A DNA stretch of 64,000 bases, taken from NCBI GenBank assembly GCA_945860705.1, contig CAMART010000014.1, positions 1-64,000 of the forward strand. Reading direction: 5' to 3'. Positions within the stretch are counted from its first letter, which is position 1; every line of letters begins with the position of its first letter. The notes below the pieces were generated by a model. That model ran no database searches. It worked only from the letters and a program-made list of their open reading frames with translations, and was not told the origin of the DNA. Positions 1-64,000 of the stretch are shown here, piece by piece. A program made the position numbers and the translations under genes. The DNA comes from Chitinophaga pinensis (GTDB lineage Bacteria > Bacteroidota > Bacteroidia > Chitinophagales > CAMDFR01).

Positions 1-104
1 TGATATACGCTATATTCTCCTTTCTCATAACTAGTCACTATTGACTTTTTAAATTCTTCAGAAAACTTTCTGATTGTTCTAATTTTTTTTAACTTTGATT
101 GCAT
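1..104 (-). CDS. Transposase OrfA N-terminus, IS3-like (partial)
   Basis: An ATG at 104 opens a minus-strand frame that stays open to the window edge for 34 complete codons. The peptide contains RKFSEEFKKSIV followed by a YEKGEYSVY segment. This resembles the N-terminal helix-turn-helix of IS3/IS150-type OrfA transposases (RKFxxEFKxxxV...GExSV), which bind the element ends. Only this fragment is visible, so integrity, the OrfA/OrfB frameshift and activity cannot be judged. The family call is by motif resemblance. Confidence 0.5.
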   Translation of the reverse strand, partial: MQSKLKKIRTIRKFSEEFKKSIVTSYEKGEYSVY

Positions 105-142
105 TTTAAGTTGACTTTTTCGGTCAACCTATTTCAGGGACA
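1..142 (-). mobile_element. End of an IS3-like insertion sequence (runs off the left edge)
   Basis: Only one end is visible. Read on the minus strand it begins near 142 with TGTCCCTGAAATAGGTTGAC, which has the TG terminal dinucleotide common in IS3 elements. The start of a transposase OrfA-like reading frame follows at 104. Whether positions 121-142 are the true terminal inverted repeat cannot be tested without the other end. The identification rests on the encoded N-terminus and is moderately sure. Confidence 0.5.
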
Positions 143-220
143 TACAAATTGATAGATTTGCTAAATAATTCACTTGCTAACCTGACTGCGTCAGGCAAGT
201 TTTGCTAATCAATCAATCTG

Positions 221-673
221 CTAATTATTCAAAAGTTGTTTTACAATGGTAGAAATCTTTGAGCCATCTGCTTTTCCAGCCATTTCTTTATTGGCAGTTC
301 CCATCACTTTGCCCATATCTTTCATACCTGCTGCACCAGTATCTGCTATTATTTTTTTGATTACTGCTGTGATTTCGTCTTCGCTCATTTGTTGTGGCAA
401 ATATTTTTCTATCACATTTACTTCTTCTATTTCTTTGCTTGCGAGATCTTCTCTGTTTTGTTGTTGAAAAATAGTGATACTATCTTTTCTTTGCTTCACC
501 AGTTTTTGAAGTATTTGAATTTCTTTTTCAGCACTTAGTTCTTTTTCAGCACCTGGTTCAGTTTGAGCTAATAAGATAGCTGCTTTTATTGCTCGTATTC
601 CTCTTAGTGACACATCATCTTTTGCAAGCATCGCAGTTTTTAGGTCTGCATTTATTTTTTCTACTAATGACAT
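221..673 (-). CDS. GatB/YqeY domain-containing protein
   Basis: This 150-residue protein matches the whole length of the small YqeY family. It opens with MSLVEKINADLKTAMLAKD, and the C-terminal half (KYLPQQMSEDEI, then GAAGMKDMGKVMG) is typical of the family. YqeY proteins resemble the tRNA-binding C-terminal domain of GatB. Their cellular role is not firmly established; a link to aminoacyl-tRNA metabolism is only suggested. The start is an ATG at 673. It is a stand-alone gene just downstream of the frameshifted Rieske gene on the same strand. The family call is secure, the function is not. Confidence 0.9.
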   Translation of the reverse strand: MSLVEKINADLKTAMLAKDDVSLRGIRAIKAAILLAQTEPGAEKELSAEKEIQILQKLVKQRKDSITIFQQQNREDLASKEIEEVNVIEKYLPQQMSEDEITAVIKKIIADTGAAGMKDMGKVMGTANKEMAGKADGSKISTIVKQLLNN

Positions 674-755
674 TTTATTATTGTGTTTTATTTGATTGTA
701 AAATTATAAGATTAAATTTTAAATGTTAAGTTATAAATTTTAAATGATATATTAT

Positions 756-1074
756 TTAATCAATTTTTATATAAAACTGATTATGTTCTATTTTAGTTTC
801 AAAGGTTTTTAGTCTAAACCCTTCATTGTTATTGGTGCAATTGCCAGATGTCATATCATATTTAAAGCTATGAAATGGACATATGATTTCATTTTGTTCG
901 GTGCAGTTTCCTTTGAGCAAAGACTTTCCGGCATGAGGACATTCCATATTCATCGCAAAAAATTGATTCTCTTTTTTTGATAATTAATATTTCGTATCTT
1001 TCTATATTTACTGAAAACTTAAGTGTTTTATCACTGTCTTCATTTATAGGTATTCCGTTTATTAGTTTCCACAT
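756..1074 (-). pseudogene. Rieske [2Fe-2S] protein, interrupted by a frameshift
   Basis: Two overlapping frames together encode one Rieske-type ferredoxin-like protein of about 105 residues. The upstream frame (start 1074) gives the N-terminal strand MWKLINGIPI through ERYEILIIKK. The downstream frame carries both cluster-binding motifs, CPHAG and CPFHSFKYD, with the Cys-x-His pairs that hold a [2Fe-2S] cluster. The frames meet at a run of seven T at 972-978 (A7 on the coding strand). Removing one base gives the continuous and sensible KKENQFFAMNMECPHAGK. Such small Rieske proteins carry electrons to oxygenases or oxidoreductases. An FAD oxidoreductase lies just upstream on the same strand. 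It could be a true pseudogene, a slippage-prone gene or a homopolymer sequencing error. Confidence 0.75.
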
Positions 1075-1079
1075 CCTTA

Positions 1080-1182
1080 TTCAGTTTCAAGTTCAAAGTT
1101 TCAAGTTCAAAGTTATGAGTTAAAAGCCTGCCTGACGGCAGTTAGGTTCAAAGTCTAATCTATGAATTTTCAAATTTTCAAA
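1080..1182. repeat. Short direct repeats and a small palindrome between genes
   Basis: The gap holds two tandem copies of GTTTCAAGTTCAAA-like sequence near 1084-1112. A small hairpin follows (CTGCC at 1128-1132 pairing with GGCAG at 1137-1141), then repeated TTTTCAAATT units near 1165-1200. A related CCTGAC-TGC-GTCAGG hairpin lies at 181-195. These look like ordinary intergenic repeats of this genome. I see no gene here. Confidence 0.5.
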
Positions 1183-2316
1183 TTAATCAATTTTCAAATT
1201 ATATAATTGTACTGCTTCTTTTGCCATGATGCCACTTAGAGCTACACCCATTCCATTGCAACTCATAGCCACGATGCAATGTTCGTTTATGCGTTTTATT
1301 ACAGGAAGTTTGTTTTCGCTAAAGCCCATAATTCCTGCCCACTGCATCACTATTTCATGTGTTTGATTGGGTAGAATAGTTTCTCTTAAAATTCGTTTTA
1401 GTTCATTTATAATCAATTCTGTATTTTTAAATTCACCACTTTCCTCCGCATCAAAATCTAGATTTCTTCCACCTCCAAAAAGCACTCTATTCTCAAAATT
1501 TCTAAAATAATAATAGCCTTCATCTATATGAAATACTCCTTTAAATTTTAAATTTTCTATAGGTTTGGTGATGAGTACCTGACCTCTGCCCGGCTTGGCT
1601 ATATTGGTTTGTAGGAGATCCGATGCAAAAGAATTGCTGGCTATAAAAACTTGTTTATTAGCTATGAGTTGCATCGGTTCATGGAGTATATTATGTTCTA
1701 TATACACTTTGTTATTTTCTAGTTGTGCCACTTTTGCACCCGTCAATATTTGTATGCCTTTACTTAAAATCAGCTGAATATATGATTGAACCATTTTGCC
1801 AGTATTTATTTGTCCTTCATAAGGACTAAATACCAAACTTTTTACTTTTGTTGCATCAAATCCAAACTCATTTATTTTTTCGTTTTTGATACTAAATACT
1901 TCGTTTTTATAAATAGGAAAAAGCAATTCATTTATCTCTTCTCTTTTTTCCAATACAGCCAGATGTTCATTATATAATAATTCGTATCCACCATTATTTT
2001 CATAACCTATATTTTCTATTCCAAGTCTTTCTTTGAGTAGTGAGATTCCTTTATATCTTTTTTCTATAAGGCTCAAAGAATTATCCACTCCATTCATAGC
2101 TATATCACTCACTATTTCGCTCAAGCTACCAAAGCATGCAAAGCCAGCATTTTTGGTAGATGCACCAGTAGGGAAAATACCTCTTTCAAGTATTATTATT
2201 TTTGCATTAGGTTCTTTTTCATGCAGTTCGTAGGCTATATGCATACCCATAAGTCCTGCACCTATGATGATATAATCGTAGCTCAAAAAAGAATTTTTTT
2301 CCCAAAAAGAAATCAT
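1183..2316 (-). CDS. FAD-dependent oxidoreductase (DadA/glycine oxidase-like fold)
   Basis: The 377-residue protein begins with a Rossmann dinucleotide-binding motif, YIIIGAGLMGMHIAYEL (residues about 15-31), ending in an acidic residue after IIILE. A TKNAGFACFG segment follows, typical of D-amino acid oxidase/glycine oxidase family (DAO) proteins. The C-terminal part has WAGIMGFSENKLPVI and a final GMGVALSG FAD-binding motif. These enzymes oxidise amines or amino acids with FAD; the substrate cannot be told from sequence. The start is ATG 2316. It lies just upstream of the broken Rieske gene on the same strand, so the two could once have worked together. Confidence 0.85.
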   Translation of the reverse strand: MISFWEKNSFLSYDYIIIGAGLMGMHIAYELHEKEPNAKIIILERGIFPTGASTKNAGFACFGSLSEIVSDIAMNGVDNSLSLIEKRYKGISLLKERLGIENIGYENNGGYELLYNEHLAVLEKREEINELLFPIYKNEVFSIKNEKINEFGFDATKVKSLVFSPYEGQINTGKMVQSYIQLILSKGIQILTGAKVAQLENNKVYIEHNILHEPMQLIANKQVFIASNSFASDLLQTNIAKPGRGQVLITKPIENLKFKGVFHIDEGYYYFRNFENRVLFGGGRNLDFDAEESGEFKNTELIINELKRILRETILPNQTHEIVMQWAGIMGFSENKLPVIKRINEHCIVAMSCNGMGVALSGIMAKEAVQLYNLKID

Positions 2317-2399
2317 AAAACAAATGTATTTTAAACAAATTTAACCTAAAATGAACAGATAAATCCTATACAAAAAAAATGAACTATCATTTTTTAGAC

Positions 2400-2407
2400 T
2401 ATTTTTG
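2400..2407 (+). promoter_or_regulatory. Bacteroidota-type -7 box upstream of accA
   Basis: TATTTTTG matches the TAnnTTTG -7 consensus of Bacteroidota primary sigma factor promoters and lies 24 bases before the accA ATG. I see no clear TTG-type -33 element at the usual distance. Confidence 0.5.
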
Positions 2408-2431
2408 TAAACAGAACATAAACTCAATATT

Positions 2432-3403
2432 ATGCCAACAGTATTTTTAGAATTTGAACAACCGATAGCAGACTTGCATGCAGAGATACAAAAACTCACT
2501 GAGATGCAAAGCAAAGGCACTATAGATGTGCAAGACAAAATAGATGAGCTGGAGCAAAAAATAAAAGAAAAACAAAAAGAAATATATTCGAATCTCACCG
2601 TTTGGCAGCGCGTACTCGTGTCTCGTCATACAGAAAGACCTTATTCACTTTTTTATGCAGACCATATTTGTACTGATTTTCTAGAGCTACACGGCGATAG
2701 AAATGTACGCGATGATAAAGCTATAGTTGGAGGTTTTGCTAATCTAGATGGCGAGTCAGTGATGATCATTGGTCACCAAAAAGGTATCAATACAAAGATG
2801 CGTCAGTATAGAAATTTTGGTATGGCCAATCCTGAGGGATATAGAAAAGCACTGAGACTGATGCGACTTGCCGAAAAATTTAATAAGCCTATCATCACTT
2901 TTGTAGATACTCCAGGTGCATTTCCGGGTATAGAAGCAGAAGATAGAGGACAAGCTGAAGCTATAGCTCGAAATATATACGAAATGATAAAACTAAAAGT
3001 ACCAGTGCTTGTAGTAATCATAGGCGAAGGTGCCAGTGGTGGTGCATTGGGTATTGGTGTGGGCGATAGAACTTTGATGCTCGAAAACACTTGGTTTACG
3101 GTTATCTCACCAGAGTCTTGTTCATCTATACTTTGGAGAAGTTGGGAGCATAAAGAAAAAGCGGCAGTAGTGCTCAAACTTACTCCTGAAGACAACCTTA
3201 AAAATGGTATCATAGATGGTATAGTAAATGAACCACTAGGCGGTGCACATGCATACCCAGAAGAGATGGCACAGATACTAAAAGTAGAAATAAAAAAACA
3301 TTTAGCGGAGCTAAAAGCAAAAAGCCCGGAACAAAGAGTGACTGAGAGAATAGAAAAATATTCTAAAATTGGGTTCTTCAAAGAGAGCGCAGCAGGTATC
3401 TAA
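2432..3403 (+). CDS. accA: Acetyl-CoA carboxylase carboxyltransferase subunit alpha
   Basis: AccA forms the alpha2beta2 carboxyltransferase with AccD. It moves the carboxyl group from carboxybiotin on AccB to acetyl-CoA, making malonyl-CoA for fatty acid synthesis. The 323-residue length is standard. The N-terminus ([18 protein letters not shown]) and coiled helix are typical, followed by the crotonase-like core with [28 protein letters not shown] (about residues 199-212) and [12 protein letters not shown]. The start ATG at 2432 follows a TAnnTTTG box. Downstream, the DUF6913 gene starts 28 bases after the stop, so co-transcription is likely. accB and accC are 11 kb away on the other strand; accD is not in the window. 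Confidence 0.97.
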
Positions 3404-3431
3404 TTTTTTTGACCTATTACAAACACACACA

Positions 3432-3965
3432 ATGACTTTATTTCATAAAATAAAACGCTGGTTTTTTTATCGCGTGCTCCGACAAAATGAGGAAGAAACG
3501 AATAGAATACCAAAAATATTCAATATAGATTCTGCCAAAACTTTAGGAATCATCTACGATGCGAGCACTTCTGAAAGTACTTCACTAGTTACGACTTTTG
3601 CCAATACACTCAAAAACAAAGACAAAAAAGTAGTGATGCTCGGATACATCAATGACAAAAAAAGTGAGAGTAGTGAACTGATGAAACTCTTCAACAAAAC
3701 CAGTCTCAATTGGTATAAAATACCTAGCAATAAAGAGGTAGATGATTTTTTGGCAAAAGATATAGATGTGCTTGTAGCAGTGCATACCAAAGAAAGTTTG
3801 CCACTACAGTATATAGCAGCATATAGCAAAGCAAAATTTAGAATCGGACCTTTTATAGAAAAATCTAAATCGAGCTATGACTGGATGATACATTGCACAA
3901 GCGATACCAATTTGGATAGTTATCTCAAACAAGTATCTTTTTATTTAGAAAGTATAAAACATTAA
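3432..3965 (+). CDS. DUF6913 family protein
   Basis: The protein is 177 residues from the ATG at 3432 (MTLFHKIKRWFFYRVL). Upstream in-frame codons overlap accA and are unlikely to be used. It begins with a basic amphipathic stretch, then an alpha/beta region (TLGIIYDASTSES, KKVVMLGYINDKK) and a LPLQYIAAYSKAKFRIGPF segment. I recognise it as the Bacteroidota family DUF6913, which often sits directly upstream of dapA, as here (6 bases between stop and dapA ATG). No function is established. It is probably co-transcribed with accA and dapA. Confidence 0.75.
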   Translation: MTLFHKIKRWFFYRVLRQNEEETNRIPKIFNIDSAKTLGIIYDASTSESTSLVTTFANTLKNKDKKVVMLGYINDKKSESSELMKLFNKTSLNWYKIPSNKEVDDFLAKDIDVLVAVHTKESLPLQYIAAYSKAKFRIGPFIEKSKSSYDWMIHCTSDTNLDSYLKQVSFYLESIKH

Positions 3966-3971
3966 TAAACG

Positions 3972-4844
3972 ATGAATATGTTTAAAGGAACTGGTGTAGC
4001 ATTGATTACGCCTTTTACAGAAAAGCTAGCAGTAGATTTCAAATCACTAGAAAAAATGGTCAACCATGTGATAGCCGATGGCAAAGGGGTAGACTATATA
4101 GTAGCACTAGGCACTACTGGCGAAACTGCCACACTCAAAGAGTCAGAAAAAAAAGAAGTGTTTGACTGTATACGACAAACTACCAATAAACGTGTGCCAC
4201 TCGTAGCAGGTTTTGGAAGCAATGATACCGCCAAACTCATCAAAGAAATAGAAGCATTTGATAGCAAAGGATATGAGGCATTGCTCTCTGCGAGCCCATA
4301 CTACAATAAGCCATCGCAAGAAGGCATCTATCAGCACTACAAAGCCGTATGTGCTAGTACCAAACTACCGGTGATTATATACAATGTGCCCGGCAGAACA
4401 GCTAGCAATATACAAGCAAAAACTTGTATTCGATTGGCGCAGGATATAAAAAATATCATAGCGGTGAAAGAAGCAAGTGGAGATATCGTGCAGTGCATGG
4501 AGATAGTGAAAGACAGACCTAAAAACTTTTTGGTGATCAGTGGTGAAGATGCGCTCACGCTACCGATGATGTCATTTGGTATGGATGGTGTGATATCTGT
4601 AGCAGCCAATGTGTGGCCGGTTGAGTATAGCTCTATGATCCGTCTTTGTATGAAAAAAGACTACGAAGCGGCAAGCAAAATTCATTTTAAATTATTACAA
4701 GGAATCCATCTATTATTTGTAGAGGGCAATCCTACAGGAGCAAAAGCATTTCTTGCCAAAAAGAAACTCATCAAAAATATGCTGCGCCTACCACTCGTAC
4801 CCGCCAGCGATGACTTGATGAAGAAAGTTGTGGGCTGGAAGTAA
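3972..4844 (+). CDS. dapA: 4-hydroxy-tetrahydrodipicolinate synthase
   Basis: DapA condenses pyruvate with aspartate semialdehyde, the first step committed to diaminopimelate and lysine. The 290-residue TIM-barrel protein has GTTGET (residues 46-51), YYNKPSQEG, the active-site tyrosine in YNVPGRT (Y137) and the Schiff-base lysine in AVKEASGD (K166). The length fits the family. The start could be ATG 3972 or the second ATG at 3978 (MFKGTG); the conserved N-terminus fits either. It is the last gene of the accA-DUF6913-dapA run. The 550-bp repeat region that follows contains no obvious simple terminator right after the stop. Confidence 0.97.
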   Translation: MNMFKGTGVALITPFTEKLAVDFKSLEKMVNHVIADGKGVDYIVALGTTGETATLKESEKKEVFDCIRQTTNKRVPLVAGFGSNDTAKLIKEIEAFDSKGYEALLSASPYYNKPSQEGIYQHYKAVCASTKLPVIIYNVPGRTASNIQAKTCIRLAQDIKNIIAVKEASGDIVQCMEIVKDRPKNFLVISGEDALTLPMMSFGMDGVISVAANVWPVEYSSMIRLCMKKDYEAASKIHFKLLQGIHLLFVEGNPTGAKAFLAKKKLIKNMLRLPLVPASDDLMKKVVGWK

Positions 4845-4926
4845 GGGAGTGCTAATTTGAATTTGCAAATCCAAAACTGCTGAGAGACGAGTTAATATTA
4901 TTTTTAGGAGCTATTTCCTGCTATGC

Positions 4927-4962
4927 GCTACTAGTCCTCGCCTCCTTCGTCGTCTGTGGGCT
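4927..4962 (+). repeat. Left arm of a perfect 36-bp inverted repeat
   Basis: This arm reads GCTACTAGTCCTCGCCTCCT and onward. It is exactly complementary to 5301-5336. With two mismatches the match extends left to about 4920. Its higher GC content contrasts with the surrounding DNA. Confidence 0.9.
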
Positions 4963-5067
4963 ATTCGCTTCTATCAGGGCTAATAGATATTTACTTTAAT
5001 GAACATTACAAATGTTCCATTATCTTGCCTTCGACATGCCTTTCAGAATATGTCGGAGAGCTGGGTG

Positions 5068-5207
5068 TTTGTGAGATTGCTTCTTTTTTAATGCCCCAAG
5101 TCAGCAATAAAACCTCGCAATGACAAGCCGGTATGGAGTGTGAGGCGAAGCCTCACATCACGAAGCATTCGTCATTGCGATGAGGAACGAAGAAGCAATC
5201 TCACAAA
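5068..5207. repeat. Nested palindromic element (three stacked inverted pairs)
   Basis: TTTGTGAGATTGCTTCTT at 5068-5085 pairs with 5190-5207, TCGCAATGAC at 5115-5124 pairs with 5171-5180, and TGTGAGGC at 5139-5146 pairs with 5150-5157 around a GAA loop. All three share one centre, so the stretch could fold into one long interrupted hairpin. The motif of CGCAATGAC plus AACGAAG/AAGCAATC recalls short intergenic repeats scattered in many bacterial genomes. That resemblance is from memory, not from a search. Confidence 0.75.
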
Positions 5208-5300
5208 GCACAAGCAAATAAACTTATTTGTTTTAGTATTTGATTGCACCCCCGATCACGCCTTTCTCGTGACAAGTAGAAGCGTCCCGAACATTCGGGA

Positions 5301-5336
5301 AGCCCACAGACGACGAAGGAGGCGAGGACTAGTAGC
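5301..5336 (-). repeat. Right arm of the perfect 36-bp inverted repeat
   Basis: This is the exact reverse complement of 4927-4962. It begins AGCCCACAGACGACGAAGGA and ends in AGTAGC. Together the arms bracket the inner palindromes and an AT-rich spacer. Confidence 0.9.
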
Positions 5337-5395
5337 ATATAGCGGGTGTATTTGGTGCCTTACTATTGAAAAAATTAAATAAGATTTAATATCCC

Positions 5396-6451
5396 TTACT
5401 TTTTCACTGGGCTCATCTGAAAGGGCACATTGAAAAACTGTTCGTAGCGTTTGAAGTATTTACCAAATACATAATACTGGATGAGTACATAATCTTTTTT
5501 GTCATTGATGAGACCAATAAATTTATCTGAATCATAAGGTACTTTGTTTCCTGCAGCATCATACTGTGTTTTAGTACGCTCTGTTGTGGGCATACGATAT
5601 ATATTGAGTGTATTCACACTATCTTTTTTGTCTGTTATAGTCATCACACAGTATGGTGTAGTATTCACTGTAGTATCTATACCTAAATAGTCATTGATAT
5701 AGTTTTCTGCAAATGTTTTTTCGTAGTAGCTGATATACTCAAAGAGTCGAGCAGAGTCTGCAGGTATATTATTTATAGTATTGGCATTGTTATAGGAGCT
5801 TATTGTAGGTTGCTTGCCACAATTGTCTATCATAAAAGAAGCATCCATATTTTGAGGATATTTGATACTTATATTTTTTATTTCGTTGGCTTTGTATGCA
5901 AAGATTTCTCTGCTTCTCCATGGTCTAGGGTCTGCTATAAAATAAGGGGTAAGCGCACCGCTCACTCCGAGCATTTTGGTCACATAGGGACGCTCCGCCA
6001 TTTTTCCTTTATTTTCTAGTATCATAAAAGTACCATCGCCAGTCACATTTGCTCCACCTACATAAAATATTTTTGAGGCTTTAGTATCATCATCCATATA
6101 TACTTCTACCTTAGTATTGTTTGATAAGAGCATTTTCATCACGTTGTTATGTCCAGATTTTGAAACTGGATAGTCTGCTTTTATATTGCTGAGAGCATTT
6201 AATAAATTTAAAACAACTTGTTCTCGTGCTTTGTACTGATGATTGAGCATCCAAATATTGTTTTCTTTGCTGAGTTCAGTTTTTTGTCCTTTAGTATTAG
6301 TGAGTATTACTTTACTTATTTTTTCGGTATGTTCTATAGCAAATGCTTTCTCATTGAATGAAAGCGAGTTGAGATATGGTTTTACAAAAAGCATCAAACA
6401 AGCTAATAATAAAACAGCTACAACTATGATTATGATTTTATTTCTTGTCAT
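5396..6451 (-). CDS. DUF4340 domain-containing protein (gldG-linked)
   Basis: This 351-residue protein has one N-terminal membrane segment (about residues 5-24) and a long periplasmic part. The segment VILTNTKGQKTELSKENNIW with a following -NALSNIKAD region is the repeat-like beta unit of the DUF4340 family. Its ATG (6449-6451) directly abuts the gldG stop, so it is almost surely translated from the same mRNA. DUF4340 proteins commonly accompany GldG-like ABC auxiliary proteins. Their molecular role is not known. It is the last gene of the gldA-F-G operon. Confidence 0.8.
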   Translation of the reverse strand: MTRNKIIIIVVAVLLLACLMLFVKPYLNSLSFNEKAFAIEHTEKISKVILTNTKGQKTELSKENNIWMLNHQYKAREQVVLNLLNALSNIKADYPVSKSGHNNVMKMLLSNNTKVEVYMDDDTKASKIFYVGGANVTGDGTFMILENKGKMAERPYVTKMLGVSGALTPYFIADPRPWRSREIFAYKANEIKNISIKYPQNMDASFMIDNCGKQPTISSYNNANTINNIPADSARLFEYISYYEKTFAENYINDYLGIDTTVNTTPYCVMTITDKKDSVNTLNIYRMPTTERTKTQYDAAGNKVPYDSDKFIGLINDKKDYVLIQYYVFGKYFKRYEQFFNVPFQMSPVKK

Positions 6452-8197
6452 CTATTTGCTATATTTTCTTTTTCGGATACTAGAATAAATGATACCAAAT
6501 ATAAATACTAGAGCAATAGGCAATGCAGTATTGATGACTCTCCATTTGGTAGATTCTTCTTTTACTTTTACTTTGTCTAGCAAGCGCACTTTTATTTCTT
6601 TGCTTCTAGAGGCTATCAAACCATCTTCATCTGTGAGGTACTCGATGCAGTTCATCAGGAAGGTTTTGTTGGCTAGTGTCTGACCACTGATGCTGTAGTA
6701 TCCAAGAGGCCAAATGCCTTGTCCGCCTTTTTGCAATTCGTTTCGTATCATATCTCCATCAGAGATGATGATCATTTTTGTCTCTTTACTTTTATCTAAG
6801 TATTTCAGTTCTTTTACAGTGTCTGTAGCTTCTTTGTAGCTATCTGCTATTCTATTTTTAAATACACTCGTAAAGCTTCCTTCAAGTAATACTGCACCAG
6901 CTAAGTTGGGTTGGTTGTATTTGCTAGCATCTGGTTTTTCGCGAAGCATAGATAAATGTACACGCACAGGAGCCATCAATGCTTTGCTATATTTTGTAGT
7001 AGTGAGTAGAATCGTTTTCTTTACAGAAGAAGATTTGATAGTATCAATCGTACTTGTAAAATACGTGGCTACTGGGTCAAGATTTCTAGAGATAGGGTGA
7101 TTGTTTTCTGCCGGTATGAGCATAGGAAAATAATACCAAGGAAATAATTGAGTTTGTGGTTGACCACCGAGATTTCCCGTAACCAATGGGATAGGATTGC
7201 ATAGTTGAATATCTTGCACCAAGTCTTGATTGATACGAGCTCCATAAGTAAAAAACATATCGTCTAGATTGTCTTCTACAGGTAATGCCATAAATACTTG
7301 AGAGGCATTGCGAAGGCTGTCCATATCTGCAAGTACACTTTCTCTTAGCCACAGTACTTTGCCACCATTCATGATGTACTGATCTATTTTATATTTATCT
7401 TTTTCTTCAAATCTGGTTTGTGGTTTTGCTACTATAAGACATGCTACATCCACTGGTATTCTATAGCTAGAACTGAGGTCAAATTCTTCTACCTCATACT
7501 GTGCTTCCTCTAGACTATTTGCTAGGTCGAGCATTTCTATAGGCATCAATTCTCCATGACCTTGAGTAAATAAGATACGAGGTTTGTGGTGCTGTTGTAG
7601 TTTATTGATAGCAGAAGAAAATTTATATTCAAGACCAATCACAGAATTATTTAAGTTGTCTTCTGGTGAATAGCCCAATTGATTTTCTAAAAGATTTATA
7701 GGGAGCTGTCTACTTCTATAAGTAACTATAGCACCAGGCAAAATATATTTTTGTTGAAATCCTTCAGAACTTTGTACTTTGAGGTTGGTACCTAAAATTC
7801 CTTTTTTCTTAAACTCATTGATGATTTCTATTTGTTGAGATTCGGATTTGCCAGCAAGAGGGTCTATAAATTCAAATTCAAAATTGCTACCACCGTAAGC
7901 CTTAAATTCGTTCATGATATCCTCTGTACTATTTCTAAGTCTTAGTACACCGGCATTTACATTTTTATCAAGAAATATTTGAACAGATACAACATCATCT
8001 AGTTTTCTGAGAAGTGTTTTTGTAGGTTTTACAAGCGAATATCTTTTCTCTTTAGTCAAGTCAAAACGAGTATAAAACTTAGTAGCAATAAAATTGACTA
8101 ATAATAAAATGACAAAAATTCCTAATAGAAAAACTAGCGAATTTTTCTTTCTACTCGATGCTGGAGTTGTTGTTTTATTTACTGTTTTCTCTACCAT
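6452..8197 (-). CDS. gldG: Gliding motility-associated ABC transporter substrate-binding protein GldG
   Basis: GldG works with GldA (ATPase) and GldF (permease) in an ABC system needed for gliding in Flavobacterium johnsoniae; its transported substrate is unknown. The 581-residue protein has an N-terminal membrane helix (about residues 23-43), the family segment FTRFDLTKEKRYSL-like FDLTKEKRYSLVKPT, a large periplasmic ABC-type uncharacterised domain with ILFTQGHGE and GGKVLWL, and a C-terminal membrane helix (about 556-574) before a basic tail. It overlaps gldF by 7 bases, indicating coupled translation. The start is ATG 8197. The call is secure by sequence and context. Confidence 0.93.
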   Translation of the reverse strand: MVEKTVNKTTTPASSRKKNSLVFLLGIFVILLLVNFIATKFYTRFDLTKEKRYSLVKPTKTLLRKLDDVVSVQIFLDKNVNAGVLRLRNSTEDIMNEFKAYGGSNFEFEFIDPLAGKSESQQIEIINEFKKKGILGTNLKVQSSEGFQQKYILPGAIVTYRSRQLPINLLENQLGYSPEDNLNNSVIGLEYKFSSAINKLQQHHKPRILFTQGHGELMPIEMLDLANSLEEAQYEVEEFDLSSSYRIPVDVACLIVAKPQTRFEEKDKYKIDQYIMNGGKVLWLRESVLADMDSLRNASQVFMALPVEDNLDDMFFTYGARINQDLVQDIQLCNPIPLVTGNLGGQPQTQLFPWYYFPMLIPAENNHPISRNLDPVATYFTSTIDTIKSSSVKKTILLTTTKYSKALMAPVRVHLSMLREKPDASKYNQPNLAGAVLLEGSFTSVFKNRIADSYKEATDTVKELKYLDKSKETKMIIISDGDMIRNELQKGGQGIWPLGYYSISGQTLANKTFLMNCIEYLTDEDGLIASRSKEIKVRLLDKVKVKEESTKWRVINTALPIALVFIFGIIYSSIRKRKYSK

Positions 8198-8919
8198 TTT
8201 CTACTCTCCAATACTGTTTTGGTTCCACCTAAAAATAAAACAATCACACTCAAGAAATAAATAATATCACGCGTATCAACTATTCCTCTACTGATAGATT
8301 TGTAGTGTGCATTGATGCCGAGTTGTTGTATAAAATAATCGAGACCATCTGCAAACAAAGGGAAATCTGCTATGATATCAAACAACCAATATACGGCGGC
8401 ACAAATTGTAGCCGAAAGAATAAATGCCACGATTTGATTGCTACTGAGTGTAGAACAAAACACCCCAATAGCCGTGAATGAAGCTCCTAAAAACAAGAGT
8501 CCAATATACGAACCCCAAACACCACCTGTATCTATATTGCCTACTGGAGCACCTAATTTATATACCGAATAAAAATAAATCAATGTAGGAAGTATAGAGA
8601 ATACTACTAAAACTAGCGCCGCTAAATATTTGCCTAATATCACATCTATATCTCTGAGAGGCTTTGTCATCAGTAGTTCTAGCGTGCCCATATTTTTTTC
8701 TTCCGAAAAACTACGCATCGTTACTGCAGGTATCAATATCAAAAATACTACAGGAGCTAGATTGAATAGAGACTCTAAAGTAGCGTATCCATAATCTAAA
8801 ACACCTCCATTGAAAAACCATAATAGTGAACCAGTAATCAATAAAAATATACCGATAGATAAATAACCTATCAGTGAGCTAAAAAAATGATTGAGTTCTT
8901 TTCTAAATATTGCTATCAT
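8191..8919 (-). CDS. gldF: Gliding motility-associated ABC transporter permease GldF
   Basis: GldF is the inner-membrane permease of the GldAFG transporter. The 242-residue protein has about six hydrophobic segments and the ABC-2 type permease signature RSFSEEKNMGTLELLMTKPL (about residues 69-88), which contacts the ATPase. The N-terminus (IFRKELNHFFSSLIGY) is typical. It overlaps gldA by 4 bases (ATGA) and gldG by 7, so the three are translated together. The length matches the family. Confidence 0.93.
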   Translation of the reverse strand: MIAIFRKELNHFFSSLIGYLSIGIFLLITGSLLWFFNGGVLDYGYATLESLFNLAPVVFLILIPAVTMRSFSEEKNMGTLELLMTKPLRDIDVILGKYLAALVLVVFSILPTLIYFYSVYKLGAPVGNIDTGGVWGSYIGLLFLGASFTAIGVFCSTLSSNQIVAFILSATICAAVYWLFDIIADFPLFADGLDYFIQQLGINAHYKSISRGIVDTRDIIYFLSVIVLFLGGTKTVLESRKW

Positions 8920-9830
8920 TTTTTCTGAGTTAGTTCTTTAAATACATCTTCCATATTTTGCTCTTGTACTTGTATTTTTATGAGGGTATAGTTTTTGTTT
9001 TTTGCAAACTCAAAAAGCGTAACTCTCATATCACCTTTTTTGTCTGTCATGAGTCTCCATGCATTTCCTTTTTGTTCGTGTGCTTCTATCACACCATCTA
9101 TAGACATTAGTTCGTTTTTGCTCACTCGTTCTACAAACTCTACTTCTAGTTCTTGTCGTTTTCTATCCGATGAAGTGAGGGCATCTATACTATTGTCGGC
9201 TACTATCACTCCTTTATTGATGATTATGGCTCTATCGCACATAGCTTGCACTTCTTGCATGATATGAGTAGAAAGTATTACTGTTTTTTGTTTACCCAGT
9301 TGTATGATTAGATTACGAATGTCTACCAATTGATTTGGGTCAAGACCACTCGTTGGTTCATCGAGTATCAGTACTTTTGGGTCATGTATCATTGCTTGTG
9401 CTATACCTACCCGCTGTCTATATCCTTTAGAGAGTTGACCTATTTTCTTTTTACGTTCTGGTGTGAGTCCTGTGAGGGCGATCATTTCTTCTACTTTCTT
9501 ATAAGCATTGGTACCTAGCTTGTATACAGAGGCCACAAATTGCAGGTATTCGGCCACGTACATATCGGTATATTGCGGATTATTTTCAGGCAGATAGCCA
9601 ATCAATTTTCGTACTTCTAGTGCATCTTTTTCTATATCTAGACCATTGATAGTAGCAGTTCCACTTGTAGCAGAAATGAAGCCAGTAAGCATTTTCATGG
9701 TAGTAGACTTGCCAGCACCATTGGGTCCTAGAAAGCCAACAATCTGTCCAGTAGGTATTTCAAAAGAAATATTATCTACTGCTTTTTGAGTGCCGTATAT
9801 TTTGGTAAGATTGCTAAGTTTTATAGACAT
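8916..9830 (-). CDS. gldA: Gliding motility-associated ABC transporter ATP-binding subunit GldA
   Basis: GldA energises the GldFG permease complex. From the ATG at 9830 the protein is 304 residues; a TTG five codons upstream is less likely. It has Walker A GPNGAGKST (residues 35-43), the signature LSKGYRQRVGIAQAM, Walker B LILDEPTSGLDP and a C-terminal extension of about 80 residues with ENMEDVFKELT. These features match GldA and the related ABC-2 ATPases. Here gldA lies in one operon with gldF, gldG and a DUF4340 gene; in F. johnsoniae gldA is separate from gldFG. Confidence 0.92.
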   Translation of the reverse strand: MSIKLSNLTKIYGTQKAVDNISFEIPTGQIVGFLGPNGAGKSTTMKMLTGFISATSGTATINGLDIEKDALEVRKLIGYLPENNPQYTDMYVAEYLQFVASVYKLGTNAYKKVEEMIALTGLTPERKKKIGQLSKGYRQRVGIAQAMIHDPKVLILDEPTSGLDPNQLVDIRNLIIQLGKQKTVILSTHIMQEVQAMCDRAIIINKGVIVADNSIDALTSSDRKRQELEVEFVERVSKNELMSIDGVIEAHEQKGNAWRLMTDKKGDMRVTLFEFAKNKNYTLIKIQVQEQNMEDVFKELTQKK

Positions 9831-9893
9831 AGATTCTAAAATCAAACGCTAAATTAAGCTAAATCGATATAATTTGAATATTAAAAATATATA

Positions 9894-9923
9894 AAAGGAA
9901 AATTTTACAAAAGGATGACGGAG
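9894..9923 (+). repeat. 30-bp direct repeat, copy 1
   Basis: This stretch is identical over 30 bases (core AATTTTACAAAAGGATGACG) to 11237-11266. The two copies bracket the orphan gene and the transposase of the first REP/RAYT island. Confidence 0.9.
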
Positions 9924-9956
9924 TATATTGTTCTTACTGAATTTAATATTAACCAA

Positions 9957-9982
9957 CTCGATGCGTGAAGACACGCATCGAG
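9957..9982 (+). repeat. REP-like palindrome 1 (loop AAGA)
   Basis: A perfect 11-bp stem, CTCGATGCGTG with CACGCATCGAG, encloses a 4-base AAGA loop. It is GC-rich against AT-rich surroundings. The same palindrome recurs at 10594-10617 and 11207-11230, next to the transposase gene, and nowhere else that I see in the window. It is not followed by a T run, which argues against a simple terminator. Confidence 0.85.
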
Positions 9983-10008
9983 GCGATAAAGGACGATGAT
10001 GGTTAGAG

Positions 10009-10045
10009 TTATTTAAGGATTTAGTACATTAAATGAATATTGTTA
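10009..10045 (+). repeat. 37-bp imperfect direct repeat, copy 1
   Basis: This AT-rich stretch (TTATTTAAGGATTTAGTACA and onward) matches 11274-11310 at about 33 of 37 positions. With the 30-bp repeat it shows that the two flanks of the island derive from one duplicated sequence. Confidence 0.7.
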
Positions 10046-10117
10046 TATTTGGAGGAATAAAACAACTTATTACTTAGTACAAAATACAAATCGAAGGATT
10101 AAGAAATAATTAATAAT

Positions 10118-10561
10118 ATGAATAAACTAACTTATATATTAATATCGGTTATTCTAATTATAATAATTGCATTTTTTAGTATGCATTATTATCATGAAAT
10201 GTATTATGAAGAACTATATAAAAAACCTAAAAAATATGTTTATGAAACATTTATGGGACCAGTAAATTCAGTTTTAATAATTGAAGATTTAAAATATAAA
10301 AAAGATTTAATTGAATATTATGATTATGCGGAATTAAATCATAATTATACTTCATTCAATTTCGCACTAAAAACATTAACACGAGCTGAACAGGTATATA
10401 TAATTGGATATACTGAAGATAGTCTATTGTTAGAGGTTGTATCGTTATATGATAGAGGAGCACATTTTGGAGGTAGTTTTACACAAGGTTATGTATATTA
10501 TAAAACTCTACATGACTTGCCACCACCTGATTCTCTTATGCCTAAACCATGGATTAAGTAA
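10118..10561 (+). CDS. Small membrane-anchored protein of unknown function
   Basis: I do not recognise this 147-residue protein. It starts with a short N-terminus and a single strongly hydrophobic segment (about residues 5-22, ILISVILIIIIAFF). A mostly soluble region rich in Tyr, Asn and Glu follows, ending in a Pro-rich tail (HDLPPPDSLMPKPWIK). There is no lipobox cysteine and no clear signal peptidase site, so a single-pass inner-membrane anchor is most likely. It stands alone between two REP-like palindromes and inside duplicated flanking sequence, directly upstream of the transposase, so it may be a passenger of that island. Its very AT-rich codon use is similar to that of the transposase. 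Confidence 0.65.
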   Translation: MNKLTYILISVILIIIIAFFSMHYYHEMYYEELYKKPKKYVYETFMGPVNSVLIIEDLKYKKDLIEYYDYAELNHNYTSFNFALKTLTRAEQVYIIGYTEDSLLLEVVSLYDRGAHFGGSFTQGYVYYKTLHDLPPPDSLMPKPWIK

Positions 10562-10593
10562 GCTATCAGCCTTGATACCTGTCTTCAACCGCC

Positions 10594-10617
10594 TCGATGC
10601 GTGTCTTCACGCATCGA
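10594..10617 (-). repeat. REP-like palindrome 2 (loop TCTT), inverted relative to copy 1
   Basis: TCGATGCGTG and CACGCATCGA form a perfect 10-bp stem around TCTT, which is the reverse complement of the AAGA loop of copy 1. It lies 16 bases before the transposase ATG, where it could affect transposase expression or serve as its recognition site. Confidence 0.85.
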
Positions 10618-10633
10618 AACAATAGTTAGAATC

Positions 10634-11194
10634 ATGAATAATATTATTAAACACAATACATCAAATAGAAACTCCTTTATGGAGATGAATAAATTGTATT
10701 TTTGGACAGCAACTATTAGAAATTGGATTCAAATTTTTGATAAGAAACAAAATATAGATATAGTATTAAGTTCATTAAACTACTTATCTAATAAAGAACT
10801 ATTATCTATTTATGGATTTGTTATCATGCCAAATCATATACACTTTATTCTAAAAATGAATTCTTTAAATGGTAAAGAAAAACCAGTTGGTTCATTTTTG
10901 AAATACACCTCTCATGAAATATTGAAAAACATGAAAGAAGCTAATAATGAACTAAATATATTTGAAGTCAATACCAATAGAAAAAAGTATGAAATATGGC
11001 AAGAGAATCCATTAGCTATAGAATTGTATAGTACAGATGTAATTTATCAAAAATTAGATTACATACATAATAATCCTGTAAAAGAAAAGTGGTCATTGTC
11101 GCCTACACCACAAGAGTATTTATATTCTTCTGCAAATTATTATATAAATGGGATTAAAGATTTTGAGTTTCTAAATGATATAAGAACAATATAA
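10634..11194 (+). CDS. REP-associated tyrosine transposase (RAYT, Y1/HUH family)
   Basis: This 186-residue protein is a single-domain HUH nuclease of the RAYT/IS200-like group, which cuts and joins single-stranded DNA at REP hairpins. The HUH motif is in GFVIMPNHIHFIL (H68 and H70). A later KLDYIHNNPV segment supplies a candidate nucleophilic tyrosine (Y143), and YLYSSANYY near the C-terminus is typical. I chose ATG 10634; an upstream GTG at 10601 lies inside the palindrome. REP-like hairpins sit just before (10594-10617) and just after (11207-11230) the gene, the arrangement known for RAYTs in other bacteria. The frame is intact, so it may be active. Confidence 0.88.
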   Translation: MNNIIKHNTSNRNSFMEMNKLYFWTATIRNWIQIFDKKQNIDIVLSSLNYLSNKELLSIYGFVIMPNHIHFILKMNSLNGKEKPVGSFLKYTSHEILKNMKEANNELNIFEVNTNRKKYEIWQENPLAIELYSTDVIYQKLDYIHNNPVKEKWSLSPTPQEYLYSSANYYINGIKDFEFLNDIRTI

Positions 11195-11206
11195 ATATAA
11201 TAAGTT

Positions 11207-11230
11207 TCGATGCGTGGAGACACGCATCGA
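11207..11230 (+). repeat. REP-like palindrome 3 (loop GAGA)
   Basis: TCGATGCGTG and CACGCATCGA form a perfect 10-bp stem around GAGA. It lies 12 bases after the transposase stop and is in the same sense as copy 1 (purine loop). Confidence 0.85.
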
Positions 11231-11236
11231 GGCTAT

Positions 11237-11266
11237 AAAGGAAAATTTTACAAAAGGATGACGGAG
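11237..11266 (+). repeat. 30-bp direct repeat, copy 2
   Basis: Identical over 30 bases to 9894-9923. It starts seven bases after palindrome 3. The imperfect 37-bp repeat copy 2 follows at 11274-11310. Confidence 0.9.
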
Positions 11267-11273
11267 GATGTTA

Positions 11274-11310
11274 TTATTTAAGGAATTAGTAAATTAAACT
11301 AATATTGTTA
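11274..11310 (+). repeat. 37-bp imperfect direct repeat, copy 2
   Basis: Matches 10009-10045 at about 33 of 37 positions. In this copy it follows the 30-bp repeat closely. In the other flank the two are separated by about 85 bases that include palindrome 1. Confidence 0.7.
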
Positions 11311-11321
11311 CTATAATCCTC

Positions 11322-11966
11322 CTAATGACTCATAGGAAATTCTAAATGATTTTCTAAGTCTTGGAGATAAGTTTTGGCGCTAGGACCCATGTTGAATAGC
11401 AAATCAAGTATAGATATGTCTTCTAGAAAACCATGTCTATTGCCAAATACTTGAGTATATTCAGGCATATCGTGTTCGTATTTCATTTCTCTATATAGGA
11501 ATCTATAGTCGAGTAGTTCCTCATAGTTAGTTTTGAAACTTTCGGTATATTTTATAGGTATTTCTATTTTAAGTAAAGAGCAGATTTTATTAAACAGATT
11601 CATATTATACTCAAAAACAGAACTTACTTCCTGATGAAAAAATGAGTATAGTTCATCTTCATAAAACTCAAAAAAAGGAGAGCTTCTATATGCACTACAT
11701 AGACTTTGCCAATGATTTTTTTGCCAAGCTATTTCTTTTGATGCTTGTACATCTTTGTATAATTGTTTGTGGCTTTTGCCATAATGTATTGGAATAGATA
11801 ACATTTGCAATCCATTAGGGCTAGCTATATAACATCTATTTCTATTACTACTTTTCACAAAATACTCGTGTTGCTCTATATACACCTCACTAGCATGTAG
11901 GCATAGCGCAAAATAACTCACTGGTGGTAAGTATTGGCAATCAATCAATATTTTTTTATCTGTCAT
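11322..11966 (-). CDS. WbqC family protein
   Basis: The 214-residue protein has the full WbqC pattern: an N-terminal strand with a DCQYLPPVSYF segment, then YIEQHEYFVKSSNRNRCYI, a PNGLQMLSIPI strand, and WQKNHWQSLCSAYRSSPFFEFYED. WbqC-like proteins are found in polysaccharide and sugar-related loci in some bacteria and as lone genes in Bacteroidota. Their reaction is unknown. It is transcribed away from the downstream GWxTD gene. No sugar pathway genes are nearby. Confidence 0.85.
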   Translation of the reverse strand: MTDKKILIDCQYLPPVSYFALCLHASEVYIEQHEYFVKSSNRNRCYIASPNGLQMLSIPIHYGKSHKQLYKDVQASKEIAWQKNHWQSLCSAYRSSPFFEFYEDELYSFFHQEVSSVFEYNMNLFNKICSLLKIEIPIKYTESFKTNYEELLDYRFLYREMKYEHDMPEYTQVFGNRHGFLEDISILDLLFNMGPSAKTYLQDLENHLEFPMSH

Positions 11967-12042
11967 CTGAGTGTAAAATTATTCACTAAATGACTATTTA
12001 TATAATAAGTAAGTGTATTTTTACAAACAAATATTGCACTTA

Positions 12043-13506
12043 ATGAAAAAGATTTTATTTATAAGTTTATTAGTTTCATTTTTTACTCAACTCTACAGTA
12101 TTGAAGTACAGCTGAGTCATGCAGTATTTCAAAATAAAAGTAATTCCTATACAGAAATATATTTTTGGATACCTGCATGGAATCTTACTCCTAGCTATAA
12201 GGGAAACTTTCAATGGCAGATACAAACAGAGATAACAATAATGCTTAAAAAAGATTCAAATAATATCACTTATGATAAATTTAATCTTTCAAGCAATAGT
12301 ATAAAAGATACAAATGAGCTTAATTTTTCAATCGTAGACTTGAAAAGATATGCACTTAGCTCAGGTAAATATACAGTGCAGTTACAAGCAAAAGACCTGA
12401 ATAATCCTGCTGATATTTATAATTTTGTTTTTGACGATATAATAGTTGAGCCACTAGGAAGCAATATTTCTATTTCAGGAATTACCTTATTAGATACTTT
12501 TTATGCAAGTAAAGCAGTGAATTCTTTTGTGAAAAATGAAATGTTTTTACAACCTTTAGTAATAGATTTTTATGATACAAAAAGCACTAAATTAAACTTC
12601 TATACTGAGCTCTATAATACCGATACAAAAGTGAGTAGTGATGAAAAATTTTTAGTAAAAACTTGTATCAAAGATCCAGAAATGAAGGAATTAACCAATT
12701 TTATTTTTTATAAAAAAATGAGTGGAGCCCCTATTGTTCCTATTCTACAAAACATCAATATAAAAAATCTAGTATCAGGAAATTATTATCTCTGTATAGA
12801 TGCAATAGATAAAAATAATCAACTTTTAGCTTCTCAACAATTATTTTTCCAACGACTTAATTTTGATATACAAGACACTATAAATATCGCTACTTATAAT
12901 GGTGCTGATGAGTTTGGTAAAGGGTTTTTAGATACTGCATCTTTAGCATATTTACATTTCTCAGTTTTGTCTCTTACACCTATAGCTCCATATGGAGATA
13001 TTACCTATATACAAGAGCTAGGCAAATCTTCAAGTAAAGAATTTATAATTCAATACATCACTAATTTTTGGAAAAAACGCGACGCACTTAATCCTGAATT
13101 GGCATGGAAAAAATATGAAGAACAAGTGATGATAGTTGATAGAATGTATAGTACGAGTATAGATAGAGGATATAATACAGATAGAGGTAGAGTTCATTTA
13201 AAATATGGAGCACCAAACAATATCACTAGAAACAGAGAGAATGTAGCCTATGACTATGAAGTATGGCAATATTATAGCCTTCAAGGCGGTCAAACTAATG
13301 TTCGTTTTATTTTTTATAACCCGACTATGCTTAGTAATAATATGCAACTGCTACACAGCACAGCTAGAGGAGAGACAGTAGATCCAAACTGGAAATCAAA
13401 AATATATGGTGTTACTAGTGGAAGAGAAATGATAGATTTTGATAATAATAATTTTAATAGACCATTAGGTAGTCAACTAGAAAGAGCTGTAGACGGACTT
13501 AAATAA
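12043..13506 (+). CDS. GWxTD domain-containing secreted protein
   Basis: From the ATG at 12043 the protein is 487 residues and begins with a clear signal peptide (MKKILFISLLVSFFTQLYS). A GTG 30 bases upstream is less likely. The body is beta-rich. Residues about 347-392 carry the GWxTD-domain signature: NPELAWKKYEEQV, then RGYNTDRGRVHLKYGAPNN. Here the Trp that names the domain is replaced by Tyr. GWxTD proteins are widespread periplasmic or outer-membrane-associated proteins of Bacteroidota and relatives with no settled function. It runs convergently into the DUF1295 gene with no gap between the stops. Confidence 0.8.
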   Translation: MKKILFISLLVSFFTQLYSIEVQLSHAVFQNKSNSYTEIYFWIPAWNLTPSYKGNFQWQIQTEITIMLKKDSNNITYDKFNLSSNSIKDTNELNFSIVDLKRYALSSGKYTVQLQAKDLNNPADIYNFVFDDIIVEPLGSNISISGITLLDTFYASKAVNSFVKNEMFLQPLVIDFYDTKSTKLNFYTELYNTDTKVSSDEKFLVKTCIKDPEMKELTNFIFYKKMSGAPIVPILQNINIKNLVSGNYYLCIDAIDKNNQLLASQQLFFQRLNFDIQDTINIATYNGADEFGKGFLDTASLAYLHFSVLSLTPIAPYGDITYIQELGKSSSKEFIIQYITNFWKKRDALNPELAWKKYEEQVMIVDRMYSTSIDRGYNTDRGRVHLKYGAPNNITRNRENVAYDYEVWQYYSLQGGQTNVRFIFYNPTMLSNNMQLLHSTARGETVDPNWKSKIYGVTSGREMIDFDNNNFNRPLGSQLERAVDGLK

Positions 13507-14271
13507 TTACTTTTTAGTAAACCAGATAACTAATGCACTTGTTTTTTTCTTGTATTCTTGATATTGAGGATTGTGGTCATATTTTTTTTCTAGCATAGGA
13601 ATACCACTTACATATAGCAATAAGAATGTAATAATAGCAGGAGAAATAATAGCTAGATACCAATATTCAAAGCCAATTGAAAAAATAAAAATACCCCACC
13701 AAAAAAGTATTTCACCAAAATAATTTGGATGTCTTGAATACTTCCATAATCCACTTGTGATAAATGCATTTTTATCATCGGTATTTTTTCTAAACATATA
13801 TTTTTGATAATCTGCAATTGCTTCTATTAGTATAGCTAGTATGCAAATACACAAGCTGCAATAAATTGGAATCAAATAAGGAAGTTTATAAGGGAAATAA
13901 TTAATAGTAATAATGGGTATTGATATCAATAGCATAAAAAATCCTTGAAACATATGTACTTGTAAAAAGGTACGCCAATAAAATGTATTGCCCCATTCTC
14001 TGCGCCAGTTGGCATATCTAAAATCTTCTTCTTTACCCCAGTTTCTTATGCCAAGAAAAATAGATAATCGTAAACCCCAAATAGCAACTAGAATATTTAG
14101 AATAAGATTTAAAGTTGTTTTTTGTTCGCTATATAGATAAGCAATAATAGCAATACCTACAAATCCCATTCCCCAAAACATATCTACTAATCCATTATTT
14201 TTTTGTACGATACAAATCGCATAGCAAACACACATGTATATAAAAACAAAAAGAATTATGGCTAGTATCAT
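13507..14271 (-). CDS. DUF1295 membrane protein (steroid 5-alpha reductase/isoprenylcysteine methyltransferase-like)
   Basis: The 254-residue integral membrane protein has six to seven hydrophobic segments. It carries the DUF1295 hallmarks NGLVDMFWGMGF, a central RNWGKEEDFRY loop, and the C-terminal SRHPNYFGEILFWWG motif that binds the cofactor in related NADPH-dependent sterol reductases and methyltransferases. The substrate is unknown. The ATG at 14271 was chosen over the GTG one codon earlier. It lies downstream of the accC terminator, so it has its own transcript. Confidence 0.88.
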   Translation of the reverse strand: MILAIILFVFIYMCVCYAICIVQKNNGLVDMFWGMGFVGIAIIAYLYSEQKTTLNLILNILVAIWGLRLSIFLGIRNWGKEEDFRYANWRREWGNTFYWRTFLQVHMFQGFFMLLISIPIITINYFPYKLPYLIPIYCSLCICILAILIEAIADYQKYMFRKNTDDKNAFITSGLWKYSRHPNYFGEILFWWGIFIFSIGFEYWYLAIISPAIITFLLLYVSGIPMLEKKYDHNPQYQEYKKKTSALVIWFTKK

Positions 14272-14290
14272 CACAATAAAGATAAATAAA

Positions 14291-14320
14291 AAACCTAAAT
14301 GAAAGGTATCATTTAGGTTT
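14291..14320 (-). terminator. Rho-independent terminator after accC
   Basis: A perfect 12-bp stem (14291-14302 with 14309-14320, loop AAGGTA) is followed on the minus strand by TTTATTTATC. It lies 27 bases after the accC stop and ends the fabH-efp-accB-accC transcript. Confidence 0.8.
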
Positions 14321-14346
14321 AAAATGTTTTAATTATATAGTTACGC

Positions 14347-15699
14347 TTACTTCAATTCTTCAGCTAAGTTTTTATCATCAAGAAATTTAGTAGTGTAGTT
14401 GCCACTTCTAAAATCTTCATTATGCAATAACCATAAATGAAAAGGAATGGTAGTATGTATACCTTCAAGTATAAATTCTCTCAATGCTCTATCCATTTTA
14501 TCAAGAGCTTCTTCTCTTGTTCTTCCTCTGCAAATTACTTTTGCAATCATACTATCATAATACGGAGGAATAGTGTATCCTGCATATATGTGAGTATCTA
14601 CTCGTACACCTTGTCCTTTTGAGGTATGTAACGAAGTGATTTTTCCTGGTGAGGGAGCAAAGTTTTTTGTAGGGTCTTCTGCATTGATTCTACATTCTAT
14701 AGCATGCATCTCACGAGGATAGTATACTTTCCCACTTATAGGTTCGCCAAATGCAAGTTTTATTTGTTCTTTTACAAGATCATAATCCATTACTTCTTCT
14801 GTCACTGGATGCTCTACCTGTATACGTGTGTTCATCTCCATGAAGTAGAAATTTCTGTGCTTATCTACTAGAAATTCTATTGTTCCCAATCCTTGATATT
14901 TGATAAATTCTGCTGCTTTTATTGCTGCATTACCCATTTGTTCTCTGAGCTCATCAGTCATAAAAGGAGAAGGACATTCCTCTACCAATTTTTGATGTCT
15001 TCTTTGAATAGAACAATCTCTCTCAGACAAGTGAGTAGCTTTGCCGTATTTATCAGCAGCTACTTGTATTTCTATGTGTCTTGGTTCTTCTACAAATTTT
15101 TCCATATACATACCAGCATTACCAAATGCCGCACCAGCTTCCATAGTAGCATTGTCAAATGCTTTCTCTATTTCTTCTTCGTTCCATACTACTCTCATAC
15201 CTTTACCACCACCACCTGCAGTAGCTTTTAGTATCACTGGGTAGCCTATTTTTTTAGCTTCAATTTTTGCCATAGCCACATCATCTATAAGACCATCAGA
15301 ACCCGGTACTACTGGTACTCCAGCTCTGCGCATAGTATCTTTAGCAGTGATTTTATCACCCATTTGTCTAATCTGATCTGGAGTAGGTCCTATAAAAGTA
15401 AGATTGTGTTGTTCGCAGATTTCTGCAAATTTTGCATTTTCACTTAAAAAACCATATCCTGGATGTATAGCATCTGCATTTGTGATTTCAGCTGCTGCCA
15501 TTATATTTGGTATATTCAGGTAGGAGTCTGCACCTTTTGGTGGGCCTATACAAACTGCTTCATCTGCAAATCTTACATGAAGACTTTCTTTGTCAGCTGT
15601 AGAATATACTGCTACCGTTTTTATCCCCATCTCTTTGCAAGTACGAATAATACGCAGTGCTATTTCACCTCTATTTGCTATTAGTATTTTTTTAAACAT
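14347..15699 (-). CDS. accC: Acetyl-CoA carboxylase biotin carboxylase subunit
   Basis: AccC uses ATP and bicarbonate to carboxylate the biotin on AccB, the first half-reaction of acetyl-CoA carboxylase. The 450-residue ATP-grasp protein is full length. It starts with [17 protein letters not shown] and has the glycine-rich ATP loop [12 protein letters not shown], the catalytic segment [14 protein letters not shown], and DYDLVKEQI. The start is ATG 15699. accB lies 145 bases upstream on the same strand, and a strong terminator follows. The gap to accB holds short direct repeats. Confidence 0.97.
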
Positions 15700-15844
15700 A
15701 TATAGAATGATTTAAAATCATTAATTAATTGTTTTCTTTTTTTAAGTATCAAGTCCCGAATCTTTGGGATAAGTAAAAAGTATCAAATAATAAGAATTAA
15801 GTAATTTTATAATATTATAATTCAAAACTCAAAACTCAAAATTT
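15700..15844. repeat. Short repeats in the accB-accC gap
   Basis: The gap contains a repeated AAGTATCAA word (near 15745 and 15778), a TCCCGAATCTTTGGGA hairpin near 15754-15769 and a tandem CAAAACT run near 15824-15840. The TCCCGAA hairpin core is shared with the repeat region near 5285. I see no gene. The spacing does not rule out co-transcription of accB and accC. Confidence 0.5.
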
Positions 15845-16339
15845 TTACTTTGGTTCAATTAAGAACAATGGTTGATCATACTCTACAGGTGATGAATCAT
15901 CAAGTAATATTTTTACAATAGTACCACTGATATCACATTCTATTTCATTGAATAATTTCATAGCCTCTACTACACAAAGTACATCACCAGGTTTTACAGT
16001 GTCGCCCACTTTTACAAATACTTCTTTATCTGGTCCTGGTTTTCTGTAGAAAGTACCTATCATAGGAGATTTGAATTCTACGAGATTTCCAGAAGCTTCT
16101 ACTTTCTCTGTAGAAGTAGGAGCTGATGTATTTGAAACAGATGCAACTGGCGCTGCACTAGATATAGCTGGTTGACTAGGCATGCTCATCATAGGTACAG
16201 AGTGATTTTGTACCATGGTTACACCAGCATCTTGTTTGTTTTTTATCGTGATTTTAAAGTTGTCTTGTTGAATTTTTACTTCAGCCAACTCACTTTTGCT
16301 TACTATTTTTATAAGCTCTTGTATTTGTTTAAAATCCAT
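15845..16339 (-). CDS. accB: Acetyl-CoA carboxylase biotin carboxyl carrier protein
   Basis: AccB carries the biotin that moves carboxyl groups between AccC and AccA/AccD. The 164-residue protein has an N-terminal helical domain (MDFKQIQELIKIVSKS), a flexible Ala/Ser/Pro linker (about residues 48-80) and a C-terminal biotinyl domain with the EAMKLFNEI motif, where K128 is the biotinylated lysine. The start is ATG 16339. It lies between efp and accC in a run of same-strand genes. Confidence 0.97.
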   Translation of the reverse strand: MDFKQIQELIKIVSKSELAEVKIQQDNFKITIKNKQDAGVTMVQNHSVPMMSMPSQPAISSAAPVASVSNTSAPTSTEKVEASGNLVEFKSPMIGTFYRKPGPDKEVFVKVGDTVKPGDVLCVVEAMKLFNEIECDISGTIVKILLDDSSPVEYDQPLFLIEPK

Positions 16340-16392
16340 GTTAATTTTTATTTTTTTGTTAATTAATGGGAATTAATTGAGTTTCAAATATA

Positions 16393-16959
16393 TTATTCTT
16401 TTACTCTTTCTACGTATTTATTTGTATCAGTATCTACTTTTATTTTATCACCTACGTTTACAAACAAGGGTACATTTACATTTGCTCCTGTTTCTACGGT
16501 TGCTATTTTTGTTACGTTAGTAGCAGTATCCCCTTTCACACCAGGCTCTGAATATGTTACTTCAAGTATCACGTTAGTAGGCAATTCGCACACTAAAGCT
16601 TTTTCTGTTTCTGCATGGAAAAGTATATCTACATCTTGACCTTCTTTCAATAAATCGGTATTGTTTATCATATCTTTGTCTATAGCCACTTGGTCAAAAG
16701 TGTCATTATTCATAAAATGCCAGCCTGTTTCATCGTTGTATAAGTATTGAAATTTTCTTCTTTCTATTCTAGCTGTTTCTATATTGTGTCCACTTTGGAA
16801 AGTGTTTTCTACTACTTTTCCAGAAGATAAACTTTTCAACTTTGTTCTTACAAATGCATTTCCTTTACCTGGTTTTACATGTTGAAAATCTACGATGATC
16901 CATAGATCATTATTCATATCTAAGCATAGGCCTTTTTTAAAATCTGCAGTAGTTGCCAT
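16393..16959 (-). CDS. efp: Translation elongation factor P
   Basis: EF-P relieves ribosome stalling at consecutive prolines. At 188 residues it has the three-domain length. The loop VKPGKGNAFV holds K32 at the position that is lysylated or otherwise modified in many bacteria. No modification enzyme is visible nearby. The C-terminus (GDKIKVDTDTNKYVERV) is typical. The start is ATG 16959. It lies 38 bases after fabH on the same strand. Confidence 0.97.
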   Translation of the reverse strand: MATTADFKKGLCLDMNNDLWIIVDFQHVKPGKGNAFVRTKLKSLSSGKVVENTFQSGHNIETARIERRKFQYLYNDETGWHFMNNDTFDQVAIDKDMINNTDLLKEGQDVDILFHAETEKALVCELPTNVILEVTYSEPGVKGDTATNVTKIATVETGANVNVPLFVNVGDKIKVDTDTNKYVERVKE

Positions 16960-16997
16960 TCGTTTGTTTTTTTATTTTTGAGTTTATAATTTGTTTT

Positions 16998-17981
16998 TTA
17001 ATAAGACCATTTTAAGTAAATAGCTCCCCAAGTAAATCCTCCACCAAAAGCTGCCAAAATAATATCGTCGCCTTTTTTGAATTTACTCTCCCATTCGTGC
17101 AAGCATATAGGAAGAGTACCATTAGTAGTATTACCGTATTTATGTATATTCACTGTTACTTTACTTTCATCTAGTCCCATTCTTTCTCTTGTAGCATCTA
17201 TGATTCTTTTATTTGCTTGGTGGGGCACTAGCCAATCTACATCATCGGCAGTCAGGTTGTTTTTTTCCATGATTTCGGCACCAACATTTGCCATATTGGT
17301 CACTGCAAATTTGAATACATATTGACCTTCTTGATATACATTATGCTTCCCAGTTGTAACGGTTTCTATAGAAGCAGGTAGTACTGAACCACCAGCTGGT
17401 TGGTAGAGATGTTTGCATCCCGCTCCATCACTTCTGAGTATACTATCTATAATACCAGTTTCGTCATCACTAGGTTCTAATAGAACAGCTCCACATCCAT
17501 CACCGAATATAATACAAGTAGTTCTATCTTTATAATTGATAATACTACTCATTTTATCACCGCCTACTACTATTATTTTTTTGTATCTACCACTTTGTAT
17601 CATACTAGCTGCAGTATCTAGTGCATACATAAAGCCACTACAAGCAGCATTTATATCATAGCTAAAAGCATTTTTGATACCACAATTATCAGAAATAATA
17701 TTTCCAGTTGCAGGAAAGTTATAATCGCCAGTCACTGTAGCACAAATCAACAATTCAATATCTTCGGGATTGGTATTACTTTTTTCAAGTAGGCCATTTA
17801 CAGCTTGTGTACCCATATATGACATACCTAAGTTTCCTTTTAGTATTCTTCTTTCTTTAATACCTGTTCTCGACATTATCCATTCATCATTGGTGTCTAC
17901 CATGGTAGATAATTCTTCGTTGGTAAGTATGTACTCCGGTACATATGAATGTACGGAAGTGATTTTAGCTCTACGTTGCAA
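16998..17981 (-). CDS. fabH: Beta-ketoacyl-ACP synthase III
   Basis: FabH condenses acetyl-CoA (or a branched primer) with malonyl-ACP and so starts fatty acid chains. The 327-residue thiolase-fold protein has the complete catalytic triad: C114 in [10 protein letters not shown]254 in VPHQANKR and N284 in KYGNTTNG. The frame is closed by a stop just upstream and contains no ATG before the conserved N-terminus, so TTG at 17981 is the likely start ([17 protein letters not shown]). The run fabH-efp-accB-accC groups chain initiation with malonyl-CoA supply. Confidence 0.95.
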
Positions 17982-18029
17982 TAGTGTATTATTTGGTTTT
18001 TACTAATTAAGCATTGCAAAAATAAAAAA

Positions 18030-18064
18030 AGCTACTCATTTTGTATGCACAAAATGATGTAGCT
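18030..18064 (-). terminator. Rho-independent terminator after rpmF
   Basis: Read on the minus strand, AGCTACATCATTTTGT and ACAAAATGAGTAGCT form a long stem with one bulged base around a short loop, followed by a run of T (TTTTTTTATTTTT). It separates the DUF177-rpmF transcript from fabH. Confidence 0.8.
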
Positions 18065-18090
18065 CTATAATTTGTATAAAATTGATAAAA

Positions 18091-18279
18091 TTATGCTTGT
18101 TTACCTTCTGAAAACAACTTGCCATTATAGTAGATATTCCCATCTACTTCATAAGCTCTGTGTCTTCTATGAGTTTCGCCTGTAGTAGGACATACACTAA
18201 GTGTAGCTAATGTCAATGAATCGTGAGTTCTTCTTTTATCTCTTCTCGTTTTTGAGATTTTTCGCTTTGGATGTGCCAT
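18091..18279 (-). CDS. rpmF: 50S ribosomal protein L32
   Basis: The 62-residue basic protein begins MAHPKRKISKTRRDKRRTH, the L32 signature, and continues with TLSVCPTTGETHRRHRAYE. It is a structural protein of the large ribosomal subunit. Only one cysteine is visible, so this L32 lacks the four-cysteine zinc ribbon. It follows the DUF177 gene by 6 bases, a pairing conserved across bacteria, and is followed by a terminator. Confidence 0.96.
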   Translation of the reverse strand: MAHPKRKISKTRRDKRRTHDSLTLATLSVCPTTGETHRRHRAYEVDGNIYYNGKLFSEGKQA

Positions 18280-18285
18280 GATCTA

Positions 18286-18819
18286 TTATTTTTGTTTTTT
18301 TAATTTTTCTAAAATTGCCCATCTTTCATCGGGCTTATTGTTGTTTTTGTCTTCTAGTTTTTCTAAATATTCTAGTACTTCTTTGTTACAAGTGCTTTTG
18401 CCTTTGCTATCAAGTGGATGTATCCGCTGAATAGGAAGAGCCAAAACAGTATACTCATAAATAAGTTGTGCAATATCTATGTGAGTTTCTGTTCTATTGA
18501 TATACAATACATCTGCTTCATCGTCTAGTGTTTTATCGTCGCTTTCAAATTTGATAATAATCTCGTTGACTGTATTTGTTGGCAGAGGAAAAGTGTCTGA
18601 ACATCTATCACATTCTACAAACAAAGACCCATTTATAGTAATTTGAAGATTGAAAAAACCTTCTTTTTTATCTAATAATGCTTCTACTTGTAGATCGCAA
18701 TCACCTATTGGTGAGTTTTCAAAAAAGCTAAAGAACTTTCTGTCTATGTTGTAAATAAACGAGTGTAGTCCATTTTTAAGTCCTACGTAAGGTATTTTAA
18801 AATCTTGTAAACTCTTCAC
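18286..18819 (-). CDS. DUF177 (YceD-like) protein
   Basis: The 177-residue protein starts with GTG at 18819; no in-frame ATG precedes the conserved N-terminus (KSLQDFKIPYVGLKNG). It carries the family core GSLFVECDRCSDTFPLP and a later EADVLYINRTETHIDIAQLIYEY. In E. coli and plants YceD proteins affect 23S rRNA accumulation, so a role in ribosome assembly is plausible. The tight linkage to rpmF supports that. Confidence 0.9.
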   Translation of the reverse strand: MKSLQDFKIPYVGLKNGLHSFIYNIDRKFFSFFENSPIGDCDLQVEALLDKKEGFFNLQITINGSLFVECDRCSDTFPLPTNTVNEIIIKFESDDKTLDDEADVLYINRTETHIDIAQLIYEYTVLALPIQRIHPLDSKGKSTCNKEVLEYLEKLEDKNNNKPDERWAILEKLKKQK

Positions 18820-18913
18820 AACATAATCCTCTCTTTATAAAAAAGGAGTGCAAAATTAATCAAAATATATCAAAGTTGTTAATAAGTGGAATATTTTTTT
18901 TAAAAAGAAAACT

Positions 18914-19978
18914 CTAAGCCATTTGATCTGAGCTAATGTTGCTTCTTTTTAATGGATTTTCGTGCATTTGTTTGAAATTCATCCTATTTCTGATCACATC
19001 TATAGCTATAAATACAGCATTTTCCATTGAACCACTACTTGCTATGTTTTTTCCTACTAAGTCATAAGCTGTGCCATGATCTGGAGATGTACGCACTATA
19101 GGCAGTCCTGCAGTATAGTTAACACCAGTTTCAAATGCATATGATTTAAATGGAATCAATCCTTGGTCGTGGTACATAGCTAATATTCCATCAAATTTGG
19201 TAAATTGAGAAGCTCCAAAAAAACCATCAGATGCATAACTACCAAACGCCAAGATTCCTTTATCTTTAGCAGCAGAAATAGCAGGATTGATGAAGTCTTG
19301 TTCTTCTTTACCAATTATTCCATCTTCACCAGCATGAGGATTTAAGCTCAAGATTGCAATTTTTGGTTTGTTTATCAAAAAATCTTCTGTCAAAGATTTA
19401 TTCAATATTTCTATTTTAGATAATATATTTTTTGTGTCAATAAATTTATGTAAGTCCTTTATAGCAACATGTCCTGTAGTAAGTCCTATGCGCATACTTT
19501 CATCTACCATCAGCATCATGCATTCGGCCACCCCAAAATAGTTTCTAATATAGTCTGTATGTCCTTTAAAATCCTTATTTGGTGTTTTTATAGTGCTTTT
19601 ATTGATAGGAGCGGTCACTATTCCATCTATTTTTCCTTCTTTAAGGTCTGCAAGAGCCATATCTATACATTTAAGAGCTATATCACCTGCTTGAAGAGTA
19701 GCTTTGCCTGGTTCGAGTGGGGCTTCATCATTTGAATAGTTGATTACATTTATTTGCTTATTATTTAATTGACTAGCATCAGTAATAATCGTATAATCAA
19801 AATGTTCTATGTTTAGTGCTTTTTTGTAATAGGAAAGTACTTTTGATGAGCCATATATTACTACATCACAATATTTCAAGAATTTTTTGTCTTGAAAAGT
19901 TTTTAAAATAACTTCTGGACCTATTCCATTTATATCACCTATTGTTACCCCTAGTATGGGTCTTATATTTTGTTCCAT
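18914..19978 (-). CDS. pdxA: 4-hydroxythreonine-4-phosphate dehydrogenase
   Basis: PdxA oxidises 4-phosphohydroxy-threonine in the deoxyxylulose-phosphate-dependent route to pyridoxal phosphate. The 354-residue protein has the family motifs GVTIGDINGIGPEVILK at the N-terminus, GHTDYIRNYFG, LNPHAGEDGIIG, MYHDQGLIPFK and RTSPDHGTAYD, including the metal-binding His residues. The start is ATG 19978. It sits 3 bases after pepA on the same strand and about 95 bases before DUF177. Confidence 0.96.
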   Translation of the reverse strand: MEQNIRPILGVTIGDINGIGPEVILKTFQDKKFLKYCDVVIYGSSKVLSYYKKALNIEHFDYTIITDASQLNNKQINVINYSNDEAPLEPGKATLQAGDIALKCIDMALADLKEGKIDGIVTAPINKSTIKTPNKDFKGHTDYIRNYFGVAECMMLMVDESMRIGLTTGHVAIKDLHKFIDTKNILSKIEILNKSLTEDFLINKPKIAILSLNPHAGEDGIIGKEEQDFINPAISAAKDKGILAFGSYASDGFFGASQFTKFDGILAMYHDQGLIPFKSYAFETGVNYTAGLPIVRTSPDHGTAYDLVGKNIASSGSMENAVFIAIDVIRNRMNFKQMHENPLKRSNISSDQMA

Positions 19979-19981
19979 ATT

Positions 19982-21412
19982 TTATTTATATGTGCTTAAA
20001 AAATCGTATAATAATCTCACCCCTACTCCTGAGCCACCTTTCCCTCTATAAGAATCTTCGGCTGTAAGAAAAGCAGGTCCTGCTATATCTAAATGTATCC
20101 ATGGGTAATCAATAAAACATTCTAAAAATTTACCAGCAGTGATAGCACCAGCATGAGGGCCACCAATATTTTTAATATCTGCTACATCTGATTTAATATA
20201 GGTACCATATTCATCCCAAAACGGCATCTCTGCTATTCTTTCATGTACTTGATTTCCAGATTTTTTTAATGCACTCATCGTTTCTTCAGATGCTGTACCC
20301 ATTCCTACCATTCCTTCTTTGCCAATTGCTGCTGCTGCTGCACCTGTAAGTGTAGCAAGATCAATAACTAATTCAGGTTGGTATTTTTTTGCATAACTCA
20401 ATGCATCAGCTAATATCATTCTACCTTCTGCATCTGCATTGAGCATTTCTACAGTTTTACCACTATGCATCACTATCACATCACCAGGTACATAGGCATT
20501 CCCTCCTGGTCTATTGTCTGTAGCAGGTATGAGTCCTATCACGTGTATAGGCAATTTATTGCTTGCTATTGCTTTGAATAAACCTACTACTGCTGCTGCA
20601 CCAGCCATATCGCATTTCATCATATCCATACTGTTTGCTGTAGGTTTTAAACTTAATCCTCCGGTATCATATACTACACCTTTACCCACTAATACTATTG
20701 GTTTTTTATTTTTCGCTTTGGGAGATTTATACTCTAGTATATTGAAGGTAGGTGGGTCTACACTTCCTTTATTTACAGATAGTAAGCCACCCATTTTCAA
20801 AGCAGTTATTTTCTTTTTGTCAAAAAATTCAAATTTAAATCCTGCAGATTTTGAAATACCAGCTATTTCTTTAGACAATTGTGGTGCTGTAAGATAAGAT
20901 AAAGGCTCGTTTACTAAATCTCTAGAAGTAAATACTGCATTTACAAGATTTTGAATCTCTAAAACAGCTTCTTTTTTTACTTGTCCTGCTATTAAAGCTA
21001 TTTCCTGAAGACTATTTTTTTTCTCGTTTTTGTCAGAAAAATATTTTAGAAATTGATAATTACTTAATAGAAATCCGTCTATAAAAGCAAGTCTTTCTGA
21101 CTCTTCTTTTACATCAAAAAATATTTCTATACCGCTTATTTTTTGTCTGTTTAGCTCTTTGTTGGATGCGTATGAGATTTTACGCATGTTCTCAAGATGT
21201 TGAAATTTTGTCTTTCCTTTTTCCTTTTTGAATATAAAAACTGTTCTACCATTTGATTGAATGATGCTATAGCTCATTTTTTTACTGAAATCGTTTTTTA
21301 CTAATTTTATTTCAGCTTCAGAAAGCATGGTGTTTTTGAGTGTATAATCTTCGTCACATACTATTAATATGTTGTTTTTAGGAGTAGAAGATTTGATAAA
21401 TGATATTTTCAT
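19982..21412 (-). CDS. pepA: Leucyl aminopeptidase (M17 family)
   Basis: The 476-residue protein is a cytosolic di-metal aminopeptidase. The C-terminal catalytic domain has VGKGVVYDTGGLSLKP (metal-binding and catalytic Lys region), KCDMAGAAAV, the signature NADAEGRMILADAL and DLATLTGAA. The N-terminal macrodomain-like half is divergent, as is common. The start is ATG 21412. A TACCTTTG -7 box is on the minus strand at 21443-21450. It heads the minus-strand run that continues with pdxA. Confidence 0.94.
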   Translation of the reverse strand: MKISFIKSSTPKNNILIVCDEDYTLKNTMLSEAEIKLVKNDFSKKMSYSIIQSNGRTVFIFKKEKGKTKFQHLENMRKISYASNKELNRQKISGIEIFFDVKEESERLAFIDGFLLSNYQFLKYFSDKNEKKNSLQEIALIAGQVKKEAVLEIQNLVNAVFTSRDLVNEPLSYLTAPQLSKEIAGISKSAGFKFEFFDKKKITALKMGGLLSVNKGSVDPPTFNILEYKSPKAKNKKPIVLVGKGVVYDTGGLSLKPTANSMDMMKCDMAGAAAVVGLFKAIASNKLPIHVIGLIPATDNRPGGNAYVPGDVIVMHSGKTVEMLNADAEGRMILADALSYAKKYQPELVIDLATLTGAAAAAIGKEGMVGMGTASEETMSALKKSGNQVHERIAEMPFWDEYGTYIKSDVADIKNIGGPHAGAITAGKFLECFIDYPWIHLDIAGPAFLTAEDSYRGKGGSGVGVRLLYDFLSTYK

Positions 21413-21442
21413 ATTGATAATAAATGGTTAATATATAATCAA

Positions 21443-21450
21443 CAAAGGTA
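21443..21450 (-). promoter_or_regulatory. -7 box upstream of pepA
   Basis: TACCTTTG on the minus strand fits TAnnTTTG and lies 30 bases upstream of the pepA ATG. Together with the box at 21491 it forms a divergent promoter pair in a 98-base gap. Confidence 0.5.
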
Positions 21451-21490
21451 GTATTTTATATCTAATTAGTTAATCTAGCGTTATATGTTT

Positions 21491-21498
21491 TATGTTTG
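21491..21498 (+). promoter_or_regulatory. -7 box upstream of rsmA
   Basis: TATGTTTG fits TAnnTTTG and ends 12 bases before the rsmA ATG at 21511, which implies a very short 5' leader. It also overlaps an in-frame TTG, which supports the downstream ATG as the real start. Confidence 0.5.
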
Positions 21499-21510
21499 CA
21501 TACTATACAT

Positions 21511-22314
21511 ATGCATAAAGCTAATAATACATATCGACCAAACAAGTCTTTAGGACAGCATTTTTTGAATGACGAATCTATTTGTGTGAGACTCATTGAA
21601 GAGATAGATGACAAAATTGATTTTGACCAAATCGTAGAGATAGGACCAGGCCCTGGAGTACTTACAAAACATTTGTATAAAACATATAAAAACAAATTGC
21701 ATCTTATAGAATATGACCAAAGATTTGTTGGTCTTTTAAAAGATACATACAGCGATATAAGTGAACAAATACATCAAGCAGATGTTTTGAGATTTGATTT
21801 TAATAAAATAGAAGGGAAATTGATAATAGCAGGTAATTTTCCTTACAATATCAGTTCGCAAATTTTATTTAAAGCCATTGAATACAAAGAAAAAGTATCC
21901 TTCATAATTGGGATGTTTCAAAAAGAGATGGCTCAAAGAGTAGCAGCGAAACATGGCAATAAATCATATGGAATTCTTAGTATACTGATGCAAGCATTCT
22001 ATAATGTCACTTATCTTTTTGATGTGCCACCTACCGTTTTTTCTCCTCCACCTAAAGTAATGTCTGGAATAATAAAGCTAGAATACGCTCCAAATAAATT
22101 TCAAATTCTAGATCATAAAGTTTTTGTGATGATGGTAAAATTGGCATTTAACCAAAGAAGAAAAACCATGCGAAATAGTTTAAAATCTATGATAAATGAT
22201 TATAAGATTTCAGACGAAATCACTTTTGATAAAAGACCAGAGCAACTATCTGTAGGTGAGTTGGTAGATTTAGCCAACCATTTTGTAACCAATAAAAAAT
22301 CCAATGAGGCCTAA
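21511..22314 (+). CDS. rsmA: 16S rRNA (adenine1518/1519-N6)-dimethyltransferase
   Basis: RsmA (KsgA) dimethylates two adjacent adenines in helix 45 of 16S rRNA during late 30S assembly. From ATG 21511 the protein is 267 residues with NKSLGQHFLND, the SAM-binding VEIGPGPGVLT, and the catalytic NFPYNIS (NLPY-type) motif. PPTVFSPPPKV and the C-terminal FNQRRKTMRNSL complete the family pattern. Its last 11 bases overlap the start of the next gene. Confidence 0.96.
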   Translation: MHKANNTYRPNKSLGQHFLNDESICVRLIEEIDDKIDFDQIVEIGPGPGVLTKHLYKTYKNKLHLIEYDQRFVGLLKDTYSDISEQIHQADVLRFDFNKIEGKLIIAGNFPYNISSQILFKAIEYKEKVSFIIGMFQKEMAQRVAAKHGNKSYGILSILMQAFYNVTYLFDVPPTVFSPPPKVMSGIIKLEYAPNKFQILDHKVFVMMVKLAFNQRRKTMRNSLKSMINDYKISDEITFDKRPEQLSVGELVDLANHFVTNKKSNEA

Positions 22315-23242
22315 AGTACTTATTACTGATGCAGTGCATGAAGATATGTTGGCACTATTTAGTGATGCAGGTATAGAAATAGTATATACTCCTGATACAG
22401 ATCAAGTATCAGTAGAAAAAATCATTGAAGATTTTGAGATGCTCGTTATAAATAGCAAAATACAAGTAAATAAAAATTTTATAGATAAAGCTACAAAATT
22501 AAAAGTAGTTGGAAGATTAGGTTCTGGTAAAGAAATAATAAACTTAGAGTATGCTATACATAGAGATATAGTTTTCCATAATTCGCCAGAAGGCAATAGA
22601 GATGCAGTAGCAGAACATTGTCTTGGGTTGATTTTAGGATTGTTAAATTTCATACCTAGGTCATTTGAAGAAATAAAAAAACACCAATGGAATAGAGAAA
22701 TAAATAGAGGAAATGAATTGTCTTCAAAAACCGTGGGCATCATCGGATACGGACATACAGGCAAAGAAACAGCAAAAAGGTTGAGTGTTTTTACAAGTAA
22801 AATTCTTGTGTATGAAAAGTATGAAAAAGGATTTAGTAATGATGTGGTACAAGAAGTAGAAATGGAAGAAATATATACTCATGCAGACATAATAAGCCTA
22901 CACTTACCACTAACAAACGAAACTTCTCAATTAATCAATGATGATTTTATCAATAAAATGGCTAAACCATTTTATTTGATTAATACTTCTAGAGGTAAAA
23001 TAGTAAATGAATCGCATGTATTAGTAGCTATGAAAAACAAAAAAATAGTAGGTTATGCAACTGATGTACTAGAAAACGAAAAATTGAATACCTATTCAGA
23101 TATTGAAAAACAAAAATTGAAAGAATTAATAAGTGAAAATACAATAATTACACCTCATATTGCAGGTTGGTCATATGAAAGTAAGCGAAAATTAGCTCAA
23201 ATATTGGCAAAAAAGATGCTTTTGTCATTTAAAACTCATTGA
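22304..23242 (+). CDS. NAD-dependent 2-hydroxyacid dehydrogenase (phosphoglycerate dehydrogenase-like)
   Basis: The 312-residue protein belongs to the D-isomer-specific 2-hydroxyacid dehydrogenases. It has the NAD-binding loop VGIIGYGHTGKETAKRL, the substrate Arg in NTSRGKIVNE, the catalytic Glu region DVLENEK and the catalytic His in TPHIAGWS. It could be a SerA-type 3-phosphoglycerate dehydrogenase, but it lacks the C-terminal regulatory (ACT) domain and the exact substrate is unclear. The ATG at 22304 overlaps the end of rsmA, indicating coupled translation. Confidence 0.88.
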   Translation: MRPKVLITDAVHEDMLALFSDAGIEIVYTPDTDQVSVEKIIEDFEMLVINSKIQVNKNFIDKATKLKVVGRLGSGKEIINLEYAIHRDIVFHNSPEGNRDAVAEHCLGLILGLLNFIPRSFEEIKKHQWNREINRGNELSSKTVGIIGYGHTGKETAKRLSVFTSKILVYEKYEKGFSNDVVQEVEMEEIYTHADIISLHLPLTNETSQLINDDFINKMAKPFYLINTSRGKIVNESHVLVAMKNKKIVGYATDVLENEKLNTYSDIEKQKLKELISENTIITPHIAGWSYESKRKLAQILAKKMLLSFKTH

Positions 23243-23399
23243 AATGTCAAAGTATTGTCATATTAGCTATTGGCTATTTGAAATTGATTTAACCTTATTT
23301 AACTTTGAGCCGTTAAACAAAACCGAAGTTCTTTGTGGTTCAAAATGAGTATTTTATACATGAAATGAAAATAAAAATACTATTTACTATGAAAATATA

Positions 23400-23407
23400 T
23401 AATTTTG
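23400..23407 (+). promoter_or_regulatory. Possible -7 box for the TonB-dependent receptor operon
   Basis: TAATTTTG fits TAnnTTTG and lies 49 bases before the receptor ATG. No good -33 element is visible. The 214-base gap before the gene otherwise holds only AT-rich sequence. Confidence 0.4.
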
Positions 23408-23456
23408 ACGGCTTTAACAAGAATTAACTATTATAAATAAGATTGATAAAAACATT

Positions 23457-26400
23457 ATGAAAAAAATATTACTATCTGTGTTTTTGTTTATTTCTGCAAA
23501 TGTTCTACTAGCTCAAACTGGGGATATATCAGGAAAAATAAAAGATGAAAAAGGAGAAGGTATTCCATTTGCTACAGTATCTGTGGTACAAAATGGAGCG
23601 GTAGTTAAGGGTGTTCAAACTGACTTTGATGGGAATTATACCCTCAAGCCTCTTACACCTGGTAAATACGATGTGAAATTTTCATATGTAGGATACCAAC
23701 CTACACTAAGAACAGGTGTTGTAGTTTCGACTGATAAGTCTACATATCTAGATATTCAACTAAAACCAACTGATGATGTGTTGGCAGAGGTACAAGTAAT
23801 AGAATATAAAGTGCCTTTGATAGATGCAGGTAAAACTACCTCTGGCAATACTATTTCTCAAGAAGAGATAGCTAAGCTTCCTACAAGAGATATTCAATCT
23901 ATAGCTTCAACTACTTCAGGCGCATATCAATCAGATGAAGGTGCAGGTATCAATATAAAAGGGGGTAGATCTGATGGTACGGCCATATATATAGATGGTG
24001 TGCGTGTAAGAGGTAATGTGAGTGTACCAGCAAGTGCTATTGGTTCATTGACGGTAATCACCGGAGGTATACCAGCGAAATATGGTGATCAGACTGGTGG
24101 TGCTATTTCTGTTACTACTAGAGGGCCATCAAATAAATTTAACGGAGGACTTGAATTAGTTTCATCAGAATTTATGGATGCTTATGGATATAATCTAGTA
24201 AGTGCTAACCTTACTGGTCCTATTTATACAAATAAAAAAACGAATAGAACTATTGCAGGGTTTTTCCTATCTGGAGAATTTGAAAGATATAGAGATCAGT
24301 CTCCATCAGCTGTAGGAACTTGGAAAGTGAAAGATGAAGTATTTAATAGAATACAACAAAACCCAATTGTAAAAAATCCAGTACAAGAAGGGTTTATATT
24401 CTCTAGTGAGTCACTTACTAAAGATGATTTAGAATTGGTTAAATCTAGACCAAATGTAGCTAACAATCAATATAGAGCAATAGGTAAACTAGACCTAAAA
24501 CCTTCTGAAGCAATAAACATTACTATAGGTGGAAACTATAATTATGAAAAGTTTCATCAGTGGATAGATAGATATTCATTACTAAATTATGAAAACAATC
24601 CACTTTTTGTAAATCAAACATATAGAGGTTTTATAAGGTTTACTCATAACATAGGACAAGGCAAGGATCAAGATAAAACAGATAAAAAATCATCTGTAAT
24701 ACAAAACGCATATTATACTATTCAAGCAGATTACGAAAAATTTAGAATGAGATATGGTGATGATTCTCACTTAGAAAATTATTTTGATTATGGATACATT
24801 GGAGATTTTGATATAGTAAGAAAACCTACCTATGATTTTACATCATCTAGAAATGTGATAGATGCAAATGGCAACCAAAGAACACTAACTGGATGGCAAC
24901 AAACAGGTGACCAATCTGATAGTATTTACTTTACTCCAAGTGATGTAAATGCTTTAGGTGCACAATTTACCACTACTTATTTTGATTTGGTAGATGGGCA
25001 ATCACCAGTTGGTTTATTTGATAATTTGAATAGTATACAATCAAATAGAGGTTTGATCAATGGTAATAGATCTCTATTAGCTCACTCAGTTTGGTTTAAC
25101 TCAGGACGTCAATTCAATGGAGCTGGTAGAATAGATAATGACCAATATACAGTAAAATTAGATGGGGCTTTTGATATCTTAAAACCAGGGTCAGAGTCTA
25201 GAAATAAACATTCAATAGAATTTGGTTTCCAGTTTGAGCAAAGACAAGAAAGAACTTATAGTATAAATCCACTTGAGCTTTGGACACTTATGAGACAATT
25301 AACCAATAGTCACATAACTCAATTTGATGTTAATTCTACCAACCCATTAGTATCTATAAACGGCCAAGTATACGAATATAATGATCCTAATAGACCAGCA
25401 TTTGGTTTTAATGATACTATCCTTGCACCAAGAATTGTTTCATTAGATCAACAAAAGTTTTTTGATAGAAATCTTAGAAATAAATTAGGTTTAGATCCTA
25501 ATGGAAATGATTTTATAAATATAGATGCATTAGATCCAAGTACATTCTCTTTAAGTATGTTCGCACCTGATGAATTATTAAATCCGAATAATGGAAGCTT
25601 TGTTAACTACTATGGATTTGACTATTTAGGAAATAAATCAACAAGTAATGCATCTTTTAATGATTATTTTACTAAAAAAGATGCAAATGGAAATTTGAAG
25701 AGAGAGATTTTACCTTATCAGCCTATATATATAGCAGGATATATTCAAGATAAATTTCAATTTAAAGATTTAAATATTACACTAGGGGTAAGAGTAGAAA
25801 GATTTGATGCAAATCAAAAAGTAATGAGAGATCCTTATTCGCTTTTCCAAATCCAAACAGCTGAAGAGTTTGCATCTAAACCAGAACATGTAGGCTATCA
25901 AAGACCAGCTGGTATTGGAGCAGACTATAAGGTATATGTAGATGACAATACTGCTTCAAATCCACAAGTAGTAGGATATAGAGATGGAGATAACTGGTAT
26001 AATGCACAAGGGAATCAAATTTCTTCAGGTGCTCAAGTAGCAAGAGCCTCTTCTACAGGTAAAATCACTCCTATGTTTACTGATAAAAATGTAGTAGCAG
26101 CAGGCGAGGGTGCTCTAATTAGAGATGCAGATAAATTTAACCCAGATGGTAGTTTTGTAGATTACAAACCTCAAGTAAATGTAAATCCACGTTTACAATT
26201 TTCTTTCAGTCTTACAGATAAAGCATTATTCTATGCTCACTATGATGTACTTACACAGAGACCACAATCTGGTCAAGTAAATAGTGGTATACCTTCAATA
26301 GGAAATTTTGCAGATCCTTTTGAATTTTTATGGTGGGATAATATTTCGAATGGAAGACTTATGAGCAATCCTAACCTACGTCCTGAGAAAACAATTGATT

Positions 26401-27293
26401 TCGCTTTAGGTTTTAGACAAAAAGTAAGTAACACAAGTGCAATAGCTATTGGGGCTTTCTATAGAGAAATGAAAGATCAAATACAAGTAAAACGTGTCAA
26501 TTTTACTTACCCAGGTGTATCTCAAGCATATATAACTCAAGGTAACATAGATTTTGGAACTTCTAAAGGTTTTACGTTTGATTTTGATTTGAGACGTACA
26601 GGAAATCTTACGATGAAATTAAACTATACTTTGCAATTTGCTGAAGGTACAGGATCTAATAATCAATCAGGATTAGGAAATGCTAGCAATCCAGATGGTA
26701 CATTGATTAGAAATATCAATGCACTGAGCTATGATTCTAGACATATGATTAATGCTACGGTTGATTGGAGTTACGGTCAAGGGTCAGACTATAATGGTCC
26801 ATACATTGGTAAACAACAAATTTTTTCAAACGCAGGAATCAATTTTGTGTTTATGGCAAGAAGTGGTACTCCATATACTAAACAAGAATTTGCAACTCCT
26901 ACAGCTTTGAGTGGTGTTCCAAATAGAGCTGTAACTATTGGTGCTGTAAATGGAGCTAGACTTCCTTGGCAATTTAGATTAAATACTAAGATAAACAAAA
27001 GCTTCAATGTAAATGTAGGTAAAAAAGTAGAAGGTAAAGAACAAAGAACCATGAATATTGACATTTATATGATAGTTCAAAACTTATTTAATACTAAAAA
27101 CATCAACAATATATATAGATATACCGGTAACCCTACAGATGATGGATATCTTGGAAGCGCACAAGGTAAATTAGATATAAGTAATAGAGCATATCCAGAA
27201 TCATTTAAAGATCTTTATAGAGCATATGTAAATTATCCAACTAATTATACTAAGCCTAGAAATATTAGATTGGGTCTTATTGTTGGTTTTTAA
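23457..27293 (+). CDS. TonB-dependent outer membrane receptor with carboxypeptidase-like regulatory domain
   Basis: The 1278-residue protein has a signal peptide (about residues 1-20, ending LLAQ). A CarboxypepD_reg-like domain follows (about 22-105: GDISGKIKDEKGEGIPFATV, FSYVGYQ), then a plug domain (about 130-220: LPTRDIQSI, INIKGGRSDGTAIYIDGVR, KYGDQTGGAISV) and a large beta-barrel ending in an aromatic residue (RLGLIVGF). Such receptors import or handle large ligands using TonB energy. There is no SusD partner, so it is not a classic Sus pair. It leads a three-gene unit with a 1446-residue surface protein and a PorV-like barrel. Confidence 0.9.
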   Translation: MKKILLSVFLFISANVLLAQTGDISGKIKDEKGEGIPFATVSVVQNGAVVKGVQTDFDGNYTLKPLTPGKYDVKFSYVGYQPTLRTGVVVSTDKSTYLDIQLKPTDDVLAEVQVIEYKVPLIDAGKTTSGNTISQEEIAKLPTRDIQSIASTTSGAYQSDEGAGINIKGGRSDGTAIYIDGVRVRGNVSVPASAIGSLTVITGGIPAKYGDQTGGAISVTTRGPSNKFNGGLELVSSEFMDAYGYNLVSANLTGPIYTNKKTNRTIAGFFLSGEFERYRDQSPSAVGTWKVKDEVFNRIQQNPIVKNPVQEGFIFSSESLTKDDLELVKSRPNVANNQYRAIGKLDLKPSEAINITIGGNYNYEKFHQWIDRYSLLNYENNPLFVNQTYRGFIRFTHNIGQGKDQDKTDKKSSVIQNAYYTIQADYEKFRMRYGDDSHLENYFDYGYIGDFDIVRKPTYDFTSSRNVIDANGNQRTLTGWQQTGDQSDSIYFTPSDVNALGAQFTTTYFDLVDGQSPVGLFDNLNSIQSNRGLINGNRSLLAHSVWFNSGRQFNGAGRIDNDQYTVKLDGAFDILKPGSESRNKHSIEFGFQFEQRQERTYSINPLELWTLMRQLTNSHITQFDVNSTNPLVSINGQVYEYNDPNRPAFGFNDTILAPRIVSLDQQKFFDRNLRNKLGLDPNGNDFINIDALDPSTFSLSMFAPDELLNPNNGSFVNYYGFDYLGNKSTSNASFNDYFTKKDANGNLKREILPYQPIYIAGYIQDKFQFKDLNITLGVRVERFDANQKVMRDPYSLFQIQTAEEFASKPEHVGYQRPAGIGADYKVYVDDNTASNPQVVGYRDGDNWYNAQGNQISSGAQVARASSTGKITPMFTDKNVVAAGEGALIRDADKFNPDGSFVDYKPQVNVNPRLQFSFSLTDKALFYAHYDVLTQRPQSGQVNSGIPSIGNFADPFEFLWWDNISNGRLMSNPNLRPEKTIDFALGFRQKVSNTSAIAIGAFYREMKDQIQVKRVNFTYPGVSQAYITQGNIDFGTSKGFTFDFDLRRTGNLTMKLNYTLQFAEGTGSNNQSGLGNASNPDGTLIRNINALSYDSRHMINATVDWSYGQGSDYNGPYIGKQQIFSNAGINFVFMARSGTPYTKQEFATPTALSGVPNRAVTIGAVNGARLPWQFRLNTKINKSFNVNVGKKVEGKEQRTMNIDIYMIVQNLFNTKNINNIYRYTGNPTDDGYLGSAQGKLDISNRAYPESFKDLYRAYVNYPTNYTKPRNIRLGLIVGF

Positions 27294-27328
27294 TTAATAA
27301 AGTATAAAATAAAATATAATATAATATT

Positions 27329-30300
27329 ATGAATACAAGAATTTTAATACTAGTAATTATATATATGAGTACTGTAGGCAATATTATTGCTAGAGCACCA
27401 TATTATATAAGACAAAAAGCAGAGGTTACAAATACAAATTCATATAAGACTGCTGTTGCTGATTGTGATATAGGAAACTCACAGTTTGATTTAGATATAA
27501 ATAACATCAGAACAAAAATTCTAGCTAGAGGTGATATGTGGTGGGATTTATCAGATGCAAGATATGAGGTTCCAAAAATTGATCCACCAGGATCTGCACC
27601 ATCTGTGCATGCATTGTTTGCGGGTGCTATATGGATATCTGGCGAAGATGATGGGGGTAATCTAAAAATAGCCGCACAAACATTTAGTACAAACGGAAAT
27701 GATTTTTTCCCAGGACCATTAGACGCTACGGGAAATACTAACAATAGTTATTGTAAACTTTGGGATAAACACTTTAACGTTTATGGTGATGAGATCAGAA
27801 CGTATCTAAAAAATTTAGGTACATCTCCTACAATAGCACCTTCTGCTATACCAAAAAATGTATTGAATTGGCCAGGTGCAAGAAACCCTCATTTATTAGA
27901 ATCAGGACTCTATTATGATGGACAGTTAGCACCATTTTTTGATAATGACGATGATTGTAATTATGATCCTACTAAAGGGGATTATCCAGTATTATTTAGT
28001 GTAAGTACCAATGAAGACTGTAATACAGTAAAAACAAGTACTTGCCAAGAAGCAACCTTTGCAGATCAGATGATTTTTTGGGTGTTTAATGATTTAGGAA
28101 ATATACATACACAAACACAAGGAGATGCTATAGGACTACAAATAAATGCATTAGCCTTTGCTTATAAAACTTCTGATGAATTAAACAATATGACATTTTA
28201 CAGATATAACATTATAAATAAATCTGTTTCTACATTGAATAATACATATATGGGTCAATGGGCTGATCCTGATTTAGGTTGTTTCAATAATGACTATGTA
28301 GGATGTGATGTATCTAGAGGTTTAGGAGTAGTATATAATGGAGCACTTACAGATCCAAACTGTCAATCTAGAGGTTATGGAAATGAAGTACCTTTATTAG
28401 GGATAGATTATTTCGAAGGACCAAGAGCAGATTTAAGAAATGGATTTGATGATGATGCTGATGGACTTATAGACGAAGGTACTGATGGTATAGATAATGA
28501 TGGCGACGGTTTAATTGATGCTGATGATGCTGATGAACAAGAGTTATTAGGAATGTCTTCATTTATTTATTTCAATAATGGTAATGGTGGGGCTCAGAAT
28601 GACCCTCAAAATGCTTCACAATTTAGAAACTATATGACAGGTAGATGGGCTGATGGAACACCTATTACATTGAATGGTACTGGATATGGTGGGTCTGTAC
28701 CTACTAGTTATGTTTATCCGGGCGATCCTTCTATCGCAACTCAATGGAGTGAGTGTAATAACCAAACTACTGGAGCAAATGATGCTGATGACAGAAGGTT
28801 TGCACAATTCTCAGGTCCATTTACACTAAAACCTGGTGATCAAAATAATATCACTGTAGGGGTAATATTTGTAAGACCAAAAGTTGGAGCTTACCCATGT
28901 CCATCATTTAGCAAATATATTGGAATAGCTGATGATAAAGCACAAGCATTATTTGATAATTGTTTTAAAGTATTAAGAGGGCCAGATGCACCTACCGTTA
29001 TAATAAGAGAATTAGACAAACAAATTATTCTAAGTTTAATTAATAAAGACGGAAGTAATAATCTTAAAGAATTATATGATGAAGAAGATGCATTGATTAC
29101 AAATCAAGATCCAGGAAATCAAGCGGATCATACATATACTTTCCAAGGTTATAAAATTTATCAACTTAAAGATGGTTCAGTATCGAACTCAGACCTAGGG
29201 GATAATGCTAAGGCACGTATAGTTGCTCAAATAGATATCAAAGACGGAATATCCACTATTATAAATTTTAATTTTGATCCAATAAGCAATGTAAATGTAC
29301 CGACTGTAATGGTAGAAGGTGCAGATAAAGGATTAGTAAAATCATTTAGGATAGAAAATGATTTATTTGCAGATGGAGATAATAGATTAATTAATCATAA
29401 AACATATTATTACACTACTGTTGCATATGCTCATAATGATTTTACAATATACCGTGATAGTGTATTAGTAACAACTTCTACTGGAACTTCAACTTGGTTA
29501 TACTCTACTGCCAAACAAGAAAGACCATATCTACAAGGTAATGGTAACATAGGTATTTATACTGCTATTCCACACATAACAGATGGAAATAATGGAGGAA
29601 CTGAATTGAACAGCAAATGGGGTGATTCTATTTCTATAGTGCGTATTTATGGACAAGGAAATGGTGGAAATGATTTGGTATTGGATGAGAGCACTATTGA
29701 AAGGATATTATTAAATGGATCGGCAGATTCTCTAAGATATATGCCAGGTGCAGGACCAATTATTGTAAAAATAGTAGATCCACTAAGAGTACAAGAAGCA
29801 GATTACAAATTCATTTTATTAGAAAGCGATACGGCAGATATCAATAGAACGACAAACGTATTTTCAGATAATGCAACTTGGATGCTTATCAATCTAACTA
29901 CAAATGATACTGTTTTTGCTGAGAAAAAAATAGGTTCTGAAAATGAACAAATCATCTACAAAAACGCAAAAGATGGTTCAGTATGTGATATAGAACAATG
30001 GGGAATAGCTGTAAAAATTGGTCAATCAAAACCAATATATTCAGGACGTGCAGATTACATAGGCACAGGATATGTTATGGGAGCTGTATATGGAGCTCTT
30101 AATTCAAGTATAGTTTTTGATAATCCAGAAGAAAATTGGTTGTCTTTTATCAAAGATGTAGAGGGCAATGAAAGAGAAAATTGGATAAGAAGTGGTGAGA
30201 CAAAATTAGGAGGTTCTCCTCTACCAGCTACTGCAAATATTTATGATGATGCTCATAGAGTAGTAGGAGGTAATGAATTCTTTTTTGACCCAACATCTGC

Positions 30301-31669
30301 TTTTGAAAAAATGGCTGAAGGAGCATTTGGTCCTTATTGTTTAGCAACAAATTATTATAATTCACAAGTAGTACCTACTAGAGAAAATCCTACCGCACTG
30401 CCTTATATAGAAAGTCCAGGATTTAAGTGGTTAACTCTTACTGCAGGTATATCATCAGGAGCATCGTTACCAATAGCTAACTCTCAAAATACACTAGATT
30501 CTTTAGCTAGTATTATGGTAGTATTTACAAAAGATAAATCTAAATGGAGTAGATGTGTAGTTTTAGAAACTGGAGAAGAACATCAATTAAATCAATCAGG
30601 ATTATTCAATACATTAGGTGCTAATGTGCCAGCAGGTACAGCATCTGTAAACTCTTACAAAGGAGAAATCAGATCGTATTATTCTGCTGATAAAGATGGT
30701 AAATTACAAGTAGGTATTGATACAGGTAGAGGTTGGTTCCCAGGGTATGCTATTAATATGGAAACTGGAGAAAGGTTAAATATTTCTTTTGGTGAGTCAT
30801 CTAATCTAGCAGATCAAAATGGTAGTGATATGATATGGAATCCTACTTCACAATTATATACAGATTTAGATGCTGCGTTATTTGGAGGAAAGCATTATAT
30901 ATATGTATTCAAAACAAAATATGATGAAGGAGAAGCATATCAAAGAACATTAATAGATAATTTTAATCAGTATTTTGCACCTCCAGCTACTAGACCAAAT
31001 GTACCGATTCCGTTTAGACAAATCTATAAGGATATCATCTATACAGCACTACCATATGTAACTCCGGGCTTTAAACTTAAATCAATAGAGGAAGGATTGA
31101 TTCCAAATGACGTAAAATTATATATACGTGCAGATAAACCCTATGCAAGACAAAATACAGGTTTGCCTGAAACTATCGCAGATGCAAGCATTTATAATTT
31201 TAGTACTAAAGGAATGAGTCCTAAAGAAAAAGTATTAGATATAGCAAAATCTGCATTAGACTTAATCAATGTAGTACCAAATCCATACTATGCATATGGT
31301 GGATTCTATGAAACAGGACCTACAGATACAAGAGTAAAAGTTGTTAACTTACCTAATAAATGTACAGTTTCTATATTTACATTAGATGGTACTTTGGTAA
31401 AAAGATATGAAAGAGATATACCTTTAGATCATGGTTGTGTAAAAACTGCAGATGGTAATGATGTAAATCAAATAAACATATCTGATGGAGAATTAAGAGA
31501 TGAATCAAGACCAAATATGGATAATTCGCTAGAATGGGATTTGAAAAACTTTAAGAATATTCCAATATCGAGTGGTGTTTATATTATTCATATCAATGCA
31601 CCTGGTTTAGGTGAGAGAACATTGAAATGGTTTGGAGTTATGAGACCAACAGATTTAGATTCATTTTAA
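27329..31669 (+). CDS. Large secreted surface protein with calcium-binding-type repeats and FlgD-like C-terminus
   Basis: The 1446-residue protein has a signal peptide (MNTRILILVIIYMSTVGNIIARA). Residues about 370-402 form an Asp-rich stretch with repeated NDGDGLID-type units, as in calcium-binding thrombospondin type 3 or MopE-like repeats. The C-terminus carries a VVPNPYYAYGGFYE motif, then NLPNKCTVSIFTLDGTLVK and a WDLKN-SSGVYIIHI segment, a FlgD-like Ig fold also seen in T9SS-exported proteins. It ends in FGVMRPTDLDSF rather than a standard type A or type B signal. It lies between the TonB-dependent receptor (35 bases) and the PorV-like gene (18 bases). I infer a surface protein secreted or assembled with their help. 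Confidence 0.7.
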   Translation: MNTRILILVIIYMSTVGNIIARAPYYIRQKAEVTNTNSYKTAVADCDIGNSQFDLDINNIRTKILARGDMWWDLSDARYEVPKIDPPGSAPSVHALFAGAIWISGEDDGGNLKIAAQTFSTNGNDFFPGPLDATGNTNNSYCKLWDKHFNVYGDEIRTYLKNLGTSPTIAPSAIPKNVLNWPGARNPHLLESGLYYDGQLAPFFDNDDDCNYDPTKGDYPVLFSVSTNEDCNTVKTSTCQEATFADQMIFWVFNDLGNIHTQTQGDAIGLQINALAFAYKTSDELNNMTFYRYNIINKSVSTLNNTYMGQWADPDLGCFNNDYVGCDVSRGLGVVYNGALTDPNCQSRGYGNEVPLLGIDYFEGPRADLRNGFDDDADGLIDEGTDGIDNDGDGLIDADDADEQELLGMSSFIYFNNGNGGAQNDPQNASQFRNYMTGRWADGTPITLNGTGYGGSVPTSYVYPGDPSIATQWSECNNQTTGANDADDRRFAQFSGPFTLKPGDQNNITVGVIFVRPKVGAYPCPSFSKYIGIADDKAQALFDNCFKVLRGPDAPTVIIRELDKQIILSLINKDGSNNLKELYDEEDALITNQDPGNQADHTYTFQGYKIYQLKDGSVSNSDLGDNAKARIVAQIDIKDGISTIINFNFDPISNVNVPTVMVEGADKGLVKSFRIENDLFADGDNRLINHKTYYYTTVAYAHNDFTIYRDSVLVTTSTGTSTWLYSTAKQERPYLQGNGNIGIYTAIPHITDGNNGGTELNSKWGDSISIVRIYGQGNGGNDLVLDESTIERILLNGSADSLRYMPGAGPIIVKIVDPLRVQEADYKFILLESDTADINRTTNVFSDNATWMLINLTTNDTVFAEKKIGSENEQIIYKNAKDGSVCDIEQWGIAVKIGQSKPIYSGRADYIGTGYVMGAVYGALNSSIVFDNPEENWLSFIKDVEGNERENWIRSGETKLGGSPLPATANIYDDAHRVVGGNEFFFDPTSAFEKMAEGAFGPYCLATNYYNSQVVPTRENPTALPYIESPGFKWLTLTAGISSGASLPIANSQNTLDSLASIMVVFTKDKSKWSRCVVLETGEEHQLNQSGLFNTLGANVPAGTASVNSYKGEIRSYYSADKDGKLQVGIDTGRGWFPGYAINMETGERLNISFGESSNLADQNGSDMIWNPTSQLYTDLDAALFGGKHYIYVFKTKYDEGEAYQRTLIDNFNQYFAPPATRPNVPIPFRQIYKDIIYTALPYVTPGFKLKSIEEGLIPNDVKLYIRADKPYARQNTGLPETIADASIYNFSTKGMSPKEKVLDIAKSALDLINVVPNPYYAYGGFYETGPTDTRVKVVNLPNKCTVSIFTLDGTLVKRYERDIPLDHGCVKTADGNDVNQINISDGELRDESRPNMDNSLEWDLKNFKNIPISSGVYIIHINAPGLGERTLKWFGVMRPTDLDSF

Positions 31670-31687
31670 CCCTGTAAAATTATTATT

Positions 31688-32821
31688 ATGAAAAAAATTA
31701 TAAAATATAGTTTATGTAGCCTAGTGCTATTTGCTAGTAGCCTTACTTCTCAGGCAGGAAATCCAGATAGAGCTGGTGAATCTGGAGCATATGAATTGTT
31801 AATCAATGGATGGGCAAGAAGTTCTGGTTTATTTAGTATGAATTCCGCAAATATTAAAGGCTTAGAAGCAACTAGCGTTAATACTGCAGGTTTATCTTTT
31901 GTAAAAAAGACAGAAGTAAATGCATCATATACAAATTGGTTTACAGGTAGTGGCATACATATTATCAATGCTGGTATCGCTCAAAATATTAAAAAGAAAA
32001 ATGTTATAGCACTTACAGTTGCCTCATTTAATTTTGGAAATATTCAAAGAACTACTACTATCAATCCTGAAGGTGGAAGCGGAACTTTCAAACCAAGTTT
32101 ATTAAATATAGGTGTATCTTATGCACGTAGCTTTTCTAGAAGTATACATGCAGGTGTTACTGTAAGATTGTTAAATCAAAGAATATCAGATGCATCAGCT
32201 ATGGGCATGGCTGTAGATGCTGGTATTGAATATGTAGCAGGTAAGAGAGATAATATACATTTTGGGGTATCTATTAGAAATCTTGGAACAAATATGAGAT
32301 TTGTAGGAGATGGTCTTACATTCAGAGGAGTAGCTCCACAAGGTACCTATACTCAGTCACAATCTTTGAAAGGGGAGAAATTTTCTTTACCAGCACAATT
32401 AAATATAGGTGCAGCATATGATATTTATATCGGAAAAACTAAAGAAAGTGCTGTAAAACCTACAGATGAGGATGAAGATGATGTAACTAAAGAAATAGCT
32501 AAACCTAGCAATAGAGTAACTATTTGCGCTAATTTTACTTCAAATTCAGTAGGTAAAGATCATATAGGCTTAGGTGCTGAGTATTCATTTAAAGAGATGT
32601 TTATGCTAAGAGTAGCATATAGATACGAAAAAGGTATGTTTAAAGCTACAACTCAAGATAATACAGGCAATACTTCTATATTTAATGGGTTATCTGCAGG
32701 TCTTACTTTTGAAACTCCATTGAAAAAAGAAAAACCAGCTAGGATAGGTTTTGATTATTCATTCAGAATGACTAGAATATATTCAGGAGTACATACTGCT
32801 TCAGTACGTTTTGTACTTTAG
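31688..32821 (+). CDS. PorV/PorQ family outer membrane protein
   Basis: The 377-residue protein has a signal peptide (about residues 1-23, ending SQA). It opens with GESGAYELLINGWARSSGLFSMNSANIKGLEA, the PorV/PorQ-type N-terminal pattern, and continues as a FadL-like barrel of alternating strands ending in an aromatic-rich strand (HTASVRFVL). An acidic loop DEDEDD lies near residue 260. PorV shuttles T9SS cargo to the attachment complex, while PorQ-like paralogs are less understood. As the last gene of the three-gene unit it probably serves the large protein encoded upstream. A strong terminator follows. Confidence 0.82.
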   Translation: MKKIIKYSLCSLVLFASSLTSQAGNPDRAGESGAYELLINGWARSSGLFSMNSANIKGLEATSVNTAGLSFVKKTEVNASYTNWFTGSGIHIINAGIAQNIKKKNVIALTVASFNFGNIQRTTTINPEGGSGTFKPSLLNIGVSYARSFSRSIHAGVTVRLLNQRISDASAMGMAVDAGIEYVAGKRDNIHFGVSIRNLGTNMRFVGDGLTFRGVAPQGTYTQSQSLKGEKFSLPAQLNIGAAYDIYIGKTKESAVKPTDEDEDDVTKEIAKPSNRVTICANFTSNSVGKDHIGLGAEYSFKEMFMLRVAYRYEKGMFKATTQDNTGNTSIFNGLSAGLTFETPLKKEKPARIGFDYSFRMTRIYSGVHTASVRFVL

Positions 32822-32844
32822 AAATAAATAAATAATTTTGTATC

Positions 32845-32884
32845 ACAAACGTTTCTATTAAAATAGAAGCGTTTGTTTTTTTTA
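32845..32884 (+). terminator. Rho-independent terminator after the PorV-like gene
   Basis: ACAAACGTTTCTATT at 32845-32859 pairs with 32862-32876 over 15 bp, with one G-U, and is followed by a run of T. It ends the three-gene outer-membrane transcript before greA. Confidence 0.88.
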
Positions 32885-32918
32885 TTAAATGAAATAAAAA
32901 ACTTTAAATAAATAGAAA

Positions 32919-33392
32919 ATGTCTAACGTATATTTTACAGCAGAAGGATTAGAAAAGCTACAAGCGGAGCTTCAAGAGTTAAAATCTAAAGGAAGAGCCG
33001 ATGCGGCAAAAGCAATAGCTGAAGCTCGAGCTCAAGGTGACTTAAGTGAAAATGCTGAATATGATGCTGCTAAAGAAGCACAAGGTATGCTCGAAAAGAA
33101 AATAGCAGAGTTAGAATCGTCATTGGCAAACGCTAGAATACTAGATAGTAGCAAAATAGATATATCTAAAGTGACGATACTATGTAAGGTAGAGTTGAAG
33201 AATATTAAACTAAAAAAGAATTTTATTTATACTCTAGTTTCTGAGTCAGAAGCAAACCTCAAGGAAGCAAAACTATCTGTAAGTTCACCTATAGGCAAAG
33301 CGATTTTAGGTAAAAAGAAAGGTGATAAAGTAGAAGTGCAGGCACCAACAGGCAAAATAGAATTTGAAATAGTTAAAATATCGTTAGCATAA
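32919..33392 (+). CDS. greA: Transcription elongation factor GreA
   Basis: GreA enters the RNA polymerase secondary channel and stimulates cleavage of backtracked RNA. The 157-residue protein has the N-terminal coiled coil with the functional tip ARAQGDLSENAEYDAAKEAQ (about residues 36-55, with the acidic D and E) and the C-terminal FKBP-like domain with SPIGKAILGKKKGDKVEV. It is full length. The HIT-family gene follows after one base. Confidence 0.97.
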   Translation: MSNVYFTAEGLEKLQAELQELKSKGRADAAKAIAEARAQGDLSENAEYDAAKEAQGMLEKKIAELESSLANARILDSSKIDISKVTILCKVELKNIKLKKNFIYTLVSESEANLKEAKLSVSSPIGKAILGKKKGDKVEVQAPTGKIEFEIVKISLA

Positions 33393-33393
33393 T

Positions 33394-33786
33394 ATGCCAA
33401 GTATTTTTACTAAAATAATTAATAAAGAAATACCTTCATATACTATAGATGAAGATGATAGTTTCATAGCTATACTAGACATCATGCCACTTCAAGAAGG
33501 ACATGTATTAGTAATACCCAAAACAGAGATTGATAAAATATACGAACTTGATGCAACTACTCAAAGTAAAATGCTTTTATTTGCATCTAGGATAGCACAT
33601 GCTATAGAAAAAAGTTTTGGTAAACGTATAGGATATTGTGTCATAGGACTAGAAGTGCCTCATGCTCATTTGCATTTGGTTCCTATCACATGTGCAGAAG
33701 ATATCAATTTCAATCAAGCAAAAAATACAATAACTAAAGAAAGACTTCAAGAAATTCAGCAACTCATTATTTCGAATCTTTCTTAG
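33394..33786 (+). CDS. HIT family nucleotide hydrolase
   Basis: The 130-residue protein carries the histidine triad H90-A-H92-L-H94 in VPHAHLHLVPI and the N-terminal FTKIINKEIPSY. HIT proteins hydrolyse nucleotide phosphoramidates and dinucleoside polyphosphates. The length matches the HINT branch. It follows greA by one base and its last 20 bases overlap the 3' end of convergent ruvC. Confidence 0.95.
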   Translation: MPSIFTKIINKEIPSYTIDEDDSFIAILDIMPLQEGHVLVIPKTEIDKIYELDATTQSKMLLFASRIAHAIEKSFGKRIGYCVIGLEVPHAHLHLVPITCAEDINFNQAKNTITKERLQEIQQLIISNLS

Positions 33787-34363
33787 TAGATTTTACTCTT
33801 TCTGGATTTTGCTTTATAAACGAGTTCCAAGAGTTTGCTCTTCCTCTTCCTGAGCTTATACCCGAAGATATTTGATAGTGATGACAAATAGCTATAGCTA
33901 ATGCATCTGATGCATCTAAAAACTTCGGACTTTCTTCATACTTACATATTCTTTGAAGCATAGCTGCTACTTGTTCTTTTGAAGCATTACCATTGCCAGT
34001 GATAGATTGTTTTATTTTTTTTGGTGAGTATTCTATCACAGGAATATCTTTGTTCAACGCGGCAGCCATACATACTCCTTGAGCTCTTCCAAGTTTTAGC
34101 ATACTTTGTACGTTTTTTCCAAAAAATTGAGATTCTATGGCCATCACATCAGGTAAGAATTCTGTAATCATGGAGCTAAGTCTATCAAATATTTTTTTGA
34201 TTCTAAGTAAGTGATCTTCGCTACTATCAAAATGGATGCTTCCCATCGCTAGAAGTTTGATGTCATTTCCTCTGCATAAAATAATACCATATCCCATCAC
34301 AATAGTACCAGGGTCTATGCCCATTATAATAATTTCTGGTTTTGTTGTTTGTACCTTTGCCAA
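33767..34363 (-). CDS. ruvC: Crossover junction endodeoxyribonuclease RuvC
   Basis: RuvC resolves Holliday junctions with RuvAB. Counting from TTG 34363 the protein is 198 residues, with the acidic active-site positions D17 (GIDPGT), E77 (AIESQFFG) and D150/D153 (LDASDALA). An internal ATG at 34324 would cut into the first conserved strand (EIIIMGIDPG), so the TTG start is preferred. It overlaps the HIT gene at the 3' end and nearly touches the divergent membrane-protein gene at the 5' end. Confidence 0.94.
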   Translation of the reverse strand: MAKVQTTKPEIIIMGIDPGTIVMGYGIILCRGNDIKLLAMGSIHFDSSEDHLLRIKKIFDRLSSMITEFLPDVMAIESQFFGKNVQSMLKLGRAQGVCMAAALNKDIPVIEYSPKKIKQSITGNGNASKEQVAAMLQRICKYEESPKFLDASDALAIAICHHYQISSGISSGRGRANSWNSFIKQNPERVKSTKKDSK

Positions 34364-34364
34364 A

Positions 34365-35309
34365 GTGAATTGGATTAAAAAAAATAAATACGTTTTATCA
34401 ATAGTAAAAATACTTCTACTTATAGTATTGTGCTATTTCATTTATTCACAATTAAAAAATTATTCCAATACCGTTTCGACATTTAGTTTAGAAAATATTA
34501 GTTTACTTTTTTATAAAAGCAAATTTGCATTACTACTAGTAATATTATTGATGCCGATAAACTGGTTTGTAGAGGCAATTAAGTGGAAATATATTTGTAA
34601 AAAACATCAGTTAGAAGTATCCATTTCCGATGCTTATGCATCTGTTTTTTTTGGTGCTTGTGCAGGTTTTGTTAGTCCTGGTAGATGGGGAGAGCCTTTA
34701 GCTAGAGCGTATTATGTAGGTAGAGAGAAAATCAGTCAAAAATTTTCTTTATCACTTATAGGCATAATTTCGCAATGGATTATTACTATTGTATTTGCGA
34801 TGATTGCTATTTTAGGTAATTATTATTCCAATAATTTTTTGGTGCTCAGCATTGGTCTTCTTGCCTTCTTTATTATCTTGTTTTTATTTTATGAAAAAGT
34901 ATATAATCTACTTGCAACAAAAATTAGTTTTTTACAAAGATATAAAGTAGATGCTTCTAGCATAAAAGATAAAATGATTGTATTTTTTTATACACTATTG
35001 AGATATAGTATTTACACAATTCAATATATTATTTTAATCAGCCTTTTTATTAAAGAAGATAAACTAATTGCAAGTATTCAATCAACTTTTCTATTGTTTT
35101 TTTATCAATCATTTTCGCCACTACCCGGAGTAGTAGACTATGCTTTCAAAAATAATATTGCTTTATATGTTTATAAAAATCTACAAATAAACTCAATAGA
35201 AATATTGTTTGTGATTTTTATTATTTGGCTTGTAAATTTAGTGATTCCAAGTATTGTTGGATATGTATTATTTAGCAAAAAGATAAATGAATTTTGGAAT
35301 AGTAAATAG
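34365..35309 (+). CDS. Lysylphosphatidylglycerol synthase TM-region family membrane protein
   Basis: From GTG 34365 the protein is 314 residues with about eight hydrophobic segments. It has the family marks WFVEAIKWKYI, FFGACAGFVSPGRWGEPLARAYY and, near the C-terminus, YQSFSPLPGVVDYAF. The family resembles the flippase part of MprF and is often annotated as a flippase-like or UPF0104 protein. No synthase domain is attached, so the substrate is unknown. Frame upstream of 34365 stays open but lies antisense in ruvC, so I do not include it. Its start codon is one base from the RuvC TTG. Confidence 0.82.
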   Translation: MNWIKKNKYVLSIVKILLLIVLCYFIYSQLKNYSNTVSTFSLENISLLFYKSKFALLLVILLMPINWFVEAIKWKYICKKHQLEVSISDAYASVFFGACAGFVSPGRWGEPLARAYYVGREKISQKFSLSLIGIISQWIITIVFAMIAILGNYYSNNFLVLSIGLLAFFIILFLFYEKVYNLLATKISFLQRYKVDASSIKDKMIVFFYTLLRYSIYTIQYIILISLFIKEDKLIASIQSTFLLFFYQSFSPLPGVVDYAFKNNIALYVYKNLQINSIEILFVIFIIWLVNLVIPSIVGYVLFSKKINEFWNSK

Positions 35310-35313
35310 TTGT

Positions 35314-37299
35314 TTACTTTATATCTATTGCAATAATTGCTACTCTTCTTTCTATAGCAGCATTCGGATTGTATACAGAGTTTTTTGTATCTAGTCTATT
35401 ATCGCTGATTCCACTTTTTGCTTTTTCTTCACCAAAAGGAGCATTTACAATTTTCAATTGTCCATTGTTTAAATAAGTAACATAAAAACCATTGTCAAAT
35501 TCTTTGATGTAGTTTTTTAGTGATGCGATACGTCTATTCGCTAAATGAATATTATAGTCGTTAAGTGCTAGAGGACTACAATATCCTTCAATAGTAAGTT
35601 GTACTGTCTTATTTGCAAGCAGTGCATCTTTCATGATAGTAGAAAAGAATAATAATTTTCTATAGCCTTCATCTACATATTTATCAAATAGTTCGTTTAT
35701 TTCTCTAATAGGATTGGTGTTTTCTACTTTCGAATATTCTATGATATACTCATTTTTCATTTGAGTGTACTCATTATAAGTGCTTAGATAGTTCAATATA
35801 GTGGTATCACTTGTGCTTCTTGGATTCGGTATATCATTATGAAAATAAACTGTAACAGGCAGTAGTTGTTCTAGTTTTGATTTTGTAGTAACAGATGTAC
35901 TTGGAGTGTCGTTAGTGTTTACTCTTATAGTAGAAATGTTATTGGTATCAGATGTTTTTATAGTTGCAATAGAAATAGTATCTATATTTTTAGTTGCTGT
36001 TTTTATGGATACTTTGTATATGTCATTGCAACAATTTTCTCCTTTCAAAAATAATGAGCCAGTTCTATTTGATGAAATATAAGCTGTTGTAGGGTCGTTT
36101 TTATTAATATTGAAATATACATCATTAGTACTGCTATTTATAGGTTTTTTTAGGTTTATAGGAGAGTTAAATTGGTTGTTTTTTTGCTCGCTATAGAATA
36201 CATCATATCCTCCATACCCTTCATACCAGTCACTACTAAAATACAATCTATTGTTTTTTGAATCAAAGAATGGAGTAATTTCGTTATCTACAGAATTAAT
36301 ATTTTTACCTAAATTTTTTACACTTGAATATGAGCCATCATTATTTCTTTCACAATACCAAATATCTAGTTTCCCTTCTCCATTAGCTCTATCAGAAGAG
36401 AAATATAAGGTTTTATTTTTCGCTTCTGTAGGTTGTGTATTCGTATAGTTTTTTTGGTTGATATCTTCATTTAGTTTTATAGGTTCTTGCCATGAGTTGT
36501 TTTTATTTTCGCTCATATATATATCACATCTTAGTTCGCTTATATTTTTATACTCACAAACATTGAAATAAAACCTAAGTCCATCTTCACTAAAAGAACC
36601 ATTGGCTATATTCTGATTAAATTTATCTAACCATGAAAATAATTCTTTATTCTCTTTCCATTTGTCATTGTCTATTTTCAGGGTGTATATTTGAGATAAA
36701 AATTCTTTATTCTTATTTTTTAGTGAAGAACCTATTTCGCGTATAGAACTGTATTGATAAAAACTATCATTGAATTGTGTAGCTGCAAATTCTGAAAATT
36801 TTGTATTTATATTTTCACCCATATTCATGATATTAATATTTTCTTGATTATCTATATTATCTATTATCCATTTATTTGCATTTATTTCTTGTATAGCCTT
36901 TTTCTTAAAATAATCTCCAAGACTATACCTATCATAGAATCTTTGAAGATGATTTTTTGAAGATTCATAATTTTCTAAATTTTTTGAAATTATTCCCATC
37001 CAAAATTCAGATAAAGGAAACTCTTTATATTTGTCTATTGCTAAAACGTTACTATAATATTTATAAGCGTTTTTATAATCATTTATTAATCTACAACATT
37101 CTGCTAGTTTATATGTTGCTTCTAGAGTATTACTATCTGTCTCTCGAGCTTTATTAAAATAATAAAATGCAGTATAATAATCCGCATCAGTAAACGCTTT
37201 ATCACCTTCTTTAATATATTGATACGCATTTTGTCCGATAGTATAAGATGAAGCTAATACTATAGTTAAAATAAACAAAATGAATTTTTTTATTGTCAT
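35314..37299 (-). CDS. OmpA family protein with TPR and PD40 repeats (PorP/SprF partner)
   Basis: The 661-residue protein has a signal peptide (about residues 1-22), TPR-like helices (about 25-135: YQYIKEGDKAFTDADYYTAFYYFNKA), PD40/WD40-like propeller repeats (about 230-420, with LYFSSDRANGEGKLDIW and LYFSSDWYEGYGGYDVFYS) and a C-terminal OmpA-like region (about 545-660) that would hold peptidoglycan. The OmpA motif is weak (NRRIASLKNYI rather than the usual NxxLSxxRA). Proteins of this layout sit next to PorP/SprF in many Bacteroidota and are thought to anchor the type B secretion or gliding machinery. It starts 3 bases after the PorP/SprF stop. Confidence 0.82.
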   Translation of the reverse strand: MTIKKFILFILTIVLASSYTIGQNAYQYIKEGDKAFTDADYYTAFYYFNKARETDSNTLEATYKLAECCRLINDYKNAYKYYSNVLAIDKYKEFPLSEFWMGIISKNLENYESSKNHLQRFYDRYSLGDYFKKKAIQEINANKWIIDNIDNQENINIMNMGENINTKFSEFAATQFNDSFYQYSSIREIGSSLKNKNKEFLSQIYTLKIDNDKWKENKELFSWLDKFNQNIANGSFSEDGLRFYFNVCEYKNISELRCDIYMSENKNNSWQEPIKLNEDINQKNYTNTQPTEAKNKTLYFSSDRANGEGKLDIWYCERNNDGSYSSVKNLGKNINSVDNEITPFFDSKNNRLYFSSDWYEGYGGYDVFYSEQKNNQFNSPINLKKPINSSTNDVYFNINKNDPTTAYISSNRTGSLFLKGENCCNDIYKVSIKTATKNIDTISIATIKTSDTNNISTIRVNTNDTPSTSVTTKSKLEQLLPVTVYFHNDIPNPRSTSDTTILNYLSTYNEYTQMKNEYIIEYSKVENTNPIREINELFDKYVDEGYRKLLFFSTIMKDALLANKTVQLTIEGYCSPLALNDYNIHLANRRIASLKNYIKEFDNGFYVTYLNNGQLKIVNAPFGEEKAKSGISDNRLDTKNSVYNPNAAIERRVAIIAIDIK

Positions 37300-37302
37300 A
37301 TA

Positions 37303-38319
37303 TTAAAATATTGGACAGATTGATTTGTCTATTTTTATTTTTTTGATAGGAGAAAGTATATACTGAATACTCAATTCTGTAGCACCATAAGTATTTGTGC
37401 CGCGCATAAAACTAGATGTATTTATATCATAGCTCAATCCTATATTTAGTTGATTAAATTCCATACCTACTAATGCAATAGCAGCATCATTGATTCTATA
37501 GTAGGGTCCATAATAAAATATCGTACTTGTTTTTTTAGATTTACTTAATTGATGTTTCATAGTGAAACCGACTACAGCTTCTTGTTTACTATCTTGTTTT
37601 TGATAAAGTACTTCTATCTGACTACTAGTTTTTTGACCTAAAGCAAAAAATATTTTTGAGTGAATAGTATGTCGCATATTCAATTTTATGTCATCATTAT
37701 TTAAAAATGAGTAATTAGGTTTATTGATATGTGCTACAGAATACCCTACTTGTACACCCCATTTATTATTTTTATTTAGTTGATAGAAAAATCCTGCGCC
37801 TATATCCCATACAGTATTTTTTGTGATACCACTATTTTCAAAAGTAGGGGCATTAGCATCATAAAACTCACCATTGTATTGTGCATCAAAACGTAATGCT
37901 TGGTAGCTAATTTGTTTGTAAATGATACCAGTATTCATTCCTACACTTACAGTGTGATTTATTTTACTGCCAAATGATTTTGAATATCCAAGAAAAATAT
38001 TTGGAAGCATAGTTGTGAATTTACTATCACCTGTTTTATCATAATAATACGATATGCCAATATTTAAATTTCCAGCTTTTTTTGATTGAAGTGCCTTTGC
38101 CTCAAACGAAAACTTTCCTGTATTGTAGTTGACTGGTACTGTAGCCCACTGATTTCTATAGATGCCAGAAAATCTATAAGTGCCATTGTACATACCTGTA
38201 AGTGCAGGATTAAGTTGAATCGTACTTGCATGAAATTGACTAAAATGAATATCTTGAGAAAACGAATGAATACTAAAAAATAAAAACATAGAAAAATAAA
38301 CATACTGATTTAAATTCAT
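37303..38319 (-). CDS. PorP/SprF family type IX secretion system membrane protein
   Basis: From ATG 38319 the protein is 338 residues with a signal peptide (MNLNQYVYFSMFLFFSIHSFSQ); an upstream TTG is less likely. It begins the mature part with DIHFSQFHASTIQLNPALTGMYNG, the family hallmark, and continues as an outer-membrane barrel ending in LSIQYIL. In Flavobacterium johnsoniae SprF is needed to secrete the adhesin SprB, and SprF-like proteins support other type B cargos. Here it follows a type B cargo gene and precedes the OmpA/PD40 gene, so the three form a cargo-specific secretion operon. Confidence 0.92.
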   Translation of the reverse strand: MNLNQYVYFSMFLFFSIHSFSQDIHFSQFHASTIQLNPALTGMYNGTYRFSGIYRNQWATVPVNYNTGKFSFEAKALQSKKAGNLNIGISYYYDKTGDSKFTTMLPNIFLGYSKSFGSKINHTVSVGMNTGIIYKQISYQALRFDAQYNGEFYDANAPTFENSGITKNTVWDIGAGFFYQLNKNNKWGVQVGYSVAHINKPNYSFLNNDDIKLNMRHTIHSKIFFALGQKTSSQIEVLYQKQDSKQEAVVGFTMKHQLSKSKKTSTIFYYGPYYRINDAAIALVGMEFNQLNIGLSYDINTSSFMRGTNTYGATELSIQYILSPIKKIKIDKSICPIF

Positions 38320-38404
38320 CAATTTTTTATTTTGATAAAGTAAAATTATATATGATTTTAATTTTTTTGAGTCCAATTTATTTTTTTATTTTTTCATAAT
38401 TCAA

Positions 38405-41400
38405 TTACCGTATCAATGTAATATTTCCTTTGTCTAAAAGCTTTTCACCAGTAGCACATACACCTTCAAATACATATCCAAAAACAGCAGGATCTATTTT
38501 TTTTCCTTTATAGGTGCCATCCCATCCGATATCTAATGATGTAGTTTCAAACATTTTTTCACCCCATCTATCAAATATTGCTAATCTAAATGATGTAAGA
38601 TTTTTGCCTCTTACATAAAACACATCATTATTTCCATCACCATTTGGTGAAAATGCATTAGGTATAAATAATGCAGTCTGTCCACATTTTAGAGGTTTTC
38701 TTTTTACTTTCACAGTATCATATGCCACGCATCCATCTATATTTGTAGCTTCTACTATAAAAACAGAATCAAGTCTATCTATAGATGTTGGATTGGCTAT
38801 ATTGGCATTATTTACCGCACTTGCAGGTATCCATCTATAATTTGCTATATCAGTAGCTATTGCATTGAGTTGAATCAGTTCATCATACGATGCCTCTGTA
38901 GGAGTAGCAGTAGCATCTACTTCTATGCCATCTGTAGTAGCTCTTAGTGTCACTGTATCTCGTGCTTCACATCCATAAATATTTCTACCTATTACATAAA
39001 AAGTAGTGCTGTCACTTGTGAAAACTGTTGGGCTATTTGAGTATGCACCTATAATAATATTGGATAATGGACTCCACTCATAATACATAGTTTCATTACT
39101 ATCTAAATTTGATACGCTTAGTTGATATAAATTATTTGGACATAATACTGTCAAATCATTTGCTTCAATATCAATATTAGTCATTGTAATAAGTTGAGTA
39201 AATGTATCTGTACATCCTCCATTAGTGATATAACAAGTGTAGCTTTGAGTATTAGTGACATATGCGTATGGATTTGCAATATCATTAAAATTTAGATTTG
39301 TACTAGGTACCCATAAATAGCTTATACTTGTGTCATTTATTGGTGGAAATCCTATTTGTAATGTTTGCGTATCACAGATGCTTACAGTAGTGAGTGTATC
39401 ATTGCCATTTTGCAATACAAAAACATTTTTATAAACCGTATCTGCTAGGTTGCAGGCATTAGGGTCACGTACTATCAATCGCACATTGTAGGTGCCAAAT
39501 GCAGCATATGAGTGAGATGGATTAGCGAGTGTAGAGGTAGTACTATCACCAAAATCCCAAGAGTATGTAGTAGTAGGGAATACAGTACTAGTATTTGTAA
39601 AATCTATAGTCATTGGTGCACAAACTACAGATGGGGCTTCAAAATCTGCTAGAATTATTGGTAAATTAAAATCTATTTTAAATACAGCATTATTGCAGTT
39701 AGGGCTATTATTGCTTGCAGATACTACACTATCTCTGTCAGGATATATTGGAAAATCTTGTTGTCTTCCACAACTTGCACATACACTTTGATAAATGATG
39801 CCATTTCTATCAAACCTTGAAGTGCCTCCATCTACATGTTCTACACTTGCAGGTCCTCCATAGCAACTACCAAATGATAAAGCGCTAGCATCATCTTCTA
39901 TTACTAATAAATAAAAATCACTATTATCAGTAGTTAGTTGAAAAGCATCTGGTGTAATATCCAAACCACTCGTTCCACCAAATGGGAGTCCAGATGAGCC
40001 ACCCAAATTTACAGAACCACCCCATCCTGCTAGATACACTTTATTGCACAAGTCTACTAATAAGGCAGTTGGTGAAATATCTATTTTTGCTCCTGTACCA
40101 AATGCAGTAGACCAAACCAATGAATCTAAATTGTTTTTTAGTTTAGTAATAAACTGTCCACCTCCACTATTAAAATACAAAGCGTTTATAATAAACGAAT
40201 CAGCTGGTGCAAGAGTTTGACCAAGCAAAAAAACATCCTCAGCTTTATTAAGTCGTACAAAATAACTTTGGTCATATTCACTAGACCCTATAAATGTACA
40301 ATTGATCAATGAGTTGCCAGTATTATTTAATTTTCCTACAAATCCATCACTTCTGCCACCGCCATAAAAATTTCTATATGGATTGCTCCCTATAGGAAAA
40401 TCTATAGATGATGTGCCACCAGTAAAATATAAATTTTTTAATTTATCTATTTCAACAGAATAAATAGCATCATCTAAAGTGCCTCCATAAAATGTACTGT
40501 ATATAAGTGTACTTAAGTTATTATCAAGTTTAATGATACAGCCCTCTTGTCCACCATTATAGGTAGTTTGTAAAGCAGTAGCAGTAGTAGGAAAATTTGC
40601 AGAGTATGTACTCGATCCAATATATACATTGTCATTTTCGTCTATTTGTATTTCGCCTCTTACTTCATCTGCATAGTTTATTTTTAGATTATTTGAAGTA
40701 TTCAGTCCATCGTTCCCAGAGCCACCTAGATAGGTAGAAGCTATCAAACTTCCTCCATCTGCACTCATTCGAGTTATAATCATATCGCTTCCATTTACAT
40801 AATCAAGTCCCAATCCATTTAATACTACACCTGTACCACCATTAAAAGTAGTATCAAATGCTCTTGCTGTATATGGGTAATTTAATGAAGAAGAGGTGCC
40901 GAGTATAAATAATTCATCATTTGAATTTACAATAAGACTGTGAGGTACTTCATCGGAGCTTCCTCCCAAGTAAGTAGAATAAAGTCTACTTCTACCATTG
41001 GCACTGTATTTTGTGATAGCTATATCTGTACCAACAAGTGTACCTGCACCAGAACCACCAGCCCAAGCTACTTGATATGCACCTATTGTCACAGGATATC
41101 CTGCACCAAATGCAGAACCGCCAGCATAAGCATTACCTCTACTATCATAGGTGGCACAATATCCGAAATTATCTGCAAAAGAACCAGAATATGTACTAAA
41201 TATTACCACAGGGTCTATGACCAATTCATGATTTTTATCATAGCCATTTGGCATATCAAAAGAAATAATATTATCTATTAATTTATAGTAACAAGCTACT
41301 TGTTTTTTTTGTCCATTTATAAATTGATACGCATAAGGTTCTTGTTCAATGATTGTATCAAAAGATGTATATAGATATAATTTATTATTGATGATGCTGA

Positions 41401-41956
41401 TTTTTTCTATACCATTATAAGCCATTTTTATTTGGTCTATATTCGAACCAATACCACATACATACTCGTATTTATAAGCGTTTTCAGCAGATAAGATATT
41501 CAAGTCTACTTGATTGTATATGTTTTTGTAGCTTATTTTTTCGTAAGATTTTACATAGGATGCCCAATGATTTTTATTACTTCCTACGTAGTAATTGTTA
41601 TAGCCTTCTTGTTCATTTTGTTGGAGTATTTTTACGTTTTTATTTGCGTTTAAAAATGAAATATTGTAGGCAAAAAGATGTAACACATCTTTATCTTTTG
41701 GAATAAAATCATGTATACCTTCAGTATGATTTCTATGATATAAAAACTCTTTTGTATTAAATAAATTGAAAGTGATTTTGTCTTTTTCTAGAAATAAAGA
41801 ACCATTACCTATATCAGATTTATAGAGTACTCGATCATCCCACTGTCCTTTGTTTTGGATATACGATAGTGGAGTACATGTGCTACATGCTTTTGCATTT
41901 TTTTGAAGCAAAAGAAATAGTAATATGTAAAAAACTAATTGGTAGATTTTTGACAT
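38405..41956 (-). CDS. Gliding motility-associated C-terminal domain protein with SBBP and PKD domains (T9SS type B cargo)
   Basis: From ATG 41956 the protein is 1183 residues with a signal peptide (about 1-23). The N-terminal region (YIQNKGQWDDRVLYKS) is the DUF7948-like domain. Several SBBP-type propeller repeats follow (GGSGNDGL, YLGGSSDEV, FYGGTLDDAI). A PKD domain has YSWDFGDSTTST-like residues, and Ig-like repeats lead to a C-terminal type B sorting domain (IPNAFSPNGDGNNDVFYV, FDRWGEKMF, GWDGTYKGKKID, ending ITLIR). This is a surface adhesin-like cargo exported by the T9SS. The PorP/SprF and OmpA/PD40 genes follow on the same strand. Confidence 0.9.
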   Translation of the reverse strand: MSKIYQLVFYILLFLLLQKNAKACSTCTPLSYIQNKGQWDDRVLYKSDIGNGSLFLEKDKITFNLFNTKEFLYHRNHTEGIHDFIPKDKDVLHLFAYNISFLNANKNVKILQQNEQEGYNNYYVGSNKNHWASYVKSYEKISYKNIYNQVDLNILSAENAYKYEYVCGIGSNIDQIKMAYNGIEKISIINNKLYLYTSFDTIIEQEPYAYQFINGQKKQVACYYKLIDNIISFDMPNGYDKNHELVIDPVVIFSTYSGSFADNFGYCATYDSRGNAYAGGSAFGAGYPVTIGAYQVAWAGGSGAGTLVGTDIAITKYSANGRSRLYSTYLGGSSDEVPHSLIVNSNDELFILGTSSSLNYPYTARAFDTTFNGGTGVVLNGLGLDYVNGSDMIITRMSADGGSLIASTYLGGSGNDGLNTSNNLKINYADEVRGEIQIDENDNVYIGSSTYSANFPTTATALQTTYNGGQEGCIIKLDNNLSTLIYSTFYGGTLDDAIYSVEIDKLKNLYFTGGTSSIDFPIGSNPYRNFYGGGRSDGFVGKLNNTGNSLINCTFIGSSEYDQSYFVRLNKAEDVFLLGQTLAPADSFIINALYFNSGGGQFITKLKNNLDSLVWSTAFGTGAKIDISPTALLVDLCNKVYLAGWGGSVNLGGSSGLPFGGTSGLDITPDAFQLTTDNSDFYLLVIEDDASALSFGSCYGGPASVEHVDGGTSRFDRNGIIYQSVCASCGRQQDFPIYPDRDSVVSASNNSPNCNNAVFKIDFNLPIILADFEAPSVVCAPMTIDFTNTSTVFPTTTYSWDFGDSTTSTLANPSHSYAAFGTYNVRLIVRDPNACNLADTVYKNVFVLQNGNDTLTTVSICDTQTLQIGFPPINDTSISYLWVPSTNLNFNDIANPYAYVTNTQSYTCYITNGGCTDTFTQLITMTNIDIEANDLTVLCPNNLYQLSVSNLDSNETMYYEWSPLSNIIIGAYSNSPTVFTSDSTTFYVIGRNIYGCEARDTVTLRATTDGIEVDATATPTEASYDELIQLNAIATDIANYRWIPASAVNNANIANPTSIDRLDSVFIVEATNIDGCVAYDTVKVKRKPLKCGQTALFIPNAFSPNGDGNNDVFYVRGKNLTSFRLAIFDRWGEKMFETTSLDIGWDGTYKGKKIDPAVFGYVFEGVCATGEKLLDKGNITLIR

Positions 41957-42027
41957 AATATAAATGTACAAATAATTTTTTTTATATCAATAAAAATGAA
42001 ATAGGAATCTTTTGTAAAGGATTTCTA

Positions 42028-43197
42028 CTAAAATAATTTATTATAAGCTTTCATCCATCTATCAGGCAGTTCTTCCTTACAAGCTTTTAGATAATCATTA
42101 TACGAACAAGGAATGAGTTGGTTTTTTTTGTAATGCTCTGAGTCGCCGTATGGAAGCTCCATCCACCATCTATCAGTTCTTTTGCTTTTCCAAAAAATCA
42201 ATGAATGGTCTACATCTTCAAATTCTACAGTATATTTCAAAAAGTCTTTATCATTGGCTTGTGGCGATTCTATTTTTCTATTTTCGTATCCTTCTAAAAA
42301 ATACCAAATGGACTGTGCCATGAGTTTTGCTGTTTGGTTTTTATCGTCTTCAAGTGTATTGAGTTCGTATATACCTATAGAGCTGAGTCTATCGCTATAT
42401 CCAGCATATCTAAATATCTGACAGATTTCTTCGCTCGTAAATCCATTGGGTGACGGGTATGCATTGGCTGGAGCATCACTAGATTTGATAGCACTTATAT
42501 CTATACACAACATATCCGATACTCTCAGTGTAGGTTCTACTTCGCTGATATCGTCTCTCACTCCACCAAGTCTATAGGTATCAAAGTTTAAGCTTTCCAC
42601 CATATCCAACTCAGACGGGTCTGTGAGATAGGCTTGATATCCTATGAGATTATAATTAAATAGATAATTGGGTTGGTGCATAAAGATAGGCATCAAGTAA
42701 GATTCTGAAGTTACCAATTTGGTACTGGTATTTTTCATATCTACACGTTCGTCTATACAAGCTATATTTATCATTTCGTAGAGCTCTTGGTAGCCTAGGT
42801 ACTGACCATATACAAGGTCGTTTCCACCACCCAGTATGACAGTAAAAATATTATTTGAACGCAATTCATTTAAAACAGAAGCTAAGGCAAAATAAGTATC
42901 TTTTATATTGTCTGTAGTGATGATATTGCCCATGTCTATGATTTTATATCTACTAGTATTTCTATATAGTGTATAAAATTCTTTACGTATAGCATCAGGA
43001 GCAAGTGCAGATGCGGCATTGAAAATAGAACCTCTACCTTCTTTCACACCTACCACTGCTATTTGTATTTTATCATATTCTAGTTCGCCACCTTTATAAA
43101 ACCGTACATGTGGTCCCCACATATTTTCACTAAAATTACTTCTAGCATATATATCATTCAGGTTTATCGGTTCTAGGTAAAGCTCTAAATTGTTCAT
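42028..43197 (-). CDS. Arginase/ureohydrolase-fold protein with altered metal ligands
   Basis: The 389-residue protein has the ureohydrolase fold and is usually annotated as formimidoylglutamase in Bacteroidota. The motifs that bind the two Mn ions in arginase are changed. GGDHS is GGGND (His to Asn), DAHxD is DERVD (His to Arg) and SFDxD is CIDIS (second Asp to Ser). Three of six metal ligands are lost, so it is unlikely to be a normal di-manganese hydrolase. It may bind another ligand or act as a structural protein. The start is ATG 43197. It is monocistronic, with a 416-base gap upstream. Confidence 0.75.
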   Translation of the reverse strand: MNNLELYLEPINLNDIYARSNFSENMWGPHVRFYKGGELEYDKIQIAVVGVKEGRGSIFNAASALAPDAIRKEFYTLYRNTSRYKIIDMGNIITTDNIKDTYFALASVLNELRSNNIFTVILGGGNDLVYGQYLGYQELYEMINIACIDERVDMKNTSTKLVTSESYLMPIFMHQPNYLFNYNLIGYQAYLTDPSELDMVESLNFDTYRLGGVRDDISEVEPTLRVSDMLCIDISAIKSSDAPANAYPSPNGFTSEEICQIFRYAGYSDRLSSIGIYELNTLEDDKNQTAKLMAQSIWYFLEGYENRKIESPQANDKDFLKYTVEFEDVDHSLIFWKSKRTDRWWMELPYGDSEHYKKNQLIPCSYNDYLKACKEELPDRWMKAYNKLF

Positions 43198-43613
43198 GTA
43201 AGATTTTAGCTAATTATTACTTATATTTCAAAAATTAAAGATAAGAAGTGAATCTCAGTATTTGGCTATGCTTTATAGATTACTTATCAATATGAATAGT
43301 GTGCATATTTTCACTTTGCTCTTTTGCCAAAGCGATATTTGCTCTCGTTTTTGTAAGACAAAGACTTACAATCACTATATAGTTGTGTTTATATTACGAC
43401 AAATATGAAGCGAACTTAATAAAATTATTATTAATATACTGTATGGTAGTTGTTGTTTCATTGGCTAATAAAATACAATATAGTCATATTTTATAAAAAC
43501 ATATATAACTAGATGAAAATTATTGAAAAATTACAATTTCATGACTAAATTTTACACGAATCCTATACCTATAAATACATATCTTTGTCATACATAAAAA
43601 ATGTTATTCGACT
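43198..43613. other. 416-base intergenic region between divergent genes
   Basis: This region separates the arginase-fold gene (minus) from the amino acid dehydrogenase gene (plus). I find no ORF, tRNA or strong hairpin. A -7 box for the plus-strand gene is at 43580-43587. A weak GTAAG/CTTAC hairpin lies near 43358-43374. The rest is AT-rich and unassigned. Confidence 0.6.
43580..43587 (+). promoter_or_regulatory. -7 box upstream of the amino acid dehydrogenase
   Basis: TATCTTTG fits TAnnTTTG and lies 26 bases before the ATG at 43614. A matching -33 element is not obvious. Confidence 0.55.
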
Positions 43614-44843
43614 ATGGACACACTTTTAGATAAGTATAAAAATAAAAAAGCACAAATAGTTTTTGAATGGAATGATACTGAAACTGAAGCACAAGGATGG
43701 GTGGTTATCAATTCACTCAGAGGTGGAGCTGCAGGCGGAGGTACTCGTATGCGTTTAGGATTAGACAAGTCTGAAGTAGAATCGCTTGCCAAAGTAATGG
43801 AGATAAAATTTACAGTATCTGGTCCTACGATTGGTGGTGCCAAATCAGGAATCAATTTTGACCCAAATGATCCTCGCAAAAACGATGTGATGAAACGTTG
43901 GTTCAAAGCTGTTTCGCCACTATTAAAAAATTATTATGGTACAGGAGGAGATTTAAATATAGATGAAATTCATGATGTAATTCCCATAACAGAAGACTTA
44001 GGAATATGGCATCCACAAGAAGGAATTGTAAATGGGCACTTTCAACCAAAAGACAATCAGAAAATACATTTGATAGGTCAGCTTAGAACAGGAGTTTCAA
44101 AAAAAGTAGAAGACAGTAAGTATACACCAGATATTTCTAAAAAATATTTAGTAGCAGATTTAATTACTGGATATGGAGTAGCTGAAGCAGTGAAACATTA
44201 TTATGCTATTTATAAAAATTCTGATTTGCAAAATAAAAAAGCTATCATACAAGGTTTTGGAAATGTAGCCGGTACTGCCGCTTATTATTTAAGTAAGATG
44301 GGTGTAAAAATAGTTGGGATTATAGATAGACAAGGGGGCTTGATCAATGAAGATGGCTATTCATATGAAGAAGTAAAAGCATTATTATTAAATAGAAAAA
44401 ACAATCAACTTACTGCTGATAATTTATTAAGTTTTGATGAGGTAAATGAAAAGATTTGGAAAATAAATGCAGATATTTTTATACCAGCTGCAGCATCAAA
44501 ACTTGTGACACAAGAACAAATAGAATCGCTTATAAATAATGGACTAGAAATGGTGAGTAGCGGTGCAAATGTGCCATTCAGAGATAGCGATATCTTCTTT
44601 GGAGATGTAGCAAAATTTGTAGATAGCAAAATAGCACTGATTCCAGATTTTATAGCCAACTGTGGTATGGCTCGAACATTTGCATATTTGATGAGTGACA
44701 AAATAGAAATCAGTGATGAAGCTATTTTTAATGATATCTCATCTACTATAGAAAAAGCATTGAAAAACACATATTCATTAAGTAATACTTCTACAGATAT
44801 TTCAAAAACCGCACTACGTATTGCATTAAAACAATTAGTATAA
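43614..44843 (+). CDS. Glu/Leu/Phe/Val dehydrogenase family protein
   Basis: The 409-residue protein is an amino acid dehydrogenase that reversibly deaminates an amino acid with NAD(P). It has the glycine-rich GGAAGGGTRM, the catalytic lysine in GPTIGGAKSGI, the catalytic aspartate region TGGDLNIDE, and a Rossmann motif QGFGNVAGTAAYYL. Which amino acid it uses (glutamate, leucine or another) cannot be fixed from these motifs. A sodium:proton antiporter gene starts one base after its stop, so the pair is likely co-transcribed from the box at 43580. Confidence 0.9.
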   Translation: MDTLLDKYKNKKAQIVFEWNDTETEAQGWVVINSLRGGAAGGGTRMRLGLDKSEVESLAKVMEIKFTVSGPTIGGAKSGINFDPNDPRKNDVMKRWFKAVSPLLKNYYGTGGDLNIDEIHDVIPITEDLGIWHPQEGIVNGHFQPKDNQKIHLIGQLRTGVSKKVEDSKYTPDISKKYLVADLITGYGVAEAVKHYYAIYKNSDLQNKKAIIQGFGNVAGTAAYYLSKMGVKIVGIIDRQGGLINEDGYSYEEVKALLLNRKNNQLTADNLLSFDEVNEKIWKINADIFIPAAASKLVTQEQIESLINNGLEMVSSGANVPFRDSDIFFGDVAKFVDSKIALIPDFIANCGMARTFAYLMSDKIEISDEAIFNDISSTIEKALKNTYSLSNTSTDISKTALRIALKQLV

Positions 44844-44844
44844 T

Positions 44845-46149
44845 ATGTTAGTACTCCCATTTGTAATTTTTTTATTATTAATTGCATTGGGTCCTATATT
44901 TTTTGCAAAGTGGTGGCATAAATACTATAAGCATACTGCTGTTTTTTTTACGGTGTTTATTATCGTTATCAGTTTGATTCTCGACTTTTCTCATTTGCAT
45001 TTATTTATTCATACAGCATTTGAATATATCTCATTCATTACACTATTAGCCTCTCTTTATTTTGCTACAGCAGGTATTGTTATCAAAACAGATGAAAACG
45101 GAACTCCATTAGCCAACTCTATTCTATTATTAATAGGAGCAATTTTAGCAAGTGTTATTGGTACAACAGGTGCAGCTATGATTCTTATTCGTCCTTTTAT
45201 AAATATGAATAAAAATAGATTGCTCCCATATCAAAAAGTATTTTTTATTTTTATAGTATGCAATGCTGGTGGTATGTTATCACCTATTGGCGATCCACCA
45301 TTGTTTATGGGCTTTCTAAAAGGTATTCCGTTTTTTTGGATTTCACTCAAAACCTTTCCATTTTGGCTTTTGACAAATGGTTTATTGATTGCTGTTTTTT
45401 ATTATTTTGATAGAAATAAAAACCCTATTCAGTTTGACCATAATCCAGGTATTCTCAATTTAAAATTGGAAGGTAGTAGTAATGTGCTATTTCTATTTTT
45501 AACTTTAGTACTTCTATTTGTAGACCCAAATATCCCAGGTATGGATTGGGTTCCATATATTCCATACCATGAATTAAAACTCTCTTTTATCAGGGAAATA
45601 TCATTGATTATTTTATGTTGGGCATCCTATAGATATACCGATAAAGCCTTAATGAAAAAAAATGACTTCACTACCGAACCTATCAAAGAAGTAGCTTTCA
45701 TTTTTATGGCTTTATTTTTTACCATGAGTCCTGCACTCATATTGATTGCAAAATGGTCAAGTTTACCAAGTCTAAAAGGGTATATTACTAATGATTTTTT
45801 ATATCTATTTACAGGAATTTGTTCATCGGTACTAGACAATGCACCGTCCTATCTCACAGCACTTTCAGCCTCTATGGGTAGTGTAGGATTAGATATCAAC
45901 TTGCCTAAAGATATTATGAGTATGATAGAAAGCAAAGTGTTTTCCCAAGTAGTAGTAATATCTGTTGCTTCTGTTATATTTGGTGCCTGCACATATTTAG
46001 GCAATGCGCCTAACTTTATGGTGAAGGCAGTTGCTGAACAAAAAGGAATAAAAATGCCGAGTTTTTTTGAGTATATATTTAAGTTTACATTGCCTATTTT
46101 AGTGCCAATTCTATTTGCAAATTGGGTATTGATTAAAATTTTATATTGA
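44845..46149 (+). CDS. Sodium:proton antiporter (NhaD/citrate-transporter-like)
   Basis: The 434-residue integral membrane protein has roughly eleven hydrophobic segments. It has the ion transporter superfamily marks ASVIGTTGAAMILIRP and NAGGMLSPIGDPPLFMGFL in the first half, and GICSSVLDNAPSYLTALSA and FGACTYLGNAPNFMVKAVAE in the second, which form the two inverted re-entrant halves. Proteins of this type are annotated as sodium:proton antiporters in Bacteroidota, though the ion has not been tested here. It follows the dehydrogenase by one base, suggesting joint expression. Confidence 0.85.
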   Translation: MLVLPFVIFLLLIALGPIFFAKWWHKYYKHTAVFFTVFIIVISLILDFSHLHLFIHTAFEYISFITLLASLYFATAGIVIKTDENGTPLANSILLLIGAILASVIGTTGAAMILIRPFINMNKNRLLPYQKVFFIFIVCNAGGMLSPIGDPPLFMGFLKGIPFFWISLKTFPFWLLTNGLLIAVFYYFDRNKNPIQFDHNPGILNLKLEGSSNVLFLFLTLVLLFVDPNIPGMDWVPYIPYHELKLSFIREISLIILCWASYRYTDKALMKKNDFTTEPIKEVAFIFMALFFTMSPALILIAKWSSLPSLKGYITNDFLYLFTGICSSVLDNAPSYLTALSASMGSVGLDINLPKDIMSMIESKVFSQVVVISVASVIFGACTYLGNAPNFMVKAVAEQKGIKMPSFFEYIFKFTLPILVPILFANWVLIKILY

Positions 46150-46155
46150 ATTTAA

Positions 46156-47508
46156 ATGAAAGGTAAAAGGTTATATTTATTGATTACTTCTTTAGATAAA
46201 ACAGAACATAGACAATTAATTAATCTATGTAAAAATACTAAGGATAAAAGAATAGAATTATTAACCAGATTACTATTAAAAAAAATTTCTTCAGAAAAAA
46301 TATTTTTAAATATACTTGATGATGTTCAATTAAGCTTTAATAATAATGAGTTAGAGTCAGATAAAAAATTAAGGCGATACGTCGACTATTCTTGTAAGCA
46401 AATAGAATCAGTCTTATTATTTAATGAACTTGAGAATAATAAATTTGTTAGAACTAAAAATTTAGCAAAAATATTTGATAAAAAAAATCAAGATGAACTC
46501 ACTAAATACTATAATGATTCTACAATAAATATAGCGAAAGAAAGTTCAATAAATTCAGGCATTGAGGTGCACTATGATATTAAAATGCGTTGGTTAGCAA
46601 GAAATCAATTCAAGCAAGATATTATAGATTTAAAAAATACATTACATGCAAAAAAAATAATTATTAATGAACATTATCATGAAGAAATGACATCGTATTA
46701 TAATGTTCTATCAGGATTGTTTTTAGATAACCCTAAAGATATACTTGTAAAAAATCAAATTCCCAAATATGATACAATAAAGTCATTGCAAAAAAGTACT
46801 TCTGATGAATTTAATAAATTGCTTTATGGAATAGCATTAGCAAGATTTAATTTTTTTAATAAAAATAAATTATTCCAATCTATAGAATTGTTATTGAAAG
46901 ATAATGCTCGTTCAAATTTGTCTTCAGATAATAAGGATAAAATTTCTAGAAGTATATTGTTTTTAAAAAATACAGCAGGATTGTATTACGGACAGCCAAT
47001 AAATAAGATGATAGATGATGCAAAATATATTTTTAATATTATGATCAATTATCAATATTACGATTCGATTAGTTTTTTCTTTTTAGTCTTTTTTCATTTG
47101 ATAGATGAAGATTTTTATCAAGCAGATATATTGTTAAAGAAATATTCTACTGCGTTTTTTAAAGGTAAAAAAAATGAATATTATCTTTTCTTACAAGCAT
47201 TTAAAAATTTCCAATTAGGATTTTTTGATAATGCACTTACTGAACTGCCCCAATTAGCTTATTCTTCAAGTCAGTATTTGGCTATTTGGAGTAGATTGCT
47301 AGAAATAAAAATTCACCAAATCCTTAAAAATGACTTATTGCTAAATTCTCTAATAAATAGGGCAAATAGATATGTATTAAATAATAAAGAAAAAAATATA
47401 CTATCTGAACCATGTCTATATGTACTAAAAAATATAGAAAATAAAAAAAACATTATAAAAAACAATAATTCGTTATTCAAGTTTTATGAACTAATACTTG
47501 CAAAATAA
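46156..47508 (+). CDS. Unrecognised helical protein, 450 residues
   Basis: I do not recognise this protein. It is highly Lys/Asn/Ile-rich and predicted almost entirely helical, with no signal peptide or membrane segment. The N-terminus (KRLYLLITSLDKTEHRQL) vaguely recalls a group of uncharacterised Bacteroidota proteins that begin with a short helical Leu-Ser-Lys-Glu pattern and continue with TPR-like repeats. Blocks such as YYLFLQAFKNFQLGFFDNAL (about residues 340-360) would fit TPR helices. It lies 6 bases after the antiporter stop, so it may share its transcript. Its AT content is even higher than that of its neighbours. Confidence 0.6.
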   Translation: MKGKRLYLLITSLDKTEHRQLINLCKNTKDKRIELLTRLLLKKISSEKIFLNILDDVQLSFNNNELESDKKLRRYVDYSCKQIESVLLFNELENNKFVRTKNLAKIFDKKNQDELTKYYNDSTINIAKESSINSGIEVHYDIKMRWLARNQFKQDIIDLKNTLHAKKIIINEHYHEEMTSYYNVLSGLFLDNPKDILVKNQIPKYDTIKSLQKSTSDEFNKLLYGIALARFNFFNKNKLFQSIELLLKDNARSNLSSDNKDKISRSILFLKNTAGLYYGQPINKMIDDAKYIFNIMINYQYYDSISFFFLVFFHLIDEDFYQADILLKKYSTAFFKGKKNEYYLFLQAFKNFQLGFFDNALTELPQLAYSSSQYLAIWSRLLEIKIHQILKNDLLLNSLINRANRYVLNNKEKNILSEPCLYVLKNIENKKNIIKNNNSLFKFYELILAK

Positions 47509-47653
47509 GTAGGGCAATTTGATATTAAAATATTTCATATAATTAACTACACTTCATTGGTCTTTAATAACTTTATACATGCGTGTATGTAGCTATTATT
47601 AACGCTATATACATGTATCGTTATTTTTTTGTTAATTAATTATAAGTATTTAG

Positions 47654-49663
47654 ATGAAAGTAAGTTGTTGTAAAATAATTGCATTATTATTTATTTGTTG
47701 TTTTATCCCAAATTTTGCACATTCTCAAGTAGTAATCAATGAAGTCATGCACTACCCGTCAGGCGCTCAAGGTATAATTAGTGCAGGTACTGAATATGTT
47801 GAATTGTTTAATACAAATCCGTGCACAAGTGCTAATATTGGTTGTTGGATTATTGGTATAGCTGATGTAGATGGAATTGCTAATAATCGTGGAAGCATAG
47901 TATTACCAGCCACAGCAAGCATACCTCCACTTGGCCATTATGTAATTGGAACTACTTCGTCCTCTGCAGATTCAAATTCAATAGATTTTAAAACAAATAG
48001 AAATACTAGTAGATATTGTGCTACTGGATCATTTATCTTAGCAAATGGAGATGGATGGGTAGGATTATATGATGCTAGTGGTATACCAGTAGATGCATTA
48101 TATTGGACAGTAAACGCAAGTGAATCTTCAAAAATAACTACAGATGGTGATTTAGATGATAGCCCTTGTATTACCACTACAGCCTCAGGCTGTCCAGCAG
48201 TTGCAAGTTTACTTTCTCCAAAAAATATTTTTTTAACTTATCCTACTCGAATTTCTTATGGTGGTCAGTATGTAAATGCCAATACTTTTAGTAGAATACC
48301 TGATGGTGGTACTTGGACTAGAGCTGTTACACCATCAATTAATGATTTAACTGTTGGTAATTGCAACGGAGGAGCAGGAGCTTGTATTGTGCCATCTGGA
48401 GCATTAAGGGATACTTTTGATGTTAGTATTTGTAACGGTCAGTCTTATTTATTTAATGGAATCAATAGAACTAGTGTTGGTTTTTATTTGGATACTTTTC
48501 CTCGTTCTGGAGGTTGTGATAGTATTGCAGTTTTAAACTTAATAATAAAACCTTCTAGAACTGGAAGTTTGTCAGCATCTATTTGCCCTAGTAGTAGTTA
48601 TTTATTTAATGGAATTAATAGAACTACAGCAGGTGCGTATTTAGATACATTAATAGGTAGTAATGGATGTGATTCTATTTTAACATTAAATCTATCATTA
48701 TTGCCTACAAGTAATGGTACATTAAGCGTGTTTATTTGTGAAGGTTCTAGCTATTTATTTAATGGGATTAACGTTAGTATACCAGGAGTATATTTAGATA
48801 CTTTTGTAGGTGTCAATGGATGTGATTCTTTTCTAACTCTTAATCTAAGGAACTACTTAAAAGATTCAACTATCATTACCCAAAATATTTGTACTGGTAG
48901 TTCATATTTATTCAATGGTATCAATAGAACTGCAAGTGGTATATATAAAGATACACTTACTAATAGAAATGGATGTGATAGTCTTATTACATTATTGCTA
49001 TCAGTAAATAATTCAGATACTACTATCAGCAATAGAACTATTTGCATTGGAGAAGCTATAAATTCAATCTATTATACGAATGATACTACAGTTATAAATA
49101 ATTATACAAATAGATTCGGATGTGATTCATTCTATCAATTGAATATTGTTGTGTATCCATTACCAACGGTAAATGCTGGGAACGATACAACTATATCAGC
49201 AGGTAATACTGCTATACTTATAGCTTCTGGAGCAGCAAATTATTCTTGGAATAATGCTACCATTGGTGCTGTCAATTCAGTGTCTCCTAGTGTATCTACA
49301 ACTTATATAGTCACTGGAACCGATGCCAATAATTGTTCTAATATTGATTCTGTAAATGTATATATTATACCGCTAGATGATTCTGTTTATATAGTTATTC
49401 CAAGCGCATTTACTCCTAATGGCGATGGATTGAATGATATCTATAAAATACTAGCGACTAAAAATCTAACATTAAAATCATTTACAATTTTTAATAGATG
49501 GGGTGAGTTAGTTTTTAGTTCTAATGATATAAGCATTGGTTGGGATGGTAGATTTAAAGATAGAGAGCAACCGATAGGCACTTTTGTTTATTATATAGAA
49601 GCATTAAAGATTAGTAACAAAGACAACTACAATATAACTGGCACAGTTACATTAATTAGATAA
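47654..49663 (+). CDS. T9SS type B cargo with lamin-tail domain and tandem repeats
   Basis: The 669-residue secreted protein has a signal peptide (about residues 1-25, ending HSQ). A lamin-tail domain follows (about 26-140: VVINEVMHYPSG, EYVELFNT). Four 51-residue repeats and a degenerate fifth come next (about 245-500), each with a SYLFNGINRT-like strand and a GCDSIxxLNL end. An Ig-like repeat and a C-terminal type B sorting domain finish it (IPSAFTPNGDGLNDIYKI, FNRWGELVFSS, ending VTLIR). It is exported by the T9SS to the surface. A type A cargo gene starts 14 bases downstream. Confidence 0.88.
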   Translation: MKVSCCKIIALLFICCFIPNFAHSQVVINEVMHYPSGAQGIISAGTEYVELFNTNPCTSANIGCWIIGIADVDGIANNRGSIVLPATASIPPLGHYVIGTTSSSADSNSIDFKTNRNTSRYCATGSFILANGDGWVGLYDASGIPVDALYWTVNASESSKITTDGDLDDSPCITTTASGCPAVASLLSPKNIFLTYPTRISYGGQYVNANTFSRIPDGGTWTRAVTPSINDLTVGNCNGGAGACIVPSGALRDTFDVSICNGQSYLFNGINRTSVGFYLDTFPRSGGCDSIAVLNLIIKPSRTGSLSASICPSSSYLFNGINRTTAGAYLDTLIGSNGCDSILTLNLSLLPTSNGTLSVFICEGSSYLFNGINVSIPGVYLDTFVGVNGCDSFLTLNLRNYLKDSTIITQNICTGSSYLFNGINRTASGIYKDTLTNRNGCDSLITLLLSVNNSDTTISNRTICIGEAINSIYYTNDTTVINNYTNRFGCDSFYQLNIVVYPLPTVNAGNDTTISAGNTAILIASGAANYSWNNATIGAVNSVSPSVSTTYIVTGTDANNCSNIDSVNVYIIPLDDSVYIVIPSAFTPNGDGLNDIYKILATKNLTLKSFTIFNRWGELVFSSNDISIGWDGRFKDREQPIGTFVYYIEALKISNKDNYNITGTVTLIR

Positions 49664-49677
49664 AATAATTTTATGAG

Positions 49678-52064
49678 ATGTATATAATTAATAAAATACT
49701 ATTTTTTGGAGTCACTACTTTTTTATTAATGGCAGTGTTGCAAATACATGCTCAGACCATAGGAGATTATAGATCTAAAATTTCGGGAAATTGGAATGTA
49801 GCAGCTACTTGGGAAACATGGAATGGCACCTCATGGATAGTAAGTGGTACACCAAGTTCGGCCAACCAAAATATAACTATTCAAAACGGACACATAGTAA
49901 CTATCACTGCAAATGTAACTATAGATCAAACAACCATTCTAGCTGGTGGTAAAGTAATTTTATCTGCTGGTACTTTGACAATTGCAAATGGCACAGGCAC
50001 AGATTTTATTATTGCAGGGATATACGAAAGAACTTCAATAAGTACTTCCATTACTATTAGTGCAGGAGCAAATATCTCATGCAGTAGTGGTGGATTATAT
50101 ACTCACAAAGTAGCTGGAGGTTCTGTACCTACTATCACTTGGGACAATGGTTCGGTATTAAGACTAGATAGTAGTGCTCTTTCCAATCTCAATCAAAGTT
50201 TTTGGAATGTAGAAGTGACTGGTGGAAATGCTAGTTCATTAAGCACTGATAATACAAGTAGAACAATGACAATACGAAATGATTTTAAACTTCAAGGAGG
50301 TAATTTTTATCTTAAAAATGGAGGACTGTCAGGTGGTACACACGTTATCAGAGTTCAAGGACAATATTTAGAAAGTGGAGGTTCATTCAATTGGAATTCG
50401 AGTTCTTCAGATAATACTAGTGTACTAAAAATTGAAGTAGAAAAAGATTTAATTGTTTCAGGTGGCGCTTGGTCAGGATTTGTTTCCTCTACAGACTGTA
50501 ATTCTGGAGTTTATTTTTTAGGCACTGGAGAACAAACTTATAGTACTATACTTGAGCATAATGCTACAGGTGCTGTGAGAAATAGATTTTATTATAAAAC
50601 TACTGGAGGTCCTACAGCACTTCATGAGATATACAATGGTAGTATAGCTCAATTTAGCATTAACGGTACTTGTGGCACTATAGTAGGATTTTCACCATGG
50701 CCAACATCAGGTTCTCTACTTCAAACTTTTACTATAAATAATACTAGTGGTGTTACGCTACGAGATAATAGAACTATAAATGATACGCTTTATAGAACTA
50801 AAGGAAGTATTACATTATCTTCTTCTACTATTACTTATGCAAGCAATGCAGCACTAGCATATAATGGTACTGTAGCTATCAATACAGAAAATGCAGAGTT
50901 TCCTTTATCAAATGGCCCAAAGCATCTTATTATAAATAATAATTCTGGTGTTACACTTCATAGCGATAGAACTATTGCAGGCAATCTTCATTTTCAAAAT
51001 GGATTATTGAATACTGGTTCTTGTATAAGTGCTACCAATAATACTATGCTTGTACTTGCATCTGGCTCTTCAGTTACAGGTGCAAATAACAATCGATATG
51101 TAAATGGAATTTTAAGAAAAATTGGTAATACTGCATTTACATTTCCTATAGGAATAATGGTCAGTATGCACCAATCGGTATTTCTGCACCTACTAATATT
51201 AGTGACCATTTTACAGCTTGTTATTTAAATACAAATCCTGATATCCCTTATACAAGATCTTCAAAAGTTGCATCAATACATCATGTAAGCTCTTGTGAAT
51301 ATTGGCATCTCAATAGAACCAATGGAAGTAGCAATGTAAATGTAATTTTAAGTTGGGCAAACAGAAGCTGTGGAGTAGCTGATTTATCTATGTTGCGCGT
51401 ATGCAGATGGAATGGTACTCAGTGGGAAAATGAAGGCAATACGCTTACTTCTGGCGATACTTCTGCTGGTACTATTCGTTCAGCTACAGTTGCTTCGTTC
51501 AGCCCTTTCACACTTGGTAGTACCAATGCTATCAATATACTTCCCGTAGAATTAATAGATTTTTCAGTAGTACAAAAAAATAATCATCAGCTTATTCAAT
51601 GGACTACTGCAACTGAAATTGAAAATGATTTTTTTAGTGTAGAAAAATCTTATGATGCAAGCAACTGGACTAAAATAGCAGAAATAAAAGGCGCTGGCAA
51701 TTCATCACAGATTTTAAATTATGAGTTTTTAGATTATGAGTTGTGTAATTCTACTTGTTATTTCAGAATAAAACAAACAGACTATAATGGAGATTATACT
51801 TATTCTAATACTCTTGCAAAATCTCCAAAAAATAATGTAAAAAGCGTAGTCTCTTATTTTAATGAAAATAATCTTATACTGGAATCTACAAAAAAAATTC
51901 GAGCTATTACTAGCTATAATTCTATGATGCAAAAAATAGATTATACATCATTGTTAAATAGCAATATTGCACATATCAATACCGCTATTTGGCCAGCAGG
52001 TATTTACTTTATAGAATTGCAAAGCGAAGACAATTCGAGTGAGATTTATAAAATAGTTAAGTAA
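49678..52064 (+). pseudogene. T9SS type A cargo protein, broken by a single-base frameshift
   Basis: Two frames together encode a secreted protein of about 795 residues. The first (from ATG 49678) has a signal peptide and a G8-like beta-helix region (SGNWNVAATWETWNG, TITANVTIDQTTILAGGKV). It runs to FPIG near 51150. The second frame continues with NNGQYAPIGISAPTN through an Ig-like region (LPVELIDFSVVQ, WTTATEIENDFFSVEKS) to a type A sorting domain (GIYFIELQSED, ending KIVK). Inserting one A in GGAATAATGG at 51151-51160 restores FPIGNNGQYAPIG, a pattern common in such proteins. It may be a real mutation or a sequence error. It follows the type B repeat-protein gene by 14 bases. Confidence 0.8.
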
Positions 52065-52107
52065 GTACTAATATTATTTGCTACTTTTAGAGTGCAAATT
52101 TTTTTTT

Positions 52108-53082
52108 GTGCAAAAAATAGAAGCACCTATAGAGATACATGCATATACTGGCTATGGCAATAAAAATAGTATTTATTGCTATGGTAGAATACTCAAAAAA
52201 ACCAAGCTATACAATAATAATAGTAATAATAAATTGCTTCAACTTATCAATACTATCAAGCGATTGAGAAGTGGTGAGTTACCCCATTTTAATTTTACTT
52301 TTGATATCAATGGATTTACCAAAAAACATAAAACGAATACAGAAGGATTTTATTTAATTCATGAAAAAATTAACAATGAAAAAAAATCTAATCTAGAAGA
52401 AATCACTATCAAAGTGCTTCAAGAAGATGTATCAAAAAAGTTTAAAAAATCGATAAGTATAGAAGTAACCAGTGAAATTATTTTTCCAAAAGAAAATGCT
52501 ACCTTAGGTTTTATAAGTGACTTAGACGATACGATCATCAAAACAGATGTACTTTCTAAGTATAGATGGAAAATGTTTTACAATTCATTTTTACTCAATG
52601 TGACTTCACGCAAAGCTATACATGGCACTAGTGCATGGTATAATAAGATGCATAAAAACCTTCACCCGTTTTTTTATGTGTCCAATAGTCCATGGAATTT
52701 TTATGATTATATCACTCAGTTTCTTCACCTCAACGAATACCCAAAAGGACCATTATTGCTGAGAGATTATGGAAGGAAAGCTACAGATGCACTTCAAGAC
52801 TACGAGCAACACAAAAAACACGAGATAGAAAAAATAATAGAGATGTATCCTCAGCTACAATTTGTATTGATAGGTGATGGAGGTGAGCGAGATGCAGATA
52901 TTTATCTTGAGATGTATCAAAAATATCCGGGCAAAATCAAAGCGATTTTTATTAGAAGATTGGGTGATATATTTCATCAGTCACGCCTAGAAAAACTAGC
53001 AGAAGGACACGAAGATTATTTTTTTCTTTTTAAAAAAGCCGAAGAAGCTGAAGTGATTGCAACGAGGTTGGGGTTGGTTTAG
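52108..53082 (+). CDS. App1-like (DUF2183) phosphatase
   Basis: From GTG 52108 the protein is 324 residues; a TTG ten codons earlier is possible. It has the HAD-type motif FISDLDDTIIKTDV (about residues 142-155), then FYVSNSPWNFYDYI and LIGDGGERDADIYLE, the three motifs of the yeast App1 phosphatidate phosphatase catalytic domain. A short N-terminal beta domain (IHAYTGYGNKNSIYCYGRIL) precedes it, typical of the bacterial family. The substrate in bacteria is unknown. Its stop overlaps the first copy of the 26-bp repeat that brackets the second REP/RAYT island. Confidence 0.85.
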   Translation: MQKIEAPIEIHAYTGYGNKNSIYCYGRILKKTKLYNNNSNNKLLQLINTIKRLRSGELPHFNFTFDINGFTKKHKTNTEGFYLIHEKINNEKKSNLEEITIKVLQEDVSKKFKKSISIEVTSEIIFPKENATLGFISDLDDTIIKTDVLSKYRWKMFYNSFLLNVTSRKAIHGTSAWYNKMHKNLHPFFYVSNSPWNFYDYITQFLHLNEYPKGPLLLRDYGRKATDALQDYEQHKKHEIEKIIEMYPQLQFVLIGDGGERDADIYLEMYQKYPGKIKAIFIRRLGDIFHQSRLEKLAEGHEDYFFLFKKAEEAEVIATRLGLV

Positions 53083-53104
53083 GAAATATTTATAATATAT
53101 AATT
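53079..53104 (+). repeat. 26-bp direct repeat, copy 1 (left edge of the second island)
   Basis: This stretch (TTAGGAAATATTTATAATAT and onward) matches 54014-54039 at 25 of 26 bases. It includes the App1-like gene stop codon. The two copies bracket the palindromes and the broken transposase gene. Confidence 0.88.
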
Positions 53105-53117
53105 GTATACGGTCTCC

Positions 53118-53140
53118 ATGGTTTGTGGCTCACAAACCAT
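53118..53140 (+). repeat. REP-like palindrome A (loop GCT)
   Basis: ATGGTTTGTG pairs perfectly with CACAAACCAT around a GCT loop. The core GTTTGTG/CACAAAC occurs five times between 53118 and 53995. Confidence 0.85.
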
Positions 53141-53199
53141 AGCGCTAATGCGAACATTATCAACTTACTTAAACAAATTAGCTAATTTTCGACCCCATA

Positions 53200-53216
53200 G
53201 TTTGTGGCTCACAAAC
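53200..53216 (+). repeat. REP-like palindrome B (loop GCT)
   Basis: GTTTGTG and CACAAAC form a 7-bp stem around GCT, in the same orientation as copy A, five bases after the transposase stop (minus strand). Confidence 0.75.
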
Positions 53217-53221
53217 CAAAA

Positions 53222-53763
53222 TTAAATTCTTTCTCTATAATCCTTTATTATGTTAAATTTATCAGTATTTGTTAAATAATATCCAGCAGAAGACCAATGA
53301 TAATCTTCAGGAGCATTCGCTAACTTCCATTTTTCTTGTAATGGATTATTATGAATATAATTTAGTTTCTGTTCTAACATATTTCTTGAATATATTCTAA
53401 TAGCCAAAGGGTCTCTTTGCCATATTCTATATTTTCTGGTACTTTCATTTGTTTCAAACATTTTTAATACATTTAGATGATTTAGTTTTAAGTCTTTAAT
53501 TATTATGTGTGCAGTTTCCTTTGTAAAGCTTGCACTAGGTCTCTCTTTACATTTAATGATAAAAGTTCTACTATTAAATGAATATGATTTGGCATAATTA
53601 CAAACCCATACACTGAAATCATTTTATTCATTACTAACTTTTGCAATGAATCTATAATTATTGTTTTGTATTTATCTTGTTCTAATAATTTTTTCCATTC
53701 ATAAATTGTTAAAGTCCAAAAATATACTTCGTTTAATTCTAATAAAGAATTTCTCGCTTGCAT
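53222..53763 (-). pseudogene. REP-associated tyrosine transposase, frameshifted
   Basis: Two frames form one RAYT of about 180 residues. The first (ATG 53763) begins QARNSLLELNEVYFWTLTI and contains the HUH motif in GFVIMPNHIHLIV. The second has TRKYRIWQRDPLAIRIYS, then QKLNYIHNNPLQEKW with the candidate catalytic tyrosine, and YHWSSAGYYL. A single missing G in the codon after SLN, near 53550 (C on the plus strand), would give SLNGKERPSASF, matching SLNGKEKPVGSF of the intact transposase at 10634-11194. A start at 53847 inside a palindrome is unlikely. The copy is probably inactive unless the shift is an error. Its flanking palindromes differ from those of the first island. Confidence 0.85.
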
Positions 53764-53826
53764 GTTGGTTAATCTTATATTCAAATGTAAGAATAATAAA
53801 AATGTATTAAGATGTTTTATATATTC

Positions 53827-53845
53827 GGTTTGTGAGCCACAAACC
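53827..53845 (-). repeat. REP-like palindrome C (loop AGC)
   Basis: GGTTTGTG and CACAAACC pair around AGC, the reverse complement of the GCT loop of copies A and B. It lies 64 bases upstream of the transposase ATG, in opposite orientation to the copies downstream. Confidence 0.85.
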
Positions 53846-53848
53846 ATG

Positions 53849-53885
53849 GCATAGAAAGTGGCGACACTCTCGCCACTTTCTATGC
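53849..53885. repeat. Long perfect hairpin with 16-bp stem
   Basis: GCATAGAAAGTGGCGA at 53849-53864 pairs perfectly with 53870-53885 around CACTC. It has an unrelated sequence to the other palindromes in the island and no following T run. It could be another mobile-element recognition hairpin or a folded RNA. Confidence 0.85.
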
Positions 53886-53928
53886 ACCTTAAATTTCGTC
53901 ACTATTTATAAGGCTTATAGCGGATTCC

Positions 53929-53951
53929 ATGGTTTGTGGCTCACAAACCAT
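53929..53951 (+). repeat. REP-like palindrome D (loop GCT)
   Basis: ATGGTTTGTG and CACAAACCAT pair perfectly around GCT. It forms an opposed pair with palindrome E, 25 bases away. Confidence 0.85.
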
Positions 53952-53976
53952 AGAAAATAAGCGAAAGTATATAAGT

Positions 53977-53995
53977 GGTTTGTGAGCCACAAACC
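53977..53995 (-). repeat. REP-like palindrome E (loop AGC)
   Basis: GGTTTGTG and CACAAACC pair around AGC, in inverted orientation to palindrome D. Opposed REP pairs are a known arrangement (BIME-like). Confidence 0.85.
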
Positions 53996-54013
53996 ATGGG
54001 ATAGGAGCTTGAG

Positions 54014-54039
54014 TTAGGAAATATTTATAATACATAATT
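54014..54039 (+). repeat. 26-bp direct repeat, copy 2 (right edge of the second island)
   Basis: Matches 53079-53104 with a single T-to-C difference. It lies just before the asnS promoter region. Confidence 0.88.
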
Positions 54040-54061
54040 CTAAAAAAAATACCATTTATCT

Positions 54062-54069
54062 TACCTTTG
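54062..54069 (+). promoter_or_regulatory. -7 box upstream of asnS
   Basis: TACCTTTG fits TAnnTTTG and ends 27 bases before the asnS ATG at 54097. It sits right of the second island, so the island has not separated asnS from this box. Confidence 0.5.
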
Positions 54070-54096
54070 TACTTTATACAAAAGAATAGAAAGCAT

Positions 54097-55617
54097 ATGA
54101 TGACGTACATACGAGAGATAGCGAAACATGAAGGCAAAGAAGTCACCCTCAAAGGATGGGTAGCTAATAAAAGAGATAGCAAAGGGCTAGCTTTTATTAT
54201 ACTAAGAGATGGTAGTGGATTTATACAATGTGTAGTGAGTGAAGAAACTATTGGCGCAGATAATTTTGAGCCAATAAAAAGACTGACGATGGAAAGTGCT
54301 GTGGAACTCAAAGGTACTGTTGTGAAAGATGAAAGACAGCTAGGAGGCTTTGAATTGCAAGTGAGTGAAGCAACTGTAATTAGTATTGCTGATGAATATC
54401 CGATTGCTAAAAAAGAACATGGTCCAGATTTCTTGATGGATCATCGTCACTTATGGCTCCGTAGCAAAAGACAATGGGCGATTATGCGCGTTAGAAATAG
54501 AATTATTTTTGCGATACATAATTTCTTTCAAGCAAAAGGTTTTGTGCAAATGGATGCTCCTATTTTCACAGCCAATGCTTGTGAAGGAACTACTGATTTA
54601 TTTGCTACAGATTTTTATGGAGAGCCTGCTTATTTATCACAATCAGGACAATTATATGGCGAAGCGATGGCGATGGCTCAAGGATTGATTTATACATTTG
54701 GTCCTACATTCAGAGCAGAGAAATCAAAAACACGTAGACACTTATCAGAGTTTTGGATGATAGAACCAGAGATGGCTTTCTTTGATTTGGATATGGATAT
54801 GGATTTGATAGAAGAGTTTATACAATATGTAGTAGCAGATATTTTAGCACATTGTAAAGTAGAATTGGAGACACTAGAAAGAGATACGACAATGCTCGAA
54901 AAAGTGAAAGAAAAATTTCCACGTATCACACACAATCATGCAGCCAAAATATTGAGAGGGGAAGTAGAGGTGAATGGTAAGAATGCACTTAAAATGCTCG
55001 AACAAGATACAGAAGATGCAAAAGCAAGAATAGAAGCATGCAAAACTGAAATAACTGATAGAGAACAAAAAATAGCTGGTGGAACATTGAAAAAAGGAGA
55101 AATTAATTTTAATCAAGCTGCTATAGATAGATTGAAAAACGAAATCAAAGATTTGGAGTCTACACTAGAAAATATTCCCGTATGGTATGCTAGTGCAAAA
55201 AACTTTGCAGACAATAATGATTTTGGTGGTAGCGATGAGACTATTTTGACTCGTCTATTCGGTACACCTATCATGGTATATAACTGGCCAGGAGAAATCA
55301 AAGCCTTCTATATGAAAGCCGATAAAAACGACCCATCTATTGCTCGTGGTGTAGATGTGCTCGCACCAGAAGGATATGGTGAGATAGTGGGTGGTGGGGA
55401 AAGAGAGACAGATATTGATTTATTAATCAAAAAAATAAACGAGCATCAATTGCCAATGGAGGCATTTGGTTGGTATCTAGATTTACGTAAATTTGGAAAC
55501 GTGCCACATAGTGGATTTGGACTAGGTTTGGAAAGAATCGTATCTTGGCTCTGTAAGCTAGACCACATACGCGAAACGATACCATTTGCAAGAAGTTATG
55601 GAAGAATCACCCCTTAG
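54097..55617 (+). CDS. asnS: Asparaginyl-tRNA synthetase
   Basis: AsnRS charges tRNA-Asn with asparagine. From ATG 54097 the protein is 506 residues. It has the OB-fold anticodon-binding domain (VTLKGWVANKRDSKGLAFI) and class II motifs: FVQMDAPIF region (motif 1), FRAEKSKTRRHLSEFWMIEPE (motif 2; shown to the first 20 as FRAEKSKTRRHLSEFWMIEP) and GFGLGLERIVSWLC (motif 3). About 80 residues of charged coiled coil (about 285-370, with KKGEINFNQAAIDRLKNEI) are inserted between motifs 2 and 3 compared with E. coli AsnRS. GatC is encoded 6 kb away, so an amidotransferase is also present. The stop codon lies in the loop of a terminator hairpin. Confidence 0.95.
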   Translation: MMTYIREIAKHEGKEVTLKGWVANKRDSKGLAFIILRDGSGFIQCVVSEETIGADNFEPIKRLTMESAVELKGTVVKDERQLGGFELQVSEATVISIADEYPIAKKEHGPDFLMDHRHLWLRSKRQWAIMRVRNRIIFAIHNFFQAKGFVQMDAPIFTANACEGTTDLFATDFYGEPAYLSQSGQLYGEAMAMAQGLIYTFGPTFRAEKSKTRRHLSEFWMIEPEMAFFDLDMDMDLIEEFIQYVVADILAHCKVELETLERDTTMLEKVKEKFPRITHNHAAKILRGEVEVNGKNALKMLEQDTEDAKARIEACKTEITDREQKIAGGTLKKGEINFNQAAIDRLKNEIKDLESTLENIPVWYASAKNFADNNDFGGSDETILTRLFGTPIMVYNWPGEIKAFYMKADKNDPSIARGVDVLAPEGYGEIVGGGERETDIDLLIKKINEHQLPMEAFGWYLDLRKFGNVPHSGFGLGLERIVSWLCKLDHIRETIPFARSYGRITP

Positions 55618-55630
55618 GGTGATTTTTTTT
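55605..55630 (+). terminator. Rho-independent terminator overlapping the asnS stop
   Basis: AATCACCC at 55605-55612 pairs with GGGTGATT at 55617-55624 around CTTA and is followed by six T (55625-55630). The asnS TAG lies at 55615-55617, inside the hairpin. Confidence 0.85.
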
Positions 55631-55683
55631 GTAATATAAGCAACTTATATATTATATTTACGTTATATAAAAAAATAAAAGCT

Positions 55684-58600
55684 ATGATTAAACAAATTAC
55701 AAAACAATTATTTATTATTTTAACGCTCGTACTTAGTTCATTTATGCTCCGAGCACAAATGGCTACAACACTTGTTGGCACGGGTACCAACGGATTTCTT
55801 CAAGGTACATTTCTCGAAGTAGGAATTTCTTATTGTGGTTCGTATGGTACTGAAGCAGTAGGTACACCAGCTGGTTTTCACCCACGTTTTGCAGGTATGG
55901 ATGGTATTGGTTTTGTGGCAGATGTAGGTCGTGATGGTTGGAGTGCAGGTTCACCAGATTTTTGTGGAGATTATTTTCTTCCGGGTTCTCCAGTAGAAGG
56001 ATGGGGTATAGAGTTTGATGGTAATACTTACATCAATACAGATAGGTGTATTACTAACGATATTGCTGGTACTACATTGTCTACTACCTATATTGGTTCT
56101 GAATTGAAGAATGTATGGGAAGGAAGTATATCAGGTATGACTATAAGACAAGAAACCTATTTTCCAGACAATGCATTATTCTTTGTCACAAAAGTTTTTA
56201 TGACAAATACTACTGCTGCTCCTATGAACAATGTAGTATATGCAAGAAACGTAGATCCAGATAATGACCAACCGATTAGTGGAGATTTTACAACAAGTAA
56301 TACTGTAGTTTCACAACCAAATATTTCAAATTGCGATGCGCTAGTTACCGCAGTAGGTTTATCACCAGGTTGTTATTTAGGCTTAGGTGCTCGTTCACAA
56401 AATGCTCGAGTAGGTGTGGGAGGCTTTTCTACTGTTGGTCCATTATCAGATTATTATACATCCTTAAGAGATACTACTACTGGGCATTTTAGTACTGCTG
56501 ATGAAGCAATTTCTATTATGTTTAATTGGCCTACTATAGCTCCAGGGCAGACTGTACAAGCTGCTTTTGCATATATACTCAATGCTTCAGATTTAGCTAT
56601 AGCTCTTGAATCCACAGGAGGAGCTCTAATCTATTCAGATAGTTCAGATATTACTGTATCGCTTAGAGATTCAATCTGTCCTAATGATACACTAGAATTG
56701 ACTATTGCATCAGATACATCATACGATTGGTTTTGGACACCAAATTATAGAATCAATACCACAACTGGAAATACAGTTAGAGTTTATCCAGATACTACTA
56801 CTACATATACTGCTATAGGTATCAATGGTCCATGTGGTACTATCACTAGAGAAATCACCATCACTGCAAGTCCTCTTATTAGAGTAAATGCAGGACCAGA
56901 TCAAACTATATGTCAAGGTAGAAGTGCAACACTGAGAGCTACAAATGCATCAGCATTCACATGGACTCCAGCAAGTACATTATCGCCTAGTACTGGATCT
57001 GTCGTCACAGCGACACCATTAGTTAATACTACATATATTGTTGCATCCAATTGTGGTCTAGATACTGTAAATATAAACGTAGTACCTAATTATGCCATAC
57101 AGTTGTCTAAAGATACTTCAGTTTGTTTAGGAAGTAGTGCGCCATTATCATTAGCGATTGTTCCAGCTCAGCCATTTACATTTGATTGGATCAATGATGC
57201 TACACTTAGTGATTCGCTTATTGTAAATCCACTAGCCACACCTATAGTTAATACAAGATATAATATTAGATTATCCTCTGTTGCAGGTTGTGTAAGAGAT
57301 ACTTTTATTAATGTAAATATAAGAGGTGTATATCCTGTTGTAAATATTGAAGGTAAATCTCCTATTTGTTATGGCGATAGTTCAGAGTTTTATGCAAGTG
57401 CATTCAATCCATTATGTACCAAATATACTCAGTCAAAAGAAACCTATGCACCAGAACTAGGTGTAGGAACAAATTTAGTAATAGTGAATGATTCATCAAA
57501 AAGAATTCCGCTAGGTTTTAGATTTAATTTCTTCTGTAGTTCATATGATTCTATATCTGTAAATGATAAAGGATATCTCACATTTAAAAATGAAGTAGTC
57601 CCTTTTGGTGGTCCAGGTTTTATTCCTAATACATTTGATCCAAATGATATTATTGCATTTGCATGGAGTGATTACGATCCTACTTTGGGTGGTAGTGTAG
57701 ATTATAGAACTATAGGAAGTGCTCCAAATAGAAAATTTGTTATAAATTTTTTAAATCAAAGACAGGCATTTGGATTGCCTACAGATACTGCAATTACTAC
57801 ACAAATCATCTTATACGAAACATCAAACATTATAGAAATACAAACATTATTTGCTAATAATCTATTCTGTACACAAGGATTAGAAGATGCTTTTGGAACC
57901 AATTCATTAGTAGTAGCAGGTAGAAATTTTGTAAACTTAAATTTTAGAGCTTCTGAATGTAGAAGATTAGTTCCTACCAATTTAGTGGGTCCTACTACCT
58001 ATAATTGGTCTCCTTCTTCAGTAGTTTCTTCTATTACTAAAAATCCTACTACAGTTTATTCTTCTAGTCCTGTAACTCTTTCTGTGACTGTATCTGACAA
58101 TGGTTGCGCTACTACAGCTACTAAAATTTTAAGAGTAGATTCTTCACTTCAAATATACGCAGTGACTGCAGATACTAATTTATGTAGCAATCAATTGTTC
58201 CCATTATTTGTAAGATCTTATAGAGATAGTATTACGGATATTGTTACTGATTGCAAAAAATTTGATGTATTTACAGAAACGTATGCATTGATTACTGGTA
58301 GCGGTACTTCTATAGATTTATTTGACCCTACATATACATTCACAGATTTAGATGAAGGCAACTCAAGAGCAATACCTATTGGATTTAATTTCCCATTCTA
58401 TTGCAGCAATTTTGATAGTCTATATGTAAATGCTAACGGATTTGTTACTTTCGGAAGTCCATATTTTGGTTTTTCTGGTCCACAGTTTATACCAAATCCT
58501 ACTACACCAAATAATCTGATAGCTGTTCATTGGGATGATATGAATCTAAATTTTGGAGGATCAATTGACTATAGAACAATCGGTACTGCTCCAAACAGGC

Positions 58601-59544
58601 AATTCATTATTAATTATAATGATGTTTCTATAAACTTTGGATTTGGAGCTTATAAAGGGCAATTAATAATAAATGAAGCTGATAGTAGTATTATTATCTA
58701 TCACACATATGCAAATGGAGCTTTCTTCACTACTTGTGGAGTTGAGAATGCAATCGGAAATGAAGCAACATCTCCATTAAATAGAAATCAAAATTTTTGG
58801 AATTTATTTATGCCTGAAGGATGGAAATTTAAACCACGTCAAGATATAGATCCTGCTAGAACATTGAGCTATACTTGGACACCTTCTACTACACTTACAG
58901 CGCCAAATACTTCAGATCCAATTGCAAATGTAAATGGAAATGTATCTTATACAGTAGAAGTTAGTGATGGAGTTTGTAAAGATTATGCTACAGTAAATAT
59001 CACAGTAAATCCTTTAGAAGTAACTGTAGGTGCAGATACAGCCATATGTCCTGAATATCCTGTACAACTTCAAGCTACAGGGGCTACCTCATATTCTTGG
59101 TTCCCTATCATAGGTTTATCTGCAGCTAATATCAGCAATCCGATAGCTAGCGCAGCTACTACGGAAACATACATAGTTACAGGTTCAAATAGCTCGGGTT
59201 GTGTAAGTATTGATACCATTACAATAGTAAGAGATCCTGCTTTATGCCCAGATGTAAAATATGCCTTTCCTAATGCATTTACACCAAATGGTGATGGATT
59301 AAATGATGCATTTTATCCAGTAATCACTAAAGATGTAACTGTAAAAGAAATGAAAATATTTAATAGATGGGGAGGCGCAGTACATGATAGTAATTTATCT
59401 CCAGGATGGAATGGTAGCTTCAATGGAGTTGCTCAACCAGTAGGAACTTATGTATATTCTATCACATTTACATATCCAGATATTAATAATGGAGGTCAAA
59501 TGGTAGATAAAATGTTTACTGGAACAGTATCATTGATTAGATAA
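55684..59544 (+). CDS. Large T9SS type B cargo with a duplicated beta domain
   Basis: The 1286-residue secreted protein has a signal peptide (about residues 1-24). An N-terminal domain (about 25-320) has regularly spaced aromatic and glycine residues. Ig-like or PKD-like repeats follow, then two copies of a domain of about 210-230 residues (about 556-764 and 828-1059). The copies share DYRTIG-APNR and FIPN-PN motifs. The C-terminal type B sorting domain (about 1195-1286) has FPNAFTPNGDGLNDAFYPV, FNRWGGAVHDS and ends VSLIR. It is a surface adhesin-like protein, exported by the T9SS. A terminator follows. No porP/sprF gene is adjacent. Confidence 0.88.
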   Translation: MIKQITKQLFIILTLVLSSFMLRAQMATTLVGTGTNGFLQGTFLEVGISYCGSYGTEAVGTPAGFHPRFAGMDGIGFVADVGRDGWSAGSPDFCGDYFLPGSPVEGWGIEFDGNTYINTDRCITNDIAGTTLSTTYIGSELKNVWEGSISGMTIRQETYFPDNALFFVTKVFMTNTTAAPMNNVVYARNVDPDNDQPISGDFTTSNTVVSQPNISNCDALVTAVGLSPGCYLGLGARSQNARVGVGGFSTVGPLSDYYTSLRDTTTGHFSTADEAISIMFNWPTIAPGQTVQAAFAYILNASDLAIALESTGGALIYSDSSDITVSLRDSICPNDTLELTIASDTSYDWFWTPNYRINTTTGNTVRVYPDTTTTYTAIGINGPCGTITREITITASPLIRVNAGPDQTICQGRSATLRATNASAFTWTPASTLSPSTGSVVTATPLVNTTYIVASNCGLDTVNINVVPNYAIQLSKDTSVCLGSSAPLSLAIVPAQPFTFDWINDATLSDSLIVNPLATPIVNTRYNIRLSSVAGCVRDTFINVNIRGVYPVVNIEGKSPICYGDSSEFYASAFNPLCTKYTQSKETYAPELGVGTNLVIVNDSSKRIPLGFRFNFFCSSYDSISVNDKGYLTFKNEVVPFGGPGFIPNTFDPNDIIAFAWSDYDPTLGGSVDYRTIGSAPNRKFVINFLNQRQAFGLPTDTAITTQIILYETSNIIEIQTLFANNLFCTQGLEDAFGTNSLVVAGRNFVNLNFRASECRRLVPTNLVGPTTYNWSPSSVVSSITKNPTTVYSSSPVTLSVTVSDNGCATTATKILRVDSSLQIYAVTADTNLCSNQLFPLFVRSYRDSITDIVTDCKKFDVFTETYALITGSGTSIDLFDPTYTFTDLDEGNSRAIPIGFNFPFYCSNFDSLYVNANGFVTFGSPYFGFSGPQFIPNPTTPNNLIAVHWDDMNLNFGGSIDYRTIGTAPNRQFIINYNDVSINFGFGAYKGQLIINEADSSIIIYHTYANGAFFTTCGVENAIGNEATSPLNRNQNFWNLFMPEGWKFKPRQDIDPARTLSYTWTPSTTLTAPNTSDPIANVNGNVSYTVEVSDGVCKDYATVNITVNPLEVTVGADTAICPEYPVQLQATGATSYSWFPIIGLSAANISNPIASAATTETYIVTGSNSSGCVSIDTITIVRDPALCPDVKYAFPNAFTPNGDGLNDAFYPVITKDVTVKEMKIFNRWGGAVHDSNLSPGWNGSFNGVAQPVGTYVYSITFTYPDINNGGQMVDKMFTGTVSLIR

Positions 59545-59575
59545 TTAGTAATCAAATTTTATAAATAACTCTTAA

Positions 59576-59607
59576 AAGGTAGTTGATTTTTTCAACTACC
59601 TTTTTTA
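59576..59607 (+). terminator. Rho-independent terminator after the 1286-residue cargo gene
   Basis: AAGGTAGTTGA at 59576-59586 pairs with 59592-59602 around a T-rich loop and is followed by T residues and AT-rich sequence. Confidence 0.88.
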
Positions 59608-59633
59608 TTTTAGAATTTATTTTATGGAAATAT

Positions 59634-59656
59634 AAAAAAAGCCACCTATTACTAAG
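59634..59656 (-). terminator. Probable terminator after the deoxynucleoside kinase gene
   Basis: On the minus strand AGCCAC and GTGGCT form a short stem with a loop and are followed by a run of T. It is about 40 bases after the kinase stop and faces the terminator of the convergent cargo gene. Confidence 0.65.
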
Positions 59657-59694
59657 TGGCTTACATACTCTATTGTTAGGTAGAAATGATATTG

Positions 59695-60342
59695 TTAAAA
59701 TAAACCGTTGAGTTCTGCTAATACTTTGTTTACTACTTCTCCTAGTTGTTCTTTATCATCTACAAAATTACAATTGTCTACATCTATCACCAGCATTTTC
59801 CCATCCTTATATTTTCCTGCCCAGCTATCATAGTAGTCATTCAGTCTCTTTAAATAATCTAAACGAAGATTATCTTCATATTCTCTACCTCTTTTTTGTA
59901 TTTGATTTACTAGAGTAGGTATAGATGCTTTTAAATAAATCACTAAATCGGGTGGCTTGATACTAGATGAGATAGTCTCAAAAAGACTTAAATAATTTTC
60001 ATAATCTCTAGTGCTCATCAATCCCATAGAATGTAGATTGGGTGCAAATATTTGAGCATCTTCATAGATACTTCTATCTTGTATCACTACAGATTTTCCT
60101 CTTTGTATTTCTAGTATTTGTTTAAATCTACTATTCAAGAAAAATATTTGAAGATTGAATGACCATCTAGGCATGTCTTCATAAAAATCATTCAAATATG
60201 GATTGTTTTCTACATCTTCATACTGAGGTTCCCATCCAAAATGTTTTGAAAGTGCTGTAGTAAGTGTAGTTTTACCTGCGCCTATATTTCCAGCTATTAC
60301 TATATGTTTTACTTCCTTAGAAAGTTTAGCGGTTTTTGCCAC
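59695..60342 (-). CDS. Deoxynucleoside kinase
   Basis: The 215-residue protein phosphorylates deoxynucleosides for salvage. It has the P-loop GNIGAGKTT (residues 18-26), the substrate segment EDVENNPYLNDFY, the DRS motif in VVIQDRSIYEDAQIF, and a lid segment RGREYED. The family includes deoxyadenosine and deoxyguanosine kinases, and the exact base preference is not set by sequence. The start appears to be GTG at 60342 (AKTAKLSKEVKHIVIAG). It lies downstream of trpS on the same strand with a 100-base gap. Confidence 0.92.
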   Translation of the reverse strand: MAKTAKLSKEVKHIVIAGNIGAGKTTLTTALSKHFGWEPQYEDVENNPYLNDFYEDMPRWSFNLQIFFLNSRFKQILEIQRGKSVVIQDRSIYEDAQIFAPNLHSMGLMSTRDYENYLSLFETISSSIKPPDLVIYLKASIPTLVNQIQKRGREYEDNLRLDYLKRLNDYYDSWAGKYKDGKMLVIDVDNCNFVDDKEQLGEVVNKVLAELNGLF

Positions 60343-60441
60343 GATAAAAAGTGAGTTTTGGTATTAGTAAATTCTTAAGCAATACAAACTTATGAAATAT
60401 TTGCTGTATTATTCAATAAAAAATAGAAATGAGCGTAAAAT

Positions 60442-61443
60442 TTATGAGTTCATACTGTTTAGTCCTACTACATTTCTTACCAAGTCTATGGTCTTTTGTG
60501 CGCTCTCTCGAGCTTTTTCTCCACCTTCTTTCACTACATTGAGCAAGTAATTTCTGTCGTTTACTAGAGCTGTATATCGTTCTCTTATAGGCGCAATAAA
60601 GTTATTCATATCTTCACCTAGTTGAGTTTTGAAATCGCCGTATCTGATATTACATTCATTATAGGCCTTATCAAAATGGTCATAGGTTTCTTTACTAGAA
60701 ACTAACTCCATCAAATAAAATAGATTTTCTATTTCTATAGGTTTTGTTTGATTTGGTTCTGTAGGACCACTATCTGTTTTTGCTCTTTTCACTTTTTTGA
60801 TGATACTGTCTTTGTCATCTACCAAATAGATAGCACTATCGCCAGCATCGCTTTTACTCATTTTACCAGTACCTTGCAGTGAAGGAACCCGTATCAGATT
60901 TTCATCATTACTCACAGCTACAGGCATAGGAAAAATTTCAGCATCATAGTAGTGATTAAATCGCTGTGCAAAATTTCTGGCCATTTCTATATGTTGTTGT
61001 TGGTCTTCGCCCACAGGCACTTTGGTAGCTCTATGTATGAGAATATCTGCAGCCATTAGTACAGGATATGTGAGTAATCCAGCATTGAGCGTCTGTCCCT
61101 CTTTACGAGCTTTTTCTTTGAAAGTCACACACTTTTCTAGTTCGCCTTTGTATGCAAACATATTGAGCAAAAGATATAACTCAGGTATTTGTGGTACATG
61201 ACTTTGTATGTAGATAGTAGCCTTATTTGGGTCTACACCTATAGCTAAATATTCTGCCAATACATTGCTAATACTAGAACTGAGCTCACTGGATTTTGTA
61301 TGCGTAGTGAGGGCATGATAGTCTGCTATGAAGTAAAAGCAATTGTTTGTTTCCTGCATTTTTACATAGTTGATACCTGCACCAAGATAATTACCCAAGT
61401 GAAGTTTTCCAGTAGGACGCATGCCACTCAATATCGTTTCCAT
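60442..61443 (-). CDS. trpS: Tryptophanyl-tRNA synthetase
   Basis: TrpRS charges tRNA-Trp. The 333-residue class I enzyme has the HIGH-type motif HLGN (residues 15-18 in GKLHLGNYLGA) and KMSKS (residues 194-198 in GTGKMSKSDAGD). The length and N-terminus (METILSGMRPTGKLHLG) are standard. The start is ATG 61443. It is divergent from gatC across an 86-base gap. Confidence 0.97.
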   Translation of the reverse strand: METILSGMRPTGKLHLGNYLGAGINYVKMQETNNCFYFIADYHALTTHTKSSELSSSISNVLAEYLAIGVDPNKATIYIQSHVPQIPELYLLLNMFAYKGELEKCVTFKEKARKEGQTLNAGLLTYPVLMAADILIHRATKVPVGEDQQQHIEMARNFAQRFNHYYDAEIFPMPVAVSNDENLIRVPSLQGTGKMSKSDAGDSAIYLVDDKDSIIKKVKRAKTDSGPTEPNQTKPIEIENLFYLMELVSSKETYDHFDKAYNECNIRYGDFKTQLGEDMNNFIAPIRERYTALVNDRNYLLNVVKEGGEKARESAQKTIDLVRNVVGLNSMNS

Positions 61444-61508
61444 AAATTTATTTTTTGCTATGCAAAGTTAAGAAATACAAAATGAATCTTTTTACCAAAG
61501 AAAGCATT

Positions 61509-61516
61509 TATCTTTG
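61509..61516 (+). promoter_or_regulatory. -7 box upstream of gatC
   Basis: TATCTTTG fits TAnnTTTG and ends 13 bases before the gatC ATG at 61530. No -33 element is clear. Confidence 0.5.
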
Positions 61517-61529
61517 TAGTAAATAAAGA

Positions 61530-61820
61530 ATGATGGAAATCAATAACGAACTCATAGATAAATTGGCTACGCTGAGCAAACTAGAATTTGATGAGCAGAG
61601 TAGAGAGGAGATGAAAAAAAATCTTACTAAAATATTGGCTATGGTCAGTAAGATTGATGAACTCAATCTAGATAATATAGAGCCACTGAAATATATGACT
61701 GATGAAAGAAATATTTTAAGGGAAGATATCGTCACTGCTACACTCACCAAAGAAGAGATATTGCTCAATGCACCTCAAAAAGATTCGGATTATATCAAAG
61801 TACCTAAAGTAATGAAATAA
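61530..61820 (+). CDS. gatC: Asp-tRNA(Asn)/Glu-tRNA(Gln) amidotransferase subunit GatC
   Basis: GatC stabilises GatA in the GatCAB amidotransferase, which makes correctly charged Gln-tRNA or Asn-tRNA from mischarged forms. The 96-residue protein has [19 protein letters not shown], then a [16 protein letters not shown] segment, ending with a short tail. Two ATG codons at 61530 and 61533 are possible. gatA and gatB are not in the window. AsnRS is encoded nearby, so the enzyme most likely serves Glu-tRNA(Gln). Its stop overlaps the next gene's ATG by one base. Confidence 0.94.
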
Positions 61821-62518
61821 TGATAGAGCAAATAGCGCCTATTATATCATTGATAGATTTGCAAAAAGATTATTATCTAGGCAAAATGACTATTCCTGTT
61901 TTGAAAGGACTCAATATGTCTATTTTTAAAAATGAATATGTAGCCTTGATGGGTCCATCGGGTAGTGGTAAGTCTACACTGATGAATATACTAGGTTGCC
62001 TCGATACCCCTACTGGTGGAGAATATATACTCAACGGCAATAAAGTAGCAAAGATGAAAGACAATGAACTCGCTACAATTAGAAATAAAGAAATAGGTTT
62101 TGTTTTCCAAACATTTAATCTGATGCCACGACTCACAGCACTAGAAAATGTGGCTCTTCCTCTCGTATATGCTGGAGTATCTAAAAAAGAACGTATAGCT
62201 CAAGCAGAGCGTGTGCTAGAAGCAGTGAATCTTAAAGATAGAATGGATCACAAACCTAATGAACTTTCTGGTGGGCAACGACAAAGAGTGGCTATTGCTC
62301 GAGCACTAGTCAATAATCCAGCTATCATATTAGCAGATGAACCTACTGGAAACCTTGATACTAAAACCTCACACGAAATCATGGCTATTTTTGAAAATAT
62401 CAATAATAATGGCAATACAGTAATACTCGTGACACACGAAGAAGATATAGCACAGCATGCCAAAAGAGTCATCAGACTCAGAGATGGAGTGATAGAAACA
62501 GATACACTTACTCGTTAA
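61820..62518 (+). CDS. ABC transporter ATP-binding protein (LolD/MacB-like)
   Basis: The 232-residue ATPase has Walker [10 protein letters not shown] (residues 45-53), the [15 protein letters not shown] signature, Walker [10 protein letters not shown], and the MacB/LolD-type linker [12 protein letters not shown]. It would power a permease of the FtsX/MacB type that moves lipoproteins or other molecules across or out of the inner membrane. No permease gene is adjacent; the next gene is a beta-barrel protein. It starts within the last base of gatC, so translation is coupled. Confidence 0.9.
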
Positions 62519-62589
62519 ACCATTTATTCAAAAAATTGTTAAATCATGATAAGACTTGCAGACCTGCTATAAAAGCTGATAAAAACATG

Positions 62590-62597
62590 TACCTTTG
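62590..62597 (+). promoter_or_regulatory. -7 box upstream of the beta-barrel gene
   Basis: TACCTTTG fits TAnnTTTG and ends 22 bases before the ATG at 62620. It suggests that the beta-barrel gene has its own transcript. Confidence 0.5.
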
Positions 62598-62619
62598 CAA
62601 GGATTTTATTAAAATAATT

Positions 62620-63342
62620 ATGAAGAAACTAATATATATAATACTACTATTCTCTGTTAGTATGTCATTTGCTCAAACAGAAAAAACTTCTCTAGACAAA
62701 GCAAAAAACTACTTAAATAAAAAACAAGATAGAATAGTTTTGAATTTGAATTTTGAAAATATGTTTCATCAGCAAACTACTGGATTCAAAACCAAATGGC
62801 AGTCGAGAGGATTGGATATTTATTTTATGTATGATATGCCTATCAAAAAATCTTTTGTGAGTTTCGCACCAGGTATAGGATTCAGTACTTCTAATATCTA
62901 TCACAACTCATCTATGCAGATAGATTCTACTTCTGGTAGAGCATTTTTCAAACCATATACGGATGAAACTATCAAAGCAAATTTTAAGAATATAAAAATT
63001 TCTACTAGTTATATTGATATTCCATTAGAGTTAAGATTTAGAACTAAGCCATTGGCATTTGATATGCGTTTCAAAGTGGCTATCGGAGTGAAATTTGGTA
63101 TGCGTATAGAAGCATTTACTAAGGAAAGAAGAAATGATTTATCTGCAGATGGTTCATATCAAAAATACATTGAAAAAGGATTTAGAAATCAAGTGCAAGC
63201 ATTTCGTTTTGGTCCTACATTCCGTATTGGTTATGGTCCAGTCAATTTAAATTTCTACTATAACGCTTTGAACTATTTCAAAAACGGTAAAGGTCCTGAT
63301 ATGCACGCATTCAGTGCAGGGATTAGTATTAATGGACTATAA
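62620..63342 (+). CDS. Outer membrane beta-barrel protein
   Basis: From ATG 62620 the protein is 240 residues, with a signal peptide (MKKLIYIILLFSVSMSFAQ). Alternating hydrophobic strands with aromatic caps follow (GLDIYFMYDMPI, YIDIPLELRF, FRFGPTFRIGYG), ending in the strand HAFSAGISI. It matches the broad outer-membrane beta-barrel families (OMP_b-brl, PorT-like) of Bacteroidota. Whether it is a specific T9SS component such as PorT cannot be told. It runs convergently to the lycopene cyclase gene. Confidence 0.75.
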   Translation: MKKLIYIILLFSVSMSFAQTEKTSLDKAKNYLNKKQDRIVLNLNFENMFHQQTTGFKTKWQSRGLDIYFMYDMPIKKSFVSFAPGIGFSTSNIYHNSSMQIDSTSGRAFFKPYTDETIKANFKNIKISTSYIDIPLELRFRTKPLAFDMRFKVAIGVKFGMRIEAFTKERRNDLSADGSYQKYIEKGFRNQVQAFRFGPTFRIGYGPVNLNFYYNALNYFKNGKGPDMHAFSAGISINGL

Positions 63343-63346
63343 ATAG

Positions 63347-64000
63347 TTAGATTTTTTCTCTCCCTTTCAAATACTCATAAAGTATTACATTCATCAGGAG
63401 CATATCGAATCCATAAGATATATCTTCTATAGGTATGGTACCAATACGTATACCTAGGTTTTCAGCATCATTGTACCAAACAACTGGCTCAGATGTAAAT
63501 CCTCCTGTAAGTATTCCGTTTACTATCAAAAAAGGAATCATAGAAATAGCAAAAGCAACTAAAAAAGTAGCTAACCAAGAATAATTTTTGATATATAATA
63601 AAATGCAAAGCAGTGCGCATATAATTAAACTAATAGAAGTATACAGTTTGTCATAATTATATATTGCCAACACAAAGGATAAAACACCAACAGCTATGCT
63701 AATTTTTTTCGTATTAAATGTAATCTTAAAATGAAATGTAAGAGATTCATAGATGAATAAACAACAATAAGGTATCACAATAAAAAATAATACCTCTTCT
63801 ATTGGTAAGTTTCCAATGTGTAATCCTGAGATATACTTTTCATTGAATCCCCAAACTCCTAGTTTTGTAAATATAGAATCCCATATGCAAAAAAATACTG
63901 CTATAGTAAAATGAGCAATGAGTAAATTTTTCCAGTTTTTGTAATATGAAACGCCTTTGACAAAGCTCAATAGAAAAGGGAAAAGCAATGAGCCTGCAAG
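63347..64000 (-). CDS. Lycopene cyclase domain membrane protein (5' end beyond the window)
   Basis: The coding frame stays open to the right edge and lacks a clear start inside the window. It encodes at least 217 residues with about six hydrophobic segments. FFCIWDSIFTKLGVWGFNE, then LPIEEVLFFIVIPYCCLFIYE and later IPIEDISYGFDMLLMN are the paired motifs of heterodimeric or fused CrtYcd-type lycopene cyclases. These cyclise lycopene to beta-carotene, suggesting that the organism makes carotenoids. The upstream gene or the start is not visible, and no other crt gene is in the window. Confidence 0.85.
   Translation of the reverse strand, partial: LAGSLLFPFLLSFVKGVSYYKNWKNLLIAHFTIAVFFCIWDSIFTKLGVWGFNEKYISGLHIGNLPIEEVLFFIVIPYCCLFIYESLTFHFKITFNTKKISIAVGVLSFVLAIYNYDKLYTSISLIICALLCILLYIKNYSWLATFLVAFAISMIPFLIVNGILTGGFTSEPVVWYNDAENLGIRIGTIPIEDISYGFDMLLMNVILYEYLKGREKI

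Follow-up and report, generated by a model that had tools for sequence, protein, structure and literature searches.

Palindromic repeats beside a transposase gene raise the question of whether gene and repeats belong together and, if they do, what in the repeat the protein recognizes. The textbook example of a bacterially domesticated transposase is the RAYT. To our knowledge, work on how RAYTs recognize repeats has been confined to GTAG-type REPs, in groups 2 and 3, and the Bacteroidota RAYT group had been left as "atypical." Here, we examine a locus in a stretch of 64,000 nucleotides (the window) in which a transposase gene of this kind is associated with palindromic hairpins in an inverted layout. 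The hairpins are dispersed in intergenic DNA, their presence is species specific, and across relatives their bases covary with residues of the protein. We consider the locus likely to be a REPtron, that is, a subclass 2.6 (group 5) RAYT/TnpAREP gene together with a cognate family of REP hairpins, for which binding, cleavage, and mobility are predicted.

A RAYT gene between inverted palindromes

The frame at 10634-11194 (plus strand) is uninterrupted, as expected from the original prediction of an open Y1 HUH transposase gene, and reading it directly gives a product of 186 aa. The protein carries an HUH motif (MPNHIHF, with the pair H68-I-H70), a WQ motif (W122 Q123), a tyrosine motif (YIHNNP, Y143), and an SS tail motif. 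Its catalytic residues are intact, and the HUH pair with a single catalytic tyrosine in a Y1 fold is the arrangement by which a RAYT is recognized. Profile searches returned scores close to the cut-offs: 79.6 bits (E 2e-22) for NCBIfam REP_Tyr_transpos, narrowly below the cut-off of 80, and 22.7 for Pfam Y1_Tnp, against a cut-off of 23. A sequence profile of the protein retrieved 4ER8 from the Protein Data Bank. The same entry, the E. coli RAYT with a REP hairpin, was also the best structural match there (E 2.3e-7, TM 0.63/0.70) of an AlphaFold2 model of the protein (mean pLDDT 92), with the IS608 and ISDra2 transposases ranking next.

The text of Quentin et al. (2018, PMC6006769) equates TnpAREP subclass 2.6 with RAYT group 5 of Bertels and describes it by the signature NH[LIV]H, WQ, YIH[QN]NP, and SS, a length of ~179-180 aa, and occurrence in Bacteroidetes. 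The window protein shows each of these features (NHIH, WQ, YIHNNP, SS, 186 aa) and, by motifs, profile, and fold, is placed in RAYT group 5/TnpAREP subclass 2.6, which upholds the RAYT identity first proposed for it. The window system is thus new as a member, while its kind, the Bacteroidota RAYT group, is already known.

Exact copies of the palindrome TCGATGCGTG-N4-CACGCATCGA are present at 9958-9981 (loop AAGA), 10594-10617 (loop TCTT), and 11207-11230 (loop GAGA), the last two directly before and after the gene, and each forms a perfect stem of 10 or 11 bp with a 4-nt loop. The first copy, whose 11-bp stem extends it to 9957-9982, lies in the canonical orientation on the plus strand with a GGC foot at 9982-9984. 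The third shares this orientation and strand, with its GGC foot at 11231-11233 on the outer side, and the second is inverted on the minus strand, with GCC at 10591-10593, again on the outer side. Over 30 nt, 10591-10620 and 11204-11233 are 97% reverse-complementary, with the GCC/GGC at the outer side of each. Because GGC follows the palindrome in the canonical orientation, the two gene-adjoining copies are inverted, their GGC/GCC feet pointing outward from the gene. When up to three mismatches were allowed, the pattern matched three times in the window and not once in 100 dinucleotide shuffles. With three exact palindromes, none in the shuffles, and an inverted middle copy, the arrangement that had been read from the sequence is correct at the coordinates given for it, including the third copy away from the gene.

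Folding of the three copies as single-stranded DNA gave energies between -12.9 and -14.4 kcal/mol, with z-scores from -5.0 to -7.8. The canonical GT[AG]G foot is absent from the window REP, which has GGC/GCC as its foot, and a search of Rfam gave no match. Between the first and second copies lies an ORF of 147 aa (10118-10561, plus strand) with no match in Pfam or NCBIfam; across 150 genomes of the order, the only sequence related to it, itself aside, was a weak match (27% identity, E 2.5e-5). Elsewhere in the window, we noted a 46-nt inverted repeat (4917-4962 and 5301-5346, 93% complementary and 338 nt apart) and a direct repeat of four units at 48427-49006, spaced at 153 nt and possibly within a coding region.

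A hairpin design shared by relatives

A scan of named genomes yielded 80 relatives, nearly all labeled Bacteroidota, whose surroundings were surveyed for hairpins with at least 8 paired bases and a 3- or 4-nt loop. Hairpins with a GTG...CAC apex numbered 239 in 78 kb of flanking sequence, at 77 of the 80 loci, compared with 12 in 213 kb farther off, and the 63 other possible apices combined contributed 42 hairpins to the flanks. Adding relatives from genome searches brought the lineage to 164 non-redundant members. A hairpin of the same design lies within 500 bp in 149 of these (~91%); for the remaining 15, no such hairpin was found within that distance.

In the canonical orientation, the consensus reads NN-GGT-NN-GTG-RRGA-CAC-NN-ACC-NN-GGC, a 10-bp stem with an apex that is usually GTG-RRGA-CAC and a one-sided GGC foot. 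The apex is GTG in most relatives and GTC, GCG, or GAG in sub-lineages; across 434 REPs the foot, confined to one side, is mostly GGC. Foot and loop were used to orient the hairpins; this was possible for both nearest hairpins in 113 pairs, of which 88 are inverted with their feet outward, as in the window.

The hairpins of subclass 2.6 appear in the text of Quentin et al. (PMC6006769) as "atypical secondary structures" without GT[AG]G, found by manual inspection. We found no consensus for group 5 hairpins in the text of that paper or elsewhere in the literature consulted, and Nunvar 2010 contains no Bacteroidota terms. The design described here gives a clear definition of the group 5 hairpin and a pattern for annotating such repeats across the phylum.

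Covariation between protein residues and stem bases

We numbered the stem bases from 0 at the foot to 9 at the loop. Base 6 varies with residues 116/117/120: C is found with N,K,E and G with D,R,Q; hairpins with T go with E or D,R,R, and those with A go with N,K. At the loop-closing base 9, G goes with H or Q at residue 94, and C is accompanied mostly by R or K. S90 was found with C at base 8 in nine of nine cases; this association is tentative, its table being strong and its co-change test, with only five changes, unsupportive. R124 and a C at the 3'-strand partner of stem base 3 occur together in 137 cases, one without the other in only 2 and 1, and neither in 6 (Fisher p 1.6e-8, not tree-corrected). 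The window pair is one of these six joint departures, E124 with the stem GAT instead of GGT, a rare A-T pair. In the window, base C alongside K117 and a loop-closing G alongside H94 also agree with the tables, and its R116 falls off the table (N elsewhere).

Such tables are open to a reading in which the hairpins are cognate to the RAYT and the covariation reflects shared ancestry only, without the stem being read directly. The gene is physically linked to the REPs that flank it and is inherited with them, and the tree has 9 changes at residue 117 and 19 at base 6. An independent-pairs test on supported branches offered few pairs, and for base 6 and residue 117 most of them showed no difference at 117. 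Because shared ancestry is the main confounder, naive mutual information served for finding candidates only, and further tests were made; with too few independent pairs available, these were same-branch co-change, identity-matched pairs, prediction from distant rows, and a held-out set.

In identity-matched pairs, the signal was concentrated in residues 116 (z 5.7), 117 (4.9), and 120 (3.5) for base 6 and in residue 94 (z 6.0) for base 9. The same columns topped the same-branch co-change ranking, for which the tree was built without the tested columns: residue 116 and base 6 scored 8.5 observed against 1.8 expected, first among all columns, and residue 94 with base 9, also first, scored 5.0 against 0.4. 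Residue 124 was likewise top-ranked with base 4 (3.0 against 0.5) and with base 5 (4.4 against 0.7). When base 6 was predicted only from rows of less than 45% identity, residues 116/117/120 reached 0.56; the nearest protein gave 0.27, and none of 300 random triples exceeded 0.38. In the held-out test, with the first 79 loci for training and 67 later ones for testing, they reached 0.91 against 0.69 for the nearest whole-protein neighbor, while random triples did not exceed 0.66. The test set was mostly base G, and T was predicted in only 2 of 6 cases. The concentration of signal in these few columns, and its persistence among distant rows, make shared ancestry by itself a rather unlikely account. 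The covariation draws on a limited number of independent changes.

Genomic dispersal and an empty site in a sister species

Pattern searches of the whole genome (2.94 Mb in 46 contigs), the check suggested with the original prediction, returned 8 palindrome sites at up to two mismatches and 11 at up to three, against none for a reversed-pattern control. None of the dispersed sites inspected (contigs C19, C41, C2, and C3) overlaps an ORF of at least 90 aa, that is, they are intergenic, and C19 carries two tandem copies 48 bp apart. The window palindrome is absent, at up to three mismatches, from three other species of the genus. The palindrome is dispersed in this genome and absent from these sister species; confinement to the locus would have counted toward refuting the original prediction. 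The locus thus combines flanking palindromes with dispersed further copies, as RAYT loci do. REPs of some proteobacteria are reported to occur in hundreds of copies; at 11, the window family is low in number.

In the closest sister species (G003, with a gldA 84% identical), gldA and a wbqC-like gene are adjacent with ~115 bp between them, and their junction holds no RAYT, 147-aa ORF, or palindrome. In the window, the two genes are ~1.5 kb apart. Two identical copies of a 30-nt direct repeat (9894-9923 and 11237-11266, plus strand) bracket the island, and a single stretch related to this repeat is present at the empty site of G003. The simplest reading of this site is an insertion in the lineage of the window, although the island may instead have been lost in G003. 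Transposition of the IS200/IS605 type is not expected to generate such a duplication.

The locus might also be a simple IS200-like insertion sequence, with the inverted hairpins at 10594 and 11207 as its ends, that moves together with its gene as a unit. This would account for the inverted hairpins enclosing the gene and for the missing island in the sister species. Such a reading is improbable, however, given that the gene is present in a single copy in this genome with the closest intact paralog only 44% identical, that gene-free hairpins occupy other sites, and that the protein fits the IS200 model poorly (14.5 bits against a cut-off of 55). A plasmid search returned relatives at 27-35% identity only. 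Membership in IS200/IS605 was rejected on the profile score and on the lack of multiple near-identical full copies.

A reading of the palindromes as ordinary transcription terminators or stabilizers of mRNA that flank the gene by chance and are unlinked to its protein is highly improbable: REPs can be co-opted for such roles, and one copy (11230 to 11207, read on the minus strand) lies downstream of the wbqC-like gene, ends in a T-rich tail, and receives a terminator-like score, but the other two window copies have no T-run (one tail among three copies), and the hairpin design recurs beside relatives of the gene, is rare elsewhere, differs between RAYTs of one genome, and covaries with the protein.

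Proposed mechanism and comparison with known systems

If the locus is a REPtron, as we favor, the RAYT would bind the hairpin in its single-stranded state, by analogy with the biochemistry of E. coli TnpAREP. Tyr143, positioned by the HUH pair, would cut beside the hairpin near its foot, and the ends would be rejoined. Cutting and rejoining may occasionally move or rearrange REP copies into intergenic DNA, and we infer, in keeping with the original prediction, that the RAYT mobilizes or maintains the palindrome family. Comparison among relatives suggests that recognition is directed at a hairpin of fixed design rather than at the canonical GTAG foot. The covariation suggests that the stem bases are probably contacted by helix alpha3 (84-102 in the AlphaFold2 model), through residue 94 and perhaps 90, and by the segment before and at the WQ motif (116, 117, 120, and 124). 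RAYT and palindrome would then change together, so that several RAYTs in a genome would go with different hairpin families.

We speculate, at somewhat short of an even chance, that group 5 uses a partly modular code in which the loop-closing pair is specified by residue 94, the pair next to it perhaps by 90, and the fourth and seventh pairs from the loop by 116/117/120 and 124, respectively. Such a code would permit RAYTs to coexist without cross-talk and to be re-targeted by a few substitutions. For the E. coli protein, Corneloup et al. (2021, PMC8266576) report a contact between the REP and K82, a residue of helix alpha3, and they propose that in group 3 this helix, together with the region downstream of it, binds the stems. 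The covarying positions, found independently of that work, fall in these two regions. Together, the residue-base covariation and the single hairpin design provide a testable recognition scheme and a specific mutational test.

With subclass 2.6 as described in the text of PMC6006769, the window system shares its Bacteroidetes host, motifs, length of ~180 aa, an insertion between alphaC and beta4, flanking atypical hairpins without GT[AG]G, and further copies elsewhere in the genome. The two are the same in kind, and the hairpin consensus and recognition residues proposed here are absent from that published text. E. coli TnpAREP and its REPs (RAYT group 2; 4ER8; PMC8266576) share the fold, the HUH motif with one tyrosine, flanking REPs, and the presence of alpha3 in the hairpin-binding region. 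E. coli REPs, however, have a GTAG foot, a bulged stem, and a high copy number, whereas those of the window have a perfect stem, a fixed GTG/CAC apex, a purine-rich loop, a GGC foot, and a low copy number. The IS200/IS605 transposases (IS608 and ISDra2) have the HUH/Y1 fold and, judging by the fold match, hairpin recognition in common with the window RAYT. In those elements whole IS units move and exist in several near-identical copies, in contrast to the single gene copy and many gene-free hairpins found here. The CGTC-tagged palindromic repeats (PMC3733652), likewise short and from Bacteroidetes, bear a CGTC tag and have no adjoining RAYT, whereas the window repeats have a GGC foot and flank one.

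Other RAYTs and palindrome families

The window genome holds two further RAYTs. One, of the same lineage and frameshifted, lies in the window itself at 53234-53778 on the minus strand; the surrounding interval, 53110-54004, contains five hairpins of the form GGTTTGTG-AGC-CACAAACC. This family retains 10 sites in the genome at up to one mismatch, so its REPs persist despite the broken gene. The other is on contig C18, with hairpins of the GGCGGGTG type. Three RAYTs with three hairpin families in one genome indicate that different RAYTs go with different families. The sister species G002 encodes a RAYT 48% identical to that of the window and carries another family, GGTTTGTG-N4-CACAAACC, at 30 sites. 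Eight sites of this form, a related hairpin, were found in G001, of the same genus, in which no RAYT gene of the NNP lineage was detected; that genome is 87% complete, and the gene may therefore simply be missing from the assembly.

Several additional elements were noted. Two closely similar 182-aa RAYTs of a second 2.6-like lineage (MSVRYKFRNQEK..., HQNP) are encoded in one genome (contigs C44 and C6), and no strong hairpin was found in their 3.2-kb loci. A dispersed palindrome, TCACGCC-NN-GGCGTGA, has 26 sites genome-wide at up to one mismatch and none in the reversed control (for example, L007 1454-1477 and L227 ~1435); the copies inspected have no adjoining RAYT. On contig C21, a 143-aa IS200-type protein (L009, 1426-1857; 94 bits to Y1_Tnp) is flanked by near-perfect inverted repeats of 44-46 nt (1198-1243 and 1904-1947) with the shared motif TATAGCCCA/TGGGCTATA. 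Finally, palindromes of different families lie within ~70-220 bp of each other at C11 ~11295-11519, C2 14463-14529, and C6 115858-115942, as though REPs of several families accumulated at some intergenic sites.
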